The notes under the pieces were generated by a model. It was given only the letters and a program-made list of their open reading frames with translations, had not been told where the DNA came from and did no database searches. A stretch of DNA of 64,000 bases, taken from Sphingorhabdus wooponensis. Its GTDB lineage: Bacteria > Pseudomonadota > Alphaproteobacteria > Sphingomonadales > Sphingomonadaceae. Shown one piece after another: positions 1 through 64,000 of this stretch. How positions within the stretch are numbered: position 1 is the stretch's first letter; each line of letters begins with the position of its first letter. Both the position numbers and the translations under genes were made by a program. Location of the stretch: contig NZ_RWJI01000001.1 in assembly GCF_003933235.1 (NCBI RefSeq), positions 316,001 through 380,000 on the forward strand, written 5' to 3'.

Positions 1-827
1 AAGCTGAAAATGGGCCAATCATGCAGCATGCCCGCAAGCTCGATCAGCTCCACCGAAGGCAGCTTGGCCTTCAATGCCCGTGAGTCCGTGACCAAAATAT
101 CATCGCCACCGGCAAAGGCCAATATCGGCGGTAATCCCTCCCAATTGCCGAAAATCGGGCTGCATCTTGGGTCAGTGCGGGGCAAGTCGCCCGCATATAG
201 CAATCCGCCAGCGGCAATGCCGTTGATGGTCAGGATGCCGTCGCGGGGTTCCGTTTTCAACTGGTCGGGATGCGCAGGGTCAAGGTCCAGCCATGGGCAA
301 ATGAGCAATAGGCTGGCAGGCAAATTATGCCCTGCATCGCGTGCCATGTGCGCCAACGCGGCGGTCAAACCGCCCCCTGCAGAATCGCCGCCCATGACAA
401 AGGCTGTGTCCCCCATGTCCGCCAGATAAGCGGTATAATAATCCATGGCCCAATTGGTGATATGCGCGGCCGTATTTTCCGGTGCGAGTGGATAGAGCGG
501 CGCAGTGATGGACCAGCCATGTACCGACGCCATGCGTGACAGAAATTTCCAATGAATGTCCGTCGCCGGATAGACATAGCCACCGCCATGCCAGAACAGG
601 ATATGTGCCGTTGGCGCGCGGTCCTTTGGCGCAAGGTGCCACACAGAACGGCCCTGAAATTCGCTGTGCCGAATATCGACATCTGCATGCGCCTTGGGCG
701 CTGGCGAGGGCGCGGAACGCACTTTTGCGATATTCTGTTCAAATTGCGGCCCGCCGCTGAACATCCGGCGATAATAGCCTGTGGTGCGAAGCACAAAGCC
801 AGCAAGGCTGGCGGCAAAACTTGGCAT
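1..827 (-). CDS. alpha/beta hydrolase fold-3 (HSL-like) esterase, 3' end outside window
   Basis: The protein reads leftward from ATG at 827, with a purine-rich GGGAGA about 8 bases upstream, and is still open at base 1, so its C-terminus is missing. The 275 residues visible contain the oxyanion motif HGGGY (near residue 80), the nucleophile elbow GDSAGGG, an aspartate in GGDDILVTDSR and a late histidine in MLHDWP. Together these give the Ser-Asp-His triad and HGGG of the hormone-sensitive-lipase or 'alpha/beta hydrolase fold-3' family. There is no signal peptide, so a cytoplasmic esterase or lipase acting on small acyl esters is likely. Substrate cannot be deduced. Confidence 0.85.
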   Translation of the reverse strand, partial: MPSFAASLAGFVLRTTGYYRRMFSGGPQFEQNIAKVRSAPSPAPKAHADVDIRHSEFQGRSVWHLAPKDRAPTAHILFWHGGGYVYPATDIHWKFLSRMASVHGWSITAPLYPLAPENTAAHITNWAMDYYTAYLADMGDTAFVMGGDSAGGGLTAALAHMARDAGHNLPASLLLICPWLDLDPAHPDQLKTEPRDGILTINGIAAGGLLYAGDLPRTDPRCSPIFGNWEGLPPILAFAGGDDILVTDSRALKAKLPSVELIELAGMLHDWPIFS

Positions 828-885
828 AATTCACTCTCCCCTGACAAGGGAGCTATATCAACCCGCCACACCAATCAAGCAGTTC

Positions 886-915
886 GCTTCCCGACAAGCC
901 TGCTCGCCGGGAAGC
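886..915. terminator. inverted repeat between hydrolase and DUF885 genes
   Basis: GCTTCCCG at 886-893 and CGGGAAGC at 908-915 form a stem of 8 to 9 pairs just downstream of the DUF885 stop (minus strand). No T-run follows, so it is only a candidate terminator or mRNA-end hairpin. Confidence 0.4.
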
Positions 916-923
916 GCATGCGT

Positions 924-2729
924 TTACTTCGACGCTGATATCCAATCGTCGATTTTCTTTTCGAGAACCGTCAGCGGCAACGCGCCAGTGTTCAAAACCT
1001 GATTATGAAATTCGCGTACGTCGAATTTTTTGCCCAATTGCGCTTTGGCCTTATCCTTCAGACGCATGATCGTCAGCGCGCCGATTTTATACGCCAAGGC
1101 CTGCGTTGGAATGGCGATATAGCGTTCCACCTCTGCGGTTGCGTCGGTTTTGCCCATGTCGCTATTGGCGAGCATATAATCGATCGCTTGTTCGCGCGTC
1201 CAACCCTTGCTGTGCAGGCCAGTGTCAACGACAAGACGCATGGCGCGGAGCATTTCGTCCGACAATGTGCCGAAGCGTTGATACGGGTCTTTGAACAGGC
1301 CCATGTCATAGCCCAAGGTTTCCGAATAAAGCGCCCAGCCTTCGACATAAGCGGTGTTGCCGCCAAAGCGCATGAAGGCAGGCAATTTCTCATTTTCCTG
1401 CGCGATGCTGATCTGGAAATGGTGCCCCGGCGCACCTTCGTGCAGATAGAGCGTTGTCATGCCAGGGGTTGTGCGGCTTGGCAGGTCATAGGCGTTGAAA
1501 TAAAATGTGCCGGCGCGCGAACCGTCGGGCGTGCCGGGCTGATAGCTGCCGCCGGCTTCATATTTTTCGCGGAATTCTTCATAAGGCTTGATCTCAAGCG
1601 GTGCCTTGGGAAGATATTTGAACTGCGTCGAAATCTTTGAATCGACAATTTTGCCGATGTCATAATAGCCCTGCGTCAAGGCTTCACGGCTGGCGAGTTT
1701 GAACTTTGGATCCGAACGCAGATGTTCGAAAAACTCGGGCAAAGTGCCTTTGAAGCCAACTTCCTTGCGGATCGCTTCCATCCCCGATGTAATCCGCGCG
1801 ACTTCGGATAGGCCAAGATTATGGATTTCGTCGGCCTTCAACGGCAGGGTCGTCGTTTGCTCGATCATATATTGATACAGGCCTTCGCCGCCCTTCATTG
1901 CCGATAGGCCCACTTGCTCACGCGCCAGTGGCAAATAGCTGTCGCGCAGAAAATCGCGCAGGCGGGCATTGGCAGGGTAAAGGCCGTTTTCGATAATATC
2001 GCGATATTCGGCCGTCAGCCGTGCCTTGTCGGCATCGCTGAAACCTTCTGGGAATTTCAGGACTGGACCATAATAAGGCGATTCTTCGGTTTTTTGGGCG
2101 AGCTGCGTATTCAATTGATCGACAACGTTTGTGATTGTCATCTTCGTTTCGAACACGCCCGTCGCCATGCCCTGACGGAAGCGGTCAATCGACCGGTCCA
2201 TGAGCACGATAAATTCCTTATGGCGTTTCAGGTTATTGTCATAATCCTGCACTGTCTTGAACGGTGCTGCACCCTGTCCGCTAGCAAAGGTCGGGTAGAA
2301 AGTGTGAAAACCGAAAAAGTGATTGAGCGGACGGACAACGGTCAGGTCCATAATCTCTTTGGACAAGCCCTTGAGCGCGTCGGTCTGGTTTTGCTTAAAT
2401 ACGTCATAAGCGATTTTGTCGGTCGCGTTCAGCTGGTCACGGTCAATGCTTTTCAGCGCTTCCAAATTGGCTTCGGCGGCTTTGCGTTCATTGTCGAAAT
2501 AGGCATCGCTGATGAAATCACCAAAACGGTCGGCATAGCGCATATCGCCCCGGAACATGGCGTTCAGCGGGTTACGCTGCAGGCTTGCCTCATCATCGGC
2601 GGCAAATAATGCCGAGAGCTTCTGGCTTTCGGTCGCGGCGGTTTCGGTCGCGGCCGTCTGGGCCTGCGCGGCGAAAGGCGACAGCAAGGCGGCGCTCGCG
2701 AGTAATAGGATATGGCGCTTCATTTTCAT
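924..2729 (-). CDS. exported DUF885 family metallopeptidase-like protein
   Basis: The 601-residue protein opens with a cleavable signal peptide (basic MKMKRH, hydrophobic stretch, AQA cleavage site near residue 23), so it acts in the periplasm or at the envelope. The body matches the DUF885 family. Its hallmark HEGAPGHH lies at residues 430-437 and is followed by an acidic segment (YVEGWALYSE), the layout expected of a zinc-dependent gluzincin-like fold. Family members are presumed peptidases with poorly known substrates. ATG at 2723 is an equally possible start. The gene is monocistronic, running away from the 2OG oxygenase gene upstream. Confidence 0.85.
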   Translation of the reverse strand: MKMKRHILLLASAALLSPFAAQAQTAATETAATESQKLSALFAADDEASLQRNPLNAMFRGDMRYADRFGDFISDAYFDNERKAAEANLEALKSIDRDQLNATDKIAYDVFKQNQTDALKGLSKEIMDLTVVRPLNHFFGFHTFYPTFASGQGAAPFKTVQDYDNNLKRHKEFIVLMDRSIDRFRQGMATGVFETKMTITNVVDQLNTQLAQKTEESPYYGPVLKFPEGFSDADKARLTAEYRDIIENGLYPANARLRDFLRDSYLPLAREQVGLSAMKGGEGLYQYMIEQTTTLPLKADEIHNLGLSEVARITSGMEAIRKEVGFKGTLPEFFEHLRSDPKFKLASREALTQGYYDIGKIVDSKISTQFKYLPKAPLEIKPYEEFREKYEAGGSYQPGTPDGSRAGTFYFNAYDLPSRTTPGMTTLYLHEGAPGHHFQISIAQENEKLPAFMRFGGNTAYVEGWALYSETLGYDMGLFKDPYQRFGTLSDEMLRAMRLVVDTGLHSKGWTREQAIDYMLANSDMGKTDATAEVERYIAIPTQALAYKIGALTIMRLKDKAKAQLGKKFDVREFHNQVLNTGALPLTVLEKKIDDWISASK

Positions 2730-2870
2730 GCGATATTCTCCGACAATATTTCTTATGCACCTAAGGGGTGCGCTGTGGGTATGGCGCTTGCTGTCGGCTT
2801 CCTGACGGCCAAGCGCAATATGGTTTCGACAGACGACAATAAGCGCTGGGCAAGCGAACTGCGATGCCCT

Positions 2871-3581
2871 TTACGACATTTGTGCGGACGTTGCCTCCAG
2901 CCAGTCATTTTGCCGGTACCATTTGGTGATGATATGTTTCACCCCGCGCGTGACCGGCGTGCCGGTGTGCAATGTTTTGTAATTAAGCGTCCCGTCGGGT
3001 TTTGCATTGTTCCACATCAGCATCATGCCGGCCTGAGGACGAATGCCAAGGCCAAGATGCGGAAATTCGGTCGCGCCGCCCTCTTTGGGTTCGTTTAAGA
3101 AAATCATTGCGGTCCAACTGCGCTGGCCGCCCCCTGGGCCTTCATGTGCCCAATAGCTTTGGCTTGGGTGGAAAAAATCGTGATGCGCCTTAAACTCTTG
3201 GCCGACCTGATAGCGCTGCCCCTGCATGGTTTCGGCATAATTATTATCTATACCCAAAACATCGCTCATCCGGGCCTCAACCTTGGCGATGAATGGATCC
3301 CATCGGTTGAGATGGCAACTGTAACTGGTGCGAAAACCCTGTTGCTCCGTACCTTTGTATAAGGTGGAGGGCACGGCATCCGCATCAATTTTCGCAATCA
3401 ATGTTTTGCAGTCTTTGGCGCTCAAAAAGCCCTGATACAGATATAATTGCGCGTCTTCATGGTCGACCTGCTGTACCAGCGGATTGGCGTTCAATCTTTT
3501 GGTCACATGCGCGCCGATCCGCGCCAGCTTGGCGGGATCATTATTGGGGTCAAATTCTGTTGCGGGCGTATCTGTCTGCAT
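2871..3581 (-). CDS. 2-oxoglutarate/Fe(II) dioxygenase, prolyl 4-hydroxylase-like
   Basis: A 236-residue soluble protein with the double-stranded beta-helix signature of P4Hc enzymes. H133 and D135 (in HHDFFHP) and H205 (in LHTGTPV) supply the iron-binding HxD...H facial triad, and K215 (GVKHI) would bind 2-oxoglutarate. The segment with RSWTAMIFLN and GGATEFP is typical of bacterial prolyl-4-hydroxylase homologues. It ends 12 bases before the downstream amidohydrolase start region, and all genes here run on the minus strand. The hydroxylated substrate is unknown. Confidence 0.87.
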   Translation of the reverse strand: MQTDTPATEFDPNNDPAKLARIGAHVTKRLNANPLVQQVDHEDAQLYLYQGFLSAKDCKTLIAKIDADAVPSTLYKGTEQQGFRTSYSCHLNRWDPFIAKVEARMSDVLGIDNNYAETMQGQRYQVGQEFKAHHDFFHPSQSYWAHEGPGGGQRSWTAMIFLNEPKEGGATEFPHLGLGIRPQAGMMLMWNNAKPDGTLNYKTLHTGTPVTRGVKHIITKWYRQNDWLEATSAQMS

Positions 3582-3593
3582 AAGATCACCGAA

Positions 3594-4862
3594 TCACGGA
3601 ATGATGCGCCCTCTTACCATGACCCACTCCGCCTTTTCGAGGGTGCTAATATTGGTCAGCGGATTTTCATTCACTGCGACCAGATCCGCGGAATAGCCAA
3701 TGGCAATGCGGCCGATTTCATTTTCTAGCCCAAGCGTTTTGGCGGCCACTGTGGTGGCGCTGGCCAATGCTTCGGTTGGGGTCATGCCTGCGTTGACCAA
3801 TAAGGCAAATTCGCTGCCATTGCGGCCATGTTCAAATACGCCCGCGTCGGTACCAAAGGCGACGGTGACACCCATTGCCTTGGCGCGCCGAACCTGACGG
3901 CCAGCGGCCTCAACGGCTTGCTTGGCCTTGACCTCAACCGTGGGGGTGTAAATGCCCTTGCCCAGTCGGGCGCGCACGCCCTCTAGCGCCATCAAAGTTG
4001 GAACCAAGGCAGTGCCCTTGGCTTTCATCACCTTCAACGCTGCCTCATCGGCAAATGTGCCATGTTCGATGGAATCAATGCCTGCTGCGGATGCCGCTTC
4101 AATACCGCGGGCACCATGGGCATGCGCCATGACCTTTAGGCCAAGCGAATGGGCGGTGTTGGTGATGGACAGCATTTCCTCGCTGGTAAAATGTGCCTCC
4201 AGACCGCGGCCCTGTTGCGACAAAACGCCGCCGGTTGCCGTTATTTTGATGACATCTGCACCCGCGCGCGACGATTTGCGCACTTTTTCGGCGCATTCTA
4301 CGGGGCCTGTGCAGGTGTAGCCCGATTCCAGCGTGGCAATGACGTCATTGCGGAAACCGGACACATCGCCATGGCCGCCGACGATGGACAAAGCTGGGCC
4401 AGCCGCGATGATACGCGGGCCAATGATGCGCCCTTCTGCGGTGCCACGGCGCAAGACAAAAGCGGTATTTTGCGCAGAGCCCGCCTCACGCACAGTCGTA
4501 AAGCCAGCCTTGACCGTCAACGCGGCGTTCTTCACGCCCATGACCACGCCCCATTCATCAGGGTTCACCGCTTCGTCGCGAAAATCATCGCCGGGATCGC
4601 CAGTTAAATGAACATGAAGGTCAATGAGGCCGGGGACCAAGGTCTTGGTCGACAGGTCAACGACGCTGTCTGCTTGAAACGGGTTGTTGATGCCTTTGGC
4701 GATGTCTTTAATCCGCCCATCTTCGACCAAGATGACGGCAGGCCCAGTGGGGCCGGTTGCGGCATCGGGGATGAGATTGCCAACGATGATGGCTTGCGTC
4801 GCGGCGGACGCGGGCGCGGCCAATGACAAAGCGGCGCTTGCAAATAATAGGCAACGTAACAT
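3594..4862 (-). CDS. exported amidohydrolase (imidazolonepropionase / Xaa-Pro dipeptidase-like)
   Basis: Start taken at ATG 4862, which has a strong GGGGGAGAG upstream (a TTG one codon earlier is possible), giving 422 residues. A signal peptide (MLRCLLFASAALSLAAPASA) directs it to the periplasm. The metal-dependent amidohydrolase barrel shows the HxH pair at H83/H85 (LIDLHVHL). Further histidines sit in KVMAHAHG and SIEHG, and the late aspartate is in VAFGTDAGV. The final AEWVMVRGRII segment is the usual composite beta-sandwich end. This subfamily hydrolyses cyclic amides or dipeptides, and the substrate is not readable from sequence. Confidence 0.87.
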   Translation of the reverse strand: MLRCLLFASAALSLAAPASAATQAIIVGNLIPDAATGPTGPAVILVEDGRIKDIAKGINNPFQADSVVDLSTKTLVPGLIDLHVHLTGDPGDDFRDEAVNPDEWGVVMGVKNAALTVKAGFTTVREAGSAQNTAFVLRRGTAEGRIIGPRIIAAGPALSIVGGHGDVSGFRNDVIATLESGYTCTGPVECAEKVRKSSRAGADVIKITATGGVLSQQGRGLEAHFTSEEMLSITNTAHSLGLKVMAHAHGARGIEAASAAGIDSIEHGTFADEAALKVMKAKGTALVPTLMALEGVRARLGKGIYTPTVEVKAKQAVEAAGRQVRRAKAMGVTVAFGTDAGVFEHGRNGSEFALLVNAGMTPTEALASATTVAAKTLGLENEIGRIAIGYSADLVAVNENPLTNISTLEKAEWVMVRGRIIP

Positions 4863-4927
4863 CAAAAACTCTCCCCCACTGATGGGCGCGAGTTTGGTCA
4901 GCTTGGGCCAAGGTTACAAGTAAAAAA

Positions 4928-4949
4928 GCCCGGACGCGGATGTCCGGGC
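4928..4949 (-). terminator. intrinsic terminator of the RcnB-like gene
   Basis: GCCCGGAC (4928-4935) and GTCCGGGC (4942-4949) form a perfect 8-bp stem with a 6-base loop. Read on the minus strand the hairpin is followed by a run of T, 18 bases past the stop of the gene ending at 4968. Confidence 0.85.
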
Positions 4950-4967
4950 CATTTCGTTTTTACGTGC

Positions 4968-5801
4968 TTACCAGAAAAAAGCGGGAATGACGTCAACCAC
5001 ACGGCCATTGCGCACATCGACCAAAAGGACATCGTCATAATAACGCACCCAACGGTAGCTGCCATAGGCGGCGGGCAGGCGATACTGCCAAGGGTCATTG
5101 ATCCAAAAGCGCGGACCAAAATAAGCCGAACCTAAAGAAAAACCGATGGAGATGCGGCTATATTTACGGTCACGATAGGGGGCGTAATAGCGGCCGGGAC
5201 GGTAATAATTTCTGTTCTGCTCGCGATATTTGCGCCAATTATAGCGGCCGTCATTGCGCCAATTGTCGCTCCAGCGGCCCATTTGATTGCGGTCTAGCCG
5301 GCCGTCACGGTTCCGGTCGTAGCGACGGTCAATGCGTTCATCGTCATTGCGGTCAAAGCGGCGATCCAGCCGGCCATCACGGTTCCGATCCCAATTCCGG
5401 TCCAGATTGCCATCGCGATTGCGGTCCCAGCGGCGGTCGAGGTTACCATCACGATTGCGATCATAATATCGGCCGACCTGACGCGCTTCGCGGCGTTCGG
5501 TGGGCACACTAGCGCGCTGGGGTTCGGCGCGACTTTTGACTTCCTCTGCTGGTGTAGGCTCTTGCCAGGACTGCAAGCGCCGCTGCATGCTTTGCTGCCG
5601 CGCGGCCCGACGTTCGGCGCGTTGTTCAGGCATAGGGTTGGCGCGGGCCTCTTGCCGTTCGGCACGCCGTTCCTCGCGCTGAAAATCCGCGACACCGTCA
5701 ACCATCATGTCGGCGCGAACGGGTGCGGACGGGGCCGCATAGGCCGCGATAGGCGCAAGCGCGGTCGCGGTTGCCAAAGTCATGAGTATATATTTTTTCA
5801 T
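4968..5801 (-). CDS. RcnB-like periplasmic protein with tandem calcium-loop-like repeats
   Basis: ATG at 5801 has GGAGA about 8 bases upstream, giving 277 residues. The much longer open frame upstream is not needed. A signal peptide (MKKYILM...IAAYAAP) is followed by an Arg/Glu-rich charged region. Residues about 112-171 hold five 11-12-residue repeats of the form xDRNRDGxLDRR. Each matches the DxNxDGxxxD pattern of EF-hand or dockerin-type calcium loops. The last 70 residues (YRLPAAYGSYRWVRYYDDVLLVDVRNGRVVDV) match the RcnB family C-terminal domain. RcnB proteins act in the periplasm in nickel/cobalt homeostasis, and a metal-binding envelope role is inferred. Repeat 4 (DRNDDERID) is degenerate. 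Confidence 0.8.
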   Translation of the reverse strand: MKKYILMTLATATALAPIAAYAAPSAPVRADMMVDGVADFQREERRAERQEARANPMPEQRAERRAARQQSMQRRLQSWQEPTPAEEVKSRAEPQRASVPTERREARQVGRYYDRNRDGNLDRRWDRNRDGNLDRNWDRNRDGRLDRRFDRNDDERIDRRYDRNRDGRLDRNQMGRWSDNWRNDGRYNWRKYREQNRNYYRPGRYYAPYRDRKYSRISIGFSLGSAYFGPRFWINDPWQYRLPAAYGSYRWVRYYDDVLLVDVRNGRVVDVIPAFFW

Positions 5802-5925
5802 GGCAGGTCTCCATGGCAGAGGCACTATGCGACTGCGTTGGACCCCGTCTGAACCGATTCTGCTGAAGCGAAGCTGAACCATGTATTCACGTTCATGAAA
5901 GGAAGCATTTTGATGAACGAAGGGG

Positions 5926-6639
5926 TTAGCGGATTTTGTTAAACGGAATATCCATGACGGGGAACTGCTCCCATCCCGTAAAATCAAAATGCCACCATTC
6001 GTTGGATAGGCCGACAAAACCTTCGGCTTCCAGATAGCCTGCCAAGCGCGCACGGTTGGCAATGGCCGCCGCAGAAGAGCCCATATAATCACGGTGCGCT
6101 TTTTCCGAAAAATCATCAAACTCGGTTGGCATTTCGACAAGCTGTCCGGTTTGCAGATCATGCAAGGTCAGGTCAACGGCGCAGCCCCGATTATGTTTCG
6201 ACCCGCGTTTGGGGTTGGCGACATATTCTTTTTTCGGGCCAATCGGCGTTGCATCCCACAGCTTTTTGGTAATGCGCCAAGGGCGATAGGCATCGTAAAT
6301 GGTCAGGCCAAAGCCATCGGCCAAAGCTGCCTTGCTGGCGCGGGCGACGGCCAAAGCTGCTGGAGCTGCCAAAAAGGCGCGGGCTTCGTCATATAATATT
6401 CGGCCGGTAAAATTGTTGGCGGTCGCATAGCGCATATCGAGCCGGATCATGGGATCGAGCTTGATCAGCTCTAACAGCCGCTTCGGATCATCGGGTGTGA
6501 GCGCGGCGGCCTTGTCCGCGGGAATGAAAAACACATCCCGGTCGGGACCGACAGGCGCACAACCGACGAGCGGCAGGGCCGCCAGCCCAAAGGCCACCTC
6601 ACGGCGCGAAAAGATTATTCCGCGTCCTTCGCCAGCCAT
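5926..6639 (-). CDS. D-alanyl-D-alanine dipeptidase (VanX/DdpX family), probable lipoprotein
   Basis: A 237-residue protein whose N-terminus has a hydrophobic stretch ending in a lipobox-like LVGC near residue 27, so a lipid-anchored envelope enzyme is likely. The zinc peptidase motifs of the VanX family are intact: [13 protein letters not shown] (SxHxxGxAxD) and NEWWHFDF (ExxWH). VanX cleaves D-Ala-D-Ala. Chromosomal homologues without van genes nearby are thought to recycle peptidoglycan dipeptide, and no van genes are present here. The start overlaps the end of accC by 25 bases, so translation is probably coupled to accC. Confidence 0.87.
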
Positions 6640-7964
6640 TCTTCAAGCCATTTGATGGTGTAATTGCCGTTCTGGAAATCCGGCTCTTCCAACAATCGTT
6701 GATGCAACGGAATGGTGGTCTTCATACCCTCAATCACAAATTCGCCCAGCGCACGGCGCAAGCGCATCAAGCACCCTTCGCGTGTCTGGCCATAGACAAT
6801 AAGCTTGGCAATCATGCTGTCATAATATGGCGGGACTTTATAGCCATGATAGAGGCCACTATCGACGCGAACATACAGGCCGCCGGGAGGGTGATACCAG
6901 CTGACGGTGCCCGGTGACGGCATGAAGGTGCGCGGGTCTTCGGCGTTGATCCGGCATTCCACCGCATGGCCCGTGAAGGTAACCTCTTCTTGCTTAAACG
7001 AAAGCGGCTTGCCTTCGGCCACACGTATTTGTTCGCGCACAAGGTCAATGCCCGTAATCATTTCGGTGACAGGATGTTCGACCTGCAACCGTGTGTTCAT
7101 TTCGATGAAATAAAATTCACCATTTTCCCACAAAAATTCGATAGTGCCTGCGCCGCGATAGCCCATATCGGCCATTGCCTTGGCGCATATATTGCCCATG
7201 CGATCCCGCTCGGCCGTTGCCAGCACAGGGGAGGGCGCTTCTTCCAACACCTTTTGGTGGCGCCGCTGCAAGGAGCAATCGCGCTCGCCAAGGTGGACGG
7301 CATGGCCATTGCCATCGCCGAAGACCTGAAATTCGATATGGCGCGGGTTGCCGAGATATTTTTCCAGATAGACCGTCGCGTCGCCAAAGGCGGCTTTCGC
7401 TTCGGACCCTGCTTGCTGCATCTGGGTTTCCAGCTCTTCTTCGCTGTTCACGACCTTCATGCCGCGCCCGCCGCCGCCAGAGGCGGCCTTGATGATAACC
7501 GGATAGCCAATGTCGCGCGCTATGGCTTTGGCTTCTTCGACATCCTCAATCGCGCCGTCGGAGCCGGGGACGAGTGGCAAGCCCAACGCGCCTGCGGTCC
7601 GCTTCGCCTCGACCTTATCGCCCATTGTGCGGATATGTTCGGGCTTGGGGCCAATCCATGTGATGCCATGGCTTTCGACGATTTCGGCAAATTGTGCGTT
7701 TTCGGACAAGAAACCATAGCCGGGGTGGATCGCATCGGCATGACTGATTTCAGCGGCGGAAATAATCGCAGGAATGTTCAAATAGCTGTCGGTCGCAGAA
7801 GGTGGCCCGATGCAAATGGCCTCATCCGCCAACCGCACATGCATGGCGTCGGCGTCTGCGGTCGAATGTACCGCGACCGTCTTGATCCCCATTTCATGCG
7901 CCGCACGGTGAATACGCAGCGCAATTTCGCCACGGTTGGCGATAAGGATTTTTTCAATGGCCAT
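6615..7964 (-). CDS. accC: acetyl-CoA carboxylase biotin carboxylase subunit
   Basis: The 449 residues are full length for AccC. Visible features are the N-terminal [11 protein letters not shown] start, the ATP-grasp glycine-rich loop [30 protein letters not shown], the catalytic [16 protein letters not shown] segment and the C-terminal [10 protein letters not shown] domain. It carboxylates the biotin on AccB using ATP and bicarbonate in the first committed step of fatty-acid synthesis. It lies 2 bases downstream of accB in the same operon. The downstream vanX-like gene overlaps its stop codon. Confidence 0.97.
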
Positions 7965-7966
7965 GT

Positions 7967-8440
7967 TTACGCAATCACCAACAAGGGTTGGTCAAATTCA
8001 ACCGGCTGGCCGCTTTCGACCAAGATTTCGGTAACTGTGCCGGATGTGGCGGCGACAATCGGGTTCATGACCTTCATCGCTTCGATAATCAAAACGGTGT
8101 CGCCTGCCTTCACTTGTTGGCCCACGCTGACAAAAGGTGCGGCATCGGGCTCAGGCGTCAGATAGGCCGTGCCGACCATCGGTGACTTCATGGCGTTGGC
8201 GGAAACGGCAGGGGCGCTTGGCGCGGCTGCGGCGGCAACTGGTGCGGCAGCTGGGGCCGCGGCGGGCGCTGCCATCATCGGCGCGGCAACAGCGGTCATA
8301 TTGCGGGATACGCGGATTTTGCGTTCGCCGTCCTCAACCTCAATCTCGCTGAGACCCGTGTCGTTCAGCATCGCCGCCAGTTCGCGAACAAGGTCCGTGT
8401 CGACCTGCATGCTGCCAGTGGTTCCTGTCTTTGCCGCCAT
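7967..8440 (-). CDS. accB: acetyl-CoA carboxylase biotin carboxyl carrier protein
   Basis: 157 residues with the usual architecture. An N-terminal helix region leads to an Ala/Pro-rich flexible linker (about residues 52-82) and then the biotinyl domain, with the biotinylation lysine K123 in EAMKVMNP. An AAGGAG-type ribosome site precedes ATG at 8440. It is the first gene of the accBC operon, and its product carries carboxybiotin between AccC and the carboxyltransferase. Confidence 0.97.
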
Positions 8441-8482
8441 GTAAAACTCCTTGGCCCCTAAATTACTTTGGAGCGCCTAATG

Positions 8483-8923
8483 TCAAAGTTGTAACGCTAC
8501 GTCCAGCGCCAGTTCGTACGACTTTGCGCCATGCCCCGCAAACACCGCTTTTGCGGCCATGCCAACATAACTCAAATGCCGGAAATCTTCCCGTTGATGC
8601 GGGTCGGATAAATGCACTTCAAACACCGGAACAGTAATCGCCTTGATCGCGTCTAAGATTGCGATGGATGTGTGGGTATAGCCTGCGGCGTTCAGCAACA
8701 CCGCCTTTGCACCAACGGCTTGCGCTTCATGCAGCCAATCGATCAAATGGCCTTCATGGTTGGACTGCCGAAAATCAATGACGGCCCCTGCGGCGCGCGC
8801 GCGGTCGTCCAAATGGCCGGCGATATCGTCTAGCGTATCTGTACCGTAAATTTCGGGCTCTCTTGTGCCCAGCAAATTGAGATTTGGTCCATTTAGAACA
8901 AAGATTACCGGCTGGTTAGCCAA
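8483..8923 (-). CDS. aroQ: type II 3-dehydroquinate dehydratase
   Basis: The conserved protein begins MANQPVIFVLNGPNLN, encoded from a TTG at 8923 with GGGGA six bases upstream. This gives 146 residues, the normal AroQ length, whereas longer upstream open frame is not conserved-looking. NGPNLNLLGTREPEIYG contains the active-site R21 and Y26. HEGHLIDWLHEA, NAAGYTHTS and EVHLSDPHQREDFRH supply the other family motifs. It dehydrates 3-dehydroquinate in the shikimate pathway and forms dodecamers. It is divergent from thiSG across an 88-bp gap and probably feeds into the region upstream of accBC. Confidence 0.93.
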   Translation of the reverse strand: MANQPVIFVLNGPNLNLLGTREPEIYGTDTLDDIAGHLDDRARAAGAVIDFRQSNHEGHLIDWLHEAQAVGAKAVLLNAAGYTHTSIAILDAIKAITVPVFEVHLSDPHQREDFRHLSYVGMAAKAVFAGHGAKSYELALDVALQL

Positions 8924-9011
8924 AGTATATTCCCCAGATAATGTCAAAGCAGCGGTTGCGCACACTGCCCGCCCGTCACTATATGCAAGTGAATAAAAAT
9001 TGCGAGATGAA

Positions 9012-10019
9012 ATGACTTCTACCCTGTCCTCCGATACTATCTCCCTGACGCTCAATGGTGATCTGCGCCGTTTTCGTAGCCATGCCACCGTGGCCGATCT
9101 GGTCCGCGATATTGGCCTTGATCCGGCAAAGGTCGCGGTGGAACGTAATTTGGAGATAGTCTCGCGCTCCACCTTGGAAGACGTGGTCTTGGTAGATGGT
9201 GACCGTTTGGAAATCGTCCATTTTGTCGGCGGCGGACAGGACAGCACCCCTAATGATAGCTGGTCCGTGGCCGGACGCACGTTTCATTCGCGGCTGATTG
9301 TCGGGACGGGCAAATATAAGGATTTCGAACAAAACGCCGCCGCGCTTGTGGCGTCGGGTGCGGAAATTATCACCGTGGCCGTGCGACGCGTCAATGTGTC
9401 GGACCCCAAGGCACCGATGCTGACCGATTATATTGACCCTAAAAAATACACCTATCTGCCCAACACCGCCGGATGCTTCACCGCCGATGATGCAATCCGC
9501 ACTCTGCGGTTGGCGCGCGAAGCTGGCGGCTGGGATTTGGTCAAGCTGGAGGTATTGGGCGAAGCGAAGACGCTCTATCCCGATATGCGCGAAACGTTAA
9601 AAGCGACCGAGGTTTTGGCCAAGGAAGGTTTCCTGCCGATGGTCTATTGCGTCGATGACCCCATTGCCGCCAAGCAATTGGAAGATGCAGGCGCCGTGGC
9701 CGTGATGCCGTTGGGGGCGCCGATTGGTTCGGGGCTTGGCATCCAAAACCGCGTGACGATCCGCTTAATTGTGGAAGGCGCAAAGGTTCCGGTTCTGGTT
9801 GATGCGGGCGTGGGTACGGCGTCCGATGCGGCAGTTGCAATGGAATTGGGCTGCGAAGGCGTGTTGATGAACACCGCGATTGCCGAGGCCAAAAATCCTA
9901 TCGCCATGGCAACGGCAATGAAATTGGCGGTCCAGTCAGGCCGGATGGCCTATATGGCGGGCCGAATGGGTAGGCGTATGTATGCGGACCCCTCTAGCCC
10001 GCTTGCGGGATTGATTTAA
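9012..10019 (+). CDS. thiSG: ThiS-ThiG fusion: sulfur carrier plus thiazole synthase
   Basis: 335 residues from ATG 9012 (a TTG at 9000 is in frame). Residues 8-75 form a complete ThiS beta-grasp domain ending in G73-G74-G75. After a 10-residue linker comes a complete ThiG TIM barrel, with the Schiff-base lysine K178 in [10 protein letters not shown], the phosphate loop [11 protein letters not shown] and [14 protein letters not shown]. ThiG joins 1-deoxy-xylulose 5-phosphate, dehydroglycine and ThiS-thiocarboxylate to build thiamin thiazole. The Gly-Gly tail is internal here rather than C-terminal, so how it is thiocarboxylated is an open point. No TPP riboswitch is evident in the short 5' gap. 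Confidence 0.93.
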
Positions 10020-10032
10020 AAGCATAAATTTA

Positions 10033-10097
10033 TCGACCAAATGACCAAATAGGGCGTTGGTCGACCAATTTGGTGCGTTCGCGGTGACTTTGGTCGA
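10033..10097. promoter_or_regulatory. cluster of TCGACCAAA / TTTGGTCGA repeats upstream of the UrcA gene
   Basis: Between thiSG and the UrcA gene there is a cluster of related half-sites: TCGACCAAA at 10033-10041, TGACCAAAT at 10042-10050, the palindrome TTGGTCGACCAA at 10057-10068 and TTTGGTCGA at 10089-10097. Density and mixed orientation suggest a regulator-binding region or structured RNA. The binder is unknown. The rest of 10098-10278 shows nothing I can name. Confidence 0.4.
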
Positions 10098-10278
10098 ACC
10101 GTCGACTGTCTTTGCGCTTTATCGAAACTGTCATGCATAGGTAACACAGTCGGTGTATCTATCTGTGCGTAGGCGGGCTTCTTTTCATGCTCCCCAGCTT
10201 CGGATGTTGGTCCGCCTGCAACCCTCTCCCCCCTTTGGCGGACTGCGCAATGCAGCGGCCAATTTGAAAGGTATATTT

Positions 10279-10620
10279 ATGGCTACCCCCAAGCACATGA
10301 TGTTATCGTTAACCCTTGCCTCTGCCGTGTTGGTCACCACGCCTGCCATGGCCACTGCAAAAACGCAGGAAGTGCGTCACGCCGATCTGGATCTTTCGTC
10401 GGCAGAAGGCCGCACACGGCTCGACACGCGAATTCGGCAGGCCGTGAAGCAAGTATGCGGCGCCCCACGCGGATGGACATTGGCCGAACGCCAAGACCAA
10501 CAGAATTGCGAAGCCGCCGCATATCGTAAAGTGGGACCAATGCGGGAACGCATTGTCGCTGCCTATCTGGAAAAACGTGGGCTGGCTTTCGATAGCCGAG
10601 CAAGCGTCGCTACGAACTGA
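10279..10620 (+). CDS. UrcA family secreted protein
   Basis: Start chosen at ATG 10279 (GAAAGG upstream), where a signal peptide begins (MATPKHMMLSLTLASAV...PAMA). Upstream in-frame codons look non-coding. The mature part of about 85 residues has the UrcA pattern: VRHADLDLSSAEGRTRLDTRIRQAV, then VCG and a second Cys in QQNCEAAAY that could form a disulfide, then a helical tail. UrcA proteins are small exported proteins common in sphingomonads and caulobacters with no established function. An intrinsic terminator follows directly, so the gene is monocistronic. Confidence 0.85.
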   Translation: MATPKHMMLSLTLASAVLVTTPAMATAKTQEVRHADLDLSSAEGRTRLDTRIRQAVKQVCGAPRGWTLAERQDQQNCEAAAYRKVGPMRERIVAAYLEKRGLAFDSRASVATN

Positions 10621-10639
10621 TTAGAACCGAACCATGAAA

Positions 10640-10667
10640 CCTCGGCAGACCGCTGCCGAGGTTTTTT
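10640..10667 (+). terminator. intrinsic terminator after the UrcA gene
   Basis: CCTCGGCA (10640-10647) pairs with TGCCGAGG (10654-10661) around a 6-base loop, followed by TTTTTT (10662-10667). The T-run overlaps the stop codon of the convergent LytTR gene. Confidence 0.9.
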
Positions 10668-11409
10668 ATTTGCCCGCAAGCCGTTTGACGTCGGCGAGAT
10701 ATTTCCGCCCGATGCGCATCGCCTGATCCTCACCCAGCAAAGCGTGCCAGACTCCGCCACCTTCATGTCGAAGGCCCGTGATGAGATCGCGCCGCACAAT
10801 ATGGCTGCGGTGTATGCGCTGAAATTGTTCGGGGTCCAATCTTTGTTCCAGCGCTGAAATCGTCTGGTGCAGCAAATAGCTGCGGCCATTGGTATGCAGC
10901 CGCATATAATCCCGCTCGGCTTCAATCCGTTCAATGTCCATCGCCGCGACCCGAATAAGCTCCGCGCGGTGGGACACCCAAAATTCATGCGCGTATCGGC
11001 TATGCGTTTTTGCCGAAGTTTCGGGCACAGCCGCCTCAGCCTCAGGCGCACCAGATGCGCGGGTGATCGCACGGCCAAGACGCTCGCTCGACACAGGTTT
11101 CAGCACATAGTCGACGACGTCGAGGTCAAAGGCCTCAACCGCGAAATTATCATAAGCGGTAATCAGGATGATGGCAGGCTTTTTGGGCATTAACCCTAAG
11201 GCGCGGGCGGCGTTGATGCCGTCCATTTTGGGCATGCCAATATCGAGAAAAATCAAGTCCGGCGTCAATGTCTGGGCAATACGCAGCGCCTCCACGCCAT
11301 CATTTGCCGTGCCGACGATTTCAATCATCGGATGATCCGCGCTCAATATTTGTAAGCGCTCAATCGCCAGCGGCTCGTCGTCAACAATCAACGTCCGCAA
11401 CCGCTTCAT
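10666..11409 (-). CDS. LytTR-family response regulator
   Basis: 247 residues: an N-terminal receiver domain with the acidic pair D10-D11, phospho-acceptor D56 in FLDIGMPKMDG, the conserved T/Y region and K in VLKPVSSERL. A C-terminal LytTR DNA-binding domain follows (about residues 140-245) with RVAAMDIERIEAERDYMRLH and FQRIHRSHIVR. LytTR regulators bind direct repeats and often control envelope or extracellular functions. Its start overlaps the stop of the upstream histidine kinase gene (ATGA), so the two are co-translated and are cognate partners. Confidence 0.93.
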   Translation of the reverse strand: MKRLRTLIVDDEPLAIERLQILSADHPMIEIVGTANDGVEALRIAQTLTPDLIFLDIGMPKMDGINAARALGLMPKKPAIILITAYDNFAVEAFDLDVVDYVLKPVSSERLGRAITRASGAPEAEAAVPETSAKTHSRYAHEFWVSHRAELIRVAAMDIERIEAERDYMRLHTNGRSYLLHQTISALEQRLDPEQFQRIHRSHIVRRDLITGLRHEGGGVWHALLGEDQAMRIGRKYLADVKRLAGK

Positions 11410-12533
11410 GCTTTCATCCTCCGGCTCAGTGGCAAGGTCAGCATGGCTACAAAACCGCCGCCCGCAATCGCCTGCGCATCCAAGCGCGCCGCCGATTTAT
11501 AGCGTGCTTCCAATCGGTCGCGGACATTGGCTAAGCCAATTCCGTTTCCGCCAACATCGTCTGCATCGACGGCTTCACCATCATCGCGCACGCTGAGGAT
11601 AAGAACATTGCCTTCGGCCTTGGCGCTGATGGACAATTCTACGGGGCGGGTGGTGCGCGAGACACCATATTTAATGGCGTTTTCGACCAAAGGTTGCAGG
11701 ATCAATGCGGGCACATGCTGGCCCATCAAGGCGTCTGGAATGTCGATTTTGACACGCAGCCTTTTGGGATAGCGCACGCTCTCAATGTCGAGATAAAGCC
11801 GCTGGAGTTCGACTTCTTCGGCAAGGGTGACATCTTCCAGCGGGTCGGACGACAGGCTATTGCGATAAAAATTGGACAGATTCTGGATCATCGCTTCGGC
11901 CTCTTTGGGCTTTCCAGTCATGACGAGGCTGGACAGCGAATTGAGCGTATTGAACAGGAAATGCGGATTGACCTGATAGCGTAAGGACCGCAGCTCAGCA
12001 TCTTGGGCTGCTTGCGCAAAGCGGGAGGTTTTACGTTCGGCCTCGCGCACTTCACGCGCATAGCCAATGGCAACGTAGAGCGAACCCCATGCGATCAGGA
12101 AAAAATAATGCGTCACTGAAATATCGGCAATTTCCTGCCAAAAGGACAGGCCCAGTTGCGCTTTCAAATCTTCAACCGAGCGGCCAATGCTGGGGTCTTT
12201 AAACAGGCTGATAGGGTCATACAGGTTGAAGATATAGAAATTGGCAGATGCTAATATCATGGCGCACGGAATGGCACCCAAAAAGGTCAGACTGACCCGA
12301 AAGCTCAGCGATCGGCGGTCGGCCATACGTAAACCGACATAGAGCAGCCAAGTTACCAGCACGCCGACCAAGGCCACTATCAAGCGCCGTTCGAACAAGA
12401 TTGCTTGCGCAGGAAAGTCCAGCAATGCGGCGCGCAGCGACAAGATCAACGCATAAAAGGCCCAAAAGCCCATTATCGTAAGCAATGCCATCTGATGGCC
12501 AATGAGCGGATGCGGGGATTTAGCTCTCTCCAT
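11406..12533 (-). CDS. LytS-like membrane sensor histidine kinase
   Basis: 375 residues. The first 150 or so hold several hydrophobic segments (for example MALLTIMGFWAFYALIL, VALVGVLVTWLLYVGL, YFFLIAWGSLYVAIGY), so it is an inner-membrane sensor. After a coiled-coil linker (REVREAERKTSRFAQAAQDAE) comes the His_kinase dimerisation motif YQVNPHFLFNTLNSLSSL, with the phospho-histidine at H191. The ATPase part shows LILQPLVENAIKYGV (N box) and GNGIGLANVRDRL (G box). It phosphorylates the LytTR regulator encoded immediately downstream. The stimulus is unknown. Confidence 0.92.
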   Translation of the reverse strand: MERAKSPHPLIGHQMALLTIMGFWAFYALILSLRAALLDFPAQAILFERRLIVALVGVLVTWLLYVGLRMADRRSLSFRVSLTFLGAIPCAMILASANFYIFNLYDPISLFKDPSIGRSVEDLKAQLGLSFWQEIADISVTHYFFLIAWGSLYVAIGYAREVREAERKTSRFAQAAQDAELRSLRYQVNPHFLFNTLNSLSSLVMTGKPKEAEAMIQNLSNFYRNSLSSDPLEDVTLAEEVELQRLYLDIESVRYPKRLRVKIDIPDALMGQHVPALILQPLVENAIKYGVSRTTRPVELSISAKAEGNVLILSVRDDGEAVDADDVGGNGIGLANVRDRLEARYKSAARLDAQAIAGGGFVAMLTLPLSRRMKA

Positions 12534-12637
12534 ATCCTTTCATACCGCATTTTGCGTGGCGTGCACCATGCGCATCGTTTCTCGTCGAACGCTTCGCCAA
12601 GTTCGTCGAATGTTTATCTTTGGCTTAAGGCCTGTCC

Positions 12638-13342
12638 CTAGGCTTCTTTGCGCCGATAGCGGAAATACCAGACCTCGTGTCCAAGGCGGCGTGCTTTCGC
12701 TTCATAGCGTGTTTCTGGCCAACCACCGGGGCGGTTCTGGAAATCGGATGCGTTGTTACACAACCAGTCAAATTGCTGCCGATGGCGTTGCATAATCATC
12801 AGCGCGTGGCGGACATAAATGGGATGGTCGGTGCCAAAGCGGAATTCCCCGCCGGGTTTCAATTTTGCCGCAATCAAATCGACAGGGCCGTCATTCATCA
12901 TCCGGCGCTTTACATGGCGCGCCTTTGGCCAAGGGTCGGGATGCAGCAGATAGACGAAGGACAATGACCCATCGGGCACGCGGCGCAACATTTCCAGCGC
13001 ATCACCCATATGCAGGCGGACATTGTGCAGGCCGCCTTCGCGGATATGCGATAGCGCTTGGGCAACGCCGTTCAGAAACGGCTCGCAACCAATAAATCCG
13101 TGATCGGGCAAAAGGTCGGCGCGGAAGGCCATATGCTCGCCGCCGCCAAAGCCGATTTCGAAATGCATCGCGCGGTCGTCACCGAACAGCTCTCTGCTCC
13201 CCAGCGGCCCTTCGTCCGGCACGGAAATCTGTGGCAGAAGATTATCGACCAAGTCATTCTGCTCGGAACGCAGCTTTTTGCCCTTTGAACGGCCATAGAG
13301 GCGGTTCAGTGTCGTTGGATCACCGATTTTGTTCGCAGTCAT
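12638..13342 (-). CDS. trmB: tRNA (guanine-N7-)-methyltransferase
   Basis: Start set at ATG 13342 (MTANKIGDPTTLNRLYGRSKGK), giving 234 residues. The upstream frame adds only an unconserved decapeptide. The SAM-binding motif EIGFGGGEH, the GCEPFLNGVAQAL segment and FVYLLHPDPWPKARHVKRR (the family's PDPWPKxRHxKRR) are intact. It methylates G46 of tRNA variable loops to m7G. It sits 43 bases downstream of metK, whose product makes its methyl donor, so the two are probably co-transcribed. Confidence 0.95.
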   Translation of the reverse strand: MTANKIGDPTTLNRLYGRSKGKKLRSEQNDLVDNLLPQISVPDEGPLGSRELFGDDRAMHFEIGFGGGEHMAFRADLLPDHGFIGCEPFLNGVAQALSHIREGGLHNVRLHMGDALEMLRRVPDGSLSFVYLLHPDPWPKARHVKRRMMNDGPVDLIAAKLKPGGEFRFGTDHPIYVRHALMIMQRHRQQFDWLCNNASDFQNRPGGWPETRYEAKARRLGHEVWYFRYRRKEA

Positions 13343-13385
13343 GCGGGTGGCGGCTAAACTTTCGGCCGCCACCCTGCAAGTTGAA

Positions 13386-14594
13386 TTACGCCAAAGCCGC
13401 TTTCAAATCGTCGACCAAGTCGGTGCGTTCCCATGGGAAGAAGTCGCCTTCGGGCTTACGACCGAAATGACCATAAGCCGCGGTCTTGCGATAAATCGGC
13501 TTGTTCAGGCCCAGATGCGTGCGAATAGCGCGCGGCGTGAGGCCGCCCAGTTTCGCGATGCCTATGATCGCCGCTTCAATCTGATCATCGCCGACCGTGC
13601 CGGTGCGGTGCGTATCGACATAAAGTGACAAAGGCTTTGATACTCCAATGGCATAAGCAAGTTGAATAGTGCAGCGTGTGGCGAGACCAGCGGCAACGAT
13701 ATTCTTCGCCAAATAACGCGTGATGTATGCGGCAGAACGGTCAACCTTCGTAGGATCCTTGCCCGAAAACGCGCCGCCGCCATGCGGAGCTGCGCCGCCA
13801 TAAGTGTCGACAATGATTTTGCGGCCAGTCAGGCCAGCATCGCCATCAGGCCCGCCGATTTCAAAGCTGCCCGTTGGGTTGATGTGATATTCGGTTTCGG
13901 TCAGCAGGCTTGCCGGCAAAATATCAGCGACAACGCTCTTCACATATGCATGAAGCTGCGCCTCTTTCTCGCCTTGGTCATAACCCGGCGCGTGCTGTGT
14001 GGACACAACGATAGCGGTCGCGGCCTCTGGCTTGCCTTCGCTGTTGTAGCGCAAGGTGACTTGGCTTTTGGCATCGGGCTCAAGGAAAGGCGCTGCGCCC
14101 GAATGACGGTCGGCGGCCATGCGCTCCAGGATCTTGTGGCTGTAATCCAGCGTCGCTGGCATCAGGTCAGGTGTTTCGGTGGAGGCATAACCGAACATGA
14201 TGCCTTGGTCGCCAGCGCCTTCGTCCTTATCGCCCGAGGCGTCTACGCCCTGTGCAATATGGGCAGACTGGCCATGTAGGTTATTTTCGAAACGCAGGGT
14301 TTCCCAATGAAAACCATTTTGTGCGTAGCCGATTTCCTTAACGGTGCGGCGTACGGTGGCTTCAATCTCTGCCTTGGCGCCTTCGGCCCATTGACCATTT
14401 TCATACACGCCTTTGCAGCGAATTTCACCCGCGAGCACAACCAATTGCGTCGTGGTCAATGTTTCGCACGCGATGCGCGCTTCGGGGTCTTTGGATAAAA
14501 ACAGGTCGACGATGGCGTCGGAAATCTGGTCCGAAACCTTATCAGGATGTCCTTCGGACACGGATTCGGACGTGAAGAGGTAATTTGAGCGCAT
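13386..14594 (-). CDS. metK: S-adenosylmethionine synthetase
   Basis: A full-length 402-residue MetK with the expected signatures: [17 protein letters not shown], the [15 protein letters not shown] loop, [14 protein letters not shown] and [16 protein letters not shown]. It makes SAM from methionine and ATP. It is transcribed with trmB downstream. The 66-bp leader after the lnt gene contains an 18-bp perfect palindrome that could regulate it. Confidence 0.97.
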
Positions 14595-14623
14595 GGTTTT
14601 TCCAGTCTATTACTGTGTCTGCG

Positions 14624-14641
14624 TATAAAGAATTCTTTATA
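14624..14641. promoter_or_regulatory. perfect 18-bp palindrome in the metK leader
   Basis: TATAAAGAATTCTTTATA at 14624-14641 is a perfect palindrome 30 bases upstream of the metK start. Position, symmetry and length suit a dimeric repressor. An ArsR-type SahR regulator of methionine-cycle genes, known in proteobacteria, is a guess. No SAM riboswitch fold is recognisable in this short leader. Confidence 0.55.
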
Positions 14642-14660
14642 TCGTGAAGTGCCCTTAGCC

Positions 14661-16310
14661 TTAAGCGCGACGGTGGGCAAGCGGTAACAACGTCAGCAAG
14701 ACAAGCACGCCCGCCAGAGCCAGCGGAATGATATTTCCAAATTGCGCGAAGAGGGTCGGTGCTTTGGCGCGCGGCAAAAACGCATCTATGCGGCCATCTG
14801 TGCCCAAAGGCAGGCTCTGCAATATCCGGCCATCGGCGTCGATTATCGCGCTTATCCCCGTGGGTGTGGACCGGATGACGGGCAAGCCTTCCTCAATAGC
14901 GCGCAGCCGGGCCTGCGCCAAATGCTGCGGCGGGCCAATCGTGCCGAACCATGCGTCGTTGGATGGGTTGAAGATGAAATCGGGCCGGTTTTTACGGTCC
15001 ACCGTCTGGCCGGAGAAAATCATTTCATAACAAATTTGCATGCCAATTTTTACTGGCTTGCCGTCAACCGTCACGGTCATAGTCCGCGCGCCGGGGCCAG
15101 GCCAGAAATCGAGGCTGCCCGGCACCAATCGCGCCAATCCAAGCGGTTTCAGTAACCAAGGCAAAGGCAAATATTCGCCATAAGGCACCAAATGCGCTTT
15201 GTCATAATGGCCAAGTATCCGGCCATATGCGTCCATCATGGCGACGCTGTTGCGTGCGGCGACCAATGCACCTTTTTCAAAAATAAGGCGGTTTGCACCG
15301 GTCACCAGCACATCTTCATCGGCCATTAACGTGGTGAGCCGCGCACGCGCGCCAGCGGCGCTCTCCCCCGGCTGCCCGTAATAATAACGATAAGGATATC
15401 CGTCCTCCAGATAGTCCGGAATGGCGGCCTCCGGCCACAGGATCAGGCGCGGTGCTTGGGCGGGCAAGGGGCGGCTGTGCATTGCCAGCTTGGCGAAATT
15501 CAACGCGTCATAGCCGGGCGCATATTTGTCGGCTTGGGAGATATTGGGTTGGACCACGGTGATGGCGGTTCGCGCGCTGAGTGACGGCTCCGTCACATAT
15601 ATTTTGGCCGACGACACAATGGCCACGCCGACAATCGCCGCCAAAACAAATCCGCTTTTCCAACGCCGACTGCCGAGCAGCGCCATCGCACCGCTGACCA
15701 AGATCATCAGACCCCCAACGCCGTAGGTCCCGATTGTCGGAAGCCAAAGATCAAACCAGTGCGAAACAAAGCCGACCGCGAGCGGGTTCCAGACATAGCC
15801 GGTGAACACCCAACTGCGGAGCCATTCAGTGAGGATCCAAAGGCCCGCAAAGGCCAAGATGAGCGGGAGTTTTTTACCAGAAGCTTCCGCAACGCCACCT
15901 TCGTCTGCACGAGATTGACCCACAATTTTCGTTGAGAAACCGCGCAACCAATAAGCGCCACTGGCTGCCAAGGCGGGATACACCGCCAAATAGAGCGCAA
16001 GCCCCACCACCGCGATATAGCCAAGCCAAATCGGCATCGCCGCTTGAAAGGTAAATGCGACCGCAATCCATTGATTGCCAAAGGTGAAATGCCCGACCCC
16101 GAAAAGCCAGCCAATCGCAAAAGCACGCTTTGTATTTTGGGCATGCGCGATCAGGTGGATTAGCAACGCAAAACAAGCGAGCGTTAGCGGCCACAGCCCC
16201 CAAGGCGCAAAGCCGTAGGCCGACAGGGCGCCAGCGCCGATAGCGAACCAGCGCGGAAAACGATGAAGCAGGGCGGAGATTTTCTGCACATCCCGCCTTT
16301 GCCGCCCCAA
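14661..16310 (-). CDS. lnt: apolipoprotein N-acyltransferase
   Basis: 549 residues with several N-terminal membrane segments, then a nitrilase-type catalytic domain and a C-terminal membrane segment (GNIIPLALAGVLVLLTLLPL). Catalytic elements are visible as LILWPEAAIPD (Glu), YDKAHLVPYGEYLP (Lys) and GMQICYEMIF (Cys nucleophile). It adds the third acyl chain to mature lipoproteins in the inner membrane, the final step after Lgt (also encoded in this window, at 41418-42260) and signal peptidase II. The start codon is TTG at 16310, and a GTG seven codons later is an alternative. Confidence 0.95.
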   Translation of the reverse strand: MGRQRRDVQKISALLHRFPRWFAIGAGALSAYGFAPWGLWPLTLACFALLIHLIAHAQNTKRAFAIGWLFGVGHFTFGNQWIAVAFTFQAAMPIWLGYIAVVGLALYLAVYPALAASGAYWLRGFSTKIVGQSRADEGGVAEASGKKLPLILAFAGLWILTEWLRSWVFTGYVWNPLAVGFVSHWFDLWLPTIGTYGVGGLMILVSGAMALLGSRRWKSGFVLAAIVGVAIVSSAKIYVTEPSLSARTAITVVQPNISQADKYAPGYDALNFAKLAMHSRPLPAQAPRLILWPEAAIPDYLEDGYPYRYYYGQPGESAAGARARLTTLMADEDVLVTGANRLIFEKGALVAARNSVAMMDAYGRILGHYDKAHLVPYGEYLPLPWLLKPLGLARLVPGSLDFWPGPGARTMTVTVDGKPVKIGMQICYEMIFSGQTVDRKNRPDFIFNPSNDAWFGTIGPPQHLAQARLRAIEEGLPVIRSTPTGISAIIDADGRILQSLPLGTDGRIDAFLPRAKAPTLFAQFGNIIPLALAGVLVLLTLLPLAHRRA

Positions 16311-16493
16311 TGTGACAAATGCAATCGGACAAAGAAGGTCTTGAGCCTAAGTCGCGATGGACGAGGCAGCCAAAGCAGAGTTTCAGCAGCCAAGTGAACT
16401 TGCGCGGATTAACGATTGTCCAGTGCAAATGACGGCGGAGCTTGCTAGTGCCGACAGCATCAACAATCCCTTGCCCAAGCCGGTGATATCAAA

Positions 16494-16913
16494 ATGCACT
16501 TACGTCCGTTCCATTTGGCCTTTCCCGTCCACGACCTTGCCGAAGCACGGCATTTTTACGGCGCTGTCATGGGCTGCGCCGAAGGGCGTTCATCCGACCA
16601 ATGGATTGATTTCAACTTTTTCGGGCATCAGCTTGTCGCGCATTTGGATCCATCTGCGCGCAGTGTATCGACGCATAATCCCGTCGATGGGCATGACGTG
16701 CCCGTCCCACATTTCGGCGTTGTTTTGGACATGGACCAATGGGAGGCATTGGCCGAGCGCGTGAAGGCGGCGGGCATCCGCTTCGGCATCGAACCACATA
16801 TCCGGTTCAAGGGGCAAGTGGGCGAACAAGCCACGATGTTCTTTTATGACCCAAGCGGCAATGCGTTGGAGTTCAAAGCCTTTGCCGATGATGCGAATTT
16901 GTTTGCGCGCTGA
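16494..16913 (+). CDS. VOC superfamily (glyoxalase/bleomycin-resistance-like) protein
   Basis: 139 residues with the paired beta-alpha-beta-beta-beta modules of the vicinal oxygen chelate fold. Candidate metal ligands are H7 in RPFHLAFPV, a second His in [11 protein letters not shown] and the late Glu in GNALEFKAF. The [13 protein letters not shown] ending is typical of dioxygenase-like or glyoxalase-like members. Substrate is unknown. It is followed 38 bases on by the RoxA-like gene on the same strand. Confidence 0.85.
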
Positions 16914-16951
16914 CGCTTGCTTTTTAGCGCTTTAGGCGACAGCGCAAAGCG

Positions 16952-18103
16952 ATGGACCTTCAAAATTTCGACATTGACCAATTTCTGCGGGAATATTGGC
17001 AGAAAAAACCACTGCTGATCCGCAATGCGTTTCGGGACTGGCAAAACCCGTTGGAGCCTGATGAGTTGGCGGGGCTGGCGTGCGAAGAGGAAATTGAATC
17101 GCGGCTGATTTGCCAAACCGAATCTGGTTGGGAGATGGAGCAGGGGCCGCTGGCCGAAGAACGGCTTTCTGGCCTTCATGAAAGCCATTGGACGTTGCTG
17201 GTGCAAGCGGTCGACCATCATGTGCCCGCCGTTGCCGACTTGATCGCGCCGTTTCGTTTCATCCCCAATTGGCGCATTGACGATGTGATGGTCAGCCTTG
17301 CCGCCGACCAAGGCGGGGTGGGGCCGCATTTCGACCAATATGATGTTTTCCTCATCCAAGGGCTTGGCCGCCGCCGTTGGCAGATTGGCGGGCACTGCGA
17401 CGCCGATACCTTGTTGCTGCCGCATGAAGATTTGAAGCTGCTGGCCGAATTTGAGGCGACCGAGGAATGGGTGCTGGAACCCGGCGATATGCTTTATGTC
17501 CCGCCGGGCATCGCGCATAATGGCGTTGCGGTCGGTTCGGATTGCATGACCTATTCGGTTGGTTTCCGCGCACCATCGCGCGCCGACCTTTTGGGGCATT
17601 ATGTTGACGATGTTCTCGACGGCATTCCAGATGATGAACTCTATCGCGACCCGGATTTGAAGGCCCAAGCCAATGCAGGCGAGATTTTGCCCGAGGCGCT
17701 TGCAGGTTTGCAGCAGATGGTGCTGGAATCGTTGTCCGACCCCGCCCATTTTGCGCGCTGGTTCGGTACCTTCAACAGCACGCCCAAATATCCCGATATG
17801 GACTGGCGGCCCGAAGTGCCCGTTACGCCGGAGGAACTGCGCGCGGCAATCACCGCGCAACTGCCGCTTTCGCGTAATCCGGCGAGCCGTTTGGCCTTTA
17901 TAGCCACAGGCGCGGACGCGCTCATGCTGTTTGCCGATGGTGTCTGTTTCGACTGCATTGGCGAGACGGCGGCGTTGGCGAAAGCTCTCTGCGCGGACGA
18001 CAGACTGTCTCTCGACGTTGAGGTGGCGGGTAACGCGGCGGCCATCGATTTGCTGACCCAGCTTTCCAACAATGGCTGCATCGCCTTCGACAGCGGGGAT
18101 TGA
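16952..18103 (+). CDS. roxA: cupin-type ribosomal protein uL16 3-hydroxylase (RoxA/YcfD-like)
   Basis: 383 residues. A JmjC-like cupin domain has the iron ligands H126 and D128 in GPHFDQYDVFLIQ and H189 in GIAHNGVAVG. Preceding IDDVMVSLAADQGGV and following VGFRAPSRADLL are typical of the cupin-4 (YcfD/MINA) group. A C-terminal winged-helix-like region follows. In E. coli YcfD hydroxylates an arginine of ribosomal protein L16 using 2-oxoglutarate and oxygen, and the same role is inferred here. The end overlaps a small CxxC gene. Confidence 0.87.
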   Translation: MDLQNFDIDQFLREYWQKKPLLIRNAFRDWQNPLEPDELAGLACEEEIESRLICQTESGWEMEQGPLAEERLSGLHESHWTLLVQAVDHHVPAVADLIAPFRFIPNWRIDDVMVSLAADQGGVGPHFDQYDVFLIQGLGRRRWQIGGHCDADTLLLPHEDLKLLAEFEATEEWVLEPGDMLYVPPGIAHNGVAVGSDCMTYSVGFRAPSRADLLGHYVDDVLDGIPDDELYRDPDLKAQANAGEILPEALAGLQQMVLESLSDPAHFARWFGTFNSTPKYPDMDWRPEVPVTPEELRAAITAQLPLSRNPASRLAFIATGADALMLFADGVCFDCIGETAALAKALCADDRLSLDVEVAGNAAAIDLLTQLSNNGCIAFDSGD

Positions 18104-18284
18104 TCTGCGCACGCGGTTAAGCATCTGCGCGAAGAAAGCGCGTTATGCAAATGAGGCGGACGCGCTATCGGCGGTGGCAAAAGCGACAATCACGCTGCGA
18201 CATTATGCCTGCGATCGTTGCGGGCAGTTTCACCTGACCAGCCGGACCAAAAGCAAGCGCATCCCGCGGCCGGTAACGCCTTAG
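18072..18284 (+). CDS. small CxxC protein of unknown function
   Basis: 70 residues, starting inside the 3' end of the RoxA-like gene. It is rich in Lys and Arg and contains [14 protein letters not shown], a CxxC knuckle with a nearby His that could bind zinc or structured RNA. I recall this arrangement as a recurrent small sphingomonad protein without an assigned role. Overlap with roxA suggests translational coupling. Convergent with the pseudouridine synthase gene, with a 4-base overlap of the ends. Confidence 0.65.
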
Positions 18285-18832
18285 CCTTCGACTTCGCGCC
18301 ATGTTCCCGGCGCAAGGCCATCCATCGTCCATTCGCCAATCGCGCGGCGGACGAGGCGCAAGGTCGGATGCCCGACCGCCGCCGTCATACGCCGGACTTG
18401 CCGGTTGCGGCCTTCGCGAATGGTCAGCATGATCCAGCTATCAGGTACCGACAGCCGCACGCGTATGGGCGGGTCGCGCGGCCAGAGCATGGGGTCGGCA
18501 ATCCGCTCGGCTTCGCAGGGCAGGGTCAAGCCATCCTTCAACGAAACGCCGCGCCGCAATTGCACCAGCGCATCGTCGGTCACATCGCCTTCGACTTGCA
18601 CCAGATAGCTTTTGGCCATTTTATATTTCGGGTCCGAAATCCGCGCCTGCAACCGGCCATCATCGGTCAGCAGCATCAACCCCTCACTATCCATATCTAG
18701 CCGCCCCGCCGGATAGACGCCGGGCACATCGACAAATTGCGACAAGGTCGGCCGCGGCGAGCCCTCCGTCCCCTTGTCGGTAAATTGCGGCAAGACGCCA
18801 TAAGGTTTGTTGAACAGAATGATGCGCGACAT
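18281..18832 (-). CDS. RsuA/RluE-family rRNA pseudouridine synthase
   Basis: 183 residues starting directly with the catalytic domain ([17 protein letters not shown]), with no N-terminal S4 domain, as in RluE. The catalytic aspartate is in [15 protein letters not shown], followed by KSYLVQVEG and [11 protein letters not shown]. It should isomerise a specific uridine in 23S rRNA. E-type specificity is inferred from the S4-less architecture and cannot be confirmed by eye. Confidence 0.88.
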
Positions 18833-18916
18833 GCAGGTGCTGTAGCGAAAGCGCGGGGGGATGGGAAGTTAAGGAAGGTCGTGAGTCACGAAGCGGGCTT
18901 TGTAGATAGTGAGACC

Positions 18917-19267
18917 TTAAGTTATTCCGCCATTGTCATTGTCATTGCCTTGGCGATCGCTTTCTTTCAGGTTCGAGACTATGTCTTTTAAGAACTTCAG
19001 ATAAACACAAAAAACCAGCCAAGCAACGCTTGCTAGTATAGGGTCTGGAATCTGAGCCCATGCCCCTTCGGGAACACTACCCCGCTTGCTCACAAAGGAT
19101 AAGGCGTCACCAAAGCCTGCTGAATAGCCTATGGCTCCAGTCAGGGCTGCAAAACCCATCGCATATAGAAGTTCATCTGCGAAGGCATAGACCTTCGGGT
19201 GTTGATAAGCTAAAAATGTAATGCCTGTGACAGTGGCTATCGCCAAACCCACTAAAAAATCGTGCAC
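18917..19267 (-). CDS. small membrane protein, unknown function
   Basis: 116 residues from a GTG start at 19267. Three hydrophobic stretches (FLVGLAIATVTGITFLAY, LLYAMGFAALTGAIGYSAG, ILASVAWLVFCVYLKFL) make it a polytopic membrane protein. The tail GNDNDNGGIT derives from a short tandem TTGTCA repeat. Its A+T content is visibly higher than its neighbours, suggesting acquisition. It lies divergently just upstream of the GTA cluster, but I recognise no family, and a role in GTA release is only a thought. Confidence 0.6.
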   Translation of the reverse strand: MHDFLVGLAIATVTGITFLAYQHPKVYAFADELLYAMGFAALTGAIGYSAGFGDALSFVSKRGSVPEGAWAQIPDPILASVAWLVFCVYLKFLKDIVSNLKESDRQGNDNDNGGIT

Positions 19268-19362
19268 TTAAGGCGCCCTCCAAACAATTAGAAGAGAATG
19301 TCACCTATCTGGAAATAGTCGAGTCATTCCGGAACTACTTCCGATAAGTTTACAAATTAAAA

Positions 19363-19407
19363 TAACCAAATAGGCTAAAAAAATATTGACATCGTAACCA
19401 TAAAAGG
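19363..19407 (+). promoter_or_regulatory. repeated TAACCAWAWAGG motif at the GTA promoter
   Basis: TAACCAAATAGG (19363-19374) recurs as TAACCATAAAAGG (19395-19407), 32 bases (three helical turns) apart and one on each side of the -35 box. The second copy also forms an inverted repeat TAACC-N6-GGTTA (19395-19410) inside the promoter spacer. This arrangement suits an activator or repressor of the GTA cluster. Confidence 0.45.
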
Positions 19408-19414
19408 TTAGTTT
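19386..19414 (+). promoter_or_regulatory. candidate sigma70-type promoter of the GTA cluster
   Basis: TTGACA at 19386-19391, a 17-base spacer, then TAGTTT at 19409-19414. Surrounding DNA (19320-19430) is A+T-rich. It lies about 110 bases upstream of the first GTA gene on the correct strand. Confidence 0.5.
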
Positions 19415-19470
19415 ATGTCATAGTCGAAAATTGCGAGTCGCGCTGTGACCCGCTTTCATCATCACCTTTG

Positions 19471-19499
19471 GGGTCGAAGAGCAATCTTCGGCCCTTTTT
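19471..19499 (+). terminator. intrinsic terminator in the GTA leader (attenuator or small-RNA end)
   Basis: GGGTCGAAGA (19471-19480) pairs over 10 positions, one of them G-U, with TCTTCGGCCC (19485-19494) around a GCAA tetraloop, and TTTTT follows (19495-19499). It stands between the promoter at 19386-19414 and the first GTA start at 19522. Transcripts from that promoter would end after roughly 75-80 nt unless read-through occurs. Confidence 0.8.
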
Positions 19500-19521
19500 C
19501 TTTGCGCTCAGGAGGGCTTTT

Positions 19522-20034
19522 ATGGCCATCAATAAAACAGCCGTGCCGGATGCGCGGTTGAATATGAAAATCCGTAGCCTTTTTCTGGACCATTTGGCGC
19601 AGACCGCCAATGTGTCCGCGTCTGCACTGGCGGCAGGTGTAAAGAGCAGTGCGGTCTATGCCGAGCGGCGGCGGACGCCGGCGTTTCGCGATGCTTGGGC
19701 GCTGGCTTTGGCAGAGGGCTATGCCCGGTTGGAGACAGAATTGCTGGCCGAAGCGTTGCAGTCCGCGAGCGGGCGGACCGCCGATGGCACGTTAAAGGCG
19801 CGCGCGCAAAAGCATAGGCTGGCGATTGCATTGCTCAACGCGCATCGTGCATCGGTGAAGGGTGGCGCACCTGTCGCGGCTGCCAAGCCTGCAGTACCGG
19901 ATTTGGCGACATTAAAGGCGCAATTGGTCCTGAAGCTGACGCACATGCGGCAACGCGCCGAAGACAATGCCGCGGCGCGGCCCGAACCCGAAACGGAACC
20001 CGAAATTGAGGGCGCACCACATGCCGACGCTTAA
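19522..20034 (+). CDS. GTA gp1-like small terminase subunit
   Basis: ATG 19522 has AGGAGG at 19510-19515, giving 170 residues. The N-terminal half reads as a helix-turn-helix (FLDHLAQTANVSASALAAGVKSSAVYAERRRTPAF), the DNA-recognition fold of phage TerS. The middle (EGYARLETELLAEAL...KHRLAIALLNAHRASV) is helical and suits ring assembly. The position directly ahead of TerL matches gene 1 of RcGTA-type clusters. In GTAs TerS supports non-specific packaging of host DNA. The stop overlaps the TerL start by 14 bases. Confidence 0.82.
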   Translation: MAINKTAVPDARLNMKIRSLFLDHLAQTANVSASALAAGVKSSAVYAERRRTPAFRDAWALALAEGYARLETELLAEALQSASGRTADGTLKARAQKHRLAIALLNAHRASVKGGAPVAAAKPAVPDLATLKAQLVLKLTHMRQRAEDNAAARPEPETEPEIEGAPHADA

Positions 20035-21322
20035 TGCGCAGGCGTTGCTGGCGCTACCTTATGAACAGATGGTTGAAGTCATCCGCCGCTGGACCCGGAA
20101 AAACATGGCCGACACGCAAAGCTGGAATTTTTGGGCGCGCGATGATCAGGCGGAGCCACCGGAAGATTGGCGCATATGGCTGGTGATGGCGGGGCGCGGC
20201 TATGGCAAGACGCGCATGGGGGCGGAATGGGTAAGCGCCATGGCCGCGCAACATCCCGGTGCGCGGTTTGCGCTTGTCGGCGCGACCTTGAATGAGGCGC
20301 GTCAGGTGATGGTGGAGGGCGAAAGCGGCCTGCTATCTCTGCCCTTTGGCGAACGGCCCGCTTTTGAACCCAGCCTGCGCCGCCTGACATGGGCCAATCA
20401 GGCAACGGCGACGTTATTTTCGGGCGCAGAACCCGAAAGCCTGCGCGGGCCGCAGCATGACTTTGCCTGGGCCGATGAAATTGCAAAATGGCCAAGCGGG
20501 ATCGCCGCGTGGGACAATCTCATGCTTGGGCTTCGCCTTGGGGAGAGGCCGCGCGCAATGGCGACAACAACGCCGCGTCCGGTGCCTTTGGTCCGGCGGC
20601 TCAACACGGAAAAAGGGGTCGTGGTCACGCACGGACGGACAATGGATAACAATATGCATTTGCCGCCGGACTTCATTGCCTCGGTCCGCGCAATATATGC
20701 CGGCACGCGGCTGGGGCGGCAGGAATTGGATGGCGAGCTTATCGCCGATGCCGCCGGTGCGCTGTGGTCGAGGGACTTGCTGGAACGGCAACGCGCCGCG
20801 TGCGCGCCCGAACTCAAACGCGTGGTCATAGGCGTGGACCCGCCGGTGTCGGAAAAGGGCGACGCGTGCGGCATCGTCGCGGTCGGGCTGGGCGTGGATA
20901 AAAACGCCTATGTGCTGGCGGATCATAGCATCTCTGGCGCATCGCCCGAACGCTGGGCCCGCGCGGTGGCGGCGGCGGCCGACGCGTGGCAGGCGGACCG
21001 TGTGGTGGCCGAGGATAATCAGGGCGGCAATATGGTCGAAACCGTGTTGCGCGCGGCGGACATTGCGATGCCCATAAAGCGGGCGCATGCGAGCAAAAAC
21101 AAATCCGTCCGCGCCGAGCCTATCGCGACACTATACGAAGCTGGGCGCGTCTTTCATGTCCGTGTTTTTCAAGAGTTGGAGGACCAGATGTGCGGCCTGA
21201 TCGTAGGCGGCGGCTATGAAGGTCCGGGCCGCTCCCCCGACCGCGCCGATGCGTTGGTATGGGCCTTAAACGAATTGATGCTGGGCAAATCAGATCGCGA
21301 GCCGCGCGTGCGGTTGTTGTAA
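20021..21322 (+). CDS. GTA large terminase (gp2)
   Basis: 433 residues from ATG 20021. The N-terminal ATPase has a Walker A AGRGYGKT at residues 57-64 and a Walker B FAWADE with D152/E153. The C-terminal RNase-H-like nuclease shows GVDPP (D273), VVAEDNQGG and SPDRADALVWAL, all typical of terminase-6-type GTA TerL. It pumps host DNA into the prohead and cuts it headful-wise. It is intact, with no frameshift, which argues for a functional rather than decaying cluster. It ends 17 bases before the portal gene. Confidence 0.95.
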   Translation: MPTLNAQALLALPYEQMVEVIRRWTRKNMADTQSWNFWARDDQAEPPEDWRIWLVMAGRGYGKTRMGAEWVSAMAAQHPGARFALVGATLNEARQVMVEGESGLLSLPFGERPAFEPSLRRLTWANQATATLFSGAEPESLRGPQHDFAWADEIAKWPSGIAAWDNLMLGLRLGERPRAMATTTPRPVPLVRRLNTEKGVVVTHGRTMDNNMHLPPDFIASVRAIYAGTRLGRQELDGELIADAAGALWSRDLLERQRAACAPELKRVVIGVDPPVSEKGDACGIVAVGLGVDKNAYVLADHSISGASPERWARAVAAAADAWQADRVVAEDNQGGNMVETVLRAADIAMPIKRAHASKNKSVRAEPIATLYEAGRVFHVRVFQELEDQMCGLIVGGGYEGPGRSPDRADALVWALNELMLGKSDREPRVRLL

Positions 21323-21339
21323 GCAAAAGGACAAAACAC

Positions 21340-23256
21340 ATGAATATCTTCGGTTGGAAATCAGCCGGGCGTGGGTATCTGCGTCCGGCCAAAACGCGTG
21401 TGCAGCAAGATCGTCTGCCGGGCCTGCGCGGCTATGCTTTGGGAAGCCTCGGCGAATGGCCCCGGCATTATGAAGCGCAGATGCGCGAAGGCTATTTGTC
21501 CAACGCGATTGCGCAACGCGCCGTTCGGTTAATTGCCGAAGGTTTGGCGTCCGCGCCGCTGACCGCGAGCGATGCCCGCGTGCTGGAGTTGGTGCGCGCT
21601 ACGTCGGCGGGGCAAGCGTTGATGGAGACGGTGGCGACGCATTTGTTGCTGCACGGCAATGCTTATATCGAGATATTGTCCGGCAATGACGGGCGTCCCG
21701 CCGAGCTGTTCGCCCTGCGGCCCGAACGCATGACGATAGAGGCCGACACGCGCGGCTGGCCCGTGGCATTTGTGTATAAGGCTGGCGAGATTGCGAGCCG
21801 TTTGCCCGCCGATCATGTGATCCACATCCGGTCGATCCACCCGCTCGATGACCATTATGGCTTGGGCTGTTTGGGCGCGGCGTCGGGCGCGGTGGCGACG
21901 CATAATGCGGCGACGAAGTGGAACAAGGCGCTGCTTGATAATGCCGCGCGGCCATCAGGCGCTTTGGTCTATGACATGGGCGATAGCGGGACGTTGAACG
22001 GCGAACAATATGCGCGGTTGAAGGAGGAGCTTGCCGTCAGTTTTCAAGGCGCGGGCAATGCCGGACGGCCGATGTTGCTGGAGGGCGGCCTGAAATGGCA
22101 GGCCATGGCTTTGACCCCGGCGGAGATGGATTTTGCCGGACTGAAGGAAGCGGCGGCGCGCGAAATCTCGCTCGCTTTTGGCGTGCCACCGGTGCTGCTT
22201 GGTCTGCCGGGTGATGCGACCTATGCCAATTATCGCGAGGCAAACCGCGCCTTGTGGAACCAAAGCATCATCCCGCTCGCGCGCAAGATTTTGGACGCGC
22301 TCGCGCAAGGGCTGCGGCCCTATTTTGACGGATTGACACTGGACTTGGATTTGGATGCGGTCCCTGCGCTGGCCGAAGACCGCGAGCGGTTGTGGGCGCA
22401 AGTGGGCGCAGCGGATTTCCTAACCATCGCGGAGAAACGCGCAGCGGTCGGCCTTGGGGACGTGGATGAGGGCGCTATATCGAACGAAACAGGTGCAATC
22501 GAATTCAAGTTCAATCCGTGGCATGACACCGAAAACGGCCAGTTCACGTTTAAGGGACAAGGGCAGAGATTTTCTGGCGGCGGCGGAAGTTTCGGCGGTG
22601 GCGGTGCTTCGGGTAAGTGGAGTAAGCCCAAGGCACCAAAGCCAAAGAATGATGGCGGCGGTTTCCGAGGCGGGCAATCGGGCGGCGATGGAGCGAGTCG
22701 AAGTTGGGATGGGGCCAAACCGACCACGCCACCGACAAAACCGCTCTCCAAACCATTAGCAAAGCCAATAGAAACCCAGCCGGAAATCGTCAGAACCACT
22801 GTTCCGAAAGTTCTGGAAACACCTGTCGAGCGACCGTTGCCTTCAACGCGGAAAATTTCTGCAGGCGGCTATGATTTTGAGGCGGATGAGCAGGATCGGA
22901 CGGTCCGGGCGTCTGGTCAGTTACGTTTACAGCCCGATCAGCCACGATCTCGCTCCGCGCAGACCAACGCAGGAAAACCCAATCGCGAACCAAAAGATCA
23001 TGGCGGCCACTTCATTGCCCGCGAATTCGCCGGACCGGAGATCAGCTATAACCATTTTGCCCAGAATGCACGTTTCAATCTCAGCGAATACCGAGCCATT
23101 GAAAACAAATGGAAAAAGGCTTTGAAAGCTGGTAAGCGTGTGACTGTTGACATTAGAGCCGCTTACACCGGAAATTCGCGGCGACCAGATTGGATATTCG
23201 TGTTTTCAAATATTGGCGGCATTGATGAAATCGACCGCATGCCCAATAAAAAATAG
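21340..23256 (+). CDS. GTA portal protein fused to C-terminal endonuclease toxin domain
   Basis: Start at ATG 21340 (AAAAGG nine bases upstream), 638 residues against about 400 for RcGTA gp3. Residues 1-385 form a full HK97-type portal (AQRAVRLIAEGLASAPL, LLHGNAYIEIL, AFGVPPVLLGLPGDATYANYREANRALW, ending near EKRAAVGLG). From E388 the segment FKFNPWHDTENGQFTF opens a Gly/Ser-, then Pro/Lys-rich linker (about 404-520). Residues about 528-638 look like a DNA/RNA non-specific endonuclease (Endonuclea_NS_2, as in YeeF-type toxins): D553-HGGHFIAREF with H557 as likely catalytic base, NHFAQNARFN with N580 as likely metal ligand, then ENKWKKALKAGK and YTGNSRRPDWI. Two immunity-like genes follow. The nuclease assignment is by eye. 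Confidence 0.85.
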   Translation: MNIFGWKSAGRGYLRPAKTRVQQDRLPGLRGYALGSLGEWPRHYEAQMREGYLSNAIAQRAVRLIAEGLASAPLTASDARVLELVRATSAGQALMETVATHLLLHGNAYIEILSGNDGRPAELFALRPERMTIEADTRGWPVAFVYKAGEIASRLPADHVIHIRSIHPLDDHYGLGCLGAASGAVATHNAATKWNKALLDNAARPSGALVYDMGDSGTLNGEQYARLKEELAVSFQGAGNAGRPMLLEGGLKWQAMALTPAEMDFAGLKEAAAREISLAFGVPPVLLGLPGDATYANYREANRALWNQSIIPLARKILDALAQGLRPYFDGLTLDLDLDAVPALAEDRERLWAQVGAADFLTIAEKRAAVGLGDVDEGAISNETGAIEFKFNPWHDTENGQFTFKGQGQRFSGGGGSFGGGGASGKWSKPKAPKPKNDGGGFRGGQSGGDGASRSWDGAKPTTPPTKPLSKPLAKPIETQPEIVRTTVPKVLETPVERPLPSTRKISAGGYDFEADEQDRTVRASGQLRLQPDQPRSRSAQTNAGKPNREPKDHGGHFIAREFAGPEISYNHFAQNARFNLSEYRAIENKWKKALKAGKRVTVDIRAAYTGNSRRPDWIFVFSNIGGIDEIDRMPNKK

Positions 23257-23266
23257 GAGGAAAATC

Positions 23267-23713
23267 ATGGCAACCGAAGAAATGGGCAAATTGCTGAATC
23301 AAATTGGGCAGCTTGTCGCCAAAACGCTTGGCAAAGTTCCCGATGATGTCTTTGTTTTTATCCGGGCTGCCGACCAGTTGAGCGGCGGGGCAATTTTTGA
23401 AAATCTGCCTGAACAAGTCATCTATCATGACTTCGGACATGACGTTCATGACACGATATTGGAATTATGGGACGCTGCGCCGGCTGACAAGAAATGGTCG
23501 ATGCTGCTGTACGATATCAAGGACGGCCGTTTCGACGCCAAGTTCTTGTATACCGAGGACCTCAAGGATGACTGGGATTCGCTGGACTATCGGCAGGATG
23601 CTCTTCGCGCACGTTATGGCGACAAGCCTGTCATTTACCCCAAGAGGGACGGAAAATTCCGTATTCTGACGTTGGACGATTTTCCCAACGAAGATGAGAA
23701 TCCCGCAGCCTAA
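23267..23713 (+). CDS. YezG/DUF600-like immunity protein, copy 1
   Basis: 148 acidic residues from ATG 23267. The AGGAGG ribosome site overlaps the TAG of the portal-toxin gene, so the immunity protein is translationally tied to it. The pattern resembles the YezG (DUF600) antitoxin family, which pairs with YeeF-type nuclease toxins. It shows an N-terminal helix (LLNQIGQLVAKTLG), a central WSMLLYDIKDGRF strand pair, YTEDLKDDWDSLDYRQDALRARYG and a Glu/Asp-rich end. High acidity suits a DNA-mimic or basic-nuclease blocker. Proposed role: neutralise the nuclease domain in the producing cell. Local G+C is lower than in flanking GTA genes. Confidence 0.75.
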   Translation: MATEEMGKLLNQIGQLVAKTLGKVPDDVFVFIRAADQLSGGAIFENLPEQVIYHDFGHDVHDTILELWDAAPADKKWSMLLYDIKDGRFDAKFLYTEDLKDDWDSLDYRQDALRARYGDKPVIYPKRDGKFRILTLDDFPNEDENPAA

Positions 23714-24240
23714 CTGGCGCCGCATTTCCAGCGCGTGTAATTCCACGTTTACCCAACGACAAATAGGAGGAAAATCGTGGCAACCGAAGAAATGGGTAAA
23801 TTGCTGAATCAAATTGGTCAGCTTGTCGCCAAAACGCTTGGCAAAGTTCCCGATGATGTTTTCGTCTTCATCCAAGCTGCTGACCAAATGAGCGGTGGGG
23901 CAATTTTTGAAAATCTGCCTGAACAAGTCATCTATCATGATTTCGGACATGACGTTCATGACACGATATTGGAATTATGGGACGCTGCGCCGGCTGACAA
24001 GAAATGGTCAATGCTGCTGTACGATATCAAGGACGGCCGTTTCGATGTCGAGTTCATATACACAGATGATCTCGAGGATGAATGGGACTCGCTGGACTAT
24101 CGGCAGGACGCTCTTCGTGCACGCTATGGCGACAAGCCCGTGATCTACCCGCCGATGTATGATGGCGATTGGCATGAAATAACCGAAAACGACCTGTCGG
24201 GTGACGCAAATCCCGCGACCTAACGGTCGTCGCATTTCCA
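23714..24240 (+). repeat. second unit of a ~510-bp tandem duplication carrying the immunity gene
   Basis: The unit runs from AAATAGGAGGAAAATC through the immunity gene to CGCATTTCCA. It is present once at 23251-23732 and again from 23761 to about 24240. Identity is highest from 23900 to 24050. Confidence 0.7.
23777..24223 (+). CDS. YezG/DUF600-like immunity protein, copy 2 (tandem duplicate)
   Basis: 148 residues starting at GTG 23777 and preceded by the same AAATAGGAGGAAAATC block as copy 1. The first 90 residues differ from copy 1 at only two positions (R33Q, L38M), and the DNA is nearly identical there. From residue 91 onward changes accumulate (A91V, K92E, L94I, E97D, K100E, D102E), and the last 20 residues are largely different. 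Both copies are followed by a CGCATTTCCA tag, marking the duplicated unit. It may be a backup or broadened-specificity immunity gene, possibly against variant toxins of related strains. Confidence 0.72.
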   Translation: MATEEMGKLLNQIGQLVAKTLGKVPDDVFVFIQAADQMSGGAIFENLPEQVIYHDFGHDVHDTILELWDAAPADKKWSMLLYDIKDGRFDVEFIYTDDLEDEWDSLDYRQDALRARYGDKPVIYPPMYDGDWHEITENDLSGDANPAT

Positions 24241-24355
24241 AAAGACACAATGACCGCCGTTTGCCGTCTGCGCTACGCATGACGCTGCGCAGATCGCGCG
24301 CCCCGTAACGGCGGATACAGCCTGTTTGGGGCCGCTTTTTACATAGGAAACATCA

Positions 24356-24613
24356 ATGGTTGATAAAGAACTGCAAGGTCTGCTGGAGCAGGCCTCCGAA
24401 ACCGGTGCGCGTCGTGCGCTGGCCCAGTTGGGGCTGGATGATGCCAGCGCCGCCAAGGATATGGGCGAATTGCGCGAGCTTTTGTCCGCATGGCGTGACG
24501 CCAAACGCTCGGCGCGTAAGGCGGCGATTGGCTGGGTCGTGCGCATGGTGCTGGCGTTGTTGTTGATTGGCATTGCGTTCAGATTGGGCCTGCCCGGATT
24601 GGTCAGCCAATGA
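24356..24613 (+). CDS. GTA gp3.5-like DUF6127 small membrane protein
   Basis: 85 residues: a charged amphipathic N-terminal part (GARRALAQLGLDDASAAKDMGELRELLSAWRDAKRSARK) then one transmembrane helix (WVVRMVLALLLIGIAFRLG). Size, position between portal and prohead protease, and topology match the DUF6127 protein of RcGTA-type clusters. Its function is not established. Its stop overlaps the protease start (ATGA), so they are co-translated. The gap of 132 bases between immunity copy 2 and this gene is non-coding as far as I can see. Confidence 0.75.
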   Translation: MVDKELQGLLEQASETGARRALAQLGLDDASAAKDMGELRELLSAWRDAKRSARKAAIGWVVRMVLALLLIGIAFRLGLPGLVSQ

Positions 24614-25017
24614 GGTTGGCGGGCTATGCCGCGATATTCGATGCACCGGACAAGGGCGGCGATATTGTCCGCAAGGGGGCATTTGCACGCGCGGCAAAGG
24701 CAGGACTGCCGTTGCTGTGGCAACATGACCAACGCCGCCGCATCGGCTTTGTCGAAAGCTTGAGCGAGGATGCACGCGGCCTGCGTGTGATAGCGCAGCT
24801 CGATGACGACAGCGCCGTTGTGCTGGCGGGTAGCGGCCTGTCCTTTGGCTATCGCGTGCGCGCAATGCAGCAACAGGAATATCGCGAGCTCACTGATCTC
24901 GACCTGATCGAAGTCAGCGTTGTCGCAACCCCCATGCAACCGCTCGCCCGCGTGCTGGCGGTGGAGGCGGGCGACCCAAGTTCCCCAGACATTAAAGATT
25001 TTACGCAAGGAGAATGA
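24610..25017 (+). CDS. GTA prohead protease (gp4)
   Basis: A compact 135-residue HK97-family (U35/S78-type) protease. The catalytic trio is visible as H39 in LLWQHDQRR, S78 in GLSFGYRV and E101 in DLIEVSVVATPM. It trims the capsid scaffold during maturation of the head. It directly precedes the major capsid gene. Since it acts inside the prohead, it could also clip the portal's C-terminal extension, which is an inference only. Confidence 0.92.
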   Translation: MRLAGYAAIFDAPDKGGDIVRKGAFARAAKAGLPLLWQHDQRRRIGFVESLSEDARGLRVIAQLDDDSAVVLAGSGLSFGYRVRAMQQQEYRELTDLDLIEVSVVATPMQPLARVLAVEAGDPSSPDIKDFTQGE

Positions 25018-25018
25018 C

Positions 25019-26086
25019 ATGGATTATGAAACCAAAGCAGACAATTTGGACGCCGTTTTTGATGGGGCGGTGCCAGCGGTGGCCGTGTCTCGGCCCGTTT
25101 TGTCAGGGGGCAAAGTGACTGACCCGGCGCGGTCGGCCTTTGTCGATGGCTATTTGCGGCGCGGGTCGGAGGTCGAGTTGAAAAGCTTCACCGGCGTAAC
25201 CCCTGCCGATGGCGGCTTTGCCGTGCCGCGCGAAATTGATGAAGTCATCGACAGCGTTTTGAAATCAATCTCCCCCATTCGGGCGATTTCGAGCGTGGTG
25301 CGCGTCGGGTCGGCTGGCTATCGCAAGCTCGTTACACAAAGTGGCGTGACATCGGGTTGGACCGCAGAAACCGCGACGCGTCCGGAAACGGGAACGCCGA
25401 CATTCAACGAAATCGTGCCCAGCTTTGGCGATTTATACGCCAATCCGGCAGCGACACAGGCGATGCTGGATGATGCGGCATTTGATGTGGAAGCCTGGCT
25501 GGCGGATGAAATTGCGACCGAATTTGCGAAGGCCGAAGGCGCGGCGTTCATCACCGGCAATGGCACCAACCGTCCGCGCGGATTTCTAACAGCGCCGGTG
25601 GCGGCAACACATGATGCAACGCGGCCCTTTGGCACGTTGCAATATGTGCCAACGGGCGTGGCGGGCGGCTTTGCAGCGACCAATCCGCAAGATAAATTGG
25701 TGGAGCTGGTGCATGCGGTGCGTGCGCCATATCGGCAGGGGGCGAGCTGGGTGATGAATGCATCGACCTTGTCGATCATTCGCCGGTTTAAGACGAGCGA
25801 TGGCGCGTTCATCTGGCAACCGGGCCTTACCGCCGGACAGCCGGATACGTTAATGGGCTATCCCGTCATTGAGGCCGAGGACATGCCCGACATTGCGGCG
25901 AACAGCCTGTCGATTGCCTTTGGTAACTTCAAGGCGGGTTATTTGATTGCGGAGCGGAGCGAGACCAATATCTTGCGCGATCCTTATTCGAACAAGCCTT
26001 ATGTCCATTTCTACGCCACGAAGCGGATTGGCGGCGCGCTGATCAATTCGGCGGCGATTAAGTTGATGCGCTTTTCACTCACCTAA
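25019..26086 (+). CDS. GTA major capsid protein (gp5), HK97 fold
   Basis: 355 residues from ATG 25019 with AAGGAG just upstream. The mature domain shows landmarks of HK97-type capsids: SFTGVTPADGGFAVPREIDEVI, MLDDAAFDVEAWLADEIATEFAKAEGAAFITGNGTNRPRGFL, ASWVMNASTLSIIRRFK and the late YFATKRIGG-like VHFYATKRIGGALIN. The N-terminal scaffold (delta) part is short, roughly 35-45 residues. It forms the shell that holds packaged host DNA. A hairpin follows the stop. Confidence 0.93.
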   Translation: MDYETKADNLDAVFDGAVPAVAVSRPVLSGGKVTDPARSAFVDGYLRRGSEVELKSFTGVTPADGGFAVPREIDEVIDSVLKSISPIRAISSVVRVGSAGYRKLVTQSGVTSGWTAETATRPETGTPTFNEIVPSFGDLYANPAATQAMLDDAAFDVEAWLADEIATEFAKAEGAAFITGNGTNRPRGFLTAPVAATHDATRPFGTLQYVPTGVAGGFAATNPQDKLVELVHAVRAPYRQGASWVMNASTLSIIRRFKTSDGAFIWQPGLTAGQPDTLMGYPVIEAEDMPDIAANSLSIAFGNFKAGYLIAERSETNILRDPYSNKPYVHFYATKRIGGALINSAAIKLMRFSLT

Positions 26087-26094
26087 AAATTTCG

Positions 26095-26125
26095 GCCTCC
26101 GCCCGCTGCGTTGGTGGGTGGAGGC
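26095..26125 (+). terminator. hairpin between capsid and connector genes
   Basis: GCCTCCGCCC pairs with GGGTGGAGGC over 10 positions (one G-U) around an 11-base loop, followed by ATTTT. A perfect TATAAT lies at 26146-26151 without a good -35. A partial terminator here would make capsid protein in excess over the later tail proteins. Confidence 0.6.
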
Positions 26126-26224
26126 ATTTTGGTTAAAATTCACCATATAATTTGCCATTATGGCTAAAAATAGCGCTGCTACCGTGCCGCGCGTCCCCTC
26201 CCCCCTATTTCAAAGGAACATCAG

Positions 26225-26764
26225 ATGTTGAGCCTTGATCCGCTCGGCCTCGACAGCGCCATGCTGGCTGAGGTGCGGGCTTATGTGCGTGTCGATGCAG
26301 GTGTTGATGACAATATGATCGCCGCCTGCGCAGTCGCCGCCATTGAACATGCCGAGCAGTTCACACGGCAGATCCTCATTCGACGTGGCGCAAATGATAT
26401 AGTCACCACAGGGTCAGGCTGGCAGATTTTGCAGGCGATGCCCGTGCAATCCGTCGTCAGCGTGACGGGCATTCCAGCAGAGGGCGCACGTTTCGCGATG
26501 GCTGCGTCCGCGTGGGAGACAAAGATTAGCTCACGCGGAGAGGCGTATTTTCGGGTGCTACAGCCCGGTATCGCCGGGCGTGCGGAGGTATCGCTTATCG
26601 CGGGCCTATCGGCGAATTGGGCGAGCTTGCCGGAATCGCTGAGGCTCGGTTTGCTGCGGCTGGCGTCCTATTTTTACAACAACCGCGATGCGGGGGATGA
26701 CGCGGGGCCACCTGCCGCTGCATTGGCATTGTTGCTGCCATTTCGCCGGATGCAATTGGCATGA
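26225..26764 (+). CDS. GTA gp6 head-tail connector
   Basis: 179 residues with the gp6/HK97 connector layout: an N-terminal helix hairpin (MLAEVRAYVRVDAGVDDNMIAACAVAAIEHAEQFTRQIL), a central beta region and a C-terminal helix (ESLRLGLLRLASYFYNNRD). It forms a ring below the portal. AAAGGAAC precedes the ATG. The next gene starts by ATGA overlap at 26761. Every gene to 29218 except the major tail gene is joined the same way, an operon with strong translational coupling. Confidence 0.87.
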   Translation: MLSLDPLGLDSAMLAEVRAYVRVDAGVDDNMIAACAVAAIEHAEQFTRQILIRRGANDIVTTGSGWQILQAMPVQSVVSVTGIPAEGARFAMAASAWETKISSRGEAYFRVLQPGIAGRAEVSLIAGLSANWASLPESLRLGLLRLASYFYNNRDAGDDAGPPAAALALLLPFRRMQLA

Positions 26765-27087
26765 GCGGGGAATTCGCCGGCACGTTGCGCGAACGTGTCG
26801 TAATCGAAACGCGGCTAAGCACACGCGACAGCCGCGCAGGGGCGGTGGGAAATTATCGCTATGACGGGGAGGCCTGGGCCGCCGTGTCGCCCTTAATGCC
26901 CGCTGATTTGACGCGGGCCGATGCGCTGTCTGCATTGCCGCGTTGGCGCGTGACATTGCGCAAACGCGAAGGGCTTGGCCTAAGCACAAGGCTGACTTGG
27001 CGGGGGAAGTATCTGGCGGTGCGTGGCGCGCATAATGACCCGCAGACGCCCGCGCAGATGCAGCTGACCTGCGAAGAAGTGCGATGA
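26761..27087 (+). CDS. GTA gp7 head closure (stopper) protein
   Basis: 108 residues with the pattern of phage head-tail joining proteins: LRERVVIETRLSTRDSRAGAVGNYRYDGEAWAAVSPL followed by a beta-barrel ending LTWRGKYLAVRGAHNDP. It would close the connector after packaging and hold the tail. Overlaps both neighbours by ATGA junctions. Confidence 0.8.
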   Translation: MSGEFAGTLRERVVIETRLSTRDSRAGAVGNYRYDGEAWAAVSPLMPADLTRADALSALPRWRVTLRKREGLGLSTRLTWRGKYLAVRGAHNDPQTPAQMQLTCEEVR

Positions 27088-27281
27088 ATACCGAACGCTT
27101 GATGGCCAAGGCGGAGTCCTTGGGCGCGGCGCGCGTGCAGCAGGTCAGCGACCGATTGATAGCGGCGGACCTACCGCAAGGCGTGCGCGCTGAACGCAGT
27201 GAAGACGGCGTGACTTTGGTGGCCAAAAACCTGCGCCGCCGGATGCTGGACGACGCGATATTACGGAGTTTCGGACGATGA
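27084..27281 (+). CDS. small GTA-cluster protein, unknown
   Basis: 65 residues, basic and mostly helical at both ends (MNTERLMAKAESLGAARVQQVSDRL... LRRRMLDDAILRSFGR). I recognise no domain. It is embedded between the head-closure and tail-terminator genes with ATGA overlaps on both sides, so it is very probably expressed and part of the particle or its assembly. An HK97-gp10-like tail-completion role is possible. Confidence 0.65.
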   Translation: MNTERLMAKAESLGAARVQQVSDRLIAADLPQGVRAERSEDGVTLVAKNLRRRMLDDAILRSFGR

Positions 27282-27676
27282 GCGATGCAGTGCAAGCCGT
27301 GCAAGCAGCCGCCGTGGCGGCGCTTTCGGCGCACCCGGTGTTGGCCGCGCAACTGAGCGGTATTTATGATGGTCCGCCACCGCGCGCCGCCTTTCCTTAT
27401 CTCGCTGTCACCGACGGGCTGGTGAGCGATTGGAGCACCAAAACGCAGCAGGGACGGGAAGTCCGGCTGGCGTTTACCATCTGGGATGATGGCGAGGCCG
27501 CGACGAGGCTGGCCGACCTGATGGGCCATGTCGACGACGCCTTAAGGGCGATCCCACGCGATGTGCCGGGCTGGCGGATCGCGAGCTTGGTCTTCCTGCG
27601 GTCCTTCGTCGTGCGCGATCCGGCAGGGCCATGGGCGGGTCTGGTCGAACACCGCGTCCGGTTGCTGGCGGTCTAA
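27278..27676 (+). CDS. GTA gp8 tail terminator (DUF3168)
   Basis: 132 residues matching DUF3168 in layout: an N-terminal helix (AVQAAAVAALSAHPVLAAQLSGIYDGPPPRAAFPYLAV), then WSTKTQQGREVRLAFTIWDD, a helix with LADLMGHVDDAL and a final strand pair (FVVRDPAGPWAGLVEHRVRLLA). Tail terminators cap the tail tube at the head end and stop its polymerisation. Confidence 0.88.
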   Translation: MSDAVQAVQAAAVAALSAHPVLAAQLSGIYDGPPPRAAFPYLAVTDGLVSDWSTKTQQGREVRLAFTIWDDGEAATRLADLMGHVDDALRAIPRDVPGWRIASLVFLRSFVVRDPAGPWAGLVEHRVRLLAV

Positions 27677-27730
27677 CCAAAGCAATTTTTCTCCGCCGAT
27701 GCGCGGGCATTCTTGAAAGGATAAGGGCAT

Positions 27731-28138
27731 ATGCCAGTAGAAAGAGGAAGCGCCTTCCTGTTGAAGGTTGGCGATGGTGCAGCGACGCCCGTGTACGCAA
27801 CGGTCGCTGGCCTACGCACTACGCAATTGTCGATCAATGGCGATCCAGTGGTCATCACCCATAAGGGTAGCGGCGCGTGGCGCGAATTGCTGTCGGGCGC
27901 AGGTGTGCGGTCGGTGTCCGTATCCGGAGCAGGCGTCTTTACCGGCTCATCGGCGGAAACGCGGATTAAAAACAACGCCCTTTCGGGGCAGTTGGACGAT
28001 TATGAACTAAGCTTTGAAGGTGGAGAGCGGTTGCGTGGAAAATTCCTGGTCGCGCGGTTGGATTATGCCGGCGACTTCAATGGTGAGCGGTCCTACACGT
28101 TGGCGTTGGAAAGCAGCGGACAGGTAACGTCCTTATGA
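27731..28138 (+). CDS. GTA gp9 major tail protein
   Basis: 135 residues of the TP901-1/lambda-V-like tail tube fold: KVGDGAATPVYATVAGLRTTQLSINGDPVVITHKGSGAWRELL, then beta strands with DYELSFEGGERLRGKFLVARLDYAGDFNGERSYTLALESSG. It polymerises into the tail tube. AAGGATAAGGGC precedes ATG 27731. The 54-base gap before it is the only real break among tail genes, perhaps allowing separate, higher translation. Confidence 0.9.
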   Translation: MPVERGSAFLLKVGDGAATPVYATVAGLRTTQLSINGDPVVITHKGSGAWRELLSGAGVRSVSVSGAGVFTGSSAETRIKNNALSGQLDDYELSFEGGERLRGKFLVARLDYAGDFNGERSYTLALESSGQVTSL

Positions 28139-28449
28139 TGCGGTCCGCCAATAAGGCGCGCGGTGAGGCGTCGTTAACGCTGGAAAGCGGGACGGTGGTG
28201 CTGCGCCCCAGCTTTGCCGCCTTGGTCGCGGCGGAGGAGGAATTGGGGCCGTTATTTGCATTGGTCGAACGCGCTGCGGCAGGCAATTTGAAGCTATCCG
28301 AAATGGTCGCTTTGTTCTGGCATTGCCGCCATGACGCGGATGCCAAAATGACGCGTGACAGCTTCAGCGAGAGCGTTGCCAAGGCGGGGCTTTCGGTGAT
28401 GACGCCCGCGCTGAAAATCCTCCTTGGTCAGATATTGAGCGGGCAATGA
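28135..28449 (+). CDS. GTA gp10 family protein (tail assembly chaperone-like)
   Basis: 104 residues. GEASLTLESGTVVLRPSFAALVAAEEELG and LSEMVALFWHCR are typical of the 'gene transfer agent family' small protein found after the major tail gene in RcGTA-like clusters. It probably acts with the next small protein as a chaperone pair during tail assembly, the role of gpG/gpGT in lambda. ATG 28135 overlaps the previous stop, and an ATG one codon later is also possible. Confidence 0.82.
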   Translation: MMRSANKARGEASLTLESGTVVLRPSFAALVAAEEELGPLFALVERAAAGNLKLSEMVALFWHCRHDADAKMTRDSFSESVAKAGLSVMTPALKILLGQILSGQ

Positions 28450-28652
28450 CCTTTGCCGATGTCGCGGCCCAATTGGCGGCGCGCACGGCCCTGATTTTAG
28501 GGTGGCGGCCAGATGATTTCTGGAACGCCACACCTGCAGAATTGCTGGGCATATTGCAGGCGATGGCAGGCGAAGGGGACGCGCCGCCCAACGCGGACGC
28601 CGTGCACCAACTGATGATGCGGTTTCCAGATAGCCCAAGCGGAGAGACATGA
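28446..28652 (+). CDS. GTA phage tail assembly chaperone (gp10.1-like)
   Basis: 68 residues beginning MTFADVAAQLAARTALILGWRPDDFWNATPAELLGIL, which matches the small Phage_TAC tail-chaperone family placed before the tape measure gene. The WRPDDFW...TPAEL core is characteristic. ATGA overlaps occur at both ends. Confidence 0.82.
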   Translation: MTFADVAAQLAARTALILGWRPDDFWNATPAELLGILQAMAGEGDAPPNADAVHQLMMRFPDSPSGET

Positions 28653-29218
28653 TGGATGAAGAAATTGACAGGCTGGTCGTGTCGGTGCGCGCCGACACGC
28701 GGGCCTTTGCGCAAGACGTTGCCGCAATGCGTGCGGAACTCGATGGGCCATTTGCCGATGGGTTGGAACGCGCTGGGTCCGCGCTGGAACGCGGGCTGAT
28801 GAGCGCCATTCAGCGCGGCAAATTCGGCTTTGACGATTTGCGCCGCGTGGCGTTGTCGGCATTATCCGAGATTGCGGCGGCGGCCATTCGTTCGGGCTTA
28901 AATGGCGGCGGTGGCGACGGCGCTGGAAACCTGCTTGGCACATTGGGGAGTTTGCTGGGCACGGCATTGGGCGCGCCGGGCCGCGCGACGGGTGGGCCAG
29001 TGTCCCCGGGCAAGGCCTATCGCATCGGCGAACGCGGGCCTGAATTATTTGTGCCGACGAGCAGCGGGAGGGTTGAAGCGTCGCCAGCGTCGGGCGCGAC
29101 CACGCATGTGCGGATGACGATTAACGTGTCGGATGCGCGCGACACGGCGCCCGCGGCGCTTGAGCGATCATCACGCCATGTCGCGCGGGCCGTCCGCCAA
29201 GCTTTGGCGCGGGATTGA
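28649..29218 (+). CDS. GTA gp11 short tail tape measure protein
   Basis: 189 residues, far shorter than phage tape measures and in line with the short tape-measure gene of RcGTA, so a very short tail is expected. An N-terminal helical region (DRLVVSVRADTRAFAQDVAAMRAELDGPF) is followed by a Gly-rich membrane-like middle (GGGGDGAGNLLGTLGSLLGTALGAPG). The widespread C-terminal motif ATGGPVSPGKAYRIGERGPELFVP comes next. Start may be the second ATG, 3 bases on, which sits better relative to GGAGAG. Confidence 0.9.
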   Translation: MMDEEIDRLVVSVRADTRAFAQDVAAMRAELDGPFADGLERAGSALERGLMSAIQRGKFGFDDLRRVALSALSEIAAAAIRSGLNGGGGDGAGNLLGTLGSLLGTALGAPGRATGGPVSPGKAYRIGERGPELFVPTSSGRVEASPASGATTHVRMTINVSDARDTAPAALERSSRHVARAVRQALARD

Positions 29219-29221
29219 ACC

Positions 29222-31546
29222 ATGGCTTATTGGCTATGCGACAAACGTCGGCAGCAAAAATCATCACCAGTTATGCGTTTTGATCCGCGCTTTTGGACGG
29301 TGAACTTCCCCCGCCCGATGATGGCCTCGGTCGTCACGACGGGCCCGGAATCCTTACGCGCCGAGGCGGTGTTTTATCGCGGCAATGATCTGGCAGGCCT
29401 GATCTGGGACAGCGTCGATGCATGGGATCATCCCTTGCTAAGCTATGAAACCAACCGCGATTACCGCCGACTGACCGTTAGTTTTCGCTGGCGGTCTGAA
29501 GGCATCATGCCTCTGGATGCCGTGAATGGCCCGACGCTGACCATATCCGGCCGTGACGCCAATGGCGCGGACAAAAACTGGTATGTGCGGCTGTGGAACT
29601 ATGCCGTTGGCACGCCGCAGGACGCCGAGATTGTCCTTGATTTTAGCGATCTGTCTGGCGGGTTTTTATTGCCGCAAGAAAGCGATCCTGTGTTTGCAGG
29701 CGATATTGACCGCATGTTCATTTCGCTCGTCCCGCCAAACTATACGGGCCAACCGAACAGCTTGAGCGCCCCAGCACAAGGCTGGGTTGAACTGTCGGAA
29801 ATTCGCTGTGATGGGGCGGGTGTCATGCTCGATACGGGGGATGTGATGCTCCCCGAGCATGACCTGAAAATGGCGACGGGCTATGATGATGCCTATAACC
29901 AGACGCCCGCGCGACTAATCAGGCAAATTCACGCTTTGGGTTATCGCGGGACGATCAACCATTATGTCGGTATGAGCCATTATTTTCGGTTAGAGCCGCT
30001 GGGCAATGCGCATTATGTGAGCTTGAATGGCGGAGCGTTAAATGCACCTTGCATCGCCTGGCACCGCAGCTTTGCCGCGCAAGCCAAAGCGCTTGGGTAT
30101 GATCTGATATTCTCGTTAAGCTATGAATTGTTTGACGCGCATAGCTGGAATGATTGGAAGCAGCGTGCGGCCAATGGCGACCCGGCGTTAACGGGTTGGG
30201 AGCCGCCCTCGACGCTTTTGTCGCCCGCGCATACAGGCGCGATGAACTACCTGAAGGCCGTTGCACGGGCCTTTGTCGCGATATTGAGAGACGCCGGATT
30301 GCCGGTGAAGTTTCAGATTGGCGAGCCATGGTGGTGGATCATGCCTGATGGGCGGATGTGCCTTTATGATGCGGCGACGACAGCAGCCTTTGGCGCGCTA
30401 TCGGTCAGCATCCCGAGCATAAAGGGCCCCAAGACGGCGGCGCAAAAGGCGATGCTGGATAGGGCCGGACAATTGCTCGCCGCGTCCACAGCATCGATCT
30501 GCGATGCTGCGCGGGCGGAAGCCGGGAGCGCAGGCGCGCAGACTTTGTTATTGGTGTATTTGCCCACGGTGCTCGACGCCGAAGCGCCTGAGGCGATGCG
30601 CGCGAATGTGCCCTTGGGCTGGGCCAAGCCCGCGTTCGATGTTTTGCAACTGGAAGATTATGACTGGGTCATCACGGGTAATCATGGGGCTACGCGGCGT
30701 GCAGTGCCCTTGATGGCGACGCGTTTGGGCTATCCGATTGCCGAGCAACATTATTTCACCGGCTTCGTCCTTAAGCCCGAAGACAAAGCGCAATGGAGCG
30801 AAATTGCCTTTGCTGCCGCGCAAAGCCGCGCGCGCGAGACGGCACAAACCTATGTCTGGGCGCTGCCACAGGTCGCGCGAGATGGTTTTACCTATTTTGA
30901 AATTCGGCAAGAGGAGGATGCGGTGCAGGAATTTGATGATGTGCTTTTTCCGCTGCAAATCGGACGCGAAGCAGAGATGACGGCCGCATTTTCAACCAAT
31001 ATTGTTACCACCTTGTCGGGCCATGAACGCCGCAACAGCAGTTGGAGCAATGCGCGGCTCAGTTATGATGTTGGTCCGGGCGTCAGGTCCGAAGCCGAGC
31101 TGGGGCAATTGGTGTCTTTCTTTCGTGCGCGACGGGGGCCGGCAGTCGGATTTCGCTTCACGGATCCGTTCGATAATAGCTCAAACGGGATGACGGGAAA
31201 TCCCAATAGGACGGACCAAAGCCTTGGGCTGGGCGACGGAGTACGCACATTGTTTCCCTTGCTGAAAACCTACGGCCTCGACGGCCAAGTCCGGCGGATT
31301 ACCCGTCCGGTTGCGGCTTCGGTTCAGGTTGCAGTGAATGGCGTGCTAGCCACGGGCTGGTCGCTCGCAGCAGGCGGGATCATTAGCTTTGTCATTGCAC
31401 CGCCAGCGGACGCAGTTGTGACCGCTGGCTATCGTTTTGACGTTCCGGTGCGCTTTGCCTCTGACCAAATGGATATGGCGCGGGCGACCTTCGGGGCGGG
31501 CGATATGCCGCATATTCCCTTGGTCGAAATTCGGGAAGCCATGTGA
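29222..31546 (+). CDS. GTA gp12-like distal tail protein: glycoside-hydrolase-like barrel fused to DUF2460
   Basis: 774 residues, against roughly 200 for RcGTA gp12. The last part (about 580-774: STNIVTTLSGHERRNSSWS, RRGPAVGFRFTDPFD, VRRITRPVAASVQVAVNG) is a complete DUF2460 (TIGR02217-type) domain. The first 580 residues read as a beta-rich start followed by a (beta/alpha)8 glycoside-hydrolase-like barrel (YRGTINHYVGMSHYF, LIFSLSYELFDAHSW, KFQIGEPWWWIMP). A carbohydrate-binding or cleaving role in reaching the recipient surface is inferred. The TGATG junction joins it to the hub gene. Confidence 0.85.
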   Translation: MAYWLCDKRRQQKSSPVMRFDPRFWTVNFPRPMMASVVTTGPESLRAEAVFYRGNDLAGLIWDSVDAWDHPLLSYETNRDYRRLTVSFRWRSEGIMPLDAVNGPTLTISGRDANGADKNWYVRLWNYAVGTPQDAEIVLDFSDLSGGFLLPQESDPVFAGDIDRMFISLVPPNYTGQPNSLSAPAQGWVELSEIRCDGAGVMLDTGDVMLPEHDLKMATGYDDAYNQTPARLIRQIHALGYRGTINHYVGMSHYFRLEPLGNAHYVSLNGGALNAPCIAWHRSFAAQAKALGYDLIFSLSYELFDAHSWNDWKQRAANGDPALTGWEPPSTLLSPAHTGAMNYLKAVARAFVAILRDAGLPVKFQIGEPWWWIMPDGRMCLYDAATTAAFGALSVSIPSIKGPKTAAQKAMLDRAGQLLAASTASICDAARAEAGSAGAQTLLLVYLPTVLDAEAPEAMRANVPLGWAKPAFDVLQLEDYDWVITGNHGATRRAVPLMATRLGYPIAEQHYFTGFVLKPEDKAQWSEIAFAAAQSRARETAQTYVWALPQVARDGFTYFEIRQEEDAVQEFDDVLFPLQIGREAEMTAAFSTNIVTTLSGHERRNSSWSNARLSYDVGPGVRSEAELGQLVSFFRARRGPAVGFRFTDPFDNSSNGMTGNPNRTDQSLGLGDGVRTLFPLLKTYGLDGQVRRITRPVAASVQVAVNGVLATGWSLAAGGIISFVIAPPADAVVTAGYRFDVPVRFASDQMDMARATFGAGDMPHIPLVEIREAM

Positions 31547-32367
31547 TGGACGCGTGGATGGAAGGGCCATTGACCAGCATTGCCTATGGCTGGCGGCTGG
31601 AGCGAACCGATGGGGTGACTTTGGGATTCACGTCGCATGATGCCGATGTGGCGCATAACGGCCTATTATTGCGCGCAAGCCCCGGAATGCAGCCCACAAC
31701 GATTTTGCAAAGCGTGGGACTGGACAAGGACGGGTTGGACGTGTCGGGCGCGCTGACATCGGATGATATCCGCGCCGATGATCTTGCGGCGGGCCGCTGG
31801 GACGGTGCGTATCTGGAGATATTCCTTTTTGACTGGGCCGACCCAACAAGCGGCAAGCGCACACTGGCCGCTGGAGAATTGGGGGCGGTGTCCTTCACCG
31901 ATGATGCGTTCGAGGCCGAGCTTATCGGTGTGCAAGCGCGGTTGGAAAAAGCGGTGGCGCCGCAAACATCACCGTCCTGCCGTGCACAATTTTGCGACGC
32001 GGCCTGTGCCCTGAACAGTGCACGTTTCCGGCATTTGGCCATAATAGCCAGCAGCGATGATAACGAGATTTCGATCACTGCGCCTTTGGGCATAGCTGAC
32101 GGGTATTTGGCTTATGGCACATTGCGTTGGCTTTCCGGCCCCAATTGCGGAGCGACGGCAAAAATAGCAGGCCATATAGGCAGGGTAATTCATCTATATA
32201 ACGCCCCGTTTCACGTCGCAAAAGCGGGCGATTGCATCGCGTTGATGGAGGGGTGTGACAAGGTCATGGCCACCTGCGCTGGGCGGTTTGGCAATGGCGC
32301 AAACTTTCGCGGTGAACCTTATTTGCCCGGAAACGACCTCCTTACCCGTTACCCCGGTGGCAATTAG
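31546..32367 (+). CDS. GTA gp13 hub protein (DUF2163 / BR0599 family)
   Basis: 273 residues from ATG 31546, which shares its A with the preceding TGA. GPLTSIAYGWRLERTDGVTLGFTSHDADV is the family opening. A Cys-rich segment C145-x4-C150-x3-C154 plus later Cys in PNCGAT and GCDKVMATC could bind a metal cluster, as described for the RcGTA hub. The C-terminus CAGRFGNGANFRGEPYLPGND is diagnostic. It links the tail tube to the peptidase and megatron. Confidence 0.9.
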   Translation: MDAWMEGPLTSIAYGWRLERTDGVTLGFTSHDADVAHNGLLLRASPGMQPTTILQSVGLDKDGLDVSGALTSDDIRADDLAAGRWDGAYLEIFLFDWADPTSGKRTLAAGELGAVSFTDDAFEAELIGVQARLEKAVAPQTSPSCRAQFCDAACALNSARFRHLAIIASSDDNEISITAPLGIADGYLAYGTLRWLSGPNCGATAKIAGHIGRVIHLYNAPFHVAKAGDCIALMEGCDKVMATCAGRFGNGANFRGEPYLPGNDLLTRYPGGN

Positions 32368-32791
32368 GATACAGCCGCCGTACACCGCGCCCCAAACCCA
32401 CATAGCCGAATGTGCGATGACATGTGTTGGTGCACCGTTCCGACTGCATGGACGTTCGCCCGAAACTGGGCTGGATTGCGTGGGCGTGGTTGCGGCCTGT
32501 CTTTTTGCTGCGGGCCATCGTTTTGAAGCTCCAACCGGTTATCACCTGCGCGGTGATTTTGAAGTGCGCGCGCAGGCCTTTTTTGCGGACTCACGATTTC
32601 AGAATGTAGGTGACGGATCGTGGCGCGCTGGCGACATTATGCTGCTTCGGCCCGGGGCGCGGCAAATCCATTTGGCGGTATTGACGCAATTTGGCGCCGT
32701 CCATGCCCATATCGGCTTGGCTCGCGTCGTCCTTACGCCCCTTCCCATGCCTTATGACAAAATTGCCCAATGGCGCTTTCAAGGAGACTGA
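32357..32791 (+). CDS. GTA gp14 NlpC/P60 cell-wall peptidase
   Basis: The conserved domain begins near IAECAMTCVGAPFRLHGRSPETGLDCVG, with catalytic Cys at residue 41 counting from GTG 32357, and a later HLAVLTQFGAVHAHIG supplies the His. It should cut peptidoglycan cross-links so DNA can cross the recipient wall. The start is uncertain: GTG 32357 overlaps the hub stop by 11 bases and fits family N-termini. ATG 32294 would add 21 residues but overlap far more of the hub gene. Confidence 0.82.
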   Translation: MAIRIQPPYTAPQTHIAECAMTCVGAPFRLHGRSPETGLDCVGVVAACLFAAGHRFEAPTGYHLRGDFEVRAQAFFADSRFQNVGDGSWRAGDIMLLRPGARQIHLAVLTQFGAVHAHIGLARVVLTPLPMPYDKIAQWRFQGD

Positions 32792-32792
32792 C

Positions 32793-34973
32793 ATGGCAAC
32801 GCTTGTTTTGACCGCCGTGGGTTCCGCGATTGGTGGGCCACTTGGCGGCGCGATTGGGGGCGCAATTGGCAGGCAGATTGATGCGGAAATATTCGCGCCG
32901 CCTGCGCAGCAGGGCAGCCGCCTGAAAGAACTGGCGGTTCAGACATCAAGCTATGGCACCCAGATCCCCGCTATATTTGGCGTTATGCGGGTGGCGGGCA
33001 CCGTAATCTGGTCCACAGATTTGATCGAAGAGCGCACGAAAAGTGGTGGCGGCAAGGGCCGACCTTCAACGGTGAATTACAGCTACCGCGTCAGCCTTGC
33101 CGTCGCCCTATCGAGCCGGCCAATCGCGCGGGTTGGTCGTATATGGGCGGATGGTAACCTGATCCGTGGTGCACAAGGCGACTTTAAAATTGATGCCCAG
33201 ATGCGTGTGCATGACGGTCACGACAATCAACAACTTGATCCGTTATTGGCCTCGGCAGAAGCGCAGGGGCAATGCCCTGCGCATCGTGGCATTGCGTATG
33301 TTGTTTTCGAAGATTTTGCGCTCGCCGATTTTGGCAACCGCATACCGTCGCTCACCTTTGAGATTTTCGAACGTGATGGATCACTGGCTTTATCCGATTT
33401 GCTGCCAAAGATTTCGAAGGGCGAAATTGTCGGCAAAAGCACTATCGACATTGGCGGTTTTGCCGTTGCCGGCGCGAGTGTGCGCGAGGCCCTGGCGCCG
33501 CTTTTGGAGATATGTCCTTTGGAGCTTGTCGTTTGCGACAGCACGCTTGTTGTGCGCGACCTAGGCGTGCCGCAAGACTATCTCCATAACATCGACATTG
33601 CAGTTGAAGAAAATGGGCAGGTGTTGGAAAAACCCCAGAATGTCCTGCCAGCGGCGGCCAAAATTCCTGCCCATGTTTCCTTGCGTTATTATGATGCGGA
33701 GCGGGATTATCAGGCCGGTATTCAGCAAAGCCATAATGACGCAGGTGGCCGGGGAGAGATGCGATTGGAATTGCCTGCGGTGCTTAGCGCTGCCGCTGCA
33801 AAGGCCATCGTTGAAGCCAAGGATAGCGATCTTCGCTATGCGCGCCATTTCTGGTCCGGGGCCGCCGCAGCATCGGGCCGCTCTTACCAGCCCGGCGATC
33901 ATTTCCGGACATCTGATAACCAGAAATGGCAAATTTCAGAAGCTGAAGTCGGCTTTGGAACTACGCACATCAAGGCAAAGGTACTGCCTCGGGCTATAGT
34001 AAAGGGCGCCTTGGCTAGCTCAGCGGGGCGGCATGTGCCATCCGCGGATCAGCCCATTGGTCAGACGCGGATTATCGCCATTGATATGCCTTTGGCTCCG
34101 GGGAGCGATCCGCATAAGCCAGCCTTGGCATTATTTGCAGCGGGCACAAAAGCGGGTTGGAAGCGGGCCGCGATTTCGCTTTCAGTCGATAATCAATGGA
34201 GCGACATCGGAACCACTGCTCTGCCTGCGGTGATGGGCAATACGCAAAATGCAATAGGACCGCATTCCCCGTTTTTGCTGGATGAGGCCAGCGTCTTGGA
34301 TATCGAATTGCTGCACGCTGCGATGCATATGACGACGCGGGACGCATCGCCCTTGGCCGTCGATGCCCCGATATTCTGGATTGATGGAGAATTTGTGCGC
34401 GTTGGGCGCATCGCCGCTTTAGGGGGCAAGCGTTACCGGCTTTCGCGGCTCAGCCGGGGTGTCGCCGCGTCAGAAATGCATGCCCCTGCGCATGCCGCTG
34501 GTGCGCAAATTGTGCACATGGATGCATCTTCTGCGCACATAATATCTGAGAATTTATATCAGATGGGGCAAAGGGTAGCGCTGGATGTTCAGGGCCTTGG
34601 GGATGTCGAACCTGTAACGACTTCCGTTTTTGCGGCGGGACTGGCGATTACGCCTCTACCGCCGGTTCATGGCCGTGCGCAAAATGATGGCAGCGGGAAT
34701 TTTGATCTCCACTGGAAACGTCGTTCGCGGCTTGATCTGGGATGGGTTGATGGCGTTGATCAAGCACAAGCAGAGGATCAGGAAAGCTACCGCGTTGGGC
34801 TTTATTGGGATGACGGCATCTTACGCGAATGGACGCTAACCGAAAATCGCCTGCGCATTTCGGCAAGCGAAATGGCCGCTTCAGGGACACCGCAAAACAG
34901 TTTGGTCACCGTTAAAGTGCAGCAAATAGGACGTTTTGCACTGTCTGGACCGCTAACCTTCGATCTGCGTTGA
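32793..34973 (+). CDS. GTA gp15 baseplate/host-specificity 'megatron' protein, short form
   Basis: 726 residues from ATG 32793 (AAGGAGA upstream). The opening MATLVLTAVGSAIGGPLGGAIGGAIGRQIDAEIF and the following GTQIPAIFGVMRVAGTVIWSTDL and YSYRVSLAVALSSRPIARVGRIWADGNLI segments are the family signature. A phage-tail_3-type beta domain and C-terminal FNIII-like part follow (FDLHWKRRSRLDLGWVDGVD). RcGTA's homologue is about 1300 residues and includes a TIM-barrel GTA domain that I do not see here. A barrel-like domain is instead present in the gp12 homologue. It forms the baseplate tip contacting recipients. Confidence 0.9.
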   Translation: MATLVLTAVGSAIGGPLGGAIGGAIGRQIDAEIFAPPAQQGSRLKELAVQTSSYGTQIPAIFGVMRVAGTVIWSTDLIEERTKSGGGKGRPSTVNYSYRVSLAVALSSRPIARVGRIWADGNLIRGAQGDFKIDAQMRVHDGHDNQQLDPLLASAEAQGQCPAHRGIAYVVFEDFALADFGNRIPSLTFEIFERDGSLALSDLLPKISKGEIVGKSTIDIGGFAVAGASVREALAPLLEICPLELVVCDSTLVVRDLGVPQDYLHNIDIAVEENGQVLEKPQNVLPAAAKIPAHVSLRYYDAERDYQAGIQQSHNDAGGRGEMRLELPAVLSAAAAKAIVEAKDSDLRYARHFWSGAAAASGRSYQPGDHFRTSDNQKWQISEAEVGFGTTHIKAKVLPRAIVKGALASSAGRHVPSADQPIGQTRIIAIDMPLAPGSDPHKPALALFAAGTKAGWKRAAISLSVDNQWSDIGTTALPAVMGNTQNAIGPHSPFLLDEASVLDIELLHAAMHMTTRDASPLAVDAPIFWIDGEFVRVGRIAALGGKRYRLSRLSRGVAASEMHAPAHAAGAQIVHMDASSAHIISENLYQMGQRVALDVQGLGDVEPVTTSVFAAGLAITPLPPVHGRAQNDGSGNFDLHWKRRSRLDLGWVDGVDQAQAEDQESYRVGLYWDDGILREWTLTENRLRISASEMAASGTPQNSLVTVKVQQIGRFALSGPLTFDLR

Positions 34974-35012
34974 TGCGTAAGCTCGGCGCAATTCATCTTA
35001 CAAGGAGGATTT

Positions 35013-35462
35013 ATGTCAGCATTAGAAACAGGACGTCATCGCCTGCCGCTTTTGGCTGTGTCGCAGGCGCAGAAAGAAATTACGCATAATGAAGCGCTCG
35101 TGTTGATCGATGCGCTTCTTCATATGGCTGTTGAAGCTGTCCAGCCGACTGCACCTGCCGTAACCGACAATGATATTGGAAAATCTTGGGTCATACATGG
35201 AGCGCCAACCGGGGTATGGGCGAATAAAGCGGGGCAGATTGCATGCTGGGTTGGCGGCAGTTGGCGTTTTGTTGAACCCCATGAAGGGATGCGGATTTGG
35301 AACAAATCCACACGGCGTCAGAGCCTGTTTATTTCGGGCCAATGGACGCTTGCGCCGGCGATACCTAGCCCAATCGGAGGCACTACAGTGGACAGCGAAG
35401 CGCGCGCTGCACTGGCAGCGATTTTACAATATTTCCGGTTGATAGGCATATTTGCAACATGA
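35013..35462 (+). CDS. DUF2793 GTA spike/fibre protein
   Basis: 149 residues preceded by AAGGAGGA. The core RLPLLAVSQAQKEITHNEALVLIDALLH, DIGKSWVIHGAPTGVWANKAGQIACWVGGSWRFVEPHEGMRIWNKS is characteristic of DUF2793, the family of the RcGTA head-spike protein GhsA. It would decorate the particle and help binding to the recipient capsule. It is the last gene of the cluster. A weak hairpin (35472-35486) follows. Confidence 0.85.
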   Translation: MSALETGRHRLPLLAVSQAQKEITHNEALVLIDALLHMAVEAVQPTAPAVTDNDIGKSWVIHGAPTGVWANKAGQIACWVGGSWRFVEPHEGMRIWNKSTRRQSLFISGQWTLAPAIPSPIGGTTVDSEARAALAAILQYFRLIGIFAT

Positions 35463-35558
35463 ACCGGAAACGTCAGAAAACCTGACAAATATTATGATAA
35501 ATCTGCAAAAATGGCGACATTTTGGCAACAGTATAGAGACATAGCGACTTGCATCAAC

Positions 35559-35599
35559 GGAACAGAATTGGTAGACACGCGTTCTCGAATTTCTGTTCC
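35559..35599 (+). promoter_or_regulatory. 5'-UTR hairpin upstream of the OmpA gene
   Basis: GGAACAGAA (35559-35567) and TTCTGTTCC (35591-35599) form a 9-bp stem with a 23-base loop, just before the ribosome site AAGGGGA. A transcript-stabilising leader hairpin is the simplest reading. The loop resembles a tRNA-Leu D-arm (TTGGTAGACACGC), but no full tRNA is present. Confidence 0.5.
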
Positions 35600-35622
35600 T
35601 AATATATATAAGGGGAAAGTTG

Positions 35623-36747
35623 ATGCGTAAGATAGCCATAAGTTTGGCGCTCGCTTCTACTACTCTGGCGTCACCGGCTTTGGCCCGCGACAACCAGTGG
35701 TATGTGGGAGTTGATGGCGGTGCCATGATAGTAGAAGACCTAAGCCTGAAGATATCCGGGAAAGCTAATGCTGCTTCAACGGATACAAAAAAGGCTTTTG
35801 ATATTGGCGGTATTGTCGGTTATGATTTTGGTGGTTTCCGTCTTGAATCAGAAGTCTCGTACCGTAATGCCGATGTGTCGGGCTTCAAAAGCCAAGCACC
35901 ACAACTCCCAATCAATTCGACTTCTACGTTGGCCCCAGGTGGCTCCTACAAAGTGGGTGGTAATACAACTGCTCTGAGCTTCATGGTCAACGGTTTGTTG
36001 GATTTCGGTGACGATGACGGTATACAGGGCTTTGTTGGCGCTGGTGTCGGTGTCGCACGCGTTGATTTACAAGCTGTTTATGCACCGCCTCCCCTCCTTG
36101 ACGACTCCGACACTGGTTTCGCATGGCAGACACTTGCTGGTGTACGCGCGCCTTTGAACGACAGCTGGGATGTTGGTCTGAAGTATCGTTACTTTAACGC
36201 GGACAAGGTTGGTCTGGTTGATCGTCTTGGTCGTGCTGTAGAGACGCGCTTCCGTTCGCACAGCTTAATGGGTAGCTTGGTCTATAATTTCGGCGGCGAA
36301 CCTGCGCCTGTTGAAGTTGCACCACCACCACCGCCACCACCCTATGTGGCTCCACCAGCTCCACCACCACCACCACCGCCGCCACCTGCGCCGGTTTGCA
36401 ACACGGGTCCTTATATCGTGTTTTTCGATTGGGATAATTCGAACCTGCGTCCAGACGCGGCTTCGGTTCTCGATAATGCCGTTGCACAATATGCAAACTG
36501 TGGCAGCGCGAAGGTCATGCTTGCAGGTCACGCCGATAAATCGGGTACTGCAAAGTATAACGTTGGTCTCTCAGAGCGTCGTAACGGTACCGTTCGTGCG
36601 TATCTTGAGTCCAAGGGCGTATCGGCTGGTGCGATTGCTACCGAAGCATTCGGTGAAACTGCACCATTGGTACAAACTGCAGATGGTGAGCGTGAACCGC
36701 AAAACCGTCGCGTGGAAGTTACCTACGGTCCAGGTTCAGGAATGTAA
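35623..36747 (+). CDS. OmpA-family outer membrane protein
   Basis: 374 residues from ATG 35623. A signal peptide (MRKIAISLALASTTLASPALA) is followed by an eight-stranded porin-like barrel of about 200 residues and a Pro-rich hinge (runs of P between residues about 229 and 260). A C-terminal peptidoglycan-binding OmpA domain follows: IVFFDWDNSNLRPDAASVLDNAV, AGHADKSGTAKYNVGLSERRNGTVRAYL, NRRVEVTYG. It anchors the outer membrane to the wall. Codon use is visibly more A+T-rich than in neighbours, common for highly expressed porins. It is monocistronic with its own terminator. Confidence 0.95.
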   Translation: MRKIAISLALASTTLASPALARDNQWYVGVDGGAMIVEDLSLKISGKANAASTDTKKAFDIGGIVGYDFGGFRLESEVSYRNADVSGFKSQAPQLPINSTSTLAPGGSYKVGGNTTALSFMVNGLLDFGDDDGIQGFVGAGVGVARVDLQAVYAPPPLLDDSDTGFAWQTLAGVRAPLNDSWDVGLKYRYFNADKVGLVDRLGRAVETRFRSHSLMGSLVYNFGGEPAPVEVAPPPPPPPYVAPPAPPPPPPPPPAPVCNTGPYIVFFDWDNSNLRPDAASVLDNAVAQYANCGSAKVMLAGHADKSGTAKYNVGLSERRNGTVRAYLESKGVSAGAIATEAFGETAPLVQTADGEREPQNRRVEVTYGPGSGM

Positions 36748-36776
36748 TTCCCAATCTGATTTCAGATTAAAAGAAA

Positions 36777-36804
36777 GGCTGGTCGAAAGACCGGCCTTTT
36801 TTTT
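36777..36804 (+). terminator. intrinsic terminator of the OmpA gene
   Basis: GGCTGGTC-GAAA-GACCGGCC (36777-36796), an 8-bp stem with a GNRA loop, is followed by eight T. Just upstream AATCTGA-TT-TCAGATT (36753-36768) makes a second small hairpin. Confidence 0.93.
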
Positions 36805-36847
36805 GCTCTACGTGCGCGACCTTGCGGTTGACCGTGCCGACTAGACT

Positions 36848-39607
36848 TCAGGCTGCCGCCTTTGCCTTCACACGCGCCTGTACAGTTGCAGCTTCCAAAA
36901 GCCGAGCTTCAAGCCCTTTTAACTTGTTTTTATTTTCAATTTTGCCGCCGAATAAATCCGTCACATAAAATGTGTCGACAGCGCGCTCCCCGTATGTGGC
37001 GATATGCGCACTGTGTAATGTGACTTTGGATTCAAACAGCGCGAGCGCTAAATTGTTGAGCAAGGCTGGACGATCCAGCGCATTCACTTCGATCACAGTA
37101 AACCGATTGGACGCTTGATTATCGATCAATACCGATGGTGCTATTTTGAACGCATCGGCGCGGCGTAGCGCTTTTGGTTTTGCGTCCAATTGTATCATCA
37201 ATCGCGCGCGGTTGGTCAGTGCATCTTCAATGTTTCGCTTCAGGCGGGTTAACTGGCTTTGCTCCTGAAAAGGACGGCCCAGAGGGTCTTGGATAAGGAA
37301 ATTGTCGACCGCCATGCCATCGCTACTGGTGTGAATTCTCGCATCGATAATATTGCCGCCTGCCAAATGAATGGCGCCCGCTATCCGGTAGAATAGCCCT
37401 GGATGGTCAGCGGCAAAAACCGTGACGAGCGTTGCGCCTCTATCGGGATAGAAGCACGCATCAATCGCAAGGTCAGTGCCCGCATTGGACAGAAGGTGGC
37501 GGGCGTTGCGTTCAATAATGTCATCGGGCTCGGCAATCCAATAGGCATCGGGAAGCGTTTTAGCGAAAGTCGCGAAGTTACCGGCAGGCAGTTTCAACGC
37601 CGTCTCCAGCTTCGCTTTTTTCGAAATTATCCGTTCGTCCCGCCCGCGTTGCTTATGTCCCAAACGCAGCACTTCTTCGGTGGCTTCAAACAGGTCCGAC
37701 AAAAGCTGCCGTTTCCAACTGTTCCAAACCCCCGGTCCAACGGCGCGGATGTCTACGACGGTCAAGACCAATAACAGCTTTAATCGCTCGGGTGATTGGA
37801 CGGCTTGGGCAAAATCCAAAATGGTCTTGAAATCTGCCAAGTCTCGCTTGAACGCAGTGGCAGACATCAACAAATGATAACGGACGAGCCAAGCGACGGT
37901 TTCCGTCTCAGCTGGCGAAAGACCAAGCCGAGGGCATAAGGTTTCGGCAATTTCCGCACCTAAAACACTGTGGTCGCCCCCACGTCCCTTCGCAATATCG
38001 TGGAGCAATGTTGCAACGAACAATACCCGCTTGCTGACAATCTGCTGCACCATCACCGTAGACAGCGGGTGATCCTGCTTTAACTTGCCTCGGTTGATAT
38101 CGGCCAGCAGACCGATGGCGCGGATCGAATGTTCATCGACCGTATAATGGTGATACATGTCGAACTGCATTTGGGCGACGACACGGCGGAAATCAGGAAT
38201 AAATCGTCCAAAAACCGTGGATTCATTCATCCAGCGCAATACCGTTTCCGGGTCGCGCGGGGAGGTCAATATATCGAGGAACAACGCGTTCGCTCTTGGG
38301 TCCCGTCGCACAATTTTGTCAATCAGCCGGGCATCCCTTTGCGCAGCGCGCATCGCCAGCGGGTGGATTTCCAATTCATGCACATCTGCCAAATGAAATA
38401 TTTCAAGCAAACGCACAGGGTCTTGCGCAAAAAAGTCATCATCGGGCAGCGCCAATCGTCCGCGATCCAGTTGAAAGCCGTTTAACTTTCGCGGTTTCCG
38501 ACCAAAGCTGGGCAAGAAACGACGGCCTTTTTTAGCCATAGCTTCGTCCAAATGCGCAAGGAAAAGCCCCGTAACGTCGCCAACTGTTTTCGCGTTCAAA
38601 AAGTAAAACTGCATGAACCGCTCAACCGCCGAGCGTCCGGGACGGTCGGCAAATTGCATGAGCTCTGCAACTTCGCGTTGCAAATCAAATGTCAGGCGCT
38701 CTTCCGCGCGCCCAGTTATATTGTGCATATGGCAGCGCACGGACCACAAGAAATTCTCGGCTTTTCTAAACCGATTATATTCATCAATTGTGAGCAGGCC
38801 TACGTCGACAAGTTCCGCCGCGGCGGACACTTTGTGGATATATTTTCCAATCCAATAGAGGGTATGAAGGTCACGAAGCCCGCCCTTACCATCTTTGATA
38901 TTGGGCTCGACGACATAGCGGCTATCGCCCATGCGCCGGTGCCGCCCATCCCGCTCCATCATTTTCAGGCGTACAAAGTCAGATGCTGAGTTGGCGACGA
39001 CTTCATTCCAAAAACGCAGCGAAGCCTCTTTGTAAACGCCCCTATCGCCCCAAACAAATCGGCTTTCAAGCAAAGCGGTGCGGATGGTGAGATCCTCTTG
39101 TGCCATCTTTACGGTTTCATCGAGTGACCTGCTCGATTGGCCTACCTTCAACCCAAGGTCCCAGAGAAAATAGAGGATTGCTTCGACAACCTGCTCGGTC
39201 CATGAGCTGCGCTTAAACGGTGTTATAAAGGCAATATCGACATCGCTATGCGGGGCCATTTCCCCGCGACCATATCCACCGACGGCCAGAACTGCGATCC
39301 TTTCGGATGCGGAACGGTTGGCGGCGGGATATGCATGGACAGTGACATAATCATAGATCAGCCGCACAATCTGATCGACAAGAAATGCTTGCTCCGCCGA
39401 CGCGCGATAGCCTTGTGACGGCGCAGCATTTAGGCGTCGTTGAATCTCAGCCCGACCGTTGGCCAGTGCCGTTTGCAATATCTCAACCACGCGTGGACGG
39501 CGCACCTCAGCCCCGCATTCACGCACAATGCCCTCAATCTGTTCGGCAAGCGCGCTCCGGTCGATAATGTCGCGCTGCTTCAATATCCGTTCTGCTGTTG
39601 ATGCCAT
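36848..39607 (-). CDS. glnD: [protein-PII] uridylyltransferase / uridylyl-removing enzyme
   Basis: 919 residues, full length. The nucleotidyltransferase site is GGYGRGEMAPHSDVDIAF, with D122/D124. A helical GlnE-like domain follows (residues about 150-440), then an HD hydrolase domain (FVATLLHDIAKGRGGDHS) and two C-terminal ACT domains (from about 710: TLVTVFAADHPGLFYRIAGAI and VIEVNALDRPALLNNLALAL). It uridylylates or deuridylylates PII in response to glutamine and so sets nitrogen status. Convergent with the OmpA gene. Confidence 0.97.
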   Translation of the reverse strand: MASTAERILKQRDIIDRSALAEQIEGIVRECGAEVRRPRVVEILQTALANGRAEIQRRLNAAPSQGYRASAEQAFLVDQIVRLIYDYVTVHAYPAANRSASERIAVLAVGGYGRGEMAPHSDVDIAFITPFKRSSWTEQVVEAILYFLWDLGLKVGQSSRSLDETVKMAQEDLTIRTALLESRFVWGDRGVYKEASLRFWNEVVANSASDFVRLKMMERDGRHRRMGDSRYVVEPNIKDGKGGLRDLHTLYWIGKYIHKVSAAAELVDVGLLTIDEYNRFRKAENFLWSVRCHMHNITGRAEERLTFDLQREVAELMQFADRPGRSAVERFMQFYFLNAKTVGDVTGLFLAHLDEAMAKKGRRFLPSFGRKPRKLNGFQLDRGRLALPDDDFFAQDPVRLLEIFHLADVHELEIHPLAMRAAQRDARLIDKIVRRDPRANALFLDILTSPRDPETVLRWMNESTVFGRFIPDFRRVVAQMQFDMYHHYTVDEHSIRAIGLLADINRGKLKQDHPLSTVMVQQIVSKRVLFVATLLHDIAKGRGGDHSVLGAEIAETLCPRLGLSPAETETVAWLVRYHLLMSATAFKRDLADFKTILDFAQAVQSPERLKLLLVLTVVDIRAVGPGVWNSWKRQLLSDLFEATEEVLRLGHKQRGRDERIISKKAKLETALKLPAGNFATFAKTLPDAYWIAEPDDIIERNARHLLSNAGTDLAIDACFYPDRGATLVTVFAADHPGLFYRIAGAIHLAGGNIIDARIHTSSDGMAVDNFLIQDPLGRPFQEQSQLTRLKRNIEDALTNRARLMIQLDAKPKALRRADAFKIAPSVLIDNQASNRFTVIEVNALDRPALLNNLALALFESKVTLHSAHIATYGERAVDTFYVTDLFGGKIENKNKLKGLEARLLEAATVQARVKAKAAA

Positions 39608-39644
39608 CAGGCGACCTTAGTCGCCATCCGGCATCATGTCAGCA

Positions 39645-41342
39645 TTAACCAGATATTTTGGCATTATATTCGCGTCGCAACGTCACCCTGTCAATTTTCT
39701 GCGTGCCGAGACGGGGCAGGGGTTCGGCAACTTGCCAGAAATGCACAGGGATTTTGAAAGGTGCAAGACGCGCGGCCAAAAACGCTTTCAACTCATCTTC
39801 GGTGAGCGTGACGCCATCCTTTGTGTGATAGACAATGCCGGGTACCTCTCCATATTTGTCATCAGCGATGCCAAATACCGACAATTCCGCAATTGATTCA
39901 TGCTCATAGGCGGCAGCTTCAACCTCGGGGCAACTGATATTCTCACCGCCTCGAATGATGATGTCTTTCTTGCGATCAACGATGAATAAATAGCCGTCTT
40001 CGTCCAGATAACCGATGTCGCCAGTCCGGAAAAATCCATCTGCGGTGAAGGCTTGGCGTGTGGCCTCTTCATTATTCCAATAGCCATTGAAATTGGCAAT
40101 CGTCCGAATGCCGACTTCACCGCGTTCACCTTGCGGCAAGACATTGCCGTCATCGTCCAGCATTTGGACTTCGACAAGTGGCTTGGTGGCAGGACCAGTG
40201 CTGGTTGGCTTTTCCAGATAATTGTCGGTGAAGTTTCCGCAACCAACGCCGTTGGTTTCGGTGAGGCCATAGCCCAATAATGGATAGCCCCAGCTCATTT
40301 CCTTACGGATTTTCTTAACATGCTCGACCGGGCGCGGGGCGCCGCCAGCGGCAAATGCAGTGCAGCTTGTTAAATCATATTTGTGGCGCGCCGGGTGCGT
40401 CGCAAGTTCGATGCTCATCAACGGAACGCCCACGAAATAGGTAATGCGTTCTTTTTCAATGATCCGCATCGCCTCTTCGGCATCCCATTTTGGCATCAAC
40501 ACGAGTTTGCGGCCAATGGCGAAGCTTTGCAGCACCAAAGGTATCGACGCTGTGACGTGGAACAATGGTACGTTGACGAGCGCCGAAGGCTGCGCCGGCA
40601 TCGCTTGGCCACTGGCGGACATAAGCTCGAAGAAGACAAGCGTTTGGCCCACATAGCTCATGGCGCCTTGGACGACAGCACGGTGGTCTGACACCGCACC
40701 CTTTGACTGTCCGGTCGAGCCCGAGGTGTATAAAATCGTTGCGTTATCGAGCGGGTCTAATGTGGGCAGCGCTGTTGCCGCGCCGCCACCTTTAGCGGTC
40801 AAAACGGATAGACCATCCAAGGGGAGAGTATCATGATTGATGATGAGGAGCTCGCAACCGCCAAGATCTTGTCCGGCCATGCGCGCTGCGCGCTGTTCAT
40901 CGGCAAGGACAAAGCGGCAGCCTACCATGCGAATGCCTTCGGCCAACTCCCCGCCTTGCCACCAGCCATTGAGCAAAGTGGCAACGCCGCCGGCCATCAC
41001 AATCGCCATATAAGCAATAATCCAATTGGCGGAATTGCGTGCCGCAATGCCCACACGCTCGCCCTTTTGCAGCTTGTGCCCTTCGACAAGGCCGCCTGCC
41101 AAGGCGCGCGCCGCTCCATAAGTTTCTGCGAAACTTAAGCGGATGTCGCCATCGACCAAAAATTCCTTGTCGGCGTGGGTCGCGCAGAAAAATGCAAAAT
41201 AGTCCGCCATATTCCCTGGCGCTTTCGCGAAAACCGGCATTTGCACACCGTTTTTCTCGGCATATGTAACGGCCAAGGGGCCATCATTGGCCATGAGCCG
41301 GTTAATAGTGGCATCGATTGCAAGGTCCAACTGCGACGGCAT
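39645..41342 (-). CDS. AMP-binding acyl-CoA synthetase (class I adenylate-forming)
   Basis: 565 residues. Motifs of the superfamily are intact: ATILYTSGSTGQSKGAV (phosphate loop), GYGLTETNGVG, FFRTGDIGYLDEDGYLFIVDRKKDII, and RLGTQKIDRVTLR near the end with the catalytic Lys. No membrane segment is seen. It probably activates a medium-chain, long-chain or aromatic acid to its CoA thioester, and the substrate is not deducible. Divergent from lgt across a 75-bp gap. Confidence 0.9.
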   Translation of the reverse strand: MPSQLDLAIDATINRLMANDGPLAVTYAEKNGVQMPVFAKAPGNMADYFAFFCATHADKEFLVDGDIRLSFAETYGAARALAGGLVEGHKLQKGERVGIAARNSANWIIAYMAIVMAGGVATLLNGWWQGGELAEGIRMVGCRFVLADEQRAARMAGQDLGGCELLIINHDTLPLDGLSVLTAKGGGAATALPTLDPLDNATILYTSGSTGQSKGAVSDHRAVVQGAMSYVGQTLVFFELMSASGQAMPAQPSALVNVPLFHVTASIPLVLQSFAIGRKLVLMPKWDAEEAMRIIEKERITYFVGVPLMSIELATHPARHKYDLTSCTAFAAGGAPRPVEHVKKIRKEMSWGYPLLGYGLTETNGVGCGNFTDNYLEKPTSTGPATKPLVEVQMLDDDGNVLPQGERGEVGIRTIANFNGYWNNEEATRQAFTADGFFRTGDIGYLDEDGYLFIVDRKKDIIIRGGENISCPEVEAAAYEHESIAELSVFGIADDKYGEVPGIVYHTKDGVTLTEDELKAFLAARLAPFKIPVHFWQVAEPLPRLGTQKIDRVTLRREYNAKISG

Positions 41343-41417
41343 ATGATTCTCTCCTAAACTCTTTGTGCGACTTCTATTTGGCTCTATAGGAATGTCAAAA
41401 GATCCTGAGGAAATATT

Positions 41418-42260
41418 GTGTCATTCGAGATTATTTCAACCGCTGCTAGCTATATTCAATTTACCGACCTTGGCGTAGGTCCTGTTGCCCTTGATTTGGG
41501 CTTCTTCCAAATCCGTTGGTATTCGCTTGGATATCTGGTCGGCATCTTGCTTGGTTATTGGATGTTGCTGAAATTGCTTGCCCGTCCTGGTGCACCAATG
41601 TCACGCGAGCAAGCCGATGACATAATCCTTTACGCTACCTTGGGTATCATTTTGGGCGGACGTATTGGGTATATTTTATTCTACCAACCCTCCATTTTGC
41701 AGAACCCCATAGATGTCTTCAAATTGTGGGAAGGGGGTATGTCGTTCCATGGCGGCGCGATTGGTATCATTTTTTCGATTTGGCTTTTGGCGCGCAAGCA
41801 TAAGCTCTCTTTCTTGCGGGTCTGTGATTATGTCGCCTGCGTTGTGCCCTTTGGCCTATTCCTCGTGCGCTTGGCGAATTTTGTGAATGATGAACTTTGG
41901 GGGCGCGTCACCGACGTGCCTTGGGCCGTTGTCTTTCCCAATGGCGGGGATTTGCCGCGCCACCCAAGCCAGATTTATGAAGCGGTGCTTGAAGGGCTAT
42001 TGATGGCGGCGATATTGTGGCCATTATTCTGGAAAACTGCCGCGCGGTATAAACCTGGGTTCCTGACGGGTCTGGCCGCAGTCATTTACGGCACAGCCCG
42101 ATTTTCCATCGAGTTTGTCAGGGAACCGGATCAGCAGTTACAGTGGCTGGTGGACACAAGCGGCTTGAGCATGGGCCAGTGGCTCACCCTGCCGATGATA
42201 TTGGTGGGACTGTTCCTGATATTCACCGCAAGTGCCCGCAGGCAGCGCGCTGAGTCCTAA
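41418..42260 (+). CDS. lgt: prolipoprotein diacylglyceryl transferase
   Basis: 280 residues with seven predicted membrane helices. The Lgt signature runs through RIGYILFYQ, WEGGMSFHGGAIG and RLANFVNDELWGRVTDVPWAVVFP, followed by RHPSQIYEA. It transfers diacylglyceryl from phosphatidylglycerol to the lipobox cysteine of prelipoproteins in the inner membrane. The next gene starts 3 bases after its stop, so the two are co-transcribed. Confidence 0.96.
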   Translation: MSFEIISTAASYIQFTDLGVGPVALDLGFFQIRWYSLGYLVGILLGYWMLLKLLARPGAPMSREQADDIILYATLGIILGGRIGYILFYQPSILQNPIDVFKLWEGGMSFHGGAIGIIFSIWLLARKHKLSFLRVCDYVACVVPFGLFLVRLANFVNDELWGRVTDVPWAVVFPNGGDLPRHPSQIYEAVLEGLLMAAILWPLFWKTAARYKPGFLTGLAAVIYGTARFSIEFVREPDQQLQWLVDTSGLSMGQWLTLPMILVGLFLIFTASARRQRAES

Positions 42261-42262
42261 CA

Positions 42263-43321
42263 GTGCTGTCTGACAGTGAGGACGTATCTGTCCGCCTGAG
42301 GCAACAGATAGAGGCATCAGGACCGATCAGCGTTGCCGAATATATGCGTGTTGCCAACACCGCATATTATGGGCGCGCTGACCCGCTGGGCGCAGAAGGG
42401 GATTTCATCACTGCGCCTGAAATCAGCCAGATGTTTGGCGAGATGGTGGGTATTTGGTTGAGCGATCTATGGCTGCGCCAACGCCCCGCTCGCTGCCATT
42501 ATGTGGAACTTGGTCCTGGCCGTGGGACTTTGGCGGCCGACGCGCTACGCACAATGCGGCGTTTTGGTTGGACGCCTTCGGTGCATTTCGTTGAAAACAG
42601 CCCCGCATTGCGTGCCAAACAGTTGCAGGTAGTGCCAAGCGCGGTGTTCCATGACACTCTAGAGAGCCTGCCGACTGATACGCCATTGTTCGTCGTGGCA
42701 AATGAGTTTTTTGACGCACTGCCGGTTCGGCAGATGGTTTCAACACAAGGCGGCTGGCGTGAGCGGGTCGTTGTGCGGAATAACGAGGCGGGCTTTGCCG
42801 CAATGTCCGGCGCTACTGCGACCGATGACCTGATCCCCGAACAATTTCGTTCCGCCGCCATAGGTAGTATTTACGAAGTCTGTCCGGATGCGTCATCGAT
42901 TATGCAGCAGCTTTCGGTCAGGCTTGCAAAGCAAGGCGGGGTGATGTTGGTCATTGACTATGGTTACACACAGGCTGCGTTGGGCGACACTGTGCAAGCA
43001 GTTCAGAGCCACCAATATGCCGACCCTTTCACGCATTCGGGCCAAGTTGACCTGACTGCGCATGTCGACTTTTTTGAATTGTCGAATTGTGCGAAAAAAT
43101 ATGGTCTTTTGGTCGCTGGGCCCAACGACCAAGGCGCCTGGCTCTCCGGTCTTGGTATTGACCAGCGTGCGCAAATTTTGGCGGCTTCGAATCCCAGCAG
43201 GGCCGCTGACATCAGCGCCGCGCGCAATCGACTGGTCGCGCCGGACGCCATGGGGGCCTTGTTCAAGGTATTGGCAGTGTATGCCCAAGATTGGCCTCAA
43301 CCACAGGGCTTTGGTCTTTAA
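42263..43321 (+). CDS. MidA/NDUFAF7-like SAM-dependent methyltransferase
   Basis: 352 residues from a GTG start. The SAM loop is YVELGPGRGTLAADALR, and the family's ANEFFDALPVRQ and VIDYGYTQAALGDTVQAVQSHQYADPFTHSGQVDLTAHVDF segments are intact. The eukaryotic homologue NDUFAF7 dimethylates an arginine of complex I subunit NDUFS2. Bacterial members are presumed to be protein arginine methyltransferases. Downstream of lgt in one operon, and its 3' end overlaps the convergent Mla auxiliary gene by 4 bases. Confidence 0.88.
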   Translation: MLSDSEDVSVRLRQQIEASGPISVAEYMRVANTAYYGRADPLGAEGDFITAPEISQMFGEMVGIWLSDLWLRQRPARCHYVELGPGRGTLAADALRTMRRFGWTPSVHFVENSPALRAKQLQVVPSAVFHDTLESLPTDTPLFVVANEFFDALPVRQMVSTQGGWRERVVVRNNEAGFAAMSGATATDDLIPEQFRSAAIGSIYEVCPDASSIMQQLSVRLAKQGGVMLVIDYGYTQAALGDTVQAVQSHQYADPFTHSGQVDLTAHVDFFELSNCAKKYGLLVAGPNDQGAWLSGLGIDQRAQILAASNPSRAADISAARNRLVAPDAMGALFKVLAVYAQDWPQPQGFGL

Positions 43322-43914
43322 CCAGCCCAGTCGGCGATCTGCCCCGCAACATCATTCGCGGCGGCATTTAGAGCCGCGCCTGCCGGTGCGGGCGCAATCG
43401 CGGTTACGGCACGGCGCGCCTCAAACCGGCGCTTTTCGGTGGCGTTGCCGCGGATGATTTTGACCACGTCATAGGTGACTACAGCTTCGTTCGTTTCGGC
43501 ATCAATCCCAAATTCCAACAGACTCCCTGATATATAGCGCACGGCCTTTCCGCCTGCATCCACTTCATTGAGTACAAGATTGCCGGTCTTTGCCGATACA
43601 GTTTCGGCGACTAACATCTGCATCAAGCGGGCGGGCTTATCCGCCCAAAATGCGTCTTTCAGATAGGCAATACTGCTGGCGTCAATCTGAACCGGCACGC
43701 GATTGGTATCCAGCTTGCGGGGTACTTGTGGTATCTGGATAACCAAAGCGTCTGCCGCAGCTGCTGTTCGGGCTGTCCCGGCAGCTACCACATTGTCAGC
43801 CGTCAGAACCAGCATGGAGGCTGGCGCCTTGCCGCCGAAGCTAACACACGCACCAAGGGCCATGATGAGAGGTAACGCACATAAGCGTGATCCGGAGATT
43901 GTGCTGAACATCAT
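43318..43914 (-). CDS. ABC-type transport auxiliary lipoprotein of the Mla operon
   Basis: 198 residues. The signal sequence ends with the lipobox LGAC (Cys near residue 23), so it is a lipoprotein. The body (ALVIQIPQVPRKLDTNRVPVQIDASSIAYLKDAFWADKPARLMQMLVAET) matches the ABC_trans_aux/PqiC-like family that accompanies MCE transporters. It would sit in the outer or inner membrane leaflet and help move phospholipid across the periplasm. It is the last gene of the four-gene operon and overlaps the MCE gene by 4 bases. Confidence 0.87.
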   Translation of the reverse strand: MMFSTISGSRLCALPLIMALGACVSFGGKAPASMLVLTADNVVAAGTARTAAAADALVIQIPQVPRKLDTNRVPVQIDASSIAYLKDAFWADKPARLMQMLVAETVSAKTGNLVLNEVDAGGKAVRYISGSLLEFGIDAETNEAVVTYDVVKIIRGNATEKRRFEARRAVTAIAPAPAGAALNAAANDVAGQIADWAG

Positions 43915-44891
43915 TTTTGGTTCCTGCTGCCGGGTTTATAATCGGGTAAGGCGGGGGCGCCAACGACGCTGCCGATACCGCCTTGGTCCACTTTCTCGGT
44001 CACCGACTTTAACGATACCGACAAATCTCTCAAGTCGCGTGCCAGTTGCGTTACTTCGGGCAAGGTCTGGGTATTTAACGTTTCAATCGCGGGGTTCGCG
44101 TTGTTCAAGGTCGTTTCCAACGCAGCCAGACTGCCATTTGCGGACCGCAATGTTTTGCGTAATTCATCCAGCATCGGGCGACCTTCGCTGTCGAGTAGCT
44201 TATTAGTCGTGCCTGCCATTTTGGTGATTTCATCCGCGGCCAACCCTGCCTTTTGTAGGGTGATACGTGATTCCTGTATGGCCGCACGTAAATCAGGACC
44301 TTGCGTTGCCAATGTTCCCGAAAGGCTTTCCACATTGTCCAAAATTTGTTCGATAGATTGCTGATTTTTGTCAGACAATATGTTGGTCAGCCGTTCGGTC
44401 AAAGTCGACAACCGCTCCAAAAGCAAAGGCGCGTTGTTTAGCAATTCCCCCAAAGCGCCGGGCTTTGTGGGAATGACGGGTACGCCAGTTGGACATGCGC
44501 TCTGTGGGTTCGCCTTCGTACAATCGAGCGCGGGCGCGCCTTTGACAGCACCATCCAGTTGAATCTCAGACACACCGGTGAAACCGATGCCGTTGATCGT
44601 CGCAGTCGTTCCCTGAAGCACGGGCACGGTGCTCTTGATGCTGATGCGCACACGAACAAACTCCGGATCCGGTTCCCATAATTCGATGCTCTCTATCTGG
44701 CCGACCGGAACACCCGAAAAGGACACGCCTGAGCCTTTGGCCAAGCCATTGACCGATTGCTGAAAGAAAATGTCATATTCTTTCTTGTCGCCATCGCTTG
44801 TCCGCGACAGCCAAACGGTAAAGGCCGCCAGCAGCGCCAGAAGGAGAAGCGTGACAGCACCCACCATCACATAGTTGGATTTGGTTTCCAT
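43911..44891 (-). CDS. mlaD: MlaD-like MCE-domain lipid-binding protein
   Basis: 326 residues. One N-terminal membrane helix (YVMVGAVTLLLLALLAAFTVWL) is followed by an MCE domain (YDIFFQQSVNGLAKGSGVSFSGVPVGQIESIEL...GIGFTGVSEIQLDG) and a helical tail with coiled-coil character (LSTLTERLTNILSDKNQQSIEQILDNVESL). It forms the periplasmic ring or needle on the MlaE permease. Longer than E. coli MlaD (183 residues), like other alphaproteobacterial forms. Confidence 0.92.
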   Translation of the reverse strand: METKSNYVMVGAVTLLLLALLAAFTVWLSRTSDGDKKEYDIFFQQSVNGLAKGSGVSFSGVPVGQIESIELWEPDPEFVRVRISIKSTVPVLQGTTATINGIGFTGVSEIQLDGAVKGAPALDCTKANPQSACPTGVPVIPTKPGALGELLNNAPLLLERLSTLTERLTNILSDKNQQSIEQILDNVESLSGTLATQGPDLRAAIQESRITLQKAGLAADEITKMAGTTNKLLDSEGRPMLDELRKTLRSANGSLAALETTLNNANPAIETLNTQTLPEVTQLARDLRDLSVSLKSVTEKVDQGGIGSVVGAPALPDYKPGSRNQK

Positions 44892-44900
44892 CGTACTGCC

Positions 44901-45722
44901 TTATGACCTTCCTAGCTGCTGCGTCTTTGCATGTGCGGTTTCGCCTTGGTCGCTGTGACCGCGCCGTGCCGCGCGGCCGCGTGGACCGCTGAAATATTCG
45001 TTGATCCACGGGTGGTCGATGGCGAGCAATTCTTCAATCGCACCAATTGCTATAACTTTCCGATCGGCCAAAACGGCCACGCGGTCACAAATAGAATAGA
45101 GCGTATCCAGATCATGCGTAATCAAAAAAACTGTGAGACCAAGCGTCTCTTTTAAATCGCGCGTTAAACTGTCGAATTTGGCAGCGCTTATGGGATCAAG
45201 CCCGGCGGTTGGTTCATCCAGAAACAACAATTCCGGATCCATCGCCAATGCCCGCGCCACACCCGCGCGCTTGCGCATGCCGCCCGATAGCTCGGATGGA
45301 TATTTATCCGCAGCTTCTGGCGGCAAGCCGCTTAAGAAGATTTTGTAGCGTGCGATCTCTTCGAGCAATTCTTTGCTAAAATCAGGGTAAAATTCGCGCA
45401 AGGGCACCTGCACATTTTCCGCGACCGTTAAGGTCGAAAACAATGCACCGCCCTGAAACAAAACGCCCCAGCGCCGCCGGACGTCAGTTGCCTCGTCAAC
45501 TTCCTTGCCAATCATGCCTTCATCAAAGACGCGGATTTCCCCCGCATCTGGTTCTTGCAAGCCGATGATGGACCGCATGAGCACCGATTTGCCAGTTCCC
45601 GACCCGCCAACGACGCCCAATATCTCCCCACGGCGGACTTCGATGTTGAGGTCTTGATGAATGATTTGGTCGCCAAAGCTGTTGCACAGGCCAGTGACGG
45701 AAATGATGTTGGGTGTGTGCAT
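44901..45722 (-). CDS. mlaF: MlaF-like ABC transporter ATPase
   Basis: 273 residues with Walker A GGSGTGKSVLMRS, signature LSGGMRKRAGVARAL, Walker B LLFLDEPTAGLD and the H-loop LITHD. It powers phospholipid transport by the MlaE/MlaD complex. It sits 3 bases downstream of the permease gene and 9 upstream of the MCE gene. The C-terminal tail (GRAARRGHSDQGETAHAK) is longer than in E. coli. Confidence 0.94.
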   Translation of the reverse strand: MHTPNIISVTGLCNSFGDQIIHQDLNIEVRRGEILGVVGGSGTGKSVLMRSIIGLQEPDAGEIRVFDEGMIGKEVDEATDVRRRWGVLFQGGALFSTLTVAENVQVPLREFYPDFSKELLEEIARYKIFLSGLPPEAADKYPSELSGGMRKRAGVARALAMDPELLFLDEPTAGLDPISAAKFDSLTRDLKETLGLTVFLITHDLDTLYSICDRVAVLADRKVIAIGAIEELLAIDHPWINEYFSGPRGRAARRGHSDQGETAHAKTQQLGRS

Positions 45723-45725
45723 CGC

Positions 45726-46835
45726 TTAACCCCAACCAATTTCGCTAAAGAATACGGCAAAAAATGCGTCGAGGACGATAACTAGGAAAATAGCCTGCAC
45801 GACGGCAGCGGTGGTCTTAAGGCCAACCTGCTCCGCATTGCCTTTGACCTGCATCCCCTGGAAACAGCCGGCCATCGCGATGATTGCGCCAAAGACCGGG
45901 GCTTTGATCATGCCGATCCAGAAATCGGTCATGGGCGTGACTTCGCGCAGGCGCTGCACAAATGTAGCGGGCGGGATATCTAGAACAATCCAGCACAATA
46001 ACCCGCCGCCGATTATGGACATTAATGAAGCGAAAATACCCAGCAATGGCATCATCACCACAGCGGCAATGACGCGCGGCACGACCAATGCTTCTACGGG
46101 GACAACGCCAATGGTGCGCATGGCGTCAATTTCTTCGGTAATCTTCATCGTTCCGATTTGTGCGGCAAAGGCAGATCCGGAACGGCCCGCGACCATGATT
46201 GCGGTCATCAATATGCCAAGTTCACGCAGCGTGAGGCGCCCAATGAGGTTGATGGTAAAAACCTCCGCTCCAAATTGGCGCAGCTGCACTGCGCCTTGCT
46301 GCGCAATGACAATGCCGATGAGGAAGCTCATCAAGCCGACAATGCCCAATGCGCGGACACCGACCATATCGAAATGCTGCACAACGGCGTGCCAACGAAA
46401 GCGGCGCGGGTTCATTAGCAGGCTGAAAAATGCTTTGACCACTTGCCCGACGAATCCAAGGAATTGCAAAAAAGTCGTTATGCTAACGACAACACCGCCG
46501 CCGACTTCCGCCAAAAAGCGATGGAATGACGAACTCCGAGGTTTGACGGCGACTTCAGCCTGATCGACACCGCGAACGGCATCAATCAAGCGGCTTGCGT
46601 CCACTGCGCCGCCGGTGATTTGTGCATTATGTTCCTTAGCGGTTCGATAGACGAGCCAAGCACCCACGGTGTCCATATGGGTGACGCCGGAAATGTCGAT
46701 TTCACAAACGGCGTCGCTAATCTCTCGCAAACTGCGGTCTACGTCACCAATTGACGCAATAGCGAAGTTACCGGACAGCCGGAGAACTTGCCCGCTGGGC
46801 AGATCTTCAACAGTGAAATCGGCAGGGTTAGCCAT
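45726..46835 (-). CDS. mlaE: MlaE permease with N-terminal STAS (MlaB-like) domain
   Basis: 369 residues. Residues 1 to about 100 are a STAS-type domain (LRLSGNFAIASIGDVDRSLREI... CEIDISGVTHMDTVGAWLVYR). The remainder is the MlaE permease with five or so membrane helices and the motifs RQFGAEVFTINLIGRLTLRELG and RSGSAFAAQIGTMKITEEIDAM. In E. coli MlaB is a separate protein, and here it is fused. First gene of the operon, preceded by a palindromic promoter region. Confidence 0.93.
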   Translation of the reverse strand: MANPADFTVEDLPSGQVLRLSGNFAIASIGDVDRSLREISDAVCEIDISGVTHMDTVGAWLVYRTAKEHNAQITGGAVDASRLIDAVRGVDQAEVAVKPRSSSFHRFLAEVGGGVVVSITTFLQFLGFVGQVVKAFFSLLMNPRRFRWHAVVQHFDMVGVRALGIVGLMSFLIGIVIAQQGAVQLRQFGAEVFTINLIGRLTLRELGILMTAIMVAGRSGSAFAAQIGTMKITEEIDAMRTIGVVPVEALVVPRVIAAVVMMPLLGIFASLMSIIGGGLLCWIVLDIPPATFVQRLREVTPMTDFWIGMIKAPVFGAIIAMAGCFQGMQVKGNAEQVGLKTTAAVVQAIFLVIVLDAFFAVFFSEIGWG

Positions 46836-46837
46836 AG

Positions 46838-46861
46838 CCCTATAATTGGCCTATTATAGGG
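46838..46861. promoter_or_regulatory. palindrome with opposed -10 boxes between mlaE and the HAD gene
   Basis: CCCTATAAT (46838-46846) and ATTATAGGG (46853-46861) make a 9-bp perfect inverted repeat with a 6-base centre, ending 2 bases upstream of the mlaE start codon. Each arm contains TATAAT, one per strand. It may be an operator or a bidirectional promoter core. Confidence 0.5.
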
Positions 46862-46904
46862 ATTATCACAAGTCTGTAGACTTTGTCGGTAAAGTTATGC
46901 CTTT

Positions 46905-47612
46905 ATGGGCATAATGACCGAAACCAAAACGACCTTGCTGGCCATATATGATATGGACAAGACTGTGACGCGGCGCGCTACCTATAATGGTTTTCTTTTG
47001 CATATGGCGTTTAACAAGGCACCGTGGCGATTGTTGCTTGCACCATTTTTGCCGATTGGTTTGCTGCTATATGCGCTAAAGATTTGGGACCGGTCGCGGT
47101 TGAAGCAATTTTCGCAAATTCTGTTGATTGGCAGACGCGTGCCAAAGGCGCATTTTGCCAAATATCTGGAAAGCCATGCGGATCTGGTTGTTGGCAAAAA
47201 CGTCTATCCGCAATTGTTGGCGCGCGTGGCCGAGGAGAAAGCGGCGGGCTATCGCCATGTCATGGCAACTGCCTCTTATCGCTTATATGTCGAAGCGATT
47301 GCCAAAAGATTGGGCTTTGATGACGTCATTGCAACAGACCTATCGACCGACAGCAGCGGCCATGTGCTGGCGCGGATTGACGGGCATAACTGTTATGACG
47401 CGGCAAAGCTGGAGCTTGTGAAGGGCTGGATGGACAGCCACGGCCTTGACCGCGCCACTTGCCATATCCGCGCCTATTCCGATCATGTGTCCGACGCGCC
47501 GTTGCTGTGCTATGCCGACGAACCTTTCGCCACCAACCCGCATGGCCCGCTTGCGCGATTGGCGGAAACGAAGGGCTGGCCAATCCTCGACTGGCGCGTC
47601 GCGGAAACCTGA
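46905..47612 (+). CDS. HAD-superfamily phosphatase (subfamily IB-like)
   Basis: 235 residues. Motif I is YDMDKTVTRR with D16 as nucleophile and D18 as acid/base, motif II is ATASYRLY and motif III/IV is YSDHVSDAPLL. A helical cap lies between. These are features of HAD-IB enzymes such as phosphoserine or lysophosphatidate-type phosphatases. Divergent from the Mla operon, which loosely suggests lipid metabolism. ATG 46914 is an alternative start. Confidence 0.85.
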   Translation: MGIMTETKTTLLAIYDMDKTVTRRATYNGFLLHMAFNKAPWRLLLAPFLPIGLLLYALKIWDRSRLKQFSQILLIGRRVPKAHFAKYLESHADLVVGKNVYPQLLARVAEEKAAGYRHVMATASYRLYVEAIAKRLGFDDVIATDLSTDSSGHVLARIDGHNCYDAAKLELVKGWMDSHGLDRATCHIRAYSDHVSDAPLLCYADEPFATNPHGPLARLAETKGWPILDWRVAET

Positions 47613-47614
47613 TC

Positions 47615-49018
47615 CTACCCTAGTTCACCCACGAGCCAAACCGCCCCTACGATGAGTGGAATGCCCGCAAGGTCGAGATAAAATCCGGCCTTCACCATTT
47701 TGGGCAAGGCAATATGCCCGCTGGCCCATGCAATGGCATTTGGTCCTGTGCCTGACGGCATCATAAAGCCCCAGCTTGCCGCCATGGATGCCGCCATCGC
47801 CATCAACCATGGGTCAGCGCCCGTTGCCGCTACGAGGCCTGCTACCACGGGCAGCACGCCGCTGGCGGTCGCGACATTGCTGGCAAATTCAGTAATCAAA
47901 ATGACCAAGGCGGTCAGCGCCAGCGCGATGATAACGGGATGCACCACAGATAATGGCTCCAGTGCCTCACCAAGCCACGCCGCGAGCCCGGACTGGGTGA
48001 TGCCAGCCGCCAAAGCCAAGCCACCTCCAAACATCATGATGACGCCCCAGGGGGCTCTGTCTGCCTCCTGCCATGTTAGCAATGGACGCCCCGTACCATC
48101 AGGAATCAGGAACAGCAGCAAAGATCCCGCAATCGCTATGCTGCCGTCGGTTATCCCACCCTTGGGCAATAGTGGTTCCAACAAAGGTTGCCCAATCCAT
48201 AGGCCGATAACCAGCATGAATATGGGCACCAGCCGCTTTTCCGCCACGGACATGGGCTGTGCCTTACCAATCGACGCGCGCGCGGCATCGACGTCAAAAC
48301 TACCCGCGGTCACGTTCTGCACGCGCATCAGGATGAACGCGCATAAAGGAACGCCGACAATCACAACGGGCAGGCCATAGAGCATCCACGTTAGAAAGTT
48401 GATCTGGATGCCCAGTTGTTTTTCCACAAGCGCGGCGGCAATCGCGTTGGTCGGCGATCCGACAAGCGTTCCAAGTCCGCCAATCGACGCCGCAAAGGCA
48501 ACTCCCATAATGAGCGCGCCTGCCAGCCCGTCGGTTTCACCAGACTTGGTTCCGCCAGCTGCCAGCACCGCGATCGCAATCGGCACCATGATGAGCACGA
48601 TGGATGTGTTGGACATAACCATGCTGAGCAAGGCAGTTGACCCCATAAATGCAATCATGAGGCCTGTGACGCTATGTCCTGACCGCGCGAGGATCGCCAG
48701 TGCCACCCTTCGGTGCATGCCCGTACGTTCAATCGTGAGCGCCAAAAACGCGCCGCCCAAAATAAGGAACAGGATAGGCGAATAATATTCCTTCGCCACA
48801 TCCGGTGCCGTCATAATATTCATTAACGGTAGCGCTAGAAACGGCAGCAATGCGGTCACCGTCAACGGCAAGGCTTGCGTCATCCACCACGTCGCCATCA
48901 AGATGGTGAGGGCTGCAACATGCCAGGCAGATGTCTCCATCCCCACAGGGGCAGGCAACGCAAGCATGGAGGCAAAGACGGCAAGTCCGCCCCAAAAGCC
49001 GATCCTTTCTGCCGTCAT
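47615..49018 (-). CDS. DASS/SLC13 family anion:sodium symporter
   Basis: 466 residues from ATG 49018, which overlaps the PgeF stop (ATGA). About eleven hydrophobic segments run through the protein. Family landmarks include MATWWMTQALPLTVTALLPFLALPL, SNTSIVLIMVPIAIAVL, GLGTLVGSPTNAIAA (SNT-like motif) and TEFASNVATASGVLPV. Members import di- or tricarboxylates or sulfate with sodium, and specificity cannot be told here. Convergent with the HAD gene (3-base gap). Confidence 0.9.
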   Translation of the reverse strand: MTAERIGFWGGLAVFASMLALPAPVGMETSAWHVAALTILMATWWMTQALPLTVTALLPFLALPLMNIMTAPDVAKEYYSPILFLILGGAFLALTIERTGMHRRVALAILARSGHSVTGLMIAFMGSTALLSMVMSNTSIVLIMVPIAIAVLAAGGTKSGETDGLAGALIMGVAFAASIGGLGTLVGSPTNAIAAALVEKQLGIQINFLTWMLYGLPVVIVGVPLCAFILMRVQNVTAGSFDVDAARASIGKAQPMSVAEKRLVPIFMLVIGLWIGQPLLEPLLPKGGITDGSIAIAGSLLLFLIPDGTGRPLLTWQEADRAPWGVIMMFGGGLALAAGITQSGLAAWLGEALEPLSVVHPVIIALALTALVILITEFASNVATASGVLPVVAGLVAATGADPWLMAMAASMAASWGFMMPSGTGPNAIAWASGHIALPKMVKAGFYLDLAGIPLIVGAVWLVGELG

Positions 49019-49788
49019 GGGTGCAGGCCAATCAGCGAGAGTTGGCGTCCATAGCCGGGTTCGCCCAAATGGCAACTGCGCCGGTAACTGAAGAAACGAT
49101 CCGGCTGGCTATAGGTGTCTTCGCCCAGACATTCGACCGTCCTGATACCCGCCGCCGCCAGTCGCGCCGCGACATAGCCTTCGATATCAAATTGATAATG
49201 GCCTGCTTTGCCATCGGCAAAGAAGCGTTCGTTGGACGCGGTATGTTCGACGAAATTGCGGAAAAATCCTTCGTCCACTTCATAGCTTTTTTGCGCAATG
49301 CAGGGGCCAATGGCGCAGCTTATGCGACCTGCCTGCGCGCCGAGTTTCTCCATCGCATTTATGGTGTTTTCCAGCACGCCATGGATGGCGCCTTTCCAAC
49401 CAGCATGGGCCGCGCCGATGACGCCTGCATCGGTATCTGCAAATAAAACGGGCACGCAATCGGCGGTCACTATGCCTAAAAGCACATTGGGACGGTCGGT
49501 CACCATAGCGTCGCCCTGTGGCGGGTCATCTTGCGAAATGGCATTGTCGACCTGCACAACATCGGCAGAATGGAACTGATGGACGCGGGCAAGCATCGCG
49601 CCGGGCAGCACCGATTGCACGCCGAGTAGCCGATTTGCAATGACGGATTCCCGCGCATCTTCAGCACCCAACCCGACGTTTAGCCCAGCATAGATTCCGG
49701 TCGACACCCCGCCCTTTCGTCCCAGAAAACCATGGGCGACTTTGCGCAATACGCCTGATTGGATTACCTCAACTGCCATGCCTTGCAT
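49015..49788 (-). CDS. pgeF: peptidoglycan editing factor PgeF / polyphenol oxidase family
   Basis: 257 residues of the YfiH/DUF152 family. Zinc/copper ligand motifs are visible as HQFHSADVVQVD, GIVTADCVPVLFAD and GAAHAGWKGAIHGVL. In E. coli PgeF removes incorrectly incorporated serine from peptidoglycan precursors, while other members oxidise phenolics or act as purine nucleoside phosphorylases. It is upstream of the DASS gene by a 4-base overlap. A MITE-like element begins 51 bases before its start. Confidence 0.92.
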   Translation of the reverse strand: MQGMAVEVIQSGVLRKVAHGFLGRKGGVSTGIYAGLNVGLGAEDARESVIANRLLGVQSVLPGAMLARVHQFHSADVVQVDNAISQDDPPQGDAMVTDRPNVLLGIVTADCVPVLFADTDAGVIGAAHAGWKGAIHGVLENTINAMEKLGAQAGRISCAIGPCIAQKSYEVDEGFFRNFVEHTASNERFFADGKAGHYQFDIEGYVAARLAAAGIRTVECLGEDTYSQPDRFFSYRRSCHLGEPGYGRQLSLIGLHP

Positions 49789-49838
49789 GCCCTCCCTTCG
49801 CCTCTATTCGCAACTGCCGCGCTTGACGGCAAGCCATT

Positions 49839-50103
49839 AGGGTCAGAATCTATTAAATGCACCTTCGCGGCGTCAAAATGGCAAAGATATCGAGGTGAAA
49901 TGTCCACCGCAGGCTGTTATTCTGCCTGCAAGGGCATTTTGTTTCGAGATCGCAGCCATTTTGGCGTCCTTCGGATTTGACCCATTTTGTCCATTGCCAC
50001 GTTGGCAAGCTTGGACTTAGAACCACTAAGCCCCGCGCTTACCGCCTTGCACTGAACAAAATGGCCTCAAACCGCGAAGTTGCATTTAATAGATCCTGAC
50101 CCT
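49839..50103. mobile_element. 265-bp MITE-like non-coding element, copy 1
   Basis: Begins AGGGTCAGAATCTATTAAAT and ends with the reverse complement of a near-identical sequence, giving terminal inverted repeats of about 32 bp. TA flanks both ends (49838-49839 and 50103-50104), as expected for IS630/mariner-type insertions. The interior has several small hairpins (for example GCAGGC...GCCTGC) but no convincing ORF. Fills the pgeF-epimerase gap. Confidence 0.85.
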
Positions 50104-50122
50104 AGATTGCGAACCAGAAGAT

Positions 50123-50944
50123 ATGCAGCGACATATGCTTATATTTGGAATGGGCTACACCGCCACCCGCCTTGCCGACGCTTTGCGTGCCGATGGTTGG
50201 CTGGTGACGGGGACCAAGCGGATGAGCGGCGGCGATGCCATTGCCTTTGACGATGTAGTCGCGGTGCTGACCGCGCTGGAGACCGCGACGCATATATTGT
50301 CGAGTGTGCCGCCCATGGCCGAAGGCGGCGATCCGGTGCTTTTAAAATATGGCGCGGCGATTGCTGCGCGCGCGCCTGCATGGATTGGCTATCTGTCCTC
50401 CACCGGCGTCTATGGCGATACCGGCGGCGCATGGGTCGATGAACGTGCGCCAATAGGCAGCGGGCGACGCACCGCGCGGGCCGAAGCCGACCTTGCATGG
50501 CAAGCGTTGCGCGATGACGTCTGTGTCTTCCGTTTGCCGGGCATTTACGGCCCGGGCCGATCGGCGCTGGAGCGGGTAGTGGAGGGCAAGGCGCATCGTA
50601 TCGACATGCCTGATCAAATTTTCAGCCGCGTCCATGTTGATGACATCGTCGCAGCGGTCATTGCCGCCTTTGATGGCCCCGCGGGTGTTTACAATATCGC
50701 CGATGATAGGCCCGCGCCGCAGAATGATGTCATCACCTATGCATGCGACCTGCTGCACCGCGATTGGCCGCCGTTATTGTCTATCGAGGCGGCCGGTCTG
50801 ACACCCATGGCGCGTGGATTTTACGCCGAAAACCGCCGGATTGCGAATGGCAAAGCGAAGCGGCTTTTACACTGGACGCCGCAATATCCCGATTATCGGC
50901 TGGGCCTAGGGTCAGGACTACTTAAATCCACCTTCGCGGTTTGA
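50123..50944 (+). CDS. NAD(P)-dependent Rossmann-fold epimerase/dehydratase-like protein
   Basis: 273 residues. The nucleotide loop GMGYTATRLADALR is near the N-terminus, then YLSSTGVYGDTGGAWVDE (Ser and Tyr of the SDR active site), FRLPGIYGPGRSALE and RVHVDDIVAAVIAAF. It resembles the atypical extended SDR YeeZ group, and substrate is unknown. The last dozen residues and the stop codon are encoded by MITE copy 2, so the natural C-terminus may have been replaced. It is bracketed by the two inverted elements. Confidence 0.85.
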   Translation: MQRHMLIFGMGYTATRLADALRADGWLVTGTKRMSGGDAIAFDDVVAVLTALETATHILSSVPPMAEGGDPVLLKYGAAIAARAPAWIGYLSSTGVYGDTGGAWVDERAPIGSGRRTARAEADLAWQALRDDVCVFRLPGIYGPGRSALERVVEGKAHRIDMPDQIFSRVHVDDIVAAVIAAFDGPAGVYNIADDRPAPQNDVITYACDLLHRDWPPLLSIEAAGLTPMARGFYAENRRIANGKAKRLLHWTPQYPDYRLGLGSGLLKSTFAV

Positions 50945-51172
50945 GGCCATTTTGTTCAGTGCCAGGCGGCAAGTGCAGGGCTTAGTGGTTCTAAGTCCAA
51001 GCTTGCCAACGCAGCAATGGACAATATGGGTCAAATCCGAAGGACGCCAAAATGGCTTCGATCTCGAAACAAAATGCCCTTGCAGGCAGAATAACTGCCT
51101 GCGGCGGACATTTTACTTCGATATCTTTGCCATTTTGACGCCGCGAAGGTGGATTTAAGTGGTCCTGACCCT
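50908..51172. mobile_element. 265-bp MITE-like non-coding element, copy 2 (inverted)
   Basis: Same length as copy 1 and mostly identical after reverse complementing, with mismatches concentrated in the terminal repeats. Its own ends match each other (ACTACTTAAATCCACC versus ACCACTTAAATCCACC). Its left end supplies the stop codon of the epimerase gene, and its right end supplies the stop of the EamA gene on the other strand. Confidence 0.85.
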
Positions 51173-52090
51173 CGGCGTCTGCATGGCGACGACCAAGCCG
51201 AGCATCGCCAACGCGCCGCCCGCCAGCGCTAGCGTGGACCAGACATAGCCTTCGAATATCGTCGACAGGATCATTGCGACGACGGGAATGACGACGCCCG
51301 TATAGGCCGCCTTGCCGGGGCCAATGTCGCGGATCAGGCGGAAATAGAGCGGGAAGGTGACGACCGTTCCAATGATGCTGAGATATAGGACGCCGCCGAT
51401 ATAGCCCGGGCGCATGTCCAGTACAGGCGGACCCGCCGTGATGAAGGCATATATGCTATTGCCAATGCTGCCCCACAACATCGACCATGCCAATATCGTG
51501 ATGGTTGGAAAACGCGCAATCTTTGGCGTGACCTGCAGCACGTTAGACACAGATACCGTCGCCACCGAACATAACACCAGAAAGAGCCCAAAAAGAACAT
51601 CCGCCCCGCCCATGGGTGCAGCGCGATATTCCTGTAACATCAAAAGTCCGACCCCGACGCTGGCAATAATAGAGCCCCATTTGAACGCGCCGCTTATCGG
51701 CCGCCCCAACCAATATTTGGCCAACAATGCATTGGGCACAATCAACAAGGCGAACACCACCGCGACAAGACCAGAGGTCACATAATGTTCGGCCGTATAG
51801 ACAAAGTTAAAGTTCATCCCGAATTGCAATAGGCCAAGCAACATCGTCCAACCGACCATCGACCGGTCAATTTTCAGCGATTGCCGCATGACCAGCGCGA
51901 GGATGAACATGCCGATTGCCGCCACGATGAAACGATAGGTCACCGACCATGTCGTGGGCACCGTGCCCAATTGATCGCGGATCACCAGCCAAGTCGAACC
52001 CCAGATCAATGACGTTACCATGAAGGGTATCCATACCCGCGGCGTGAGGAACCCTGGTTCCTCGGTGCGCTCCGTTTCGGACATGCTCAT
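51155..52090 (-). CDS. EamA/DMT-superfamily membrane transporter
   Basis: 311 residues from ATG 52090, which overlaps the threonine aldolase stop (ATGA). Ten hydrophobic segments come as two EamA repeats (FMVTSLIWGSTWLVIRDQLGTVPTTWSVTYRFI... and the second half VTFPLYFRLIRDIGPGKAAYTGVVIPVVAMILSTIF). These carriers export amino acids or metabolites. Coupling to threonine aldolase hints at amino-acid export. The final residues RVRTT and the stop lie in MITE copy 2. Confidence 0.88.
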   Translation of the reverse strand: MSMSETERTEEPGFLTPRVWIPFMVTSLIWGSTWLVIRDQLGTVPTTWSVTYRFIVAAIGMFILALVMRQSLKIDRSMVGWTMLLGLLQFGMNFNFVYTAEHYVTSGLVAVVFALLIVPNALLAKYWLGRPISGAFKWGSIIASVGVGLLMLQEYRAAPMGGADVLFGLFLVLCSVATVSVSNVLQVTPKIARFPTITILAWSMLWGSIGNSIYAFITAGPPVLDMRPGYIGGVLYLSIIGTVVTFPLYFRLIRDIGPGKAAYTGVVIPVVAMILSTIFEGYVWSTLALAGGALAMLGLVVAMQTPRVRTT

Positions 52091-53103
52091 AATGCCGCTA
52101 TCGCGCGGGCCAATGGGGCCACATCGGTTTCTGTATGCTGCCAACTGGTCACCAGCCGCGCCGCGCCCCAATTTTCGTCGACCACGCCCCAATCGTAAAA
52201 GTCAAAACCTTGCGCGCGTAACGCTGCCGCTTCGGCGGGCGTGAGACGCAGGAAAAGCTCATTGGCTTGCACAGGGTATAACAAGCGTTCACCCGCCGCC
52301 TGCGCAATGACCATCGCCGCTGTATTGGCGGACCGCGCATTGTGCAGCCACAGATCATCCTTCAACATCGCGAGCAATTGCACCGCAAGGAACCGGCCCT
52401 TTGACTGCAAATGCCCCGCGCGTTTGCGGCGATAGCGCGCAGCATCCGCCAGAGCAGGGTCAAAATAGACCAAGGCCTCTGCGCCCATGCCGCCATTTTT
52501 GACAAAGCCGAAGCTTAAGATGTCGACGCCTGCGTTCACCGTGACATCGGCGGGCGTGCAGCCCAGATGCGCCACCGCATTGGCAAAGCGCGCGCCGTCC
52601 ATATGCAGGCCAAGCCCGCGTTCGCGGCACAAAGCCCCCAACGCCGCGACCTCGGCTGGGGTGTAGACCATGCCATATTCGGTGGCGTTGGTGATCGACA
52701 CGGCGGCGGCCTGCACCTGATGCACATCCTTGCGAATGGCGTCGAGCGTGTTGGTGACGGTCGCGGGCGTTATCTTCGCCCCGTCGCCATCGACCAACAT
52801 CAACTTTGCACCCGCGGTGTAGAAACCCGGCGCGCCGCATTCATCCACCTCAATATGCGCCTCACGGTGGCAAATAACGCCCTGATGCGGTTGCAATATG
52901 GAGGCAAGCGCAAGGCAATTTGCGCTGGTGCCCGTTGCCACCCACAAAACCGCGGCATCGCGGCCAAAAAGTTCGGAAAACGCCGCATCCAACCGCGCGC
53001 TATATTGGTCCCCGTCATAAGCGGTGTCGATATGATTGGCATCGGCCATGGCTTGCATGACAGCAGGATGCACCGGGGCGGCATTGTCGGAAAAGAAACG
53101 CAT
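52087..53103 (-). CDS. ltaE: low-specificity L-threonine aldolase
   Basis: 338 residues from ATG 53103 (MRFFSDNAAPVHPAVMQAM, the usual family start). PLP-dependent fold type I: YDGDQYSARLDAAFSELFG, the VATGTSANCLAL anion loop, HMDGARFANAVAHL with the cofactor Asp, and the lysine in FGFVKNGGMGAEALV. It splits L-threonine or allo-threonine to glycine and acetaldehyde. Upstream of and overlapping the EamA transporter gene. Confidence 0.93.
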   Translation of the reverse strand: MRFFSDNAAPVHPAVMQAMADANHIDTAYDGDQYSARLDAAFSELFGRDAAVLWVATGTSANCLALASILQPHQGVICHREAHIEVDECGAPGFYTAGAKLMLVDGDGAKITPATVTNTLDAIRKDVHQVQAAAVSITNATEYGMVYTPAEVAALGALCRERGLGLHMDGARFANAVAHLGCTPADVTVNAGVDILSFGFVKNGGMGAEALVYFDPALADAARYRRKRAGHLQSKGRFLAVQLLAMLKDDLWLHNARSANTAAMVIAQAAGERLLYPVQANELFLRLTPAEAAALRAQGFDFYDWGVVDENWGAARLVTSWQHTETDVAPLARAIAAL

Positions 53104-53186
53104 GGGCAGCGCATGGCGGGAAACCCCGTGCGGCGTCAAGGGCTAAGGGGAGGGGGGGGGATATTCAGTAACCCCTCCTTCCGTCG

Positions 53187-53262
53187 CCCCAGCGCAGGCT
53201 GGGGCCTATCGCGCCTATCGATCTAGCCGGACAGACGGAATGGGCACCAGCCTGCGCTGGGG
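53187..53262. repeat. inverted pair of CCCCAGCGCAGGCTGG palindromic repeats
   Basis: CCCCAGCGCAGGCTGGGG at 53187-53204 and CCAGCCTGCGCTGGGG at 53247-53262 are reverse complements over 16 bases. They sit between ltaE and the ACR3 gene, downstream of the ACR3 stop. This looks like a REP-type extragenic repeat that may also end transcription. Confidence 0.6.
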
Positions 53263-53266
53263 CGGC

Positions 53267-54337
53267 TTATTGCCCACGTGCCGGGACGCTATCCGGAAAC
53301 CAGCGCTTGCCCAACCAAAACGCGGCATTGACCAGCAGAATCAGCACGGGAACCTCAACCAACGGACCAATTGCGGCGGCGAAGGCAACGGGGGATGCCA
53401 ACCCGAAGGCGGCGATCGCAACAGCAATTGCCAGTTCGAAATTGTTACCCGCCGCGGTAAAGGCCACCGCAGTCGTACGCGGATAATCGCTGGTGATCAA
53501 CTTACCCATGAAAAAGCTGATCGTGAATTGCACTACGAAGTAAATGGTGAGCGGAATAGCGATGCGAACAGCATCGCCGGGCAAGGACAATATTTCATTA
53601 CCCTTCAAACTAAACATCGCGGCAATGGTGAACAATAAAGCGATAAGTGTAACCGGACCAATTTTGGGCAAAAATACATGATCGTACCAAGTATCGCCCT
53701 TGGTCTTTGCCAGCCATTTGCGGGTTAGGTACCCACCTACAAAAGGGATGCCGAGGTAAATCAACACAGCCTCTGCTATGGTCCAGAAGCTGACGTCGAT
53801 CACGCTGCCTTCCAAGCCGAACAATGGTGGCAAGAAGGCAAGAAAGAACCAAGCATAGATGCTGAAAAACAGGATTTGAAAGACAGAATTGAACGCTACA
53901 AGCGCCGCGACATATTGATTGTCTCCCTTCGCAAGCTGGTTCCAGACGATAACCATGGCAATGCAGCGGGCAAGACCAATGAGGATCAGCCCAGTCATAT
54001 ATTCGGGCTTGTCGGACAAGAAAATGACCGCAAGCGCAAACATCAATGCCGGGCCAATTATCCAGTTTTGGATCAGCGATATGGCGAGTACGCGCTTATC
54101 ATGAAACACGCGGGGCAATTCATTGTAACGCACACGCGCCAGAGGCGGATACATCATCAGTATAAGGCCAATCGCGATAGGGATGTTGGTTGTGCCCCAT
54201 GTCATATTGCTGATTGCCGCTGGTAGCGCATCAAAAGTCGAACCCAGCCCTACGCCAAGCGCCATTGCAAGGAATATCCACAAGGTGAGATAACGGTCAA
54301 GGAACGATAGGCGTTCAGACTTGGACAAATCGGTCAT
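53267..54337 (-). CDS. acr3: ACR3-family arsenite efflux transporter
   Basis: 356 residues from ATG 54337 ([20 protein letters not shown]). Ten membrane helices and the ACR3 landmarks are visible: [16 protein letters not shown], the essential Cys in [21 protein letters not shown] (C125), the [17 protein letters not shown] helix, and [19 protein letters not shown]. It exports As(III). There is no arsR, arsC or arsH adjacent, which is unusual. Confidence 0.93.
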
Positions 54338-54668
54338 TTTGTCTCTCTTTTGGCAGGCAGTGACCACGCGCACCTTGATTCTTTGCAACCGTGGTTATGA
54401 CCTGCTTCCACACTGGCATATTTTTAGAAAACTCCGAATAACTCGACTGTTTTTGAAGTCAATTGATAGTTCGAAATCTGTCGAGACGTCAGGATATCGG
54501 GATTTTGGCCCGCACATCATCGATATCTAAAAATTTGAGGGGCGATGTAGTTGGCGCCTTAGATGCGCAATAGGCTATCTTCCACATTTCCCCACGCGCC
54601 ATGATGGACAAATTGCGACGCTGCGGCCAAGGTGTTGGGATATGCCATAAACGATAAGGATGCCCCAC
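54338..54668. other. intergenic region between divergent acr3 and M20 peptidase genes
   Basis: 331 bases, moderately A+T-rich around 54420-54540. It must hold promoters for both genes. I see no tRNA, clear operator or conserved reading frame; several short inverted matches (for example GATAT near 54537) are not convincing. Confidence 0.5.
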
Positions 54669-55943
54669 ATGCCATTGACCGCCGGTTTGCTGATAATCGC
54701 TTCTTTAGGCGCAACGATGACGCCCGCGAAAGGCGATGATGCGGTGCAGAAGGTGGCGCAAAGCGCACGTTATAATGCTTTGGTGCAGCAGCTGGATTCC
54801 GAACATGACCGTATCGTGGATGAGATTATCACGCTCGTCGAAATTCCCGCGCCGCCGTTCAAAGAGGCTGAGCGGGCCAAGGCCTATCACGACATGTTGC
54901 GCGCGGCAGGGCTACAGGATGTTGAAATAGATGCCGAGGGTAATGCGATGGGCCTATATCGCGGGTCGGGCCCTGCGGGTGGGCCCGTGCTCGTCCTTGC
55001 GGCGCATCTTGATACGGTCTTTCCCGAAGGCACGCCGTTGAAGGTGCGCCGGGACGGCACCCGATTATATGCGCCGGGCATTGGCGATGATACACGAAGC
55101 CTTGCCGTCCTTTTGGCCTATGCACGGGCGATGAAGGACAAGAATGTCCGTCCGCGGACCGATATATTGTTTGTCGGCAATGTCGGCGAAGAGGGGCCGG
55201 GCGACTTGCGCGGTGTGCGTTATCTGCTCACCAAGGGCAAATATAAGGATCGGGTGAAAGCCTTTGTGTCGATGGACGGCACTGACCCCGAACGCGTGGT
55301 TAATGGCGGCGTGGGATCGCGGCGGTACCGGATTAGCTATAAGGGGCCAGGCGGCCATAGCTATGGCGCCTTTGGCTTGGTGAACCCCATGGTGGCGATG
55401 GGCCAGACGGTCACTGAATTATATAAAATACCCGTGCCGGCTTCCCCGAAAACCACTTATGCCGCGTCGGTCACGGGTGGCGGCACGTCGGTAAACTCCA
55501 TTCCCAATGAAGTGTTTATGGAATTTGATTTCCGGTCCGAAAGTCCGGCGGAGCTGGCCAAAATCGAACAACGGTTTTTGTCGATCGTGCAGGACAGCGT
55601 AAATGCCGAAAATACGGCGCGCGCGGTTAGAGAGGGTAAGATTGTCGCGGAAACAAAGCTGATTGGTGACCGGCCAGCGGGGCTGACGGCGCAAAATGCC
55701 GCGATTACGCAAATTGCGGCGGCGGCCATACGCGCCAAAGGTATGACGCCGCAATTGTCCGCGTCTTCGACCGATTCCAATTTACCCATGAGCTTAAGCG
55801 TGCCCGCCATAACCATCGGATCGGGCGGAAGTGGCGGCCGCGCGCACGCGCTCGACGAATGGATTGACGTCGAAAAAGCGCAAAGCGTCAAGGGCATGTC
55901 GACAGGATTGCTGATGTTATTGACCATGGCGGATATGCCATAG
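54669..55943 (+). CDS. exported M20 family metallopeptidase
   Basis: Start chosen at ATG 54669, eight bases after AAGGA, giving 424 residues. A signal peptide (MPLTAGLLIIASLGATMTPAKG) makes it periplasmic. Di-zinc ligands: H113 and D115 in AAHLDTVFP, D140/D141 in GIGDD and the catalytic E174-E175 in NVGEEGPG. A dimerisation domain (GGVGSRRYRISYKGPGGHSYG) interrupts the catalytic one. Related to tripeptidase or carboxypeptidase G2 types, with substrate unknown. Confidence 0.9.
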   Translation: MPLTAGLLIIASLGATMTPAKGDDAVQKVAQSARYNALVQQLDSEHDRIVDEIITLVEIPAPPFKEAERAKAYHDMLRAAGLQDVEIDAEGNAMGLYRGSGPAGGPVLVLAAHLDTVFPEGTPLKVRRDGTRLYAPGIGDDTRSLAVLLAYARAMKDKNVRPRTDILFVGNVGEEGPGDLRGVRYLLTKGKYKDRVKAFVSMDGTDPERVVNGGVGSRRYRISYKGPGGHSYGAFGLVNPMVAMGQTVTELYKIPVPASPKTTYAASVTGGGTSVNSIPNEVFMEFDFRSESPAELAKIEQRFLSIVQDSVNAENTARAVREGKIVAETKLIGDRPAGLTAQNAAITQIAAAAIRAKGMTPQLSASSTDSNLPMSLSVPAITIGSGGSGGRAHALDEWIDVEKAQSVKGMSTGLLMLLTMADMP

Positions 55944-56026
55944 CCCCCCGCATAACCTAGGATAACATCTAGCTTGTTGCGCGGCGCTTTAGGCAGTAGC
56001 AGCGAGGCAATTAGGGGTTATCCAAA

Positions 56027-57640
56027 ATGTTGCGACGTAAAGCAGTTGTCATTGGTGCAGGTATTGGCGGCATAGCATGCGCCATGCGGTTACAAAGCCT
56101 TGGCTTTGACACCGAGATATTGGAGGCGTTGGACGCCCCCGGCGGCCGCGCTTATGTCCGCAAGGCGGATGGCTTTGTCTTTGACATGGGGCCAACGGTT
56201 TTGACCGTGCCGCATTTCATTGAGGAATTGTTTAGCCTGCAGCAAGACCATGCCATGCTGGGAGAGCCGGACTTTCCAGCCCATGTTTTGGATGAAGATA
56301 AGCGCGTGCGTGAAGGCATTTCGGGCGGACCGAATACCAGCAAATATGTCGAGATAGTGCCAATTCTTCCATTCTACCGCATCTATTTTGATGACGGCAC
56401 ATATTTTGATTATGACGGTGATCCGGTCAGCACGCGGACACAGATACAGCGTCTGGCGCCGGAGGATCTTGCAGGATATGAAGCCTTTCACGAGAAAGCC
56501 CGCGCGATCTTTAAACGCGGCTTTTTGACATTGGGCTATACTTATTTCGGCAGCCTTGGCTCGATGCTGCGCGTGGTGCCTGATTTGCTGAAGTTGGGCG
56601 CGGTGCGGTCTTTGTTCGGCATGGTCAGCACCTATTTCAAATCGGACAAAATGCGTCAGGTGTTCAGTTTCGAACCCCTTCTGGTCGGCGGCAACCCGAT
56701 GAAGGTGCCGGCGATTTATGCGATGATCCATTTTGTCGAAAAAACCTGGGGCATTCATTATGCCAAGGGCGGCACGGGCGCGTTGGTGGCTGGCTTAGTC
56801 AAAAAATATGAGGATATGGGCGGCCTGTTGCGGTTGAATGCACCGGTGCAGCGCATTTTAGTGGAAGACGGCGTTGCCAAAGGCGTCGAGCTGGCAAGCG
56901 GTGAGATGATAACTGCCGATGTTGTGGTGTCGAATGCCGATTATGCGACCACCTATCTCAAGCTGGTCGATAAGGCGCATCGGCGCATTAACCGCGATGC
57001 TTTGGTGAAATTCCGCAAGCAATCCATGTCGTTGATGGTGATTTATTTCGGCTATGAATGCCGCGACAATGACCCGGATTTGCGCCATCACAACATCATA
57101 TTGGGCCCGCGCTACGAAGCGTTGTTGGATGAGATTTTCGAGAAAAAGGTTATGAGCCCGGACTTCTCGCAATATCTGCATATTCCGACGCTAACGGACC
57201 CAAGCTTGGCGCCTGCGGGGCATCATGCGGCCTATACGCTTATCCCTGTACCCAATAACGCCAGCGGCATTGACTGGGACGTCGAAGGACCAAAGTTGAG
57301 CGCGCGGGTGCTGACCTTCTTGGAAGAACGCGGCTATATCCCCGATCTTGCCGCGCGGTTGAAGCATATGAGCTTCATCACGCCCGATTATTTTGCCGAA
57401 ACATTGGGCTCTTATCTGGGCAACGGCTTTGGTGTCGAACCCGTCCTGACCCAAACCGCATTCTTCCGCCCGCACAATAAATCGGAAGATGTGCATAATC
57501 TCTATCTGGTGGGCCAAGGGACGCAGCCTGGGGGCGGCACGCCATCGGTTATGATGTCCGCCAAAATGACCGCCCGCGAAATCGCCCGCGACTTGGGCGT
57601 GGATGAAGCCATCGTAAACGGCGTGCCAAGTCAGCATTAG
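56027..57640 (+). CDS. crtI: phytoene desaturase (CrtI-type)
   Basis: 537 residues. The FAD loop is [20 protein letters not shown], followed by [23 protein letters not shown]. The carotenoid-desaturase C-terminal signature [20 protein letters not shown] is intact, as is [18 protein letters not shown]. It introduces double bonds into phytoene on the way to coloured carotenoids. No crtB, crtY or crtZ is in the window, so it is solitary here. A paralogue acting on another carotenoid (for example a diapophytoene-like oxidase) is a lesser possibility. Confidence 0.88.
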
Positions 57641-57717
57641 GCAAGACGACACCCCATAGCTGAAATTGTGGGAGAGTTATTGCCCGCAGCAAATATTAGA
57701 AAACGGGGAAAAAATCC

Positions 57718-57792
57718 TGGTGCTGCTGGGGAGGATTGAACTCCCGACCTCGTCATTACCAATGACGCGCTCTACCACTGAGCTACAGCAGC
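57718..57792 (-). tRNA. tRNA-Thr (anticodon GGT)
   Basis: Read leftward from 57792: acceptor GCTGCTG pairs with CAGCAGC, with D-arm AGCTCAGTGGTAGAGC and anticodon loop TTGGTAA giving GGT. T-arm GTTCAATCC, discriminator A and an encoded CCA (57718-57720) complete it. A T-run follows on the minus strand, a likely terminator. Confidence 0.97.
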
Positions 57793-57907
57793 AATACCGA
57801 AGGTGCGGCCCTATGCGAAGGCTGGGGCTTAATGTCAAGCGGCTTGCGCGCTGGCTTGGCATTTGGCATCGCGCGGGCAGAGCGATAGCGCGCACAGGAG
57901 AATGGCA

Positions 57908-58066
57908 TTGGCAAAAGATGCAGAGGACAAAGAGCGGATAAAGGCAGAGCGGCTGCGTGAAGCACTGCGCGCCAATTTGCGCCGACGCAAGGCAAAGCCA
58001 GCAGCTCCAGCAGCCGAAGATAAGGGAGCGGCGCCTTTGACGGAGAAAATCCGTCCCAAGGCATGA
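57908..58066 (+). CDS. small charged protein, unknown
   Basis: 52 residues from TTG 57908, chosen because AGGAG at 57896-57900 is 7 bases before it (ATG 57902 would be only 1 base away). The sequence MAKDAEDKERIKAERLREALRANLRRRKAKP is a highly charged helix, then an Ala/Pro-rich tail. I recall similar small proteins in sphingomonads but know no function. It precedes pyrD on the same strand. Confidence 0.6.
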   Translation: MAKDAEDKERIKAERLREALRANLRRRKAKPAAPAAEDKGAAPLTEKIRPKA

Positions 58067-58111
58067 CTATCTTCGTTGCACGTCGCGAAAGAGTCGTGAA
58101 TAGGCTTGGAC

Positions 58112-59149
58112 ATGTTCTACCAGTTTGCACGCCCTTTTTTGTTCAAGGCTGATGCCGAGAGCGCACATAATCTGTCGCTGACCGCGTTAAAGCTTCTGCC
58201 GATTCCGTCGGTTGGTGCGGATAGCCCATCACTTGCCCAGACATTTGCGGGGTTGCATTTTGCTAACCCTATCGGTCTTGCACCTGGCTATGACAAAAAT
58301 GCGGAGGTTCCGGTCGAAATCCTGAAATTGGGTTTTGGCTTTACCGAGGTGGGAACGCTGACGCCGTTGCCGCAAGAAGGCAATCCCAAACCGCGGCTGT
58401 TTCGCTTGGTTGAGGATGAAGCCGTCATTAACCGCATGGGTTTTAACAATGCAGGACAGCAAGCGGCCAGTGCGCTGCTGCGGAATATTCCCGAACAGGC
58501 ACGGACAGGCCCAATTGGTATCAACATTGGGGCCAATAAGGACAGCGCCGACCGCGTGGCCGATTATGTCATTGGTGTGCGTGATATGGAGGCGCTAGCC
58601 GATTATTTGACCGTCAATATTAGCTCGCCCAATACGCCGGGCCTTCGCGCTTTGCAGGACAAGGCTGCGCTGGACGATTTGCTGGCGCAGGTCATGGCCG
58701 CGCGGACGCGCGATACGCCTGTGTTTTTGAAAGTTGCCCCTGATCTGCAGCCTGCGGACATTGATGATATTGTCGGCGTTGCCATGGCACGCGGCATTGC
58801 GGCGTTGATTGTGTCGAACACGACGATATCGCGCCCTGCTTTGCTATCACGCCATGCGGGGGAGGCCGGCGGGTTATCCGGCGCACCTTTGCGCGATATG
58901 GCGCAACAGCGTATCATCGATTTCCGTAAGGCCAGCGGTGGGCAGATGCCGCTGATTGGCGTCGGCGGCATTGCGTCGGCGCAGGATGCCTATGCCCGCA
59001 TCCGTGCTGGGGCGTCTTTGGTGCAAATTTATAGTGCTTTGGTATATCAGGGGCCGGGTTTGGCGCGTAAGATAAACAAGCAGCTTGCACGCCTTTTGCA
59101 GGCCGATGGCTTTACCAACATAACCGAAGCGATTGGCGTCGACGGATAA
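58112..59149 (+). CDS. pyrD: quinone-dependent dihydroorotate dehydrogenase
   Basis: 345 residues from ATG 58112 (a TTG two codons earlier is possible). The N-terminal amphipathic helix (MFYQFARPFLFKADAE) docks class 2 enzymes on the membrane. FMN/orotate motifs are GLAPGYDKNAEVP, NRMGFNNAG, NISSPNTPGLRALQ (catalytic Ser region) and IGVGGIASAQDAYARIRAGASLVQIYSAL. It carries out the fourth step of pyrimidine synthesis, passing electrons to quinone. Confidence 0.95.
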   Translation: MFYQFARPFLFKADAESAHNLSLTALKLLPIPSVGADSPSLAQTFAGLHFANPIGLAPGYDKNAEVPVEILKLGFGFTEVGTLTPLPQEGNPKPRLFRLVEDEAVINRMGFNNAGQQAASALLRNIPEQARTGPIGINIGANKDSADRVADYVIGVRDMEALADYLTVNISSPNTPGLRALQDKAALDDLLAQVMAARTRDTPVFLKVAPDLQPADIDDIVGVAMARGIAALIVSNTTISRPALLSRHAGEAGGLSGAPLRDMAQQRIIDFRKASGGQMPLIGVGGIASAQDAYARIRAGASLVQIYSALVYQGPGLARKINKQLARLLQADGFTNITEAIGVDG

Positions 59150-59193
59150 ATCTGCACTTGGCTTTATTGACCGAAGGTGGCTAAGCTGCGGGC

Positions 59194-60939
59194 ATGAAAA
59201 AATCACTCTTCGCGTTTACCGCATCGGCCATCCTTTTCACCCAAGCGGCAACCGCCCAAAATGTTGGTGTTACCTCTTCTGCGGATCCTCGTGTGACAGA
59301 GGCAGGGATAGAAATGCTGCGCCAAGGCGGCTCTGCGGCAGATGCGGCGATGGCGATGATGCTTGCCCTGACGGTGGTTGAACCGCAATCGAGCGGCATC
59401 GGCGGCGGCGGTTTCTTGCTGTATCAGGATAATGCCAAGGGCATTTTAACGACAATCAACGGACGAGAAACCGCGCCAGCGGCCGCAAAGGCCGATCGTT
59501 TCGTTGGACCAGATGGCAAACCGCTCAGTTTTCTTGAGGCATTTCAAGGCGGTCATTCGGTTGGCGTGCCAGGCAATATACAGCTGATGGCGCAAACGCA
59601 TGCCAAATGGGGTAAGTTGCCGTGGGCGACCGTGTTCAAGCCTGCAATTCGCCTTTCGGACAAAGGCTTCATCGTCAACAAGACGCTCGAATCACGGTTG
59701 CAGGCTATTCAGCGGCTGTGGCCTAATTTCGATGAGGCCCGGGCGATTTACTGGCGCGATGGCAAGCCCGTAAAGGCAGGTACGAAGCTCAAAAATCCTA
59801 AACTCGCGGCTACGTTGAAGCTGCTAGCAAAAAAAGGGCCTGATGCTTTTTATACCGGTACGGTTGCAAGCCAGATTGTGCAGGCTGTCACCACCAGCAA
59901 GTTAAGCCCCGGTGACATGACGATGACGGATCTCGCGCAATATCGTGCCAAAGAGCAGCAAGCGGTGTGCGCGCCCTATAGGGTCTATGTCGTGTGTGGC
60001 ATGGCGCCGCCTTCATCGGGTGCAACCACTGTGCTTCAGATTTTGGGCACTTTGCAGCGTTTTGATTTGACCGCAACGGGCAAGGATAGCCCCAAAAGCT
60101 GGCATTTGATTGGCCAAGCGATGCAGTTGGCATATGCAGACCGCGAAAAATATTTGGCGGATGATGCCTTTGTTGATGTGCCGGTCGCTGGGCTTTTAAA
60201 CCCCGAATATATTCAAGAACGCTCTGCGCTGATTGATCCAGAAAAAGCGCGCAGCGACTATCCCGCTGGTAAACCACCCGGTGCCGCGCCGCGCACAGCC
60301 GCGATTTCCAGCGAAGTTGCGGGCACGACGCATTTCACGGCGGTCGATGCCAATGGTAATATCGCCAATATGACGTCAACTATTGAAGGTCCATTTGGCA
60401 GCCAGCTCGTCGCAGGCGGGTTCTTTTTGAACAATGAACTTACGGACTTTACTTTTGCGCCCGAAAAGGACGGCGCACCTGTGGCAAATCGCGTTGCTGG
60501 CGGAAAGCGGCCTTTGTCTTCGATGTCACCAACGATGGTCTTTGACCGCGATGGACGGGCAGTACTGACGCTGGGTTCGGCCGGTGGTAAGCGGATCATC
60601 ATGCATGTGACCAAAACGCTGATTGGCGTGCTGGACTTCGGCTTGCCACTTGATCAAGCGATAAAGCTGCCGAATATCTATTTTGGCGGCGGGCAGTTGG
60701 AGGTAGAGCAAGACACGCCGCTTGCGGCCATGGCGGATCAGATTTCTGCGTTCGGACAAAAGGTTCGGATCGCAGATCTCGGATCAAAGGTGAACGGCGC
60801 GCAATATATCAATGGCGCTTGGACTGGTGCTGCGGATCCCCGGAGCGAAGGGACATCGGCAACGATAGATGCGCAGGGTAAGGTCACGATTATTAGGCCC
60901 CCCGCCGCTGCGGACGTGCCTTTGCCCAGCGTCGGATAA
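59194..60939 (+). CDS. ggt: gamma-glutamyltransferase / glutathione hydrolase
   Basis: 581 residues with a signal peptide (MKKSLFAFTASAILFTQAATA). The autocleavage and nucleophile threonine is T378 in GTTHFTAVDANGNIANMTSTIEGPFGS. Upstream, DAAMAMMLALTVVEPQSSGIGGGGFLL and INGRETAP are family motifs, and RPLSSMSPTMVFDRDG lies in the small subunit. The periplasmic enzyme cleaves the gamma-glutamyl bond of glutathione. Monocistronic as far as can be seen. Confidence 0.95.
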   Translation: MKKSLFAFTASAILFTQAATAQNVGVTSSADPRVTEAGIEMLRQGGSAADAAMAMMLALTVVEPQSSGIGGGGFLLYQDNAKGILTTINGRETAPAAAKADRFVGPDGKPLSFLEAFQGGHSVGVPGNIQLMAQTHAKWGKLPWATVFKPAIRLSDKGFIVNKTLESRLQAIQRLWPNFDEARAIYWRDGKPVKAGTKLKNPKLAATLKLLAKKGPDAFYTGTVASQIVQAVTTSKLSPGDMTMTDLAQYRAKEQQAVCAPYRVYVVCGMAPPSSGATTVLQILGTLQRFDLTATGKDSPKSWHLIGQAMQLAYADREKYLADDAFVDVPVAGLLNPEYIQERSALIDPEKARSDYPAGKPPGAAPRTAAISSEVAGTTHFTAVDANGNIANMTSTIEGPFGSQLVAGGFFLNNELTDFTFAPEKDGAPVANRVAGGKRPLSSMSPTMVFDRDGRAVLTLGSAGGKRIIMHVTKTLIGVLDFGLPLDQAIKLPNIYFGGGQLEVEQDTPLAAMADQISAFGQKVRIADLGSKVNGAQYINGAWTGAADPRSEGTSATIDAQGKVTIIRPPAAADVPLPSVG

Positions 60940-61046
60940 AAGCGTCGGATAAAAGACACGCATTGCACCTGATTGCGAGTGACGCTACCCCAAATAAGAT
61001 AACAAAACAGGCCAAGGCATGGCTGGAATTTTGCAGGAGAGCATAT

Positions 61047-62858
61047 ATGGCTGCTGAACAGTTTGACGACTTTGACAGCTTCCCTAATCTTGTAACTATG
61101 TTTTTCGCGCGTGCGCGTCACCGCGGCAACGCGCCATTTTTATGGGCAAAGCATGACGGGGATTGGCATTCAATCAGCTGGTCGGACGCTGCGCGGCAAG
61201 TAGCGGGTTTTGCAAAATCGCTACGTCAACTGGGCCTGCAAAAGGGCGACCGTGTCATGTTGGTGTCGGAAAACCGGCCCGAATGGTGCATTGCCGATTT
61301 GGGTATTATGGCGGCGGGTTGCGTTACTGTGCCGACCTATGTCACCAACACCGAACGCGACCATCAGCACATACTGGACAATAGCGACGCGCGCGCCGTG
61401 ATCGTATCGACGGCTAAGCTTGCCAAGACATTGACGCCAGCGGCGCTGCGGTCATCGCAGGCGGAATTCATCATTGCCATTGACCCCCAGCCAGCGATGC
61501 AAAAGGGCCAATTATCGATGCATCACTGGGCCGATATGGTCAAAGGTACCGATGCTGATGTGCGCGCCAGCGAAACGGCGATGTTGTCTGTTACCCGCGA
61601 CGATTTGGCTTGCATCATTTACACCAGCGGAACCGGCGGGGCACCTCGCGGTGTGATGCAACATCATGGCGCGATTTTGCATAACGCCGACGGCGCGGCA
61701 GCCGTCCTGCGGGAAGATTTCGGTTTGGACGAAGAAGAAGTTTTCTTGTCTTTCCTGCCTTTGTCGCACGCCTATGAACATAGCGGTGGGCAATTCCTAC
61801 CGATCGGCGTGGGTGCGCAAATCTATTATGCTGAAGGGCTGGAGAAACTGGCCTCCAACATTGAAGAAACGCGACCAACGGTCATGGTAGTGGTCCCGCG
61901 TCTTTTTGAAGTGCTACGCCAACGGATGATTAAGACCGTCGAAAAGCAGGGCAAGCTGCCCAATTATCTGCTCGATAAGGCGCTGACCATCGGTGAGCGG
62001 GATTATTCAGGGCGCAAACGTCTTGTCGATGCGCCGATGCGGTTGATTTTATCGCGTACGATTAAGCCCAAAATCCGTGCGCGCTTTGGCGGCAGGATGA
62101 AGGCAATGGTATCGGGTGGCGCGCCGCTGAACCCTGATATTGGCGTGTTCTTCCAATCCTTGGGCATTACGCTGCTGCAAGGTTATGGCCAGACCGAGTC
62201 CGGCCCTGTCATCAGCTGCAACCGGCCGAGTGCAGGCATCAAAATGGACACCGTTGGCCCGCCGTTGAAAAACACCGAGGTTAAAATCGCTGAGGATGGC
62301 GAAATCTTGGTGCGCGGACCTTTGGTGATGAAGGGATATTGGCGCAACCAAGCCGAAACCGACCGTGTTCTGATAGATGGTTGGCTGCATACGGGCGATA
62401 TCGGGCATATTGACGACGGTGGCCGCATTGCGATTACCGATCGCAAGAAAGACCTCATCGTCAACGACAAGGGGGACAATATCGCGCCGCAAAAAATCGA
62501 AGGCATGCTGACGCTTCAGCCCGAGATATTGCAGGCGATGGTGTCCGGCGACAAAAGACCCTATATCGTCGGTCTCGTCGTGCCAGACCCCGAATGGGCG
62601 TTGGAATGGGCGCAGGCGCAAGATATGAAATATGATTTTGCCGAGCTGCAAGCCAATCCGCAATTCCGCGCCGCAGTGCGCGCGGCTGTGGATCGCGTAA
62701 ATGCGGATGTTTCGGTCACCGAAAAAGTGCGGCAGTTCGAATTTGCGGACGAACCTTTTTCCATCGAAAATGGCGAGATGACGCCCAGCATGAAAATTCG
62801 CCGGCATGTTATACGTGAGCGTTACGCCGCGCGGGTCAACGGGATGTATAAGGTTTAG
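61047..62858 (+). CDS. long-chain acyl-CoA synthetase (AMP-dependent)
   Basis: 603 residues from ATG 61047 with GCAGGAGA upstream; earlier in-frame codons look unconserved. Motifs are CIIYTSGTGGAPRGVMQHH (phosphate loop), GYGQTESGPVISCN, WLHTGDIGHIDDGGRIAITDRKKDLIV and the final KIRRHVIRERYA. The insertion pattern (MVVVPRLFEVLRQRMIKTVEKQGK) matches FACL-type long-chain fatty acid ligases. It activates fatty acids for beta-oxidation or lipid remodelling. A second ligase of another subgroup is at 39645-41342. Confidence 0.92.
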   Translation: MAAEQFDDFDSFPNLVTMFFARARHRGNAPFLWAKHDGDWHSISWSDAARQVAGFAKSLRQLGLQKGDRVMLVSENRPEWCIADLGIMAAGCVTVPTYVTNTERDHQHILDNSDARAVIVSTAKLAKTLTPAALRSSQAEFIIAIDPQPAMQKGQLSMHHWADMVKGTDADVRASETAMLSVTRDDLACIIYTSGTGGAPRGVMQHHGAILHNADGAAAVLREDFGLDEEEVFLSFLPLSHAYEHSGGQFLPIGVGAQIYYAEGLEKLASNIEETRPTVMVVVPRLFEVLRQRMIKTVEKQGKLPNYLLDKALTIGERDYSGRKRLVDAPMRLILSRTIKPKIRARFGGRMKAMVSGGAPLNPDIGVFFQSLGITLLQGYGQTESGPVISCNRPSAGIKMDTVGPPLKNTEVKIAEDGEILVRGPLVMKGYWRNQAETDRVLIDGWLHTGDIGHIDDGGRIAITDRKKDLIVNDKGDNIAPQKIEGMLTLQPEILQAMVSGDKRPYIVGLVVPDPEWALEWAQAQDMKYDFAELQANPQFRAAVRAAVDRVNADVSVTEKVRQFEFADEPFSIENGEMTPSMKIRRHVIRERYAARVNGMYKV

Positions 62859-62900
62859 GGGCAGAACCCCGAAAAGGTCGTTGTGACTGGGATATGGGCG

Positions 62901-63638
62901 CTAAGCGTTTTGCGCCCATATTAGAAACTCGACATTGCCTTGCGGCCCGGTAATCGGGCTGGTGGTTAGGCCGAGCACTGTCCAATTTTGGCTCGTGAGC
63001 CATGCCTTTATTTCGTCACAGACGCGTGTGTGCACGTCTGCGTCCCGGACAACGCCGCCTTTACCGACTTCGTCGCGGCCAGCCTCAAATTGCGGCTTAA
63101 TGAGCGCGATGAGTTGCGCCTTGCTTTTGGCGAAGGATAAGGGCCGCTCAAGTACTTTGGCTAAGCCAATGAAGCTCGCGTCGCAAACGATGAGGTCAAC
63201 TGGCTCATCTATGTGGGCGTCGGTCAAGATGCGCGCGCTTGTTTGTTCATGCACAATGACGCGGGAATCTTGGCGCAGCTTCCATGCCAGCTGATTTGTG
63301 CCGCTATCGACGGCGTAGACGCGTTTTGCGCCATGGGTCAGCAGCACATCTGTAAAGCCGCCCGTCGATGACCCTACATCGATGGCGATATTGTCGGTGA
63401 CATCAATTTCAAACACCTCGAGCGCATGTGCAAGCTTAATGCCGCCGCGGGACACCCAAGGATGATCGCTGCCGCGCACGCTGATGTCCGCATCTTCGGC
63501 GATTTGCTGTCCCGGCTTTTGCGCCTTGGAATCGCCAATAAAGACATGGCCTGCCATAACCAGCGCCTGTGCGCGGGTCTTGCTTTCGGCCAGGCCGCGA
63601 TCAAGGATGAGTTGATCTAATCGTATTTTTTTGGTCGC
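62901..63638 (-). CDS. tlyA: TlyA-family rRNA methyltransferase
   Basis: 245 residues from ATG 63638 (MATKKIRLDQLILDRGLAESKTRAQALVMAGHVFIG, the S4 RNA-binding start). An FtsJ-type SAM domain follows: AIDVGSSTGGFTDVLLTHGAKRVYAVDSGTNQL and LIVCDASFIGL, LIALIKPQFEAGRDEVGKGGVVRD. The actinobacterial TlyA 2'-O-methylates 16S/23S cytidines. Homologues are often mislabelled hemolysin. Divergent from the lipoprotein gene at the right edge. Confidence 0.92.
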   Translation of the reverse strand, partial: ATKKIRLDQLILDRGLAESKTRAQALVMAGHVFIGDSKAQKPGQQIAEDADISVRGSDHPWVSRGGIKLAHALEVFEIDVTDNIAIDVGSSTGGFTDVLLTHGAKRVYAVDSGTNQLAWKLRQDSRVIVHEQTSARILTDAHIDEPVDLIVCDASFIGLAKVLERPLSFAKSKAQLIALIKPQFEAGRDEVGKGGVVRDADVHTRVCDEIKAWLTSQNWTVLGLTTSPITGPQGNVEFLIWAQNA

Positions 63639-63690
63639 CATGCCGCAACGCGCTAGCGGAGCGTGGACGATTTGGCCATAAGGCAAAGCG

Positions 63691-64000
63691 ATGCAAACTC
63701 GTTACATATCCCTAGTCGCCCTTCTTGCTCTCGCCGCCTGCGTTGCGCCGTCTGCGCCACCCGCGCCAAAAGCTGTGTCGGCACCGCCACCAGTGGCTGT
63801 TGCGCCGCCACCGCGATTGACGGGTGATTGGAATGACTGGCCCTTTACCCCCGGCAATTGGACCTACCGCCGCGATGGCCGCACTTCGGTTGCCCAGTTC
63901 GGCACGCCTGGGCGCAATGCGATCGTCAACTTTCGCTGCGATGCTGAGAGCCGCCGGGTTACATTATCGCGTGAAGCATCGGCGCCCGGCACGCGCATGG
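63691..64000 (+). CDS. putative lipoprotein, 3' end outside window
   Basis: Reads MQTRYISLVALLALAACVAPS from ATG 63691, a signal sequence with lipobox LAAC (Cys 17). A Pro/Ala-rich linker then leads to LTGDWNDWPFTPGNWTYRRDGRTSVAQFG and NAIVNFRCDAESRRVTLSR. The frame is open to the window edge, so only the first 103 residues are seen. An envelope lipoprotein of unknown role. Confidence 0.8.
   Translation, partial: MQTRYISLVALLALAACVAPSAPPAPKAVSAPPPVAVAPPPRLTGDWNDWPFTPGNWTYRRDGRTSVAQFGTPGRNAIVNFRCDAESRRVTLSREASAPGTRM

Follow-up and report, generated by a model that had tools for sequence, protein, structure and literature searches.

A conserved five-unit repeat array with a calcium-loop-like pattern in an RcnB-family protein of Sphingorhabdus wooponensis

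The locus and its tandem repeats

The window, by which we mean the whole stretch of 64,000 nucleotides that was analysed, encodes on its minus strand a protein of the RcnB family in which a tandem repeat array stands ahead of the C-terminal domain. The features of this locus are:

4968..5801, minus strand: RcnB-family gene, 277 aa (open reading frame and Pfam)
5733..5801, minus strand: signal-peptide-like N-terminus, aa 1-23, MKKYILMTLATATALAPIAAYAA (by eye from the sequence)
5466..5732, minus strand: variable N-terminal linker, aa 24-112 (dN/dS about 0.27 in 11 orthologues, gap-rich alignment)
5430..5465, minus strand: repeat 1, aa 113-124, YDRNRDGNLDRR
5394..5429, minus strand: repeat 2, aa 125-136, WDRNRDGNLDRN
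5358..5393, minus strand: repeat 3, aa 137-148, WDRNRDGRLDRR
5322..5357, minus strand: repeat 4, aa 149-160, FDRNDDERIDRR, loop Gly replaced by E
5286..5321, minus strand: repeat 5, aa 161-172, YDRNRDGRLDRN
4971..5276, minus strand: C-terminal part, aa 176-277, containing the Pfam RcnB match (window 4992-5135)
4927..4950, minus strand: terminator-like hairpin just past the stop codon (consensus scan)
5863..5878, minus strand: direct repeat TTCAG-N6-TTCAG upstream of the gene, 11-base spacing, TTCAGCTTCGCTTCAG

The likely start is the ATG at 5801 and the stop lies at 4968, the open frame extending further upstream. Residues 223-270 match Pfam RcnB (PF11776) at E 1.3e-13, with 51 bits and so above the curated cut-off of 25.9, and this is the single Pfam RcnB match at E <= 0.01 in the genome; among NCBIfam models there was only a weak, sub-threshold match to T3SS_CigR_fam (11.5 vs 78 bits). 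The RcnB end and the signal-like N-terminus are compatible with a periplasmic site, and the protein is probably secreted. The consensus scan that marked the hairpin gave four terminator-like sites in the whole stretch, against 1.5 expected.

The halves of the upstream TTCAG repeat are invariant in 11/11 aligned orthologues. Conservation is high over the whole stretch upstream of the gene, however, at a mean column identity of 89%, and the genome has two occurrences of the pattern against one of a control pattern; the repeat is therefore a lead only, as a possible regulator site. A literature search on this repeat returned nothing usable.

The repeat array itself is real. Five tandem 12-residue units, 60 residues in total, occupy aa 113-172 (window 5286-5465) with the consensus [W/Y/F]DRNRDGxLDRR, and the first-pass annotation was correct in placing some 60 residues of repeats before the RcnB C-terminal domain. 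It had counted five DxNxDGxxD repeats; there are indeed five units, of which four are canonical and the fourth, DRNDDERID, does not match the motif. Nor is the repeat length the 11-12 residues given there, the period being exactly 12: self-identity of the array is 0.73 at spacing 12 and 0.72 at spacing 24, and TRF reports a 36-base tandem period in the DNA at 5373-5462. Over spacings of 2 to 24, the next-best values fall at multiples of four (identity 0.41-0.50), because Asp recurs at every fourth place. When the 60 residues were shuffled 200,000 times, no shuffle reached three or more D.[ND].DG..D motifs and 46 reached two or more, compared with four observed; this null would be beaten by tandem duplication alone, and conservation among orthologues is therefore the better test. 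A DNA pattern for a single motif found two other sites in the genome, each solitary, and the reversed control pattern one match. The array has a net charge of +3 and contains neither His nor Cys, the usual Ni/Co ligands.

Constraint and distribution of the array

Sixteen loci were compared with that of the window. Over the full length of the protein, identity is 66-87% for eleven of these, which come from Sphingorhabdus or from Sphingomonadaceae/Sphingomonadales MAGs; two further MAG loci are 59-60% identical across its second half, and three Sphingopyxis loci are 46-47% identical. Gene order is kept: the downstream amidohydrolase gene was matched in 14/16 loci, and for the M15 dipeptidase gene upstream the figure is 9/16.

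In a set of 11 orthologues (the protein of the window and ten others), no other part of the protein is as constrained as the array, which is under strong purifying selection: mean dN divided by mean dS is 0.046 there (55 of 55 pairs usable), compared with 0.094 for the RcnB end (54 pairs) and 0.273 for the N-terminal linker (53 pairs). Synonymous differences were found at all twelve unit positions, and the letters of the array are therefore held by selection at the protein level. D1, the position-6 residue and D9 showed zero changes, Arg 2, N3, Arg 4, D5, the aliphatic residue at position 8 and Arg 10 had changed in 0.036 of comparisons, and positions 7 and 11 and the aromatic residue were the most changeable (0.16-0.22). 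The first five units stand in identical order in 11/11 orthologues, and in each of them unit 4 is of the NDDE or NGDE type, without the loop Gly. Recent repeat turnover or concerted evolution among these close orthologues was rejected, since same-index units of different species are more alike in DNA (0.875 identical) than different-index units within one protein (0.659).

The first-pass annotation had also proposed that repeat number varies. This holds mainly between lineages, which carry about four to seven units; among close orthologues the number is nearly fixed. Within the genus, three members (L030-L032) have one extra unit and one (L029) is down to about two. In two loci of another genus (L081 and L087, g89), the array, of seven units, lies in two blocks with a short spacer between them; the second block is a repeat of the opening three units of the other, which amounts to a larger block duplication.

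The array is limited to few lineages. With an array query at E <= 1e-6, matches were found in 15/298 genomes of the family, belonging to 5/96 genera, in 16/45 genomes of the window's own genus, and across a sample of the class in 1/385, the genome of the window itself. All 20 of the 20 array matches listed lie inside proteins with an RcnB-like end. When 70 orthologues were surveyed by their C-terminal end, the array was present in four (own genus, g43, g87 and g89) and its motif absent in 66. In 62 of these 66 motif-free orthologues the spacer consists of R, D or N to a fraction of at least 0.40, the exceptions being L119, L160, L162 and L167. Such motif-free spacers often have short periods of their own, of DARR, RDYR, RDGYRDG and RWNDN types, and in six loci (L100, L105, L109, L122, L132, L155) other Arg/Asp/Asn repeats, DARR-, RDYR-, WNRDRN- or PGNDRDWRDN-like, precede the RcnB end. 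The spacer in other sphingomonad genera is hypervariable and of low complexity, next to a domain that is conserved; where close relatives keep the array with little change, most of the family has different charged sequence.

A tree of 111 C-terminal ends calls for nine changes of the array label, at least seven of them by well-supported branches. Two loci with one or two motifs (L029 and L092) were scored as non-array; scoring them as array leaves nine changes, and omitting them gives eight. A single array clade was rejected on this tree at a p-AU of 0.0005 (102 columns, with unsettled bootstrap). The history of the array may be one of repeated gain, of exchange, or of repeated loss from an ancestral array. 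A shared origin or exchange is favoured over independent invention, because the 12-residue unit is near-identical in all lineages.

Likeness to calcium loops

The pattern of the units was surveyed in 78 of them, distinct within each of eight lineages and drawn from 29 proteins; they were picked by positions 10-12 in a motif-anchored register, and these anchors are partly circular, the arrays having been found by the motif and positions 10-12 being fixed by choice. The least variable positions were D1 (0.95), N3 (0.96) and D9 (0.98), position 5 was D or N in 0.96, position 6 G, N or D in 0.96 and position 8 V, L or I in 0.95, and position 7 was the freest. Dx[DN]x[DN]Gx[ILV]D was matched by 61/78 units and the strict pattern with D5 by 39/78. 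With Arg 10 and the aromatic residue at position 12 alone as anchor, a chain was found in 37/117 proteins and 41/60 distinct units matched; in five of those 37 proteins (L040, L105, L128, L156 and L165) the chain lacks the motif.

The side-chain pattern of the array units is that given for calcium loops by Rigden et al. 2011 (PMC3123361), who describe the loop in many non-EF contexts and allow as a further ligand an Asp that may lie only two residues away from the motif; D9 of the array units is an Asp of this kind. Units 1, 2, 3 and 5 combine Dx[DN]xDG with such a nearby Asp. The earlier reading of Asp/Asn/Asp-Gly/Asp as a calcium-loop pattern is thus strengthened by the aliphatic residue at position 8, the D or N at position 5 and the freedom of position 7, and falls short of an EF-hand.

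EF-hand membership was rejected on two grounds. The best Pfam match within the array, to EF-hand_6 in two stretches, scores 20.4 against a cut-off of 25, and EF-hand_5 (17.3 against 25.9) and EF-hand_1 (13.5 against 25.4) are likewise below theirs. In addition, an acid at position 12 was found in 0/147 motif-matching units, which were picked without any condition on positions 10-12 and come from the 37 proteins with such units among 117 examined. The 12-residue spacing leaves no space for flanking helices between units, though AlphaFold2 pLDDT there is 27-34.

With 16 sequences, AlphaFold2 gave a mean pLDDT of 37.9 for the whole protein and of 40.7 for the array with the RcnB end. The values over the array come in both models from shallow alignments with calcium ions absent, and in neither of the two models (16 sequences each) was a fold of the array confidently predicted; values this low are compatible with loops and equally with the plain coil that the first-pass annotation named as a refuting outcome. 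Searched against the PDB with phmmer, the array returned troponin C and calcium-binding protein 1, and the N-terminal part Tom20 and ATP synthase b, all at E 0.31 or worse (15 sequences listed); neither thrombospondin nor dockerin was among the 15 sequences listed.

Competing readings and known systems

We give a probability of about 0.42 to the reading that this is an exported RcnB-family protein whose spacer has turned, in this lineage, into a conserved five-unit array of weak calcium-type Dx[DN]xDG loops that stiffen the linker. Export is what we infer from the signal-like N-terminus; calcium binding by the array is possible, at somewhat less than even odds. At extracytoplasmic calcium levels, each canonical unit would weakly hold a Ca2+ ion through D1, N3, D5, D9 and the backbone at position 7. 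On binding, the Arg/Asp-rich chain would fold up as a stiffer rod in which each unit's aromatic and aliphatic residues pack in between the loops, and how far the RcnB end reaches would depend on this rod. Most other family members would keep the distance by plain Arg/Asp/Asn-rich spacers that need no calcium. Support for calcium-type loops comes from a dN/dS in the array below that of both the RcnB end and the N-terminal linker, from the match of 61/78 units to the extended pattern, and from the identity of the best Pfam and PDB matches (EF-hand_6, below its cut-off, and troponin C, at E 0.31 or worse). Against them stand the net charge of +3, the absent position-12 acid, the low pLDDT, the absence of the motif in 66/70 orthologues, and the fact that Arg 2, 4 and 10 change as rarely as N3, D5 and position 8. 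Since these Arg residues are equally conserved, and since the Gly-less unit 4 keeps its own type in 11/11 orthologues, conservation does not track calcium competence alone.

The rarity of the motif and the composition of the motif-free spacers would be expected if the array were one flavour of a hypervariable polyampholyte spacer, rich in Arg, Asp and Asn and of low complexity, which spreads the RcnB end over the anionic envelope or holds it at a distance from an anchor; the calcium-loop pattern would then be a by-product of composition and tandem duplication. We consider this a plausible reading, if one we are inclined to doubt. It would fit the failure of AlphaFold2 to find a fold, the short periods of other spacers and the retention of Arg 2, 4 and 10 like the Asp and Asn residues, but it does not lead one to expect a constraint stronger than that of the RcnB end or a unit order kept in 11/11 orthologues, with same-index units the more alike, and composition does not demand an aliphatic position 8 or only D or N at position 5. 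The same Arg residues, together with a W, Y or F at position 12 at 0.75 in frames picked by Arg 10 alone (edge frames included), would also suit a metal-free folded Arg/Asp solenoid or rod. Its 12-residue turns would be kept together by Arg-Asp salt bridges and by stacking of the aromatics, and anionic envelope polymers of the LPS or peptidoglycan type would bind to its surface. AlphaFold2 does show 12-periodic bridge patterns; they involve units 1-3 in one model and units 3-4 in the other, however, and so disagree, with a pLDDT of about 30 at the array in both, and N3 and G6 are better accounted for by a calcium-type turn. Such a rod is in our view improbable.

The direction taken by the first-pass annotation was that of a periplasmic divalent-metal buffer, for which the net charge of +3 and the missing position-12 acid of the array are to be weighed. 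In its fuller form the protein would be an RcnB for nickel/cobalt or copper, keeping metal stored in the array and buffering it for the RcnA pump. In favour of this are the RcnB Pfam domain above its cut-off and, in PMC13371490, the statement that E. coli RcnB is thought to modulate RcnA efflux, as well as a title cited there that reports copper binding by E. coli RcnB. However, NicO/RcnA had no match at E <= 0.001 in the genome of the window, which is listed as 100% complete, while an E. coli control was detected; the RcnA/NicO pump by which a functional RcnB would be recognised was thus not found in this genome. Across the family, RcnB-domain genes are very common (matches in 179/199 genomes, often several per genome) and the pump is rare (9/99, with no match in the other 90). 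The array, moreover, has neither His nor Cys. A nickel buffer was rejected as the main reading for want of RcnA, a metal reading being possible for calcium and unsupported for nickel, and metal handling for RcnA is very improbable here. It also follows that the name 'nickel/cobalt regulator' should not be transferred to this protein. As to other reports, rcnB was raised by uranium in one strain, according to PMC8963506, and SGRAN_2273 of Sphingopyxis granuli is said in PMC7083833 to carry an EF-hand Ca-binding domain and to be under a promoter of the general stress response; the latter protein may or may not be related to the one described here. A literature search, with subscription journals and protein databases outside its scope, found no paper joining 'RcnB' and 'EF-hand'.

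If the loops do bind calcium, calcium-type arrays come and go within one protein across related genera, which would bear on the origin of Dx[DN]xDG motifs, a matter taken up in PMC3123361, and a very common but functionally vague sphingomonad protein would acquire a testable role. The wider proposal, that the charged hypervariable spacer of one exported family repeatedly became, lost or exchanged calcium-type loop arrays with one 12-residue unit, and so offers both a natural series for the origin of calcium-binding repeats and, in the sphingomonad envelope, a length switch governed by calcium, we regard as rather unlikely as a whole.

Among known systems, E. coli RcnB (PF11776) shares with the protein of the window the C-terminal domain, here above the Pfam cut-off, and a signal-like N-terminus; the protein of the window differs in its long, array-bearing N-terminal spacer and in a genome where no RcnA partner was found. 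The EF-hand is alike in the first nine loop positions and differs in the position-12 acid, apparently in the space for helices between units, and in Pfam scores, which for the array lie below three cut-offs. Thrombospondin type 3 repeats and dockerin loops are serial DxDxDG-type loops outside helix-loop-helix contexts that bear further acidic ligands near position 12, in contrast to the aromatic residue of the array. Thrombospondin is named in PMC3123361, and it is the Dx[DN]xDG linear motif treated there that four of the five array units resemble, sharing D1, N3, D5, G6 and D9 as well as the aliphatic residue at position 8. The array differs from that motif in that its units follow one another head to tail every 12 residues, with Arg pairs between them.
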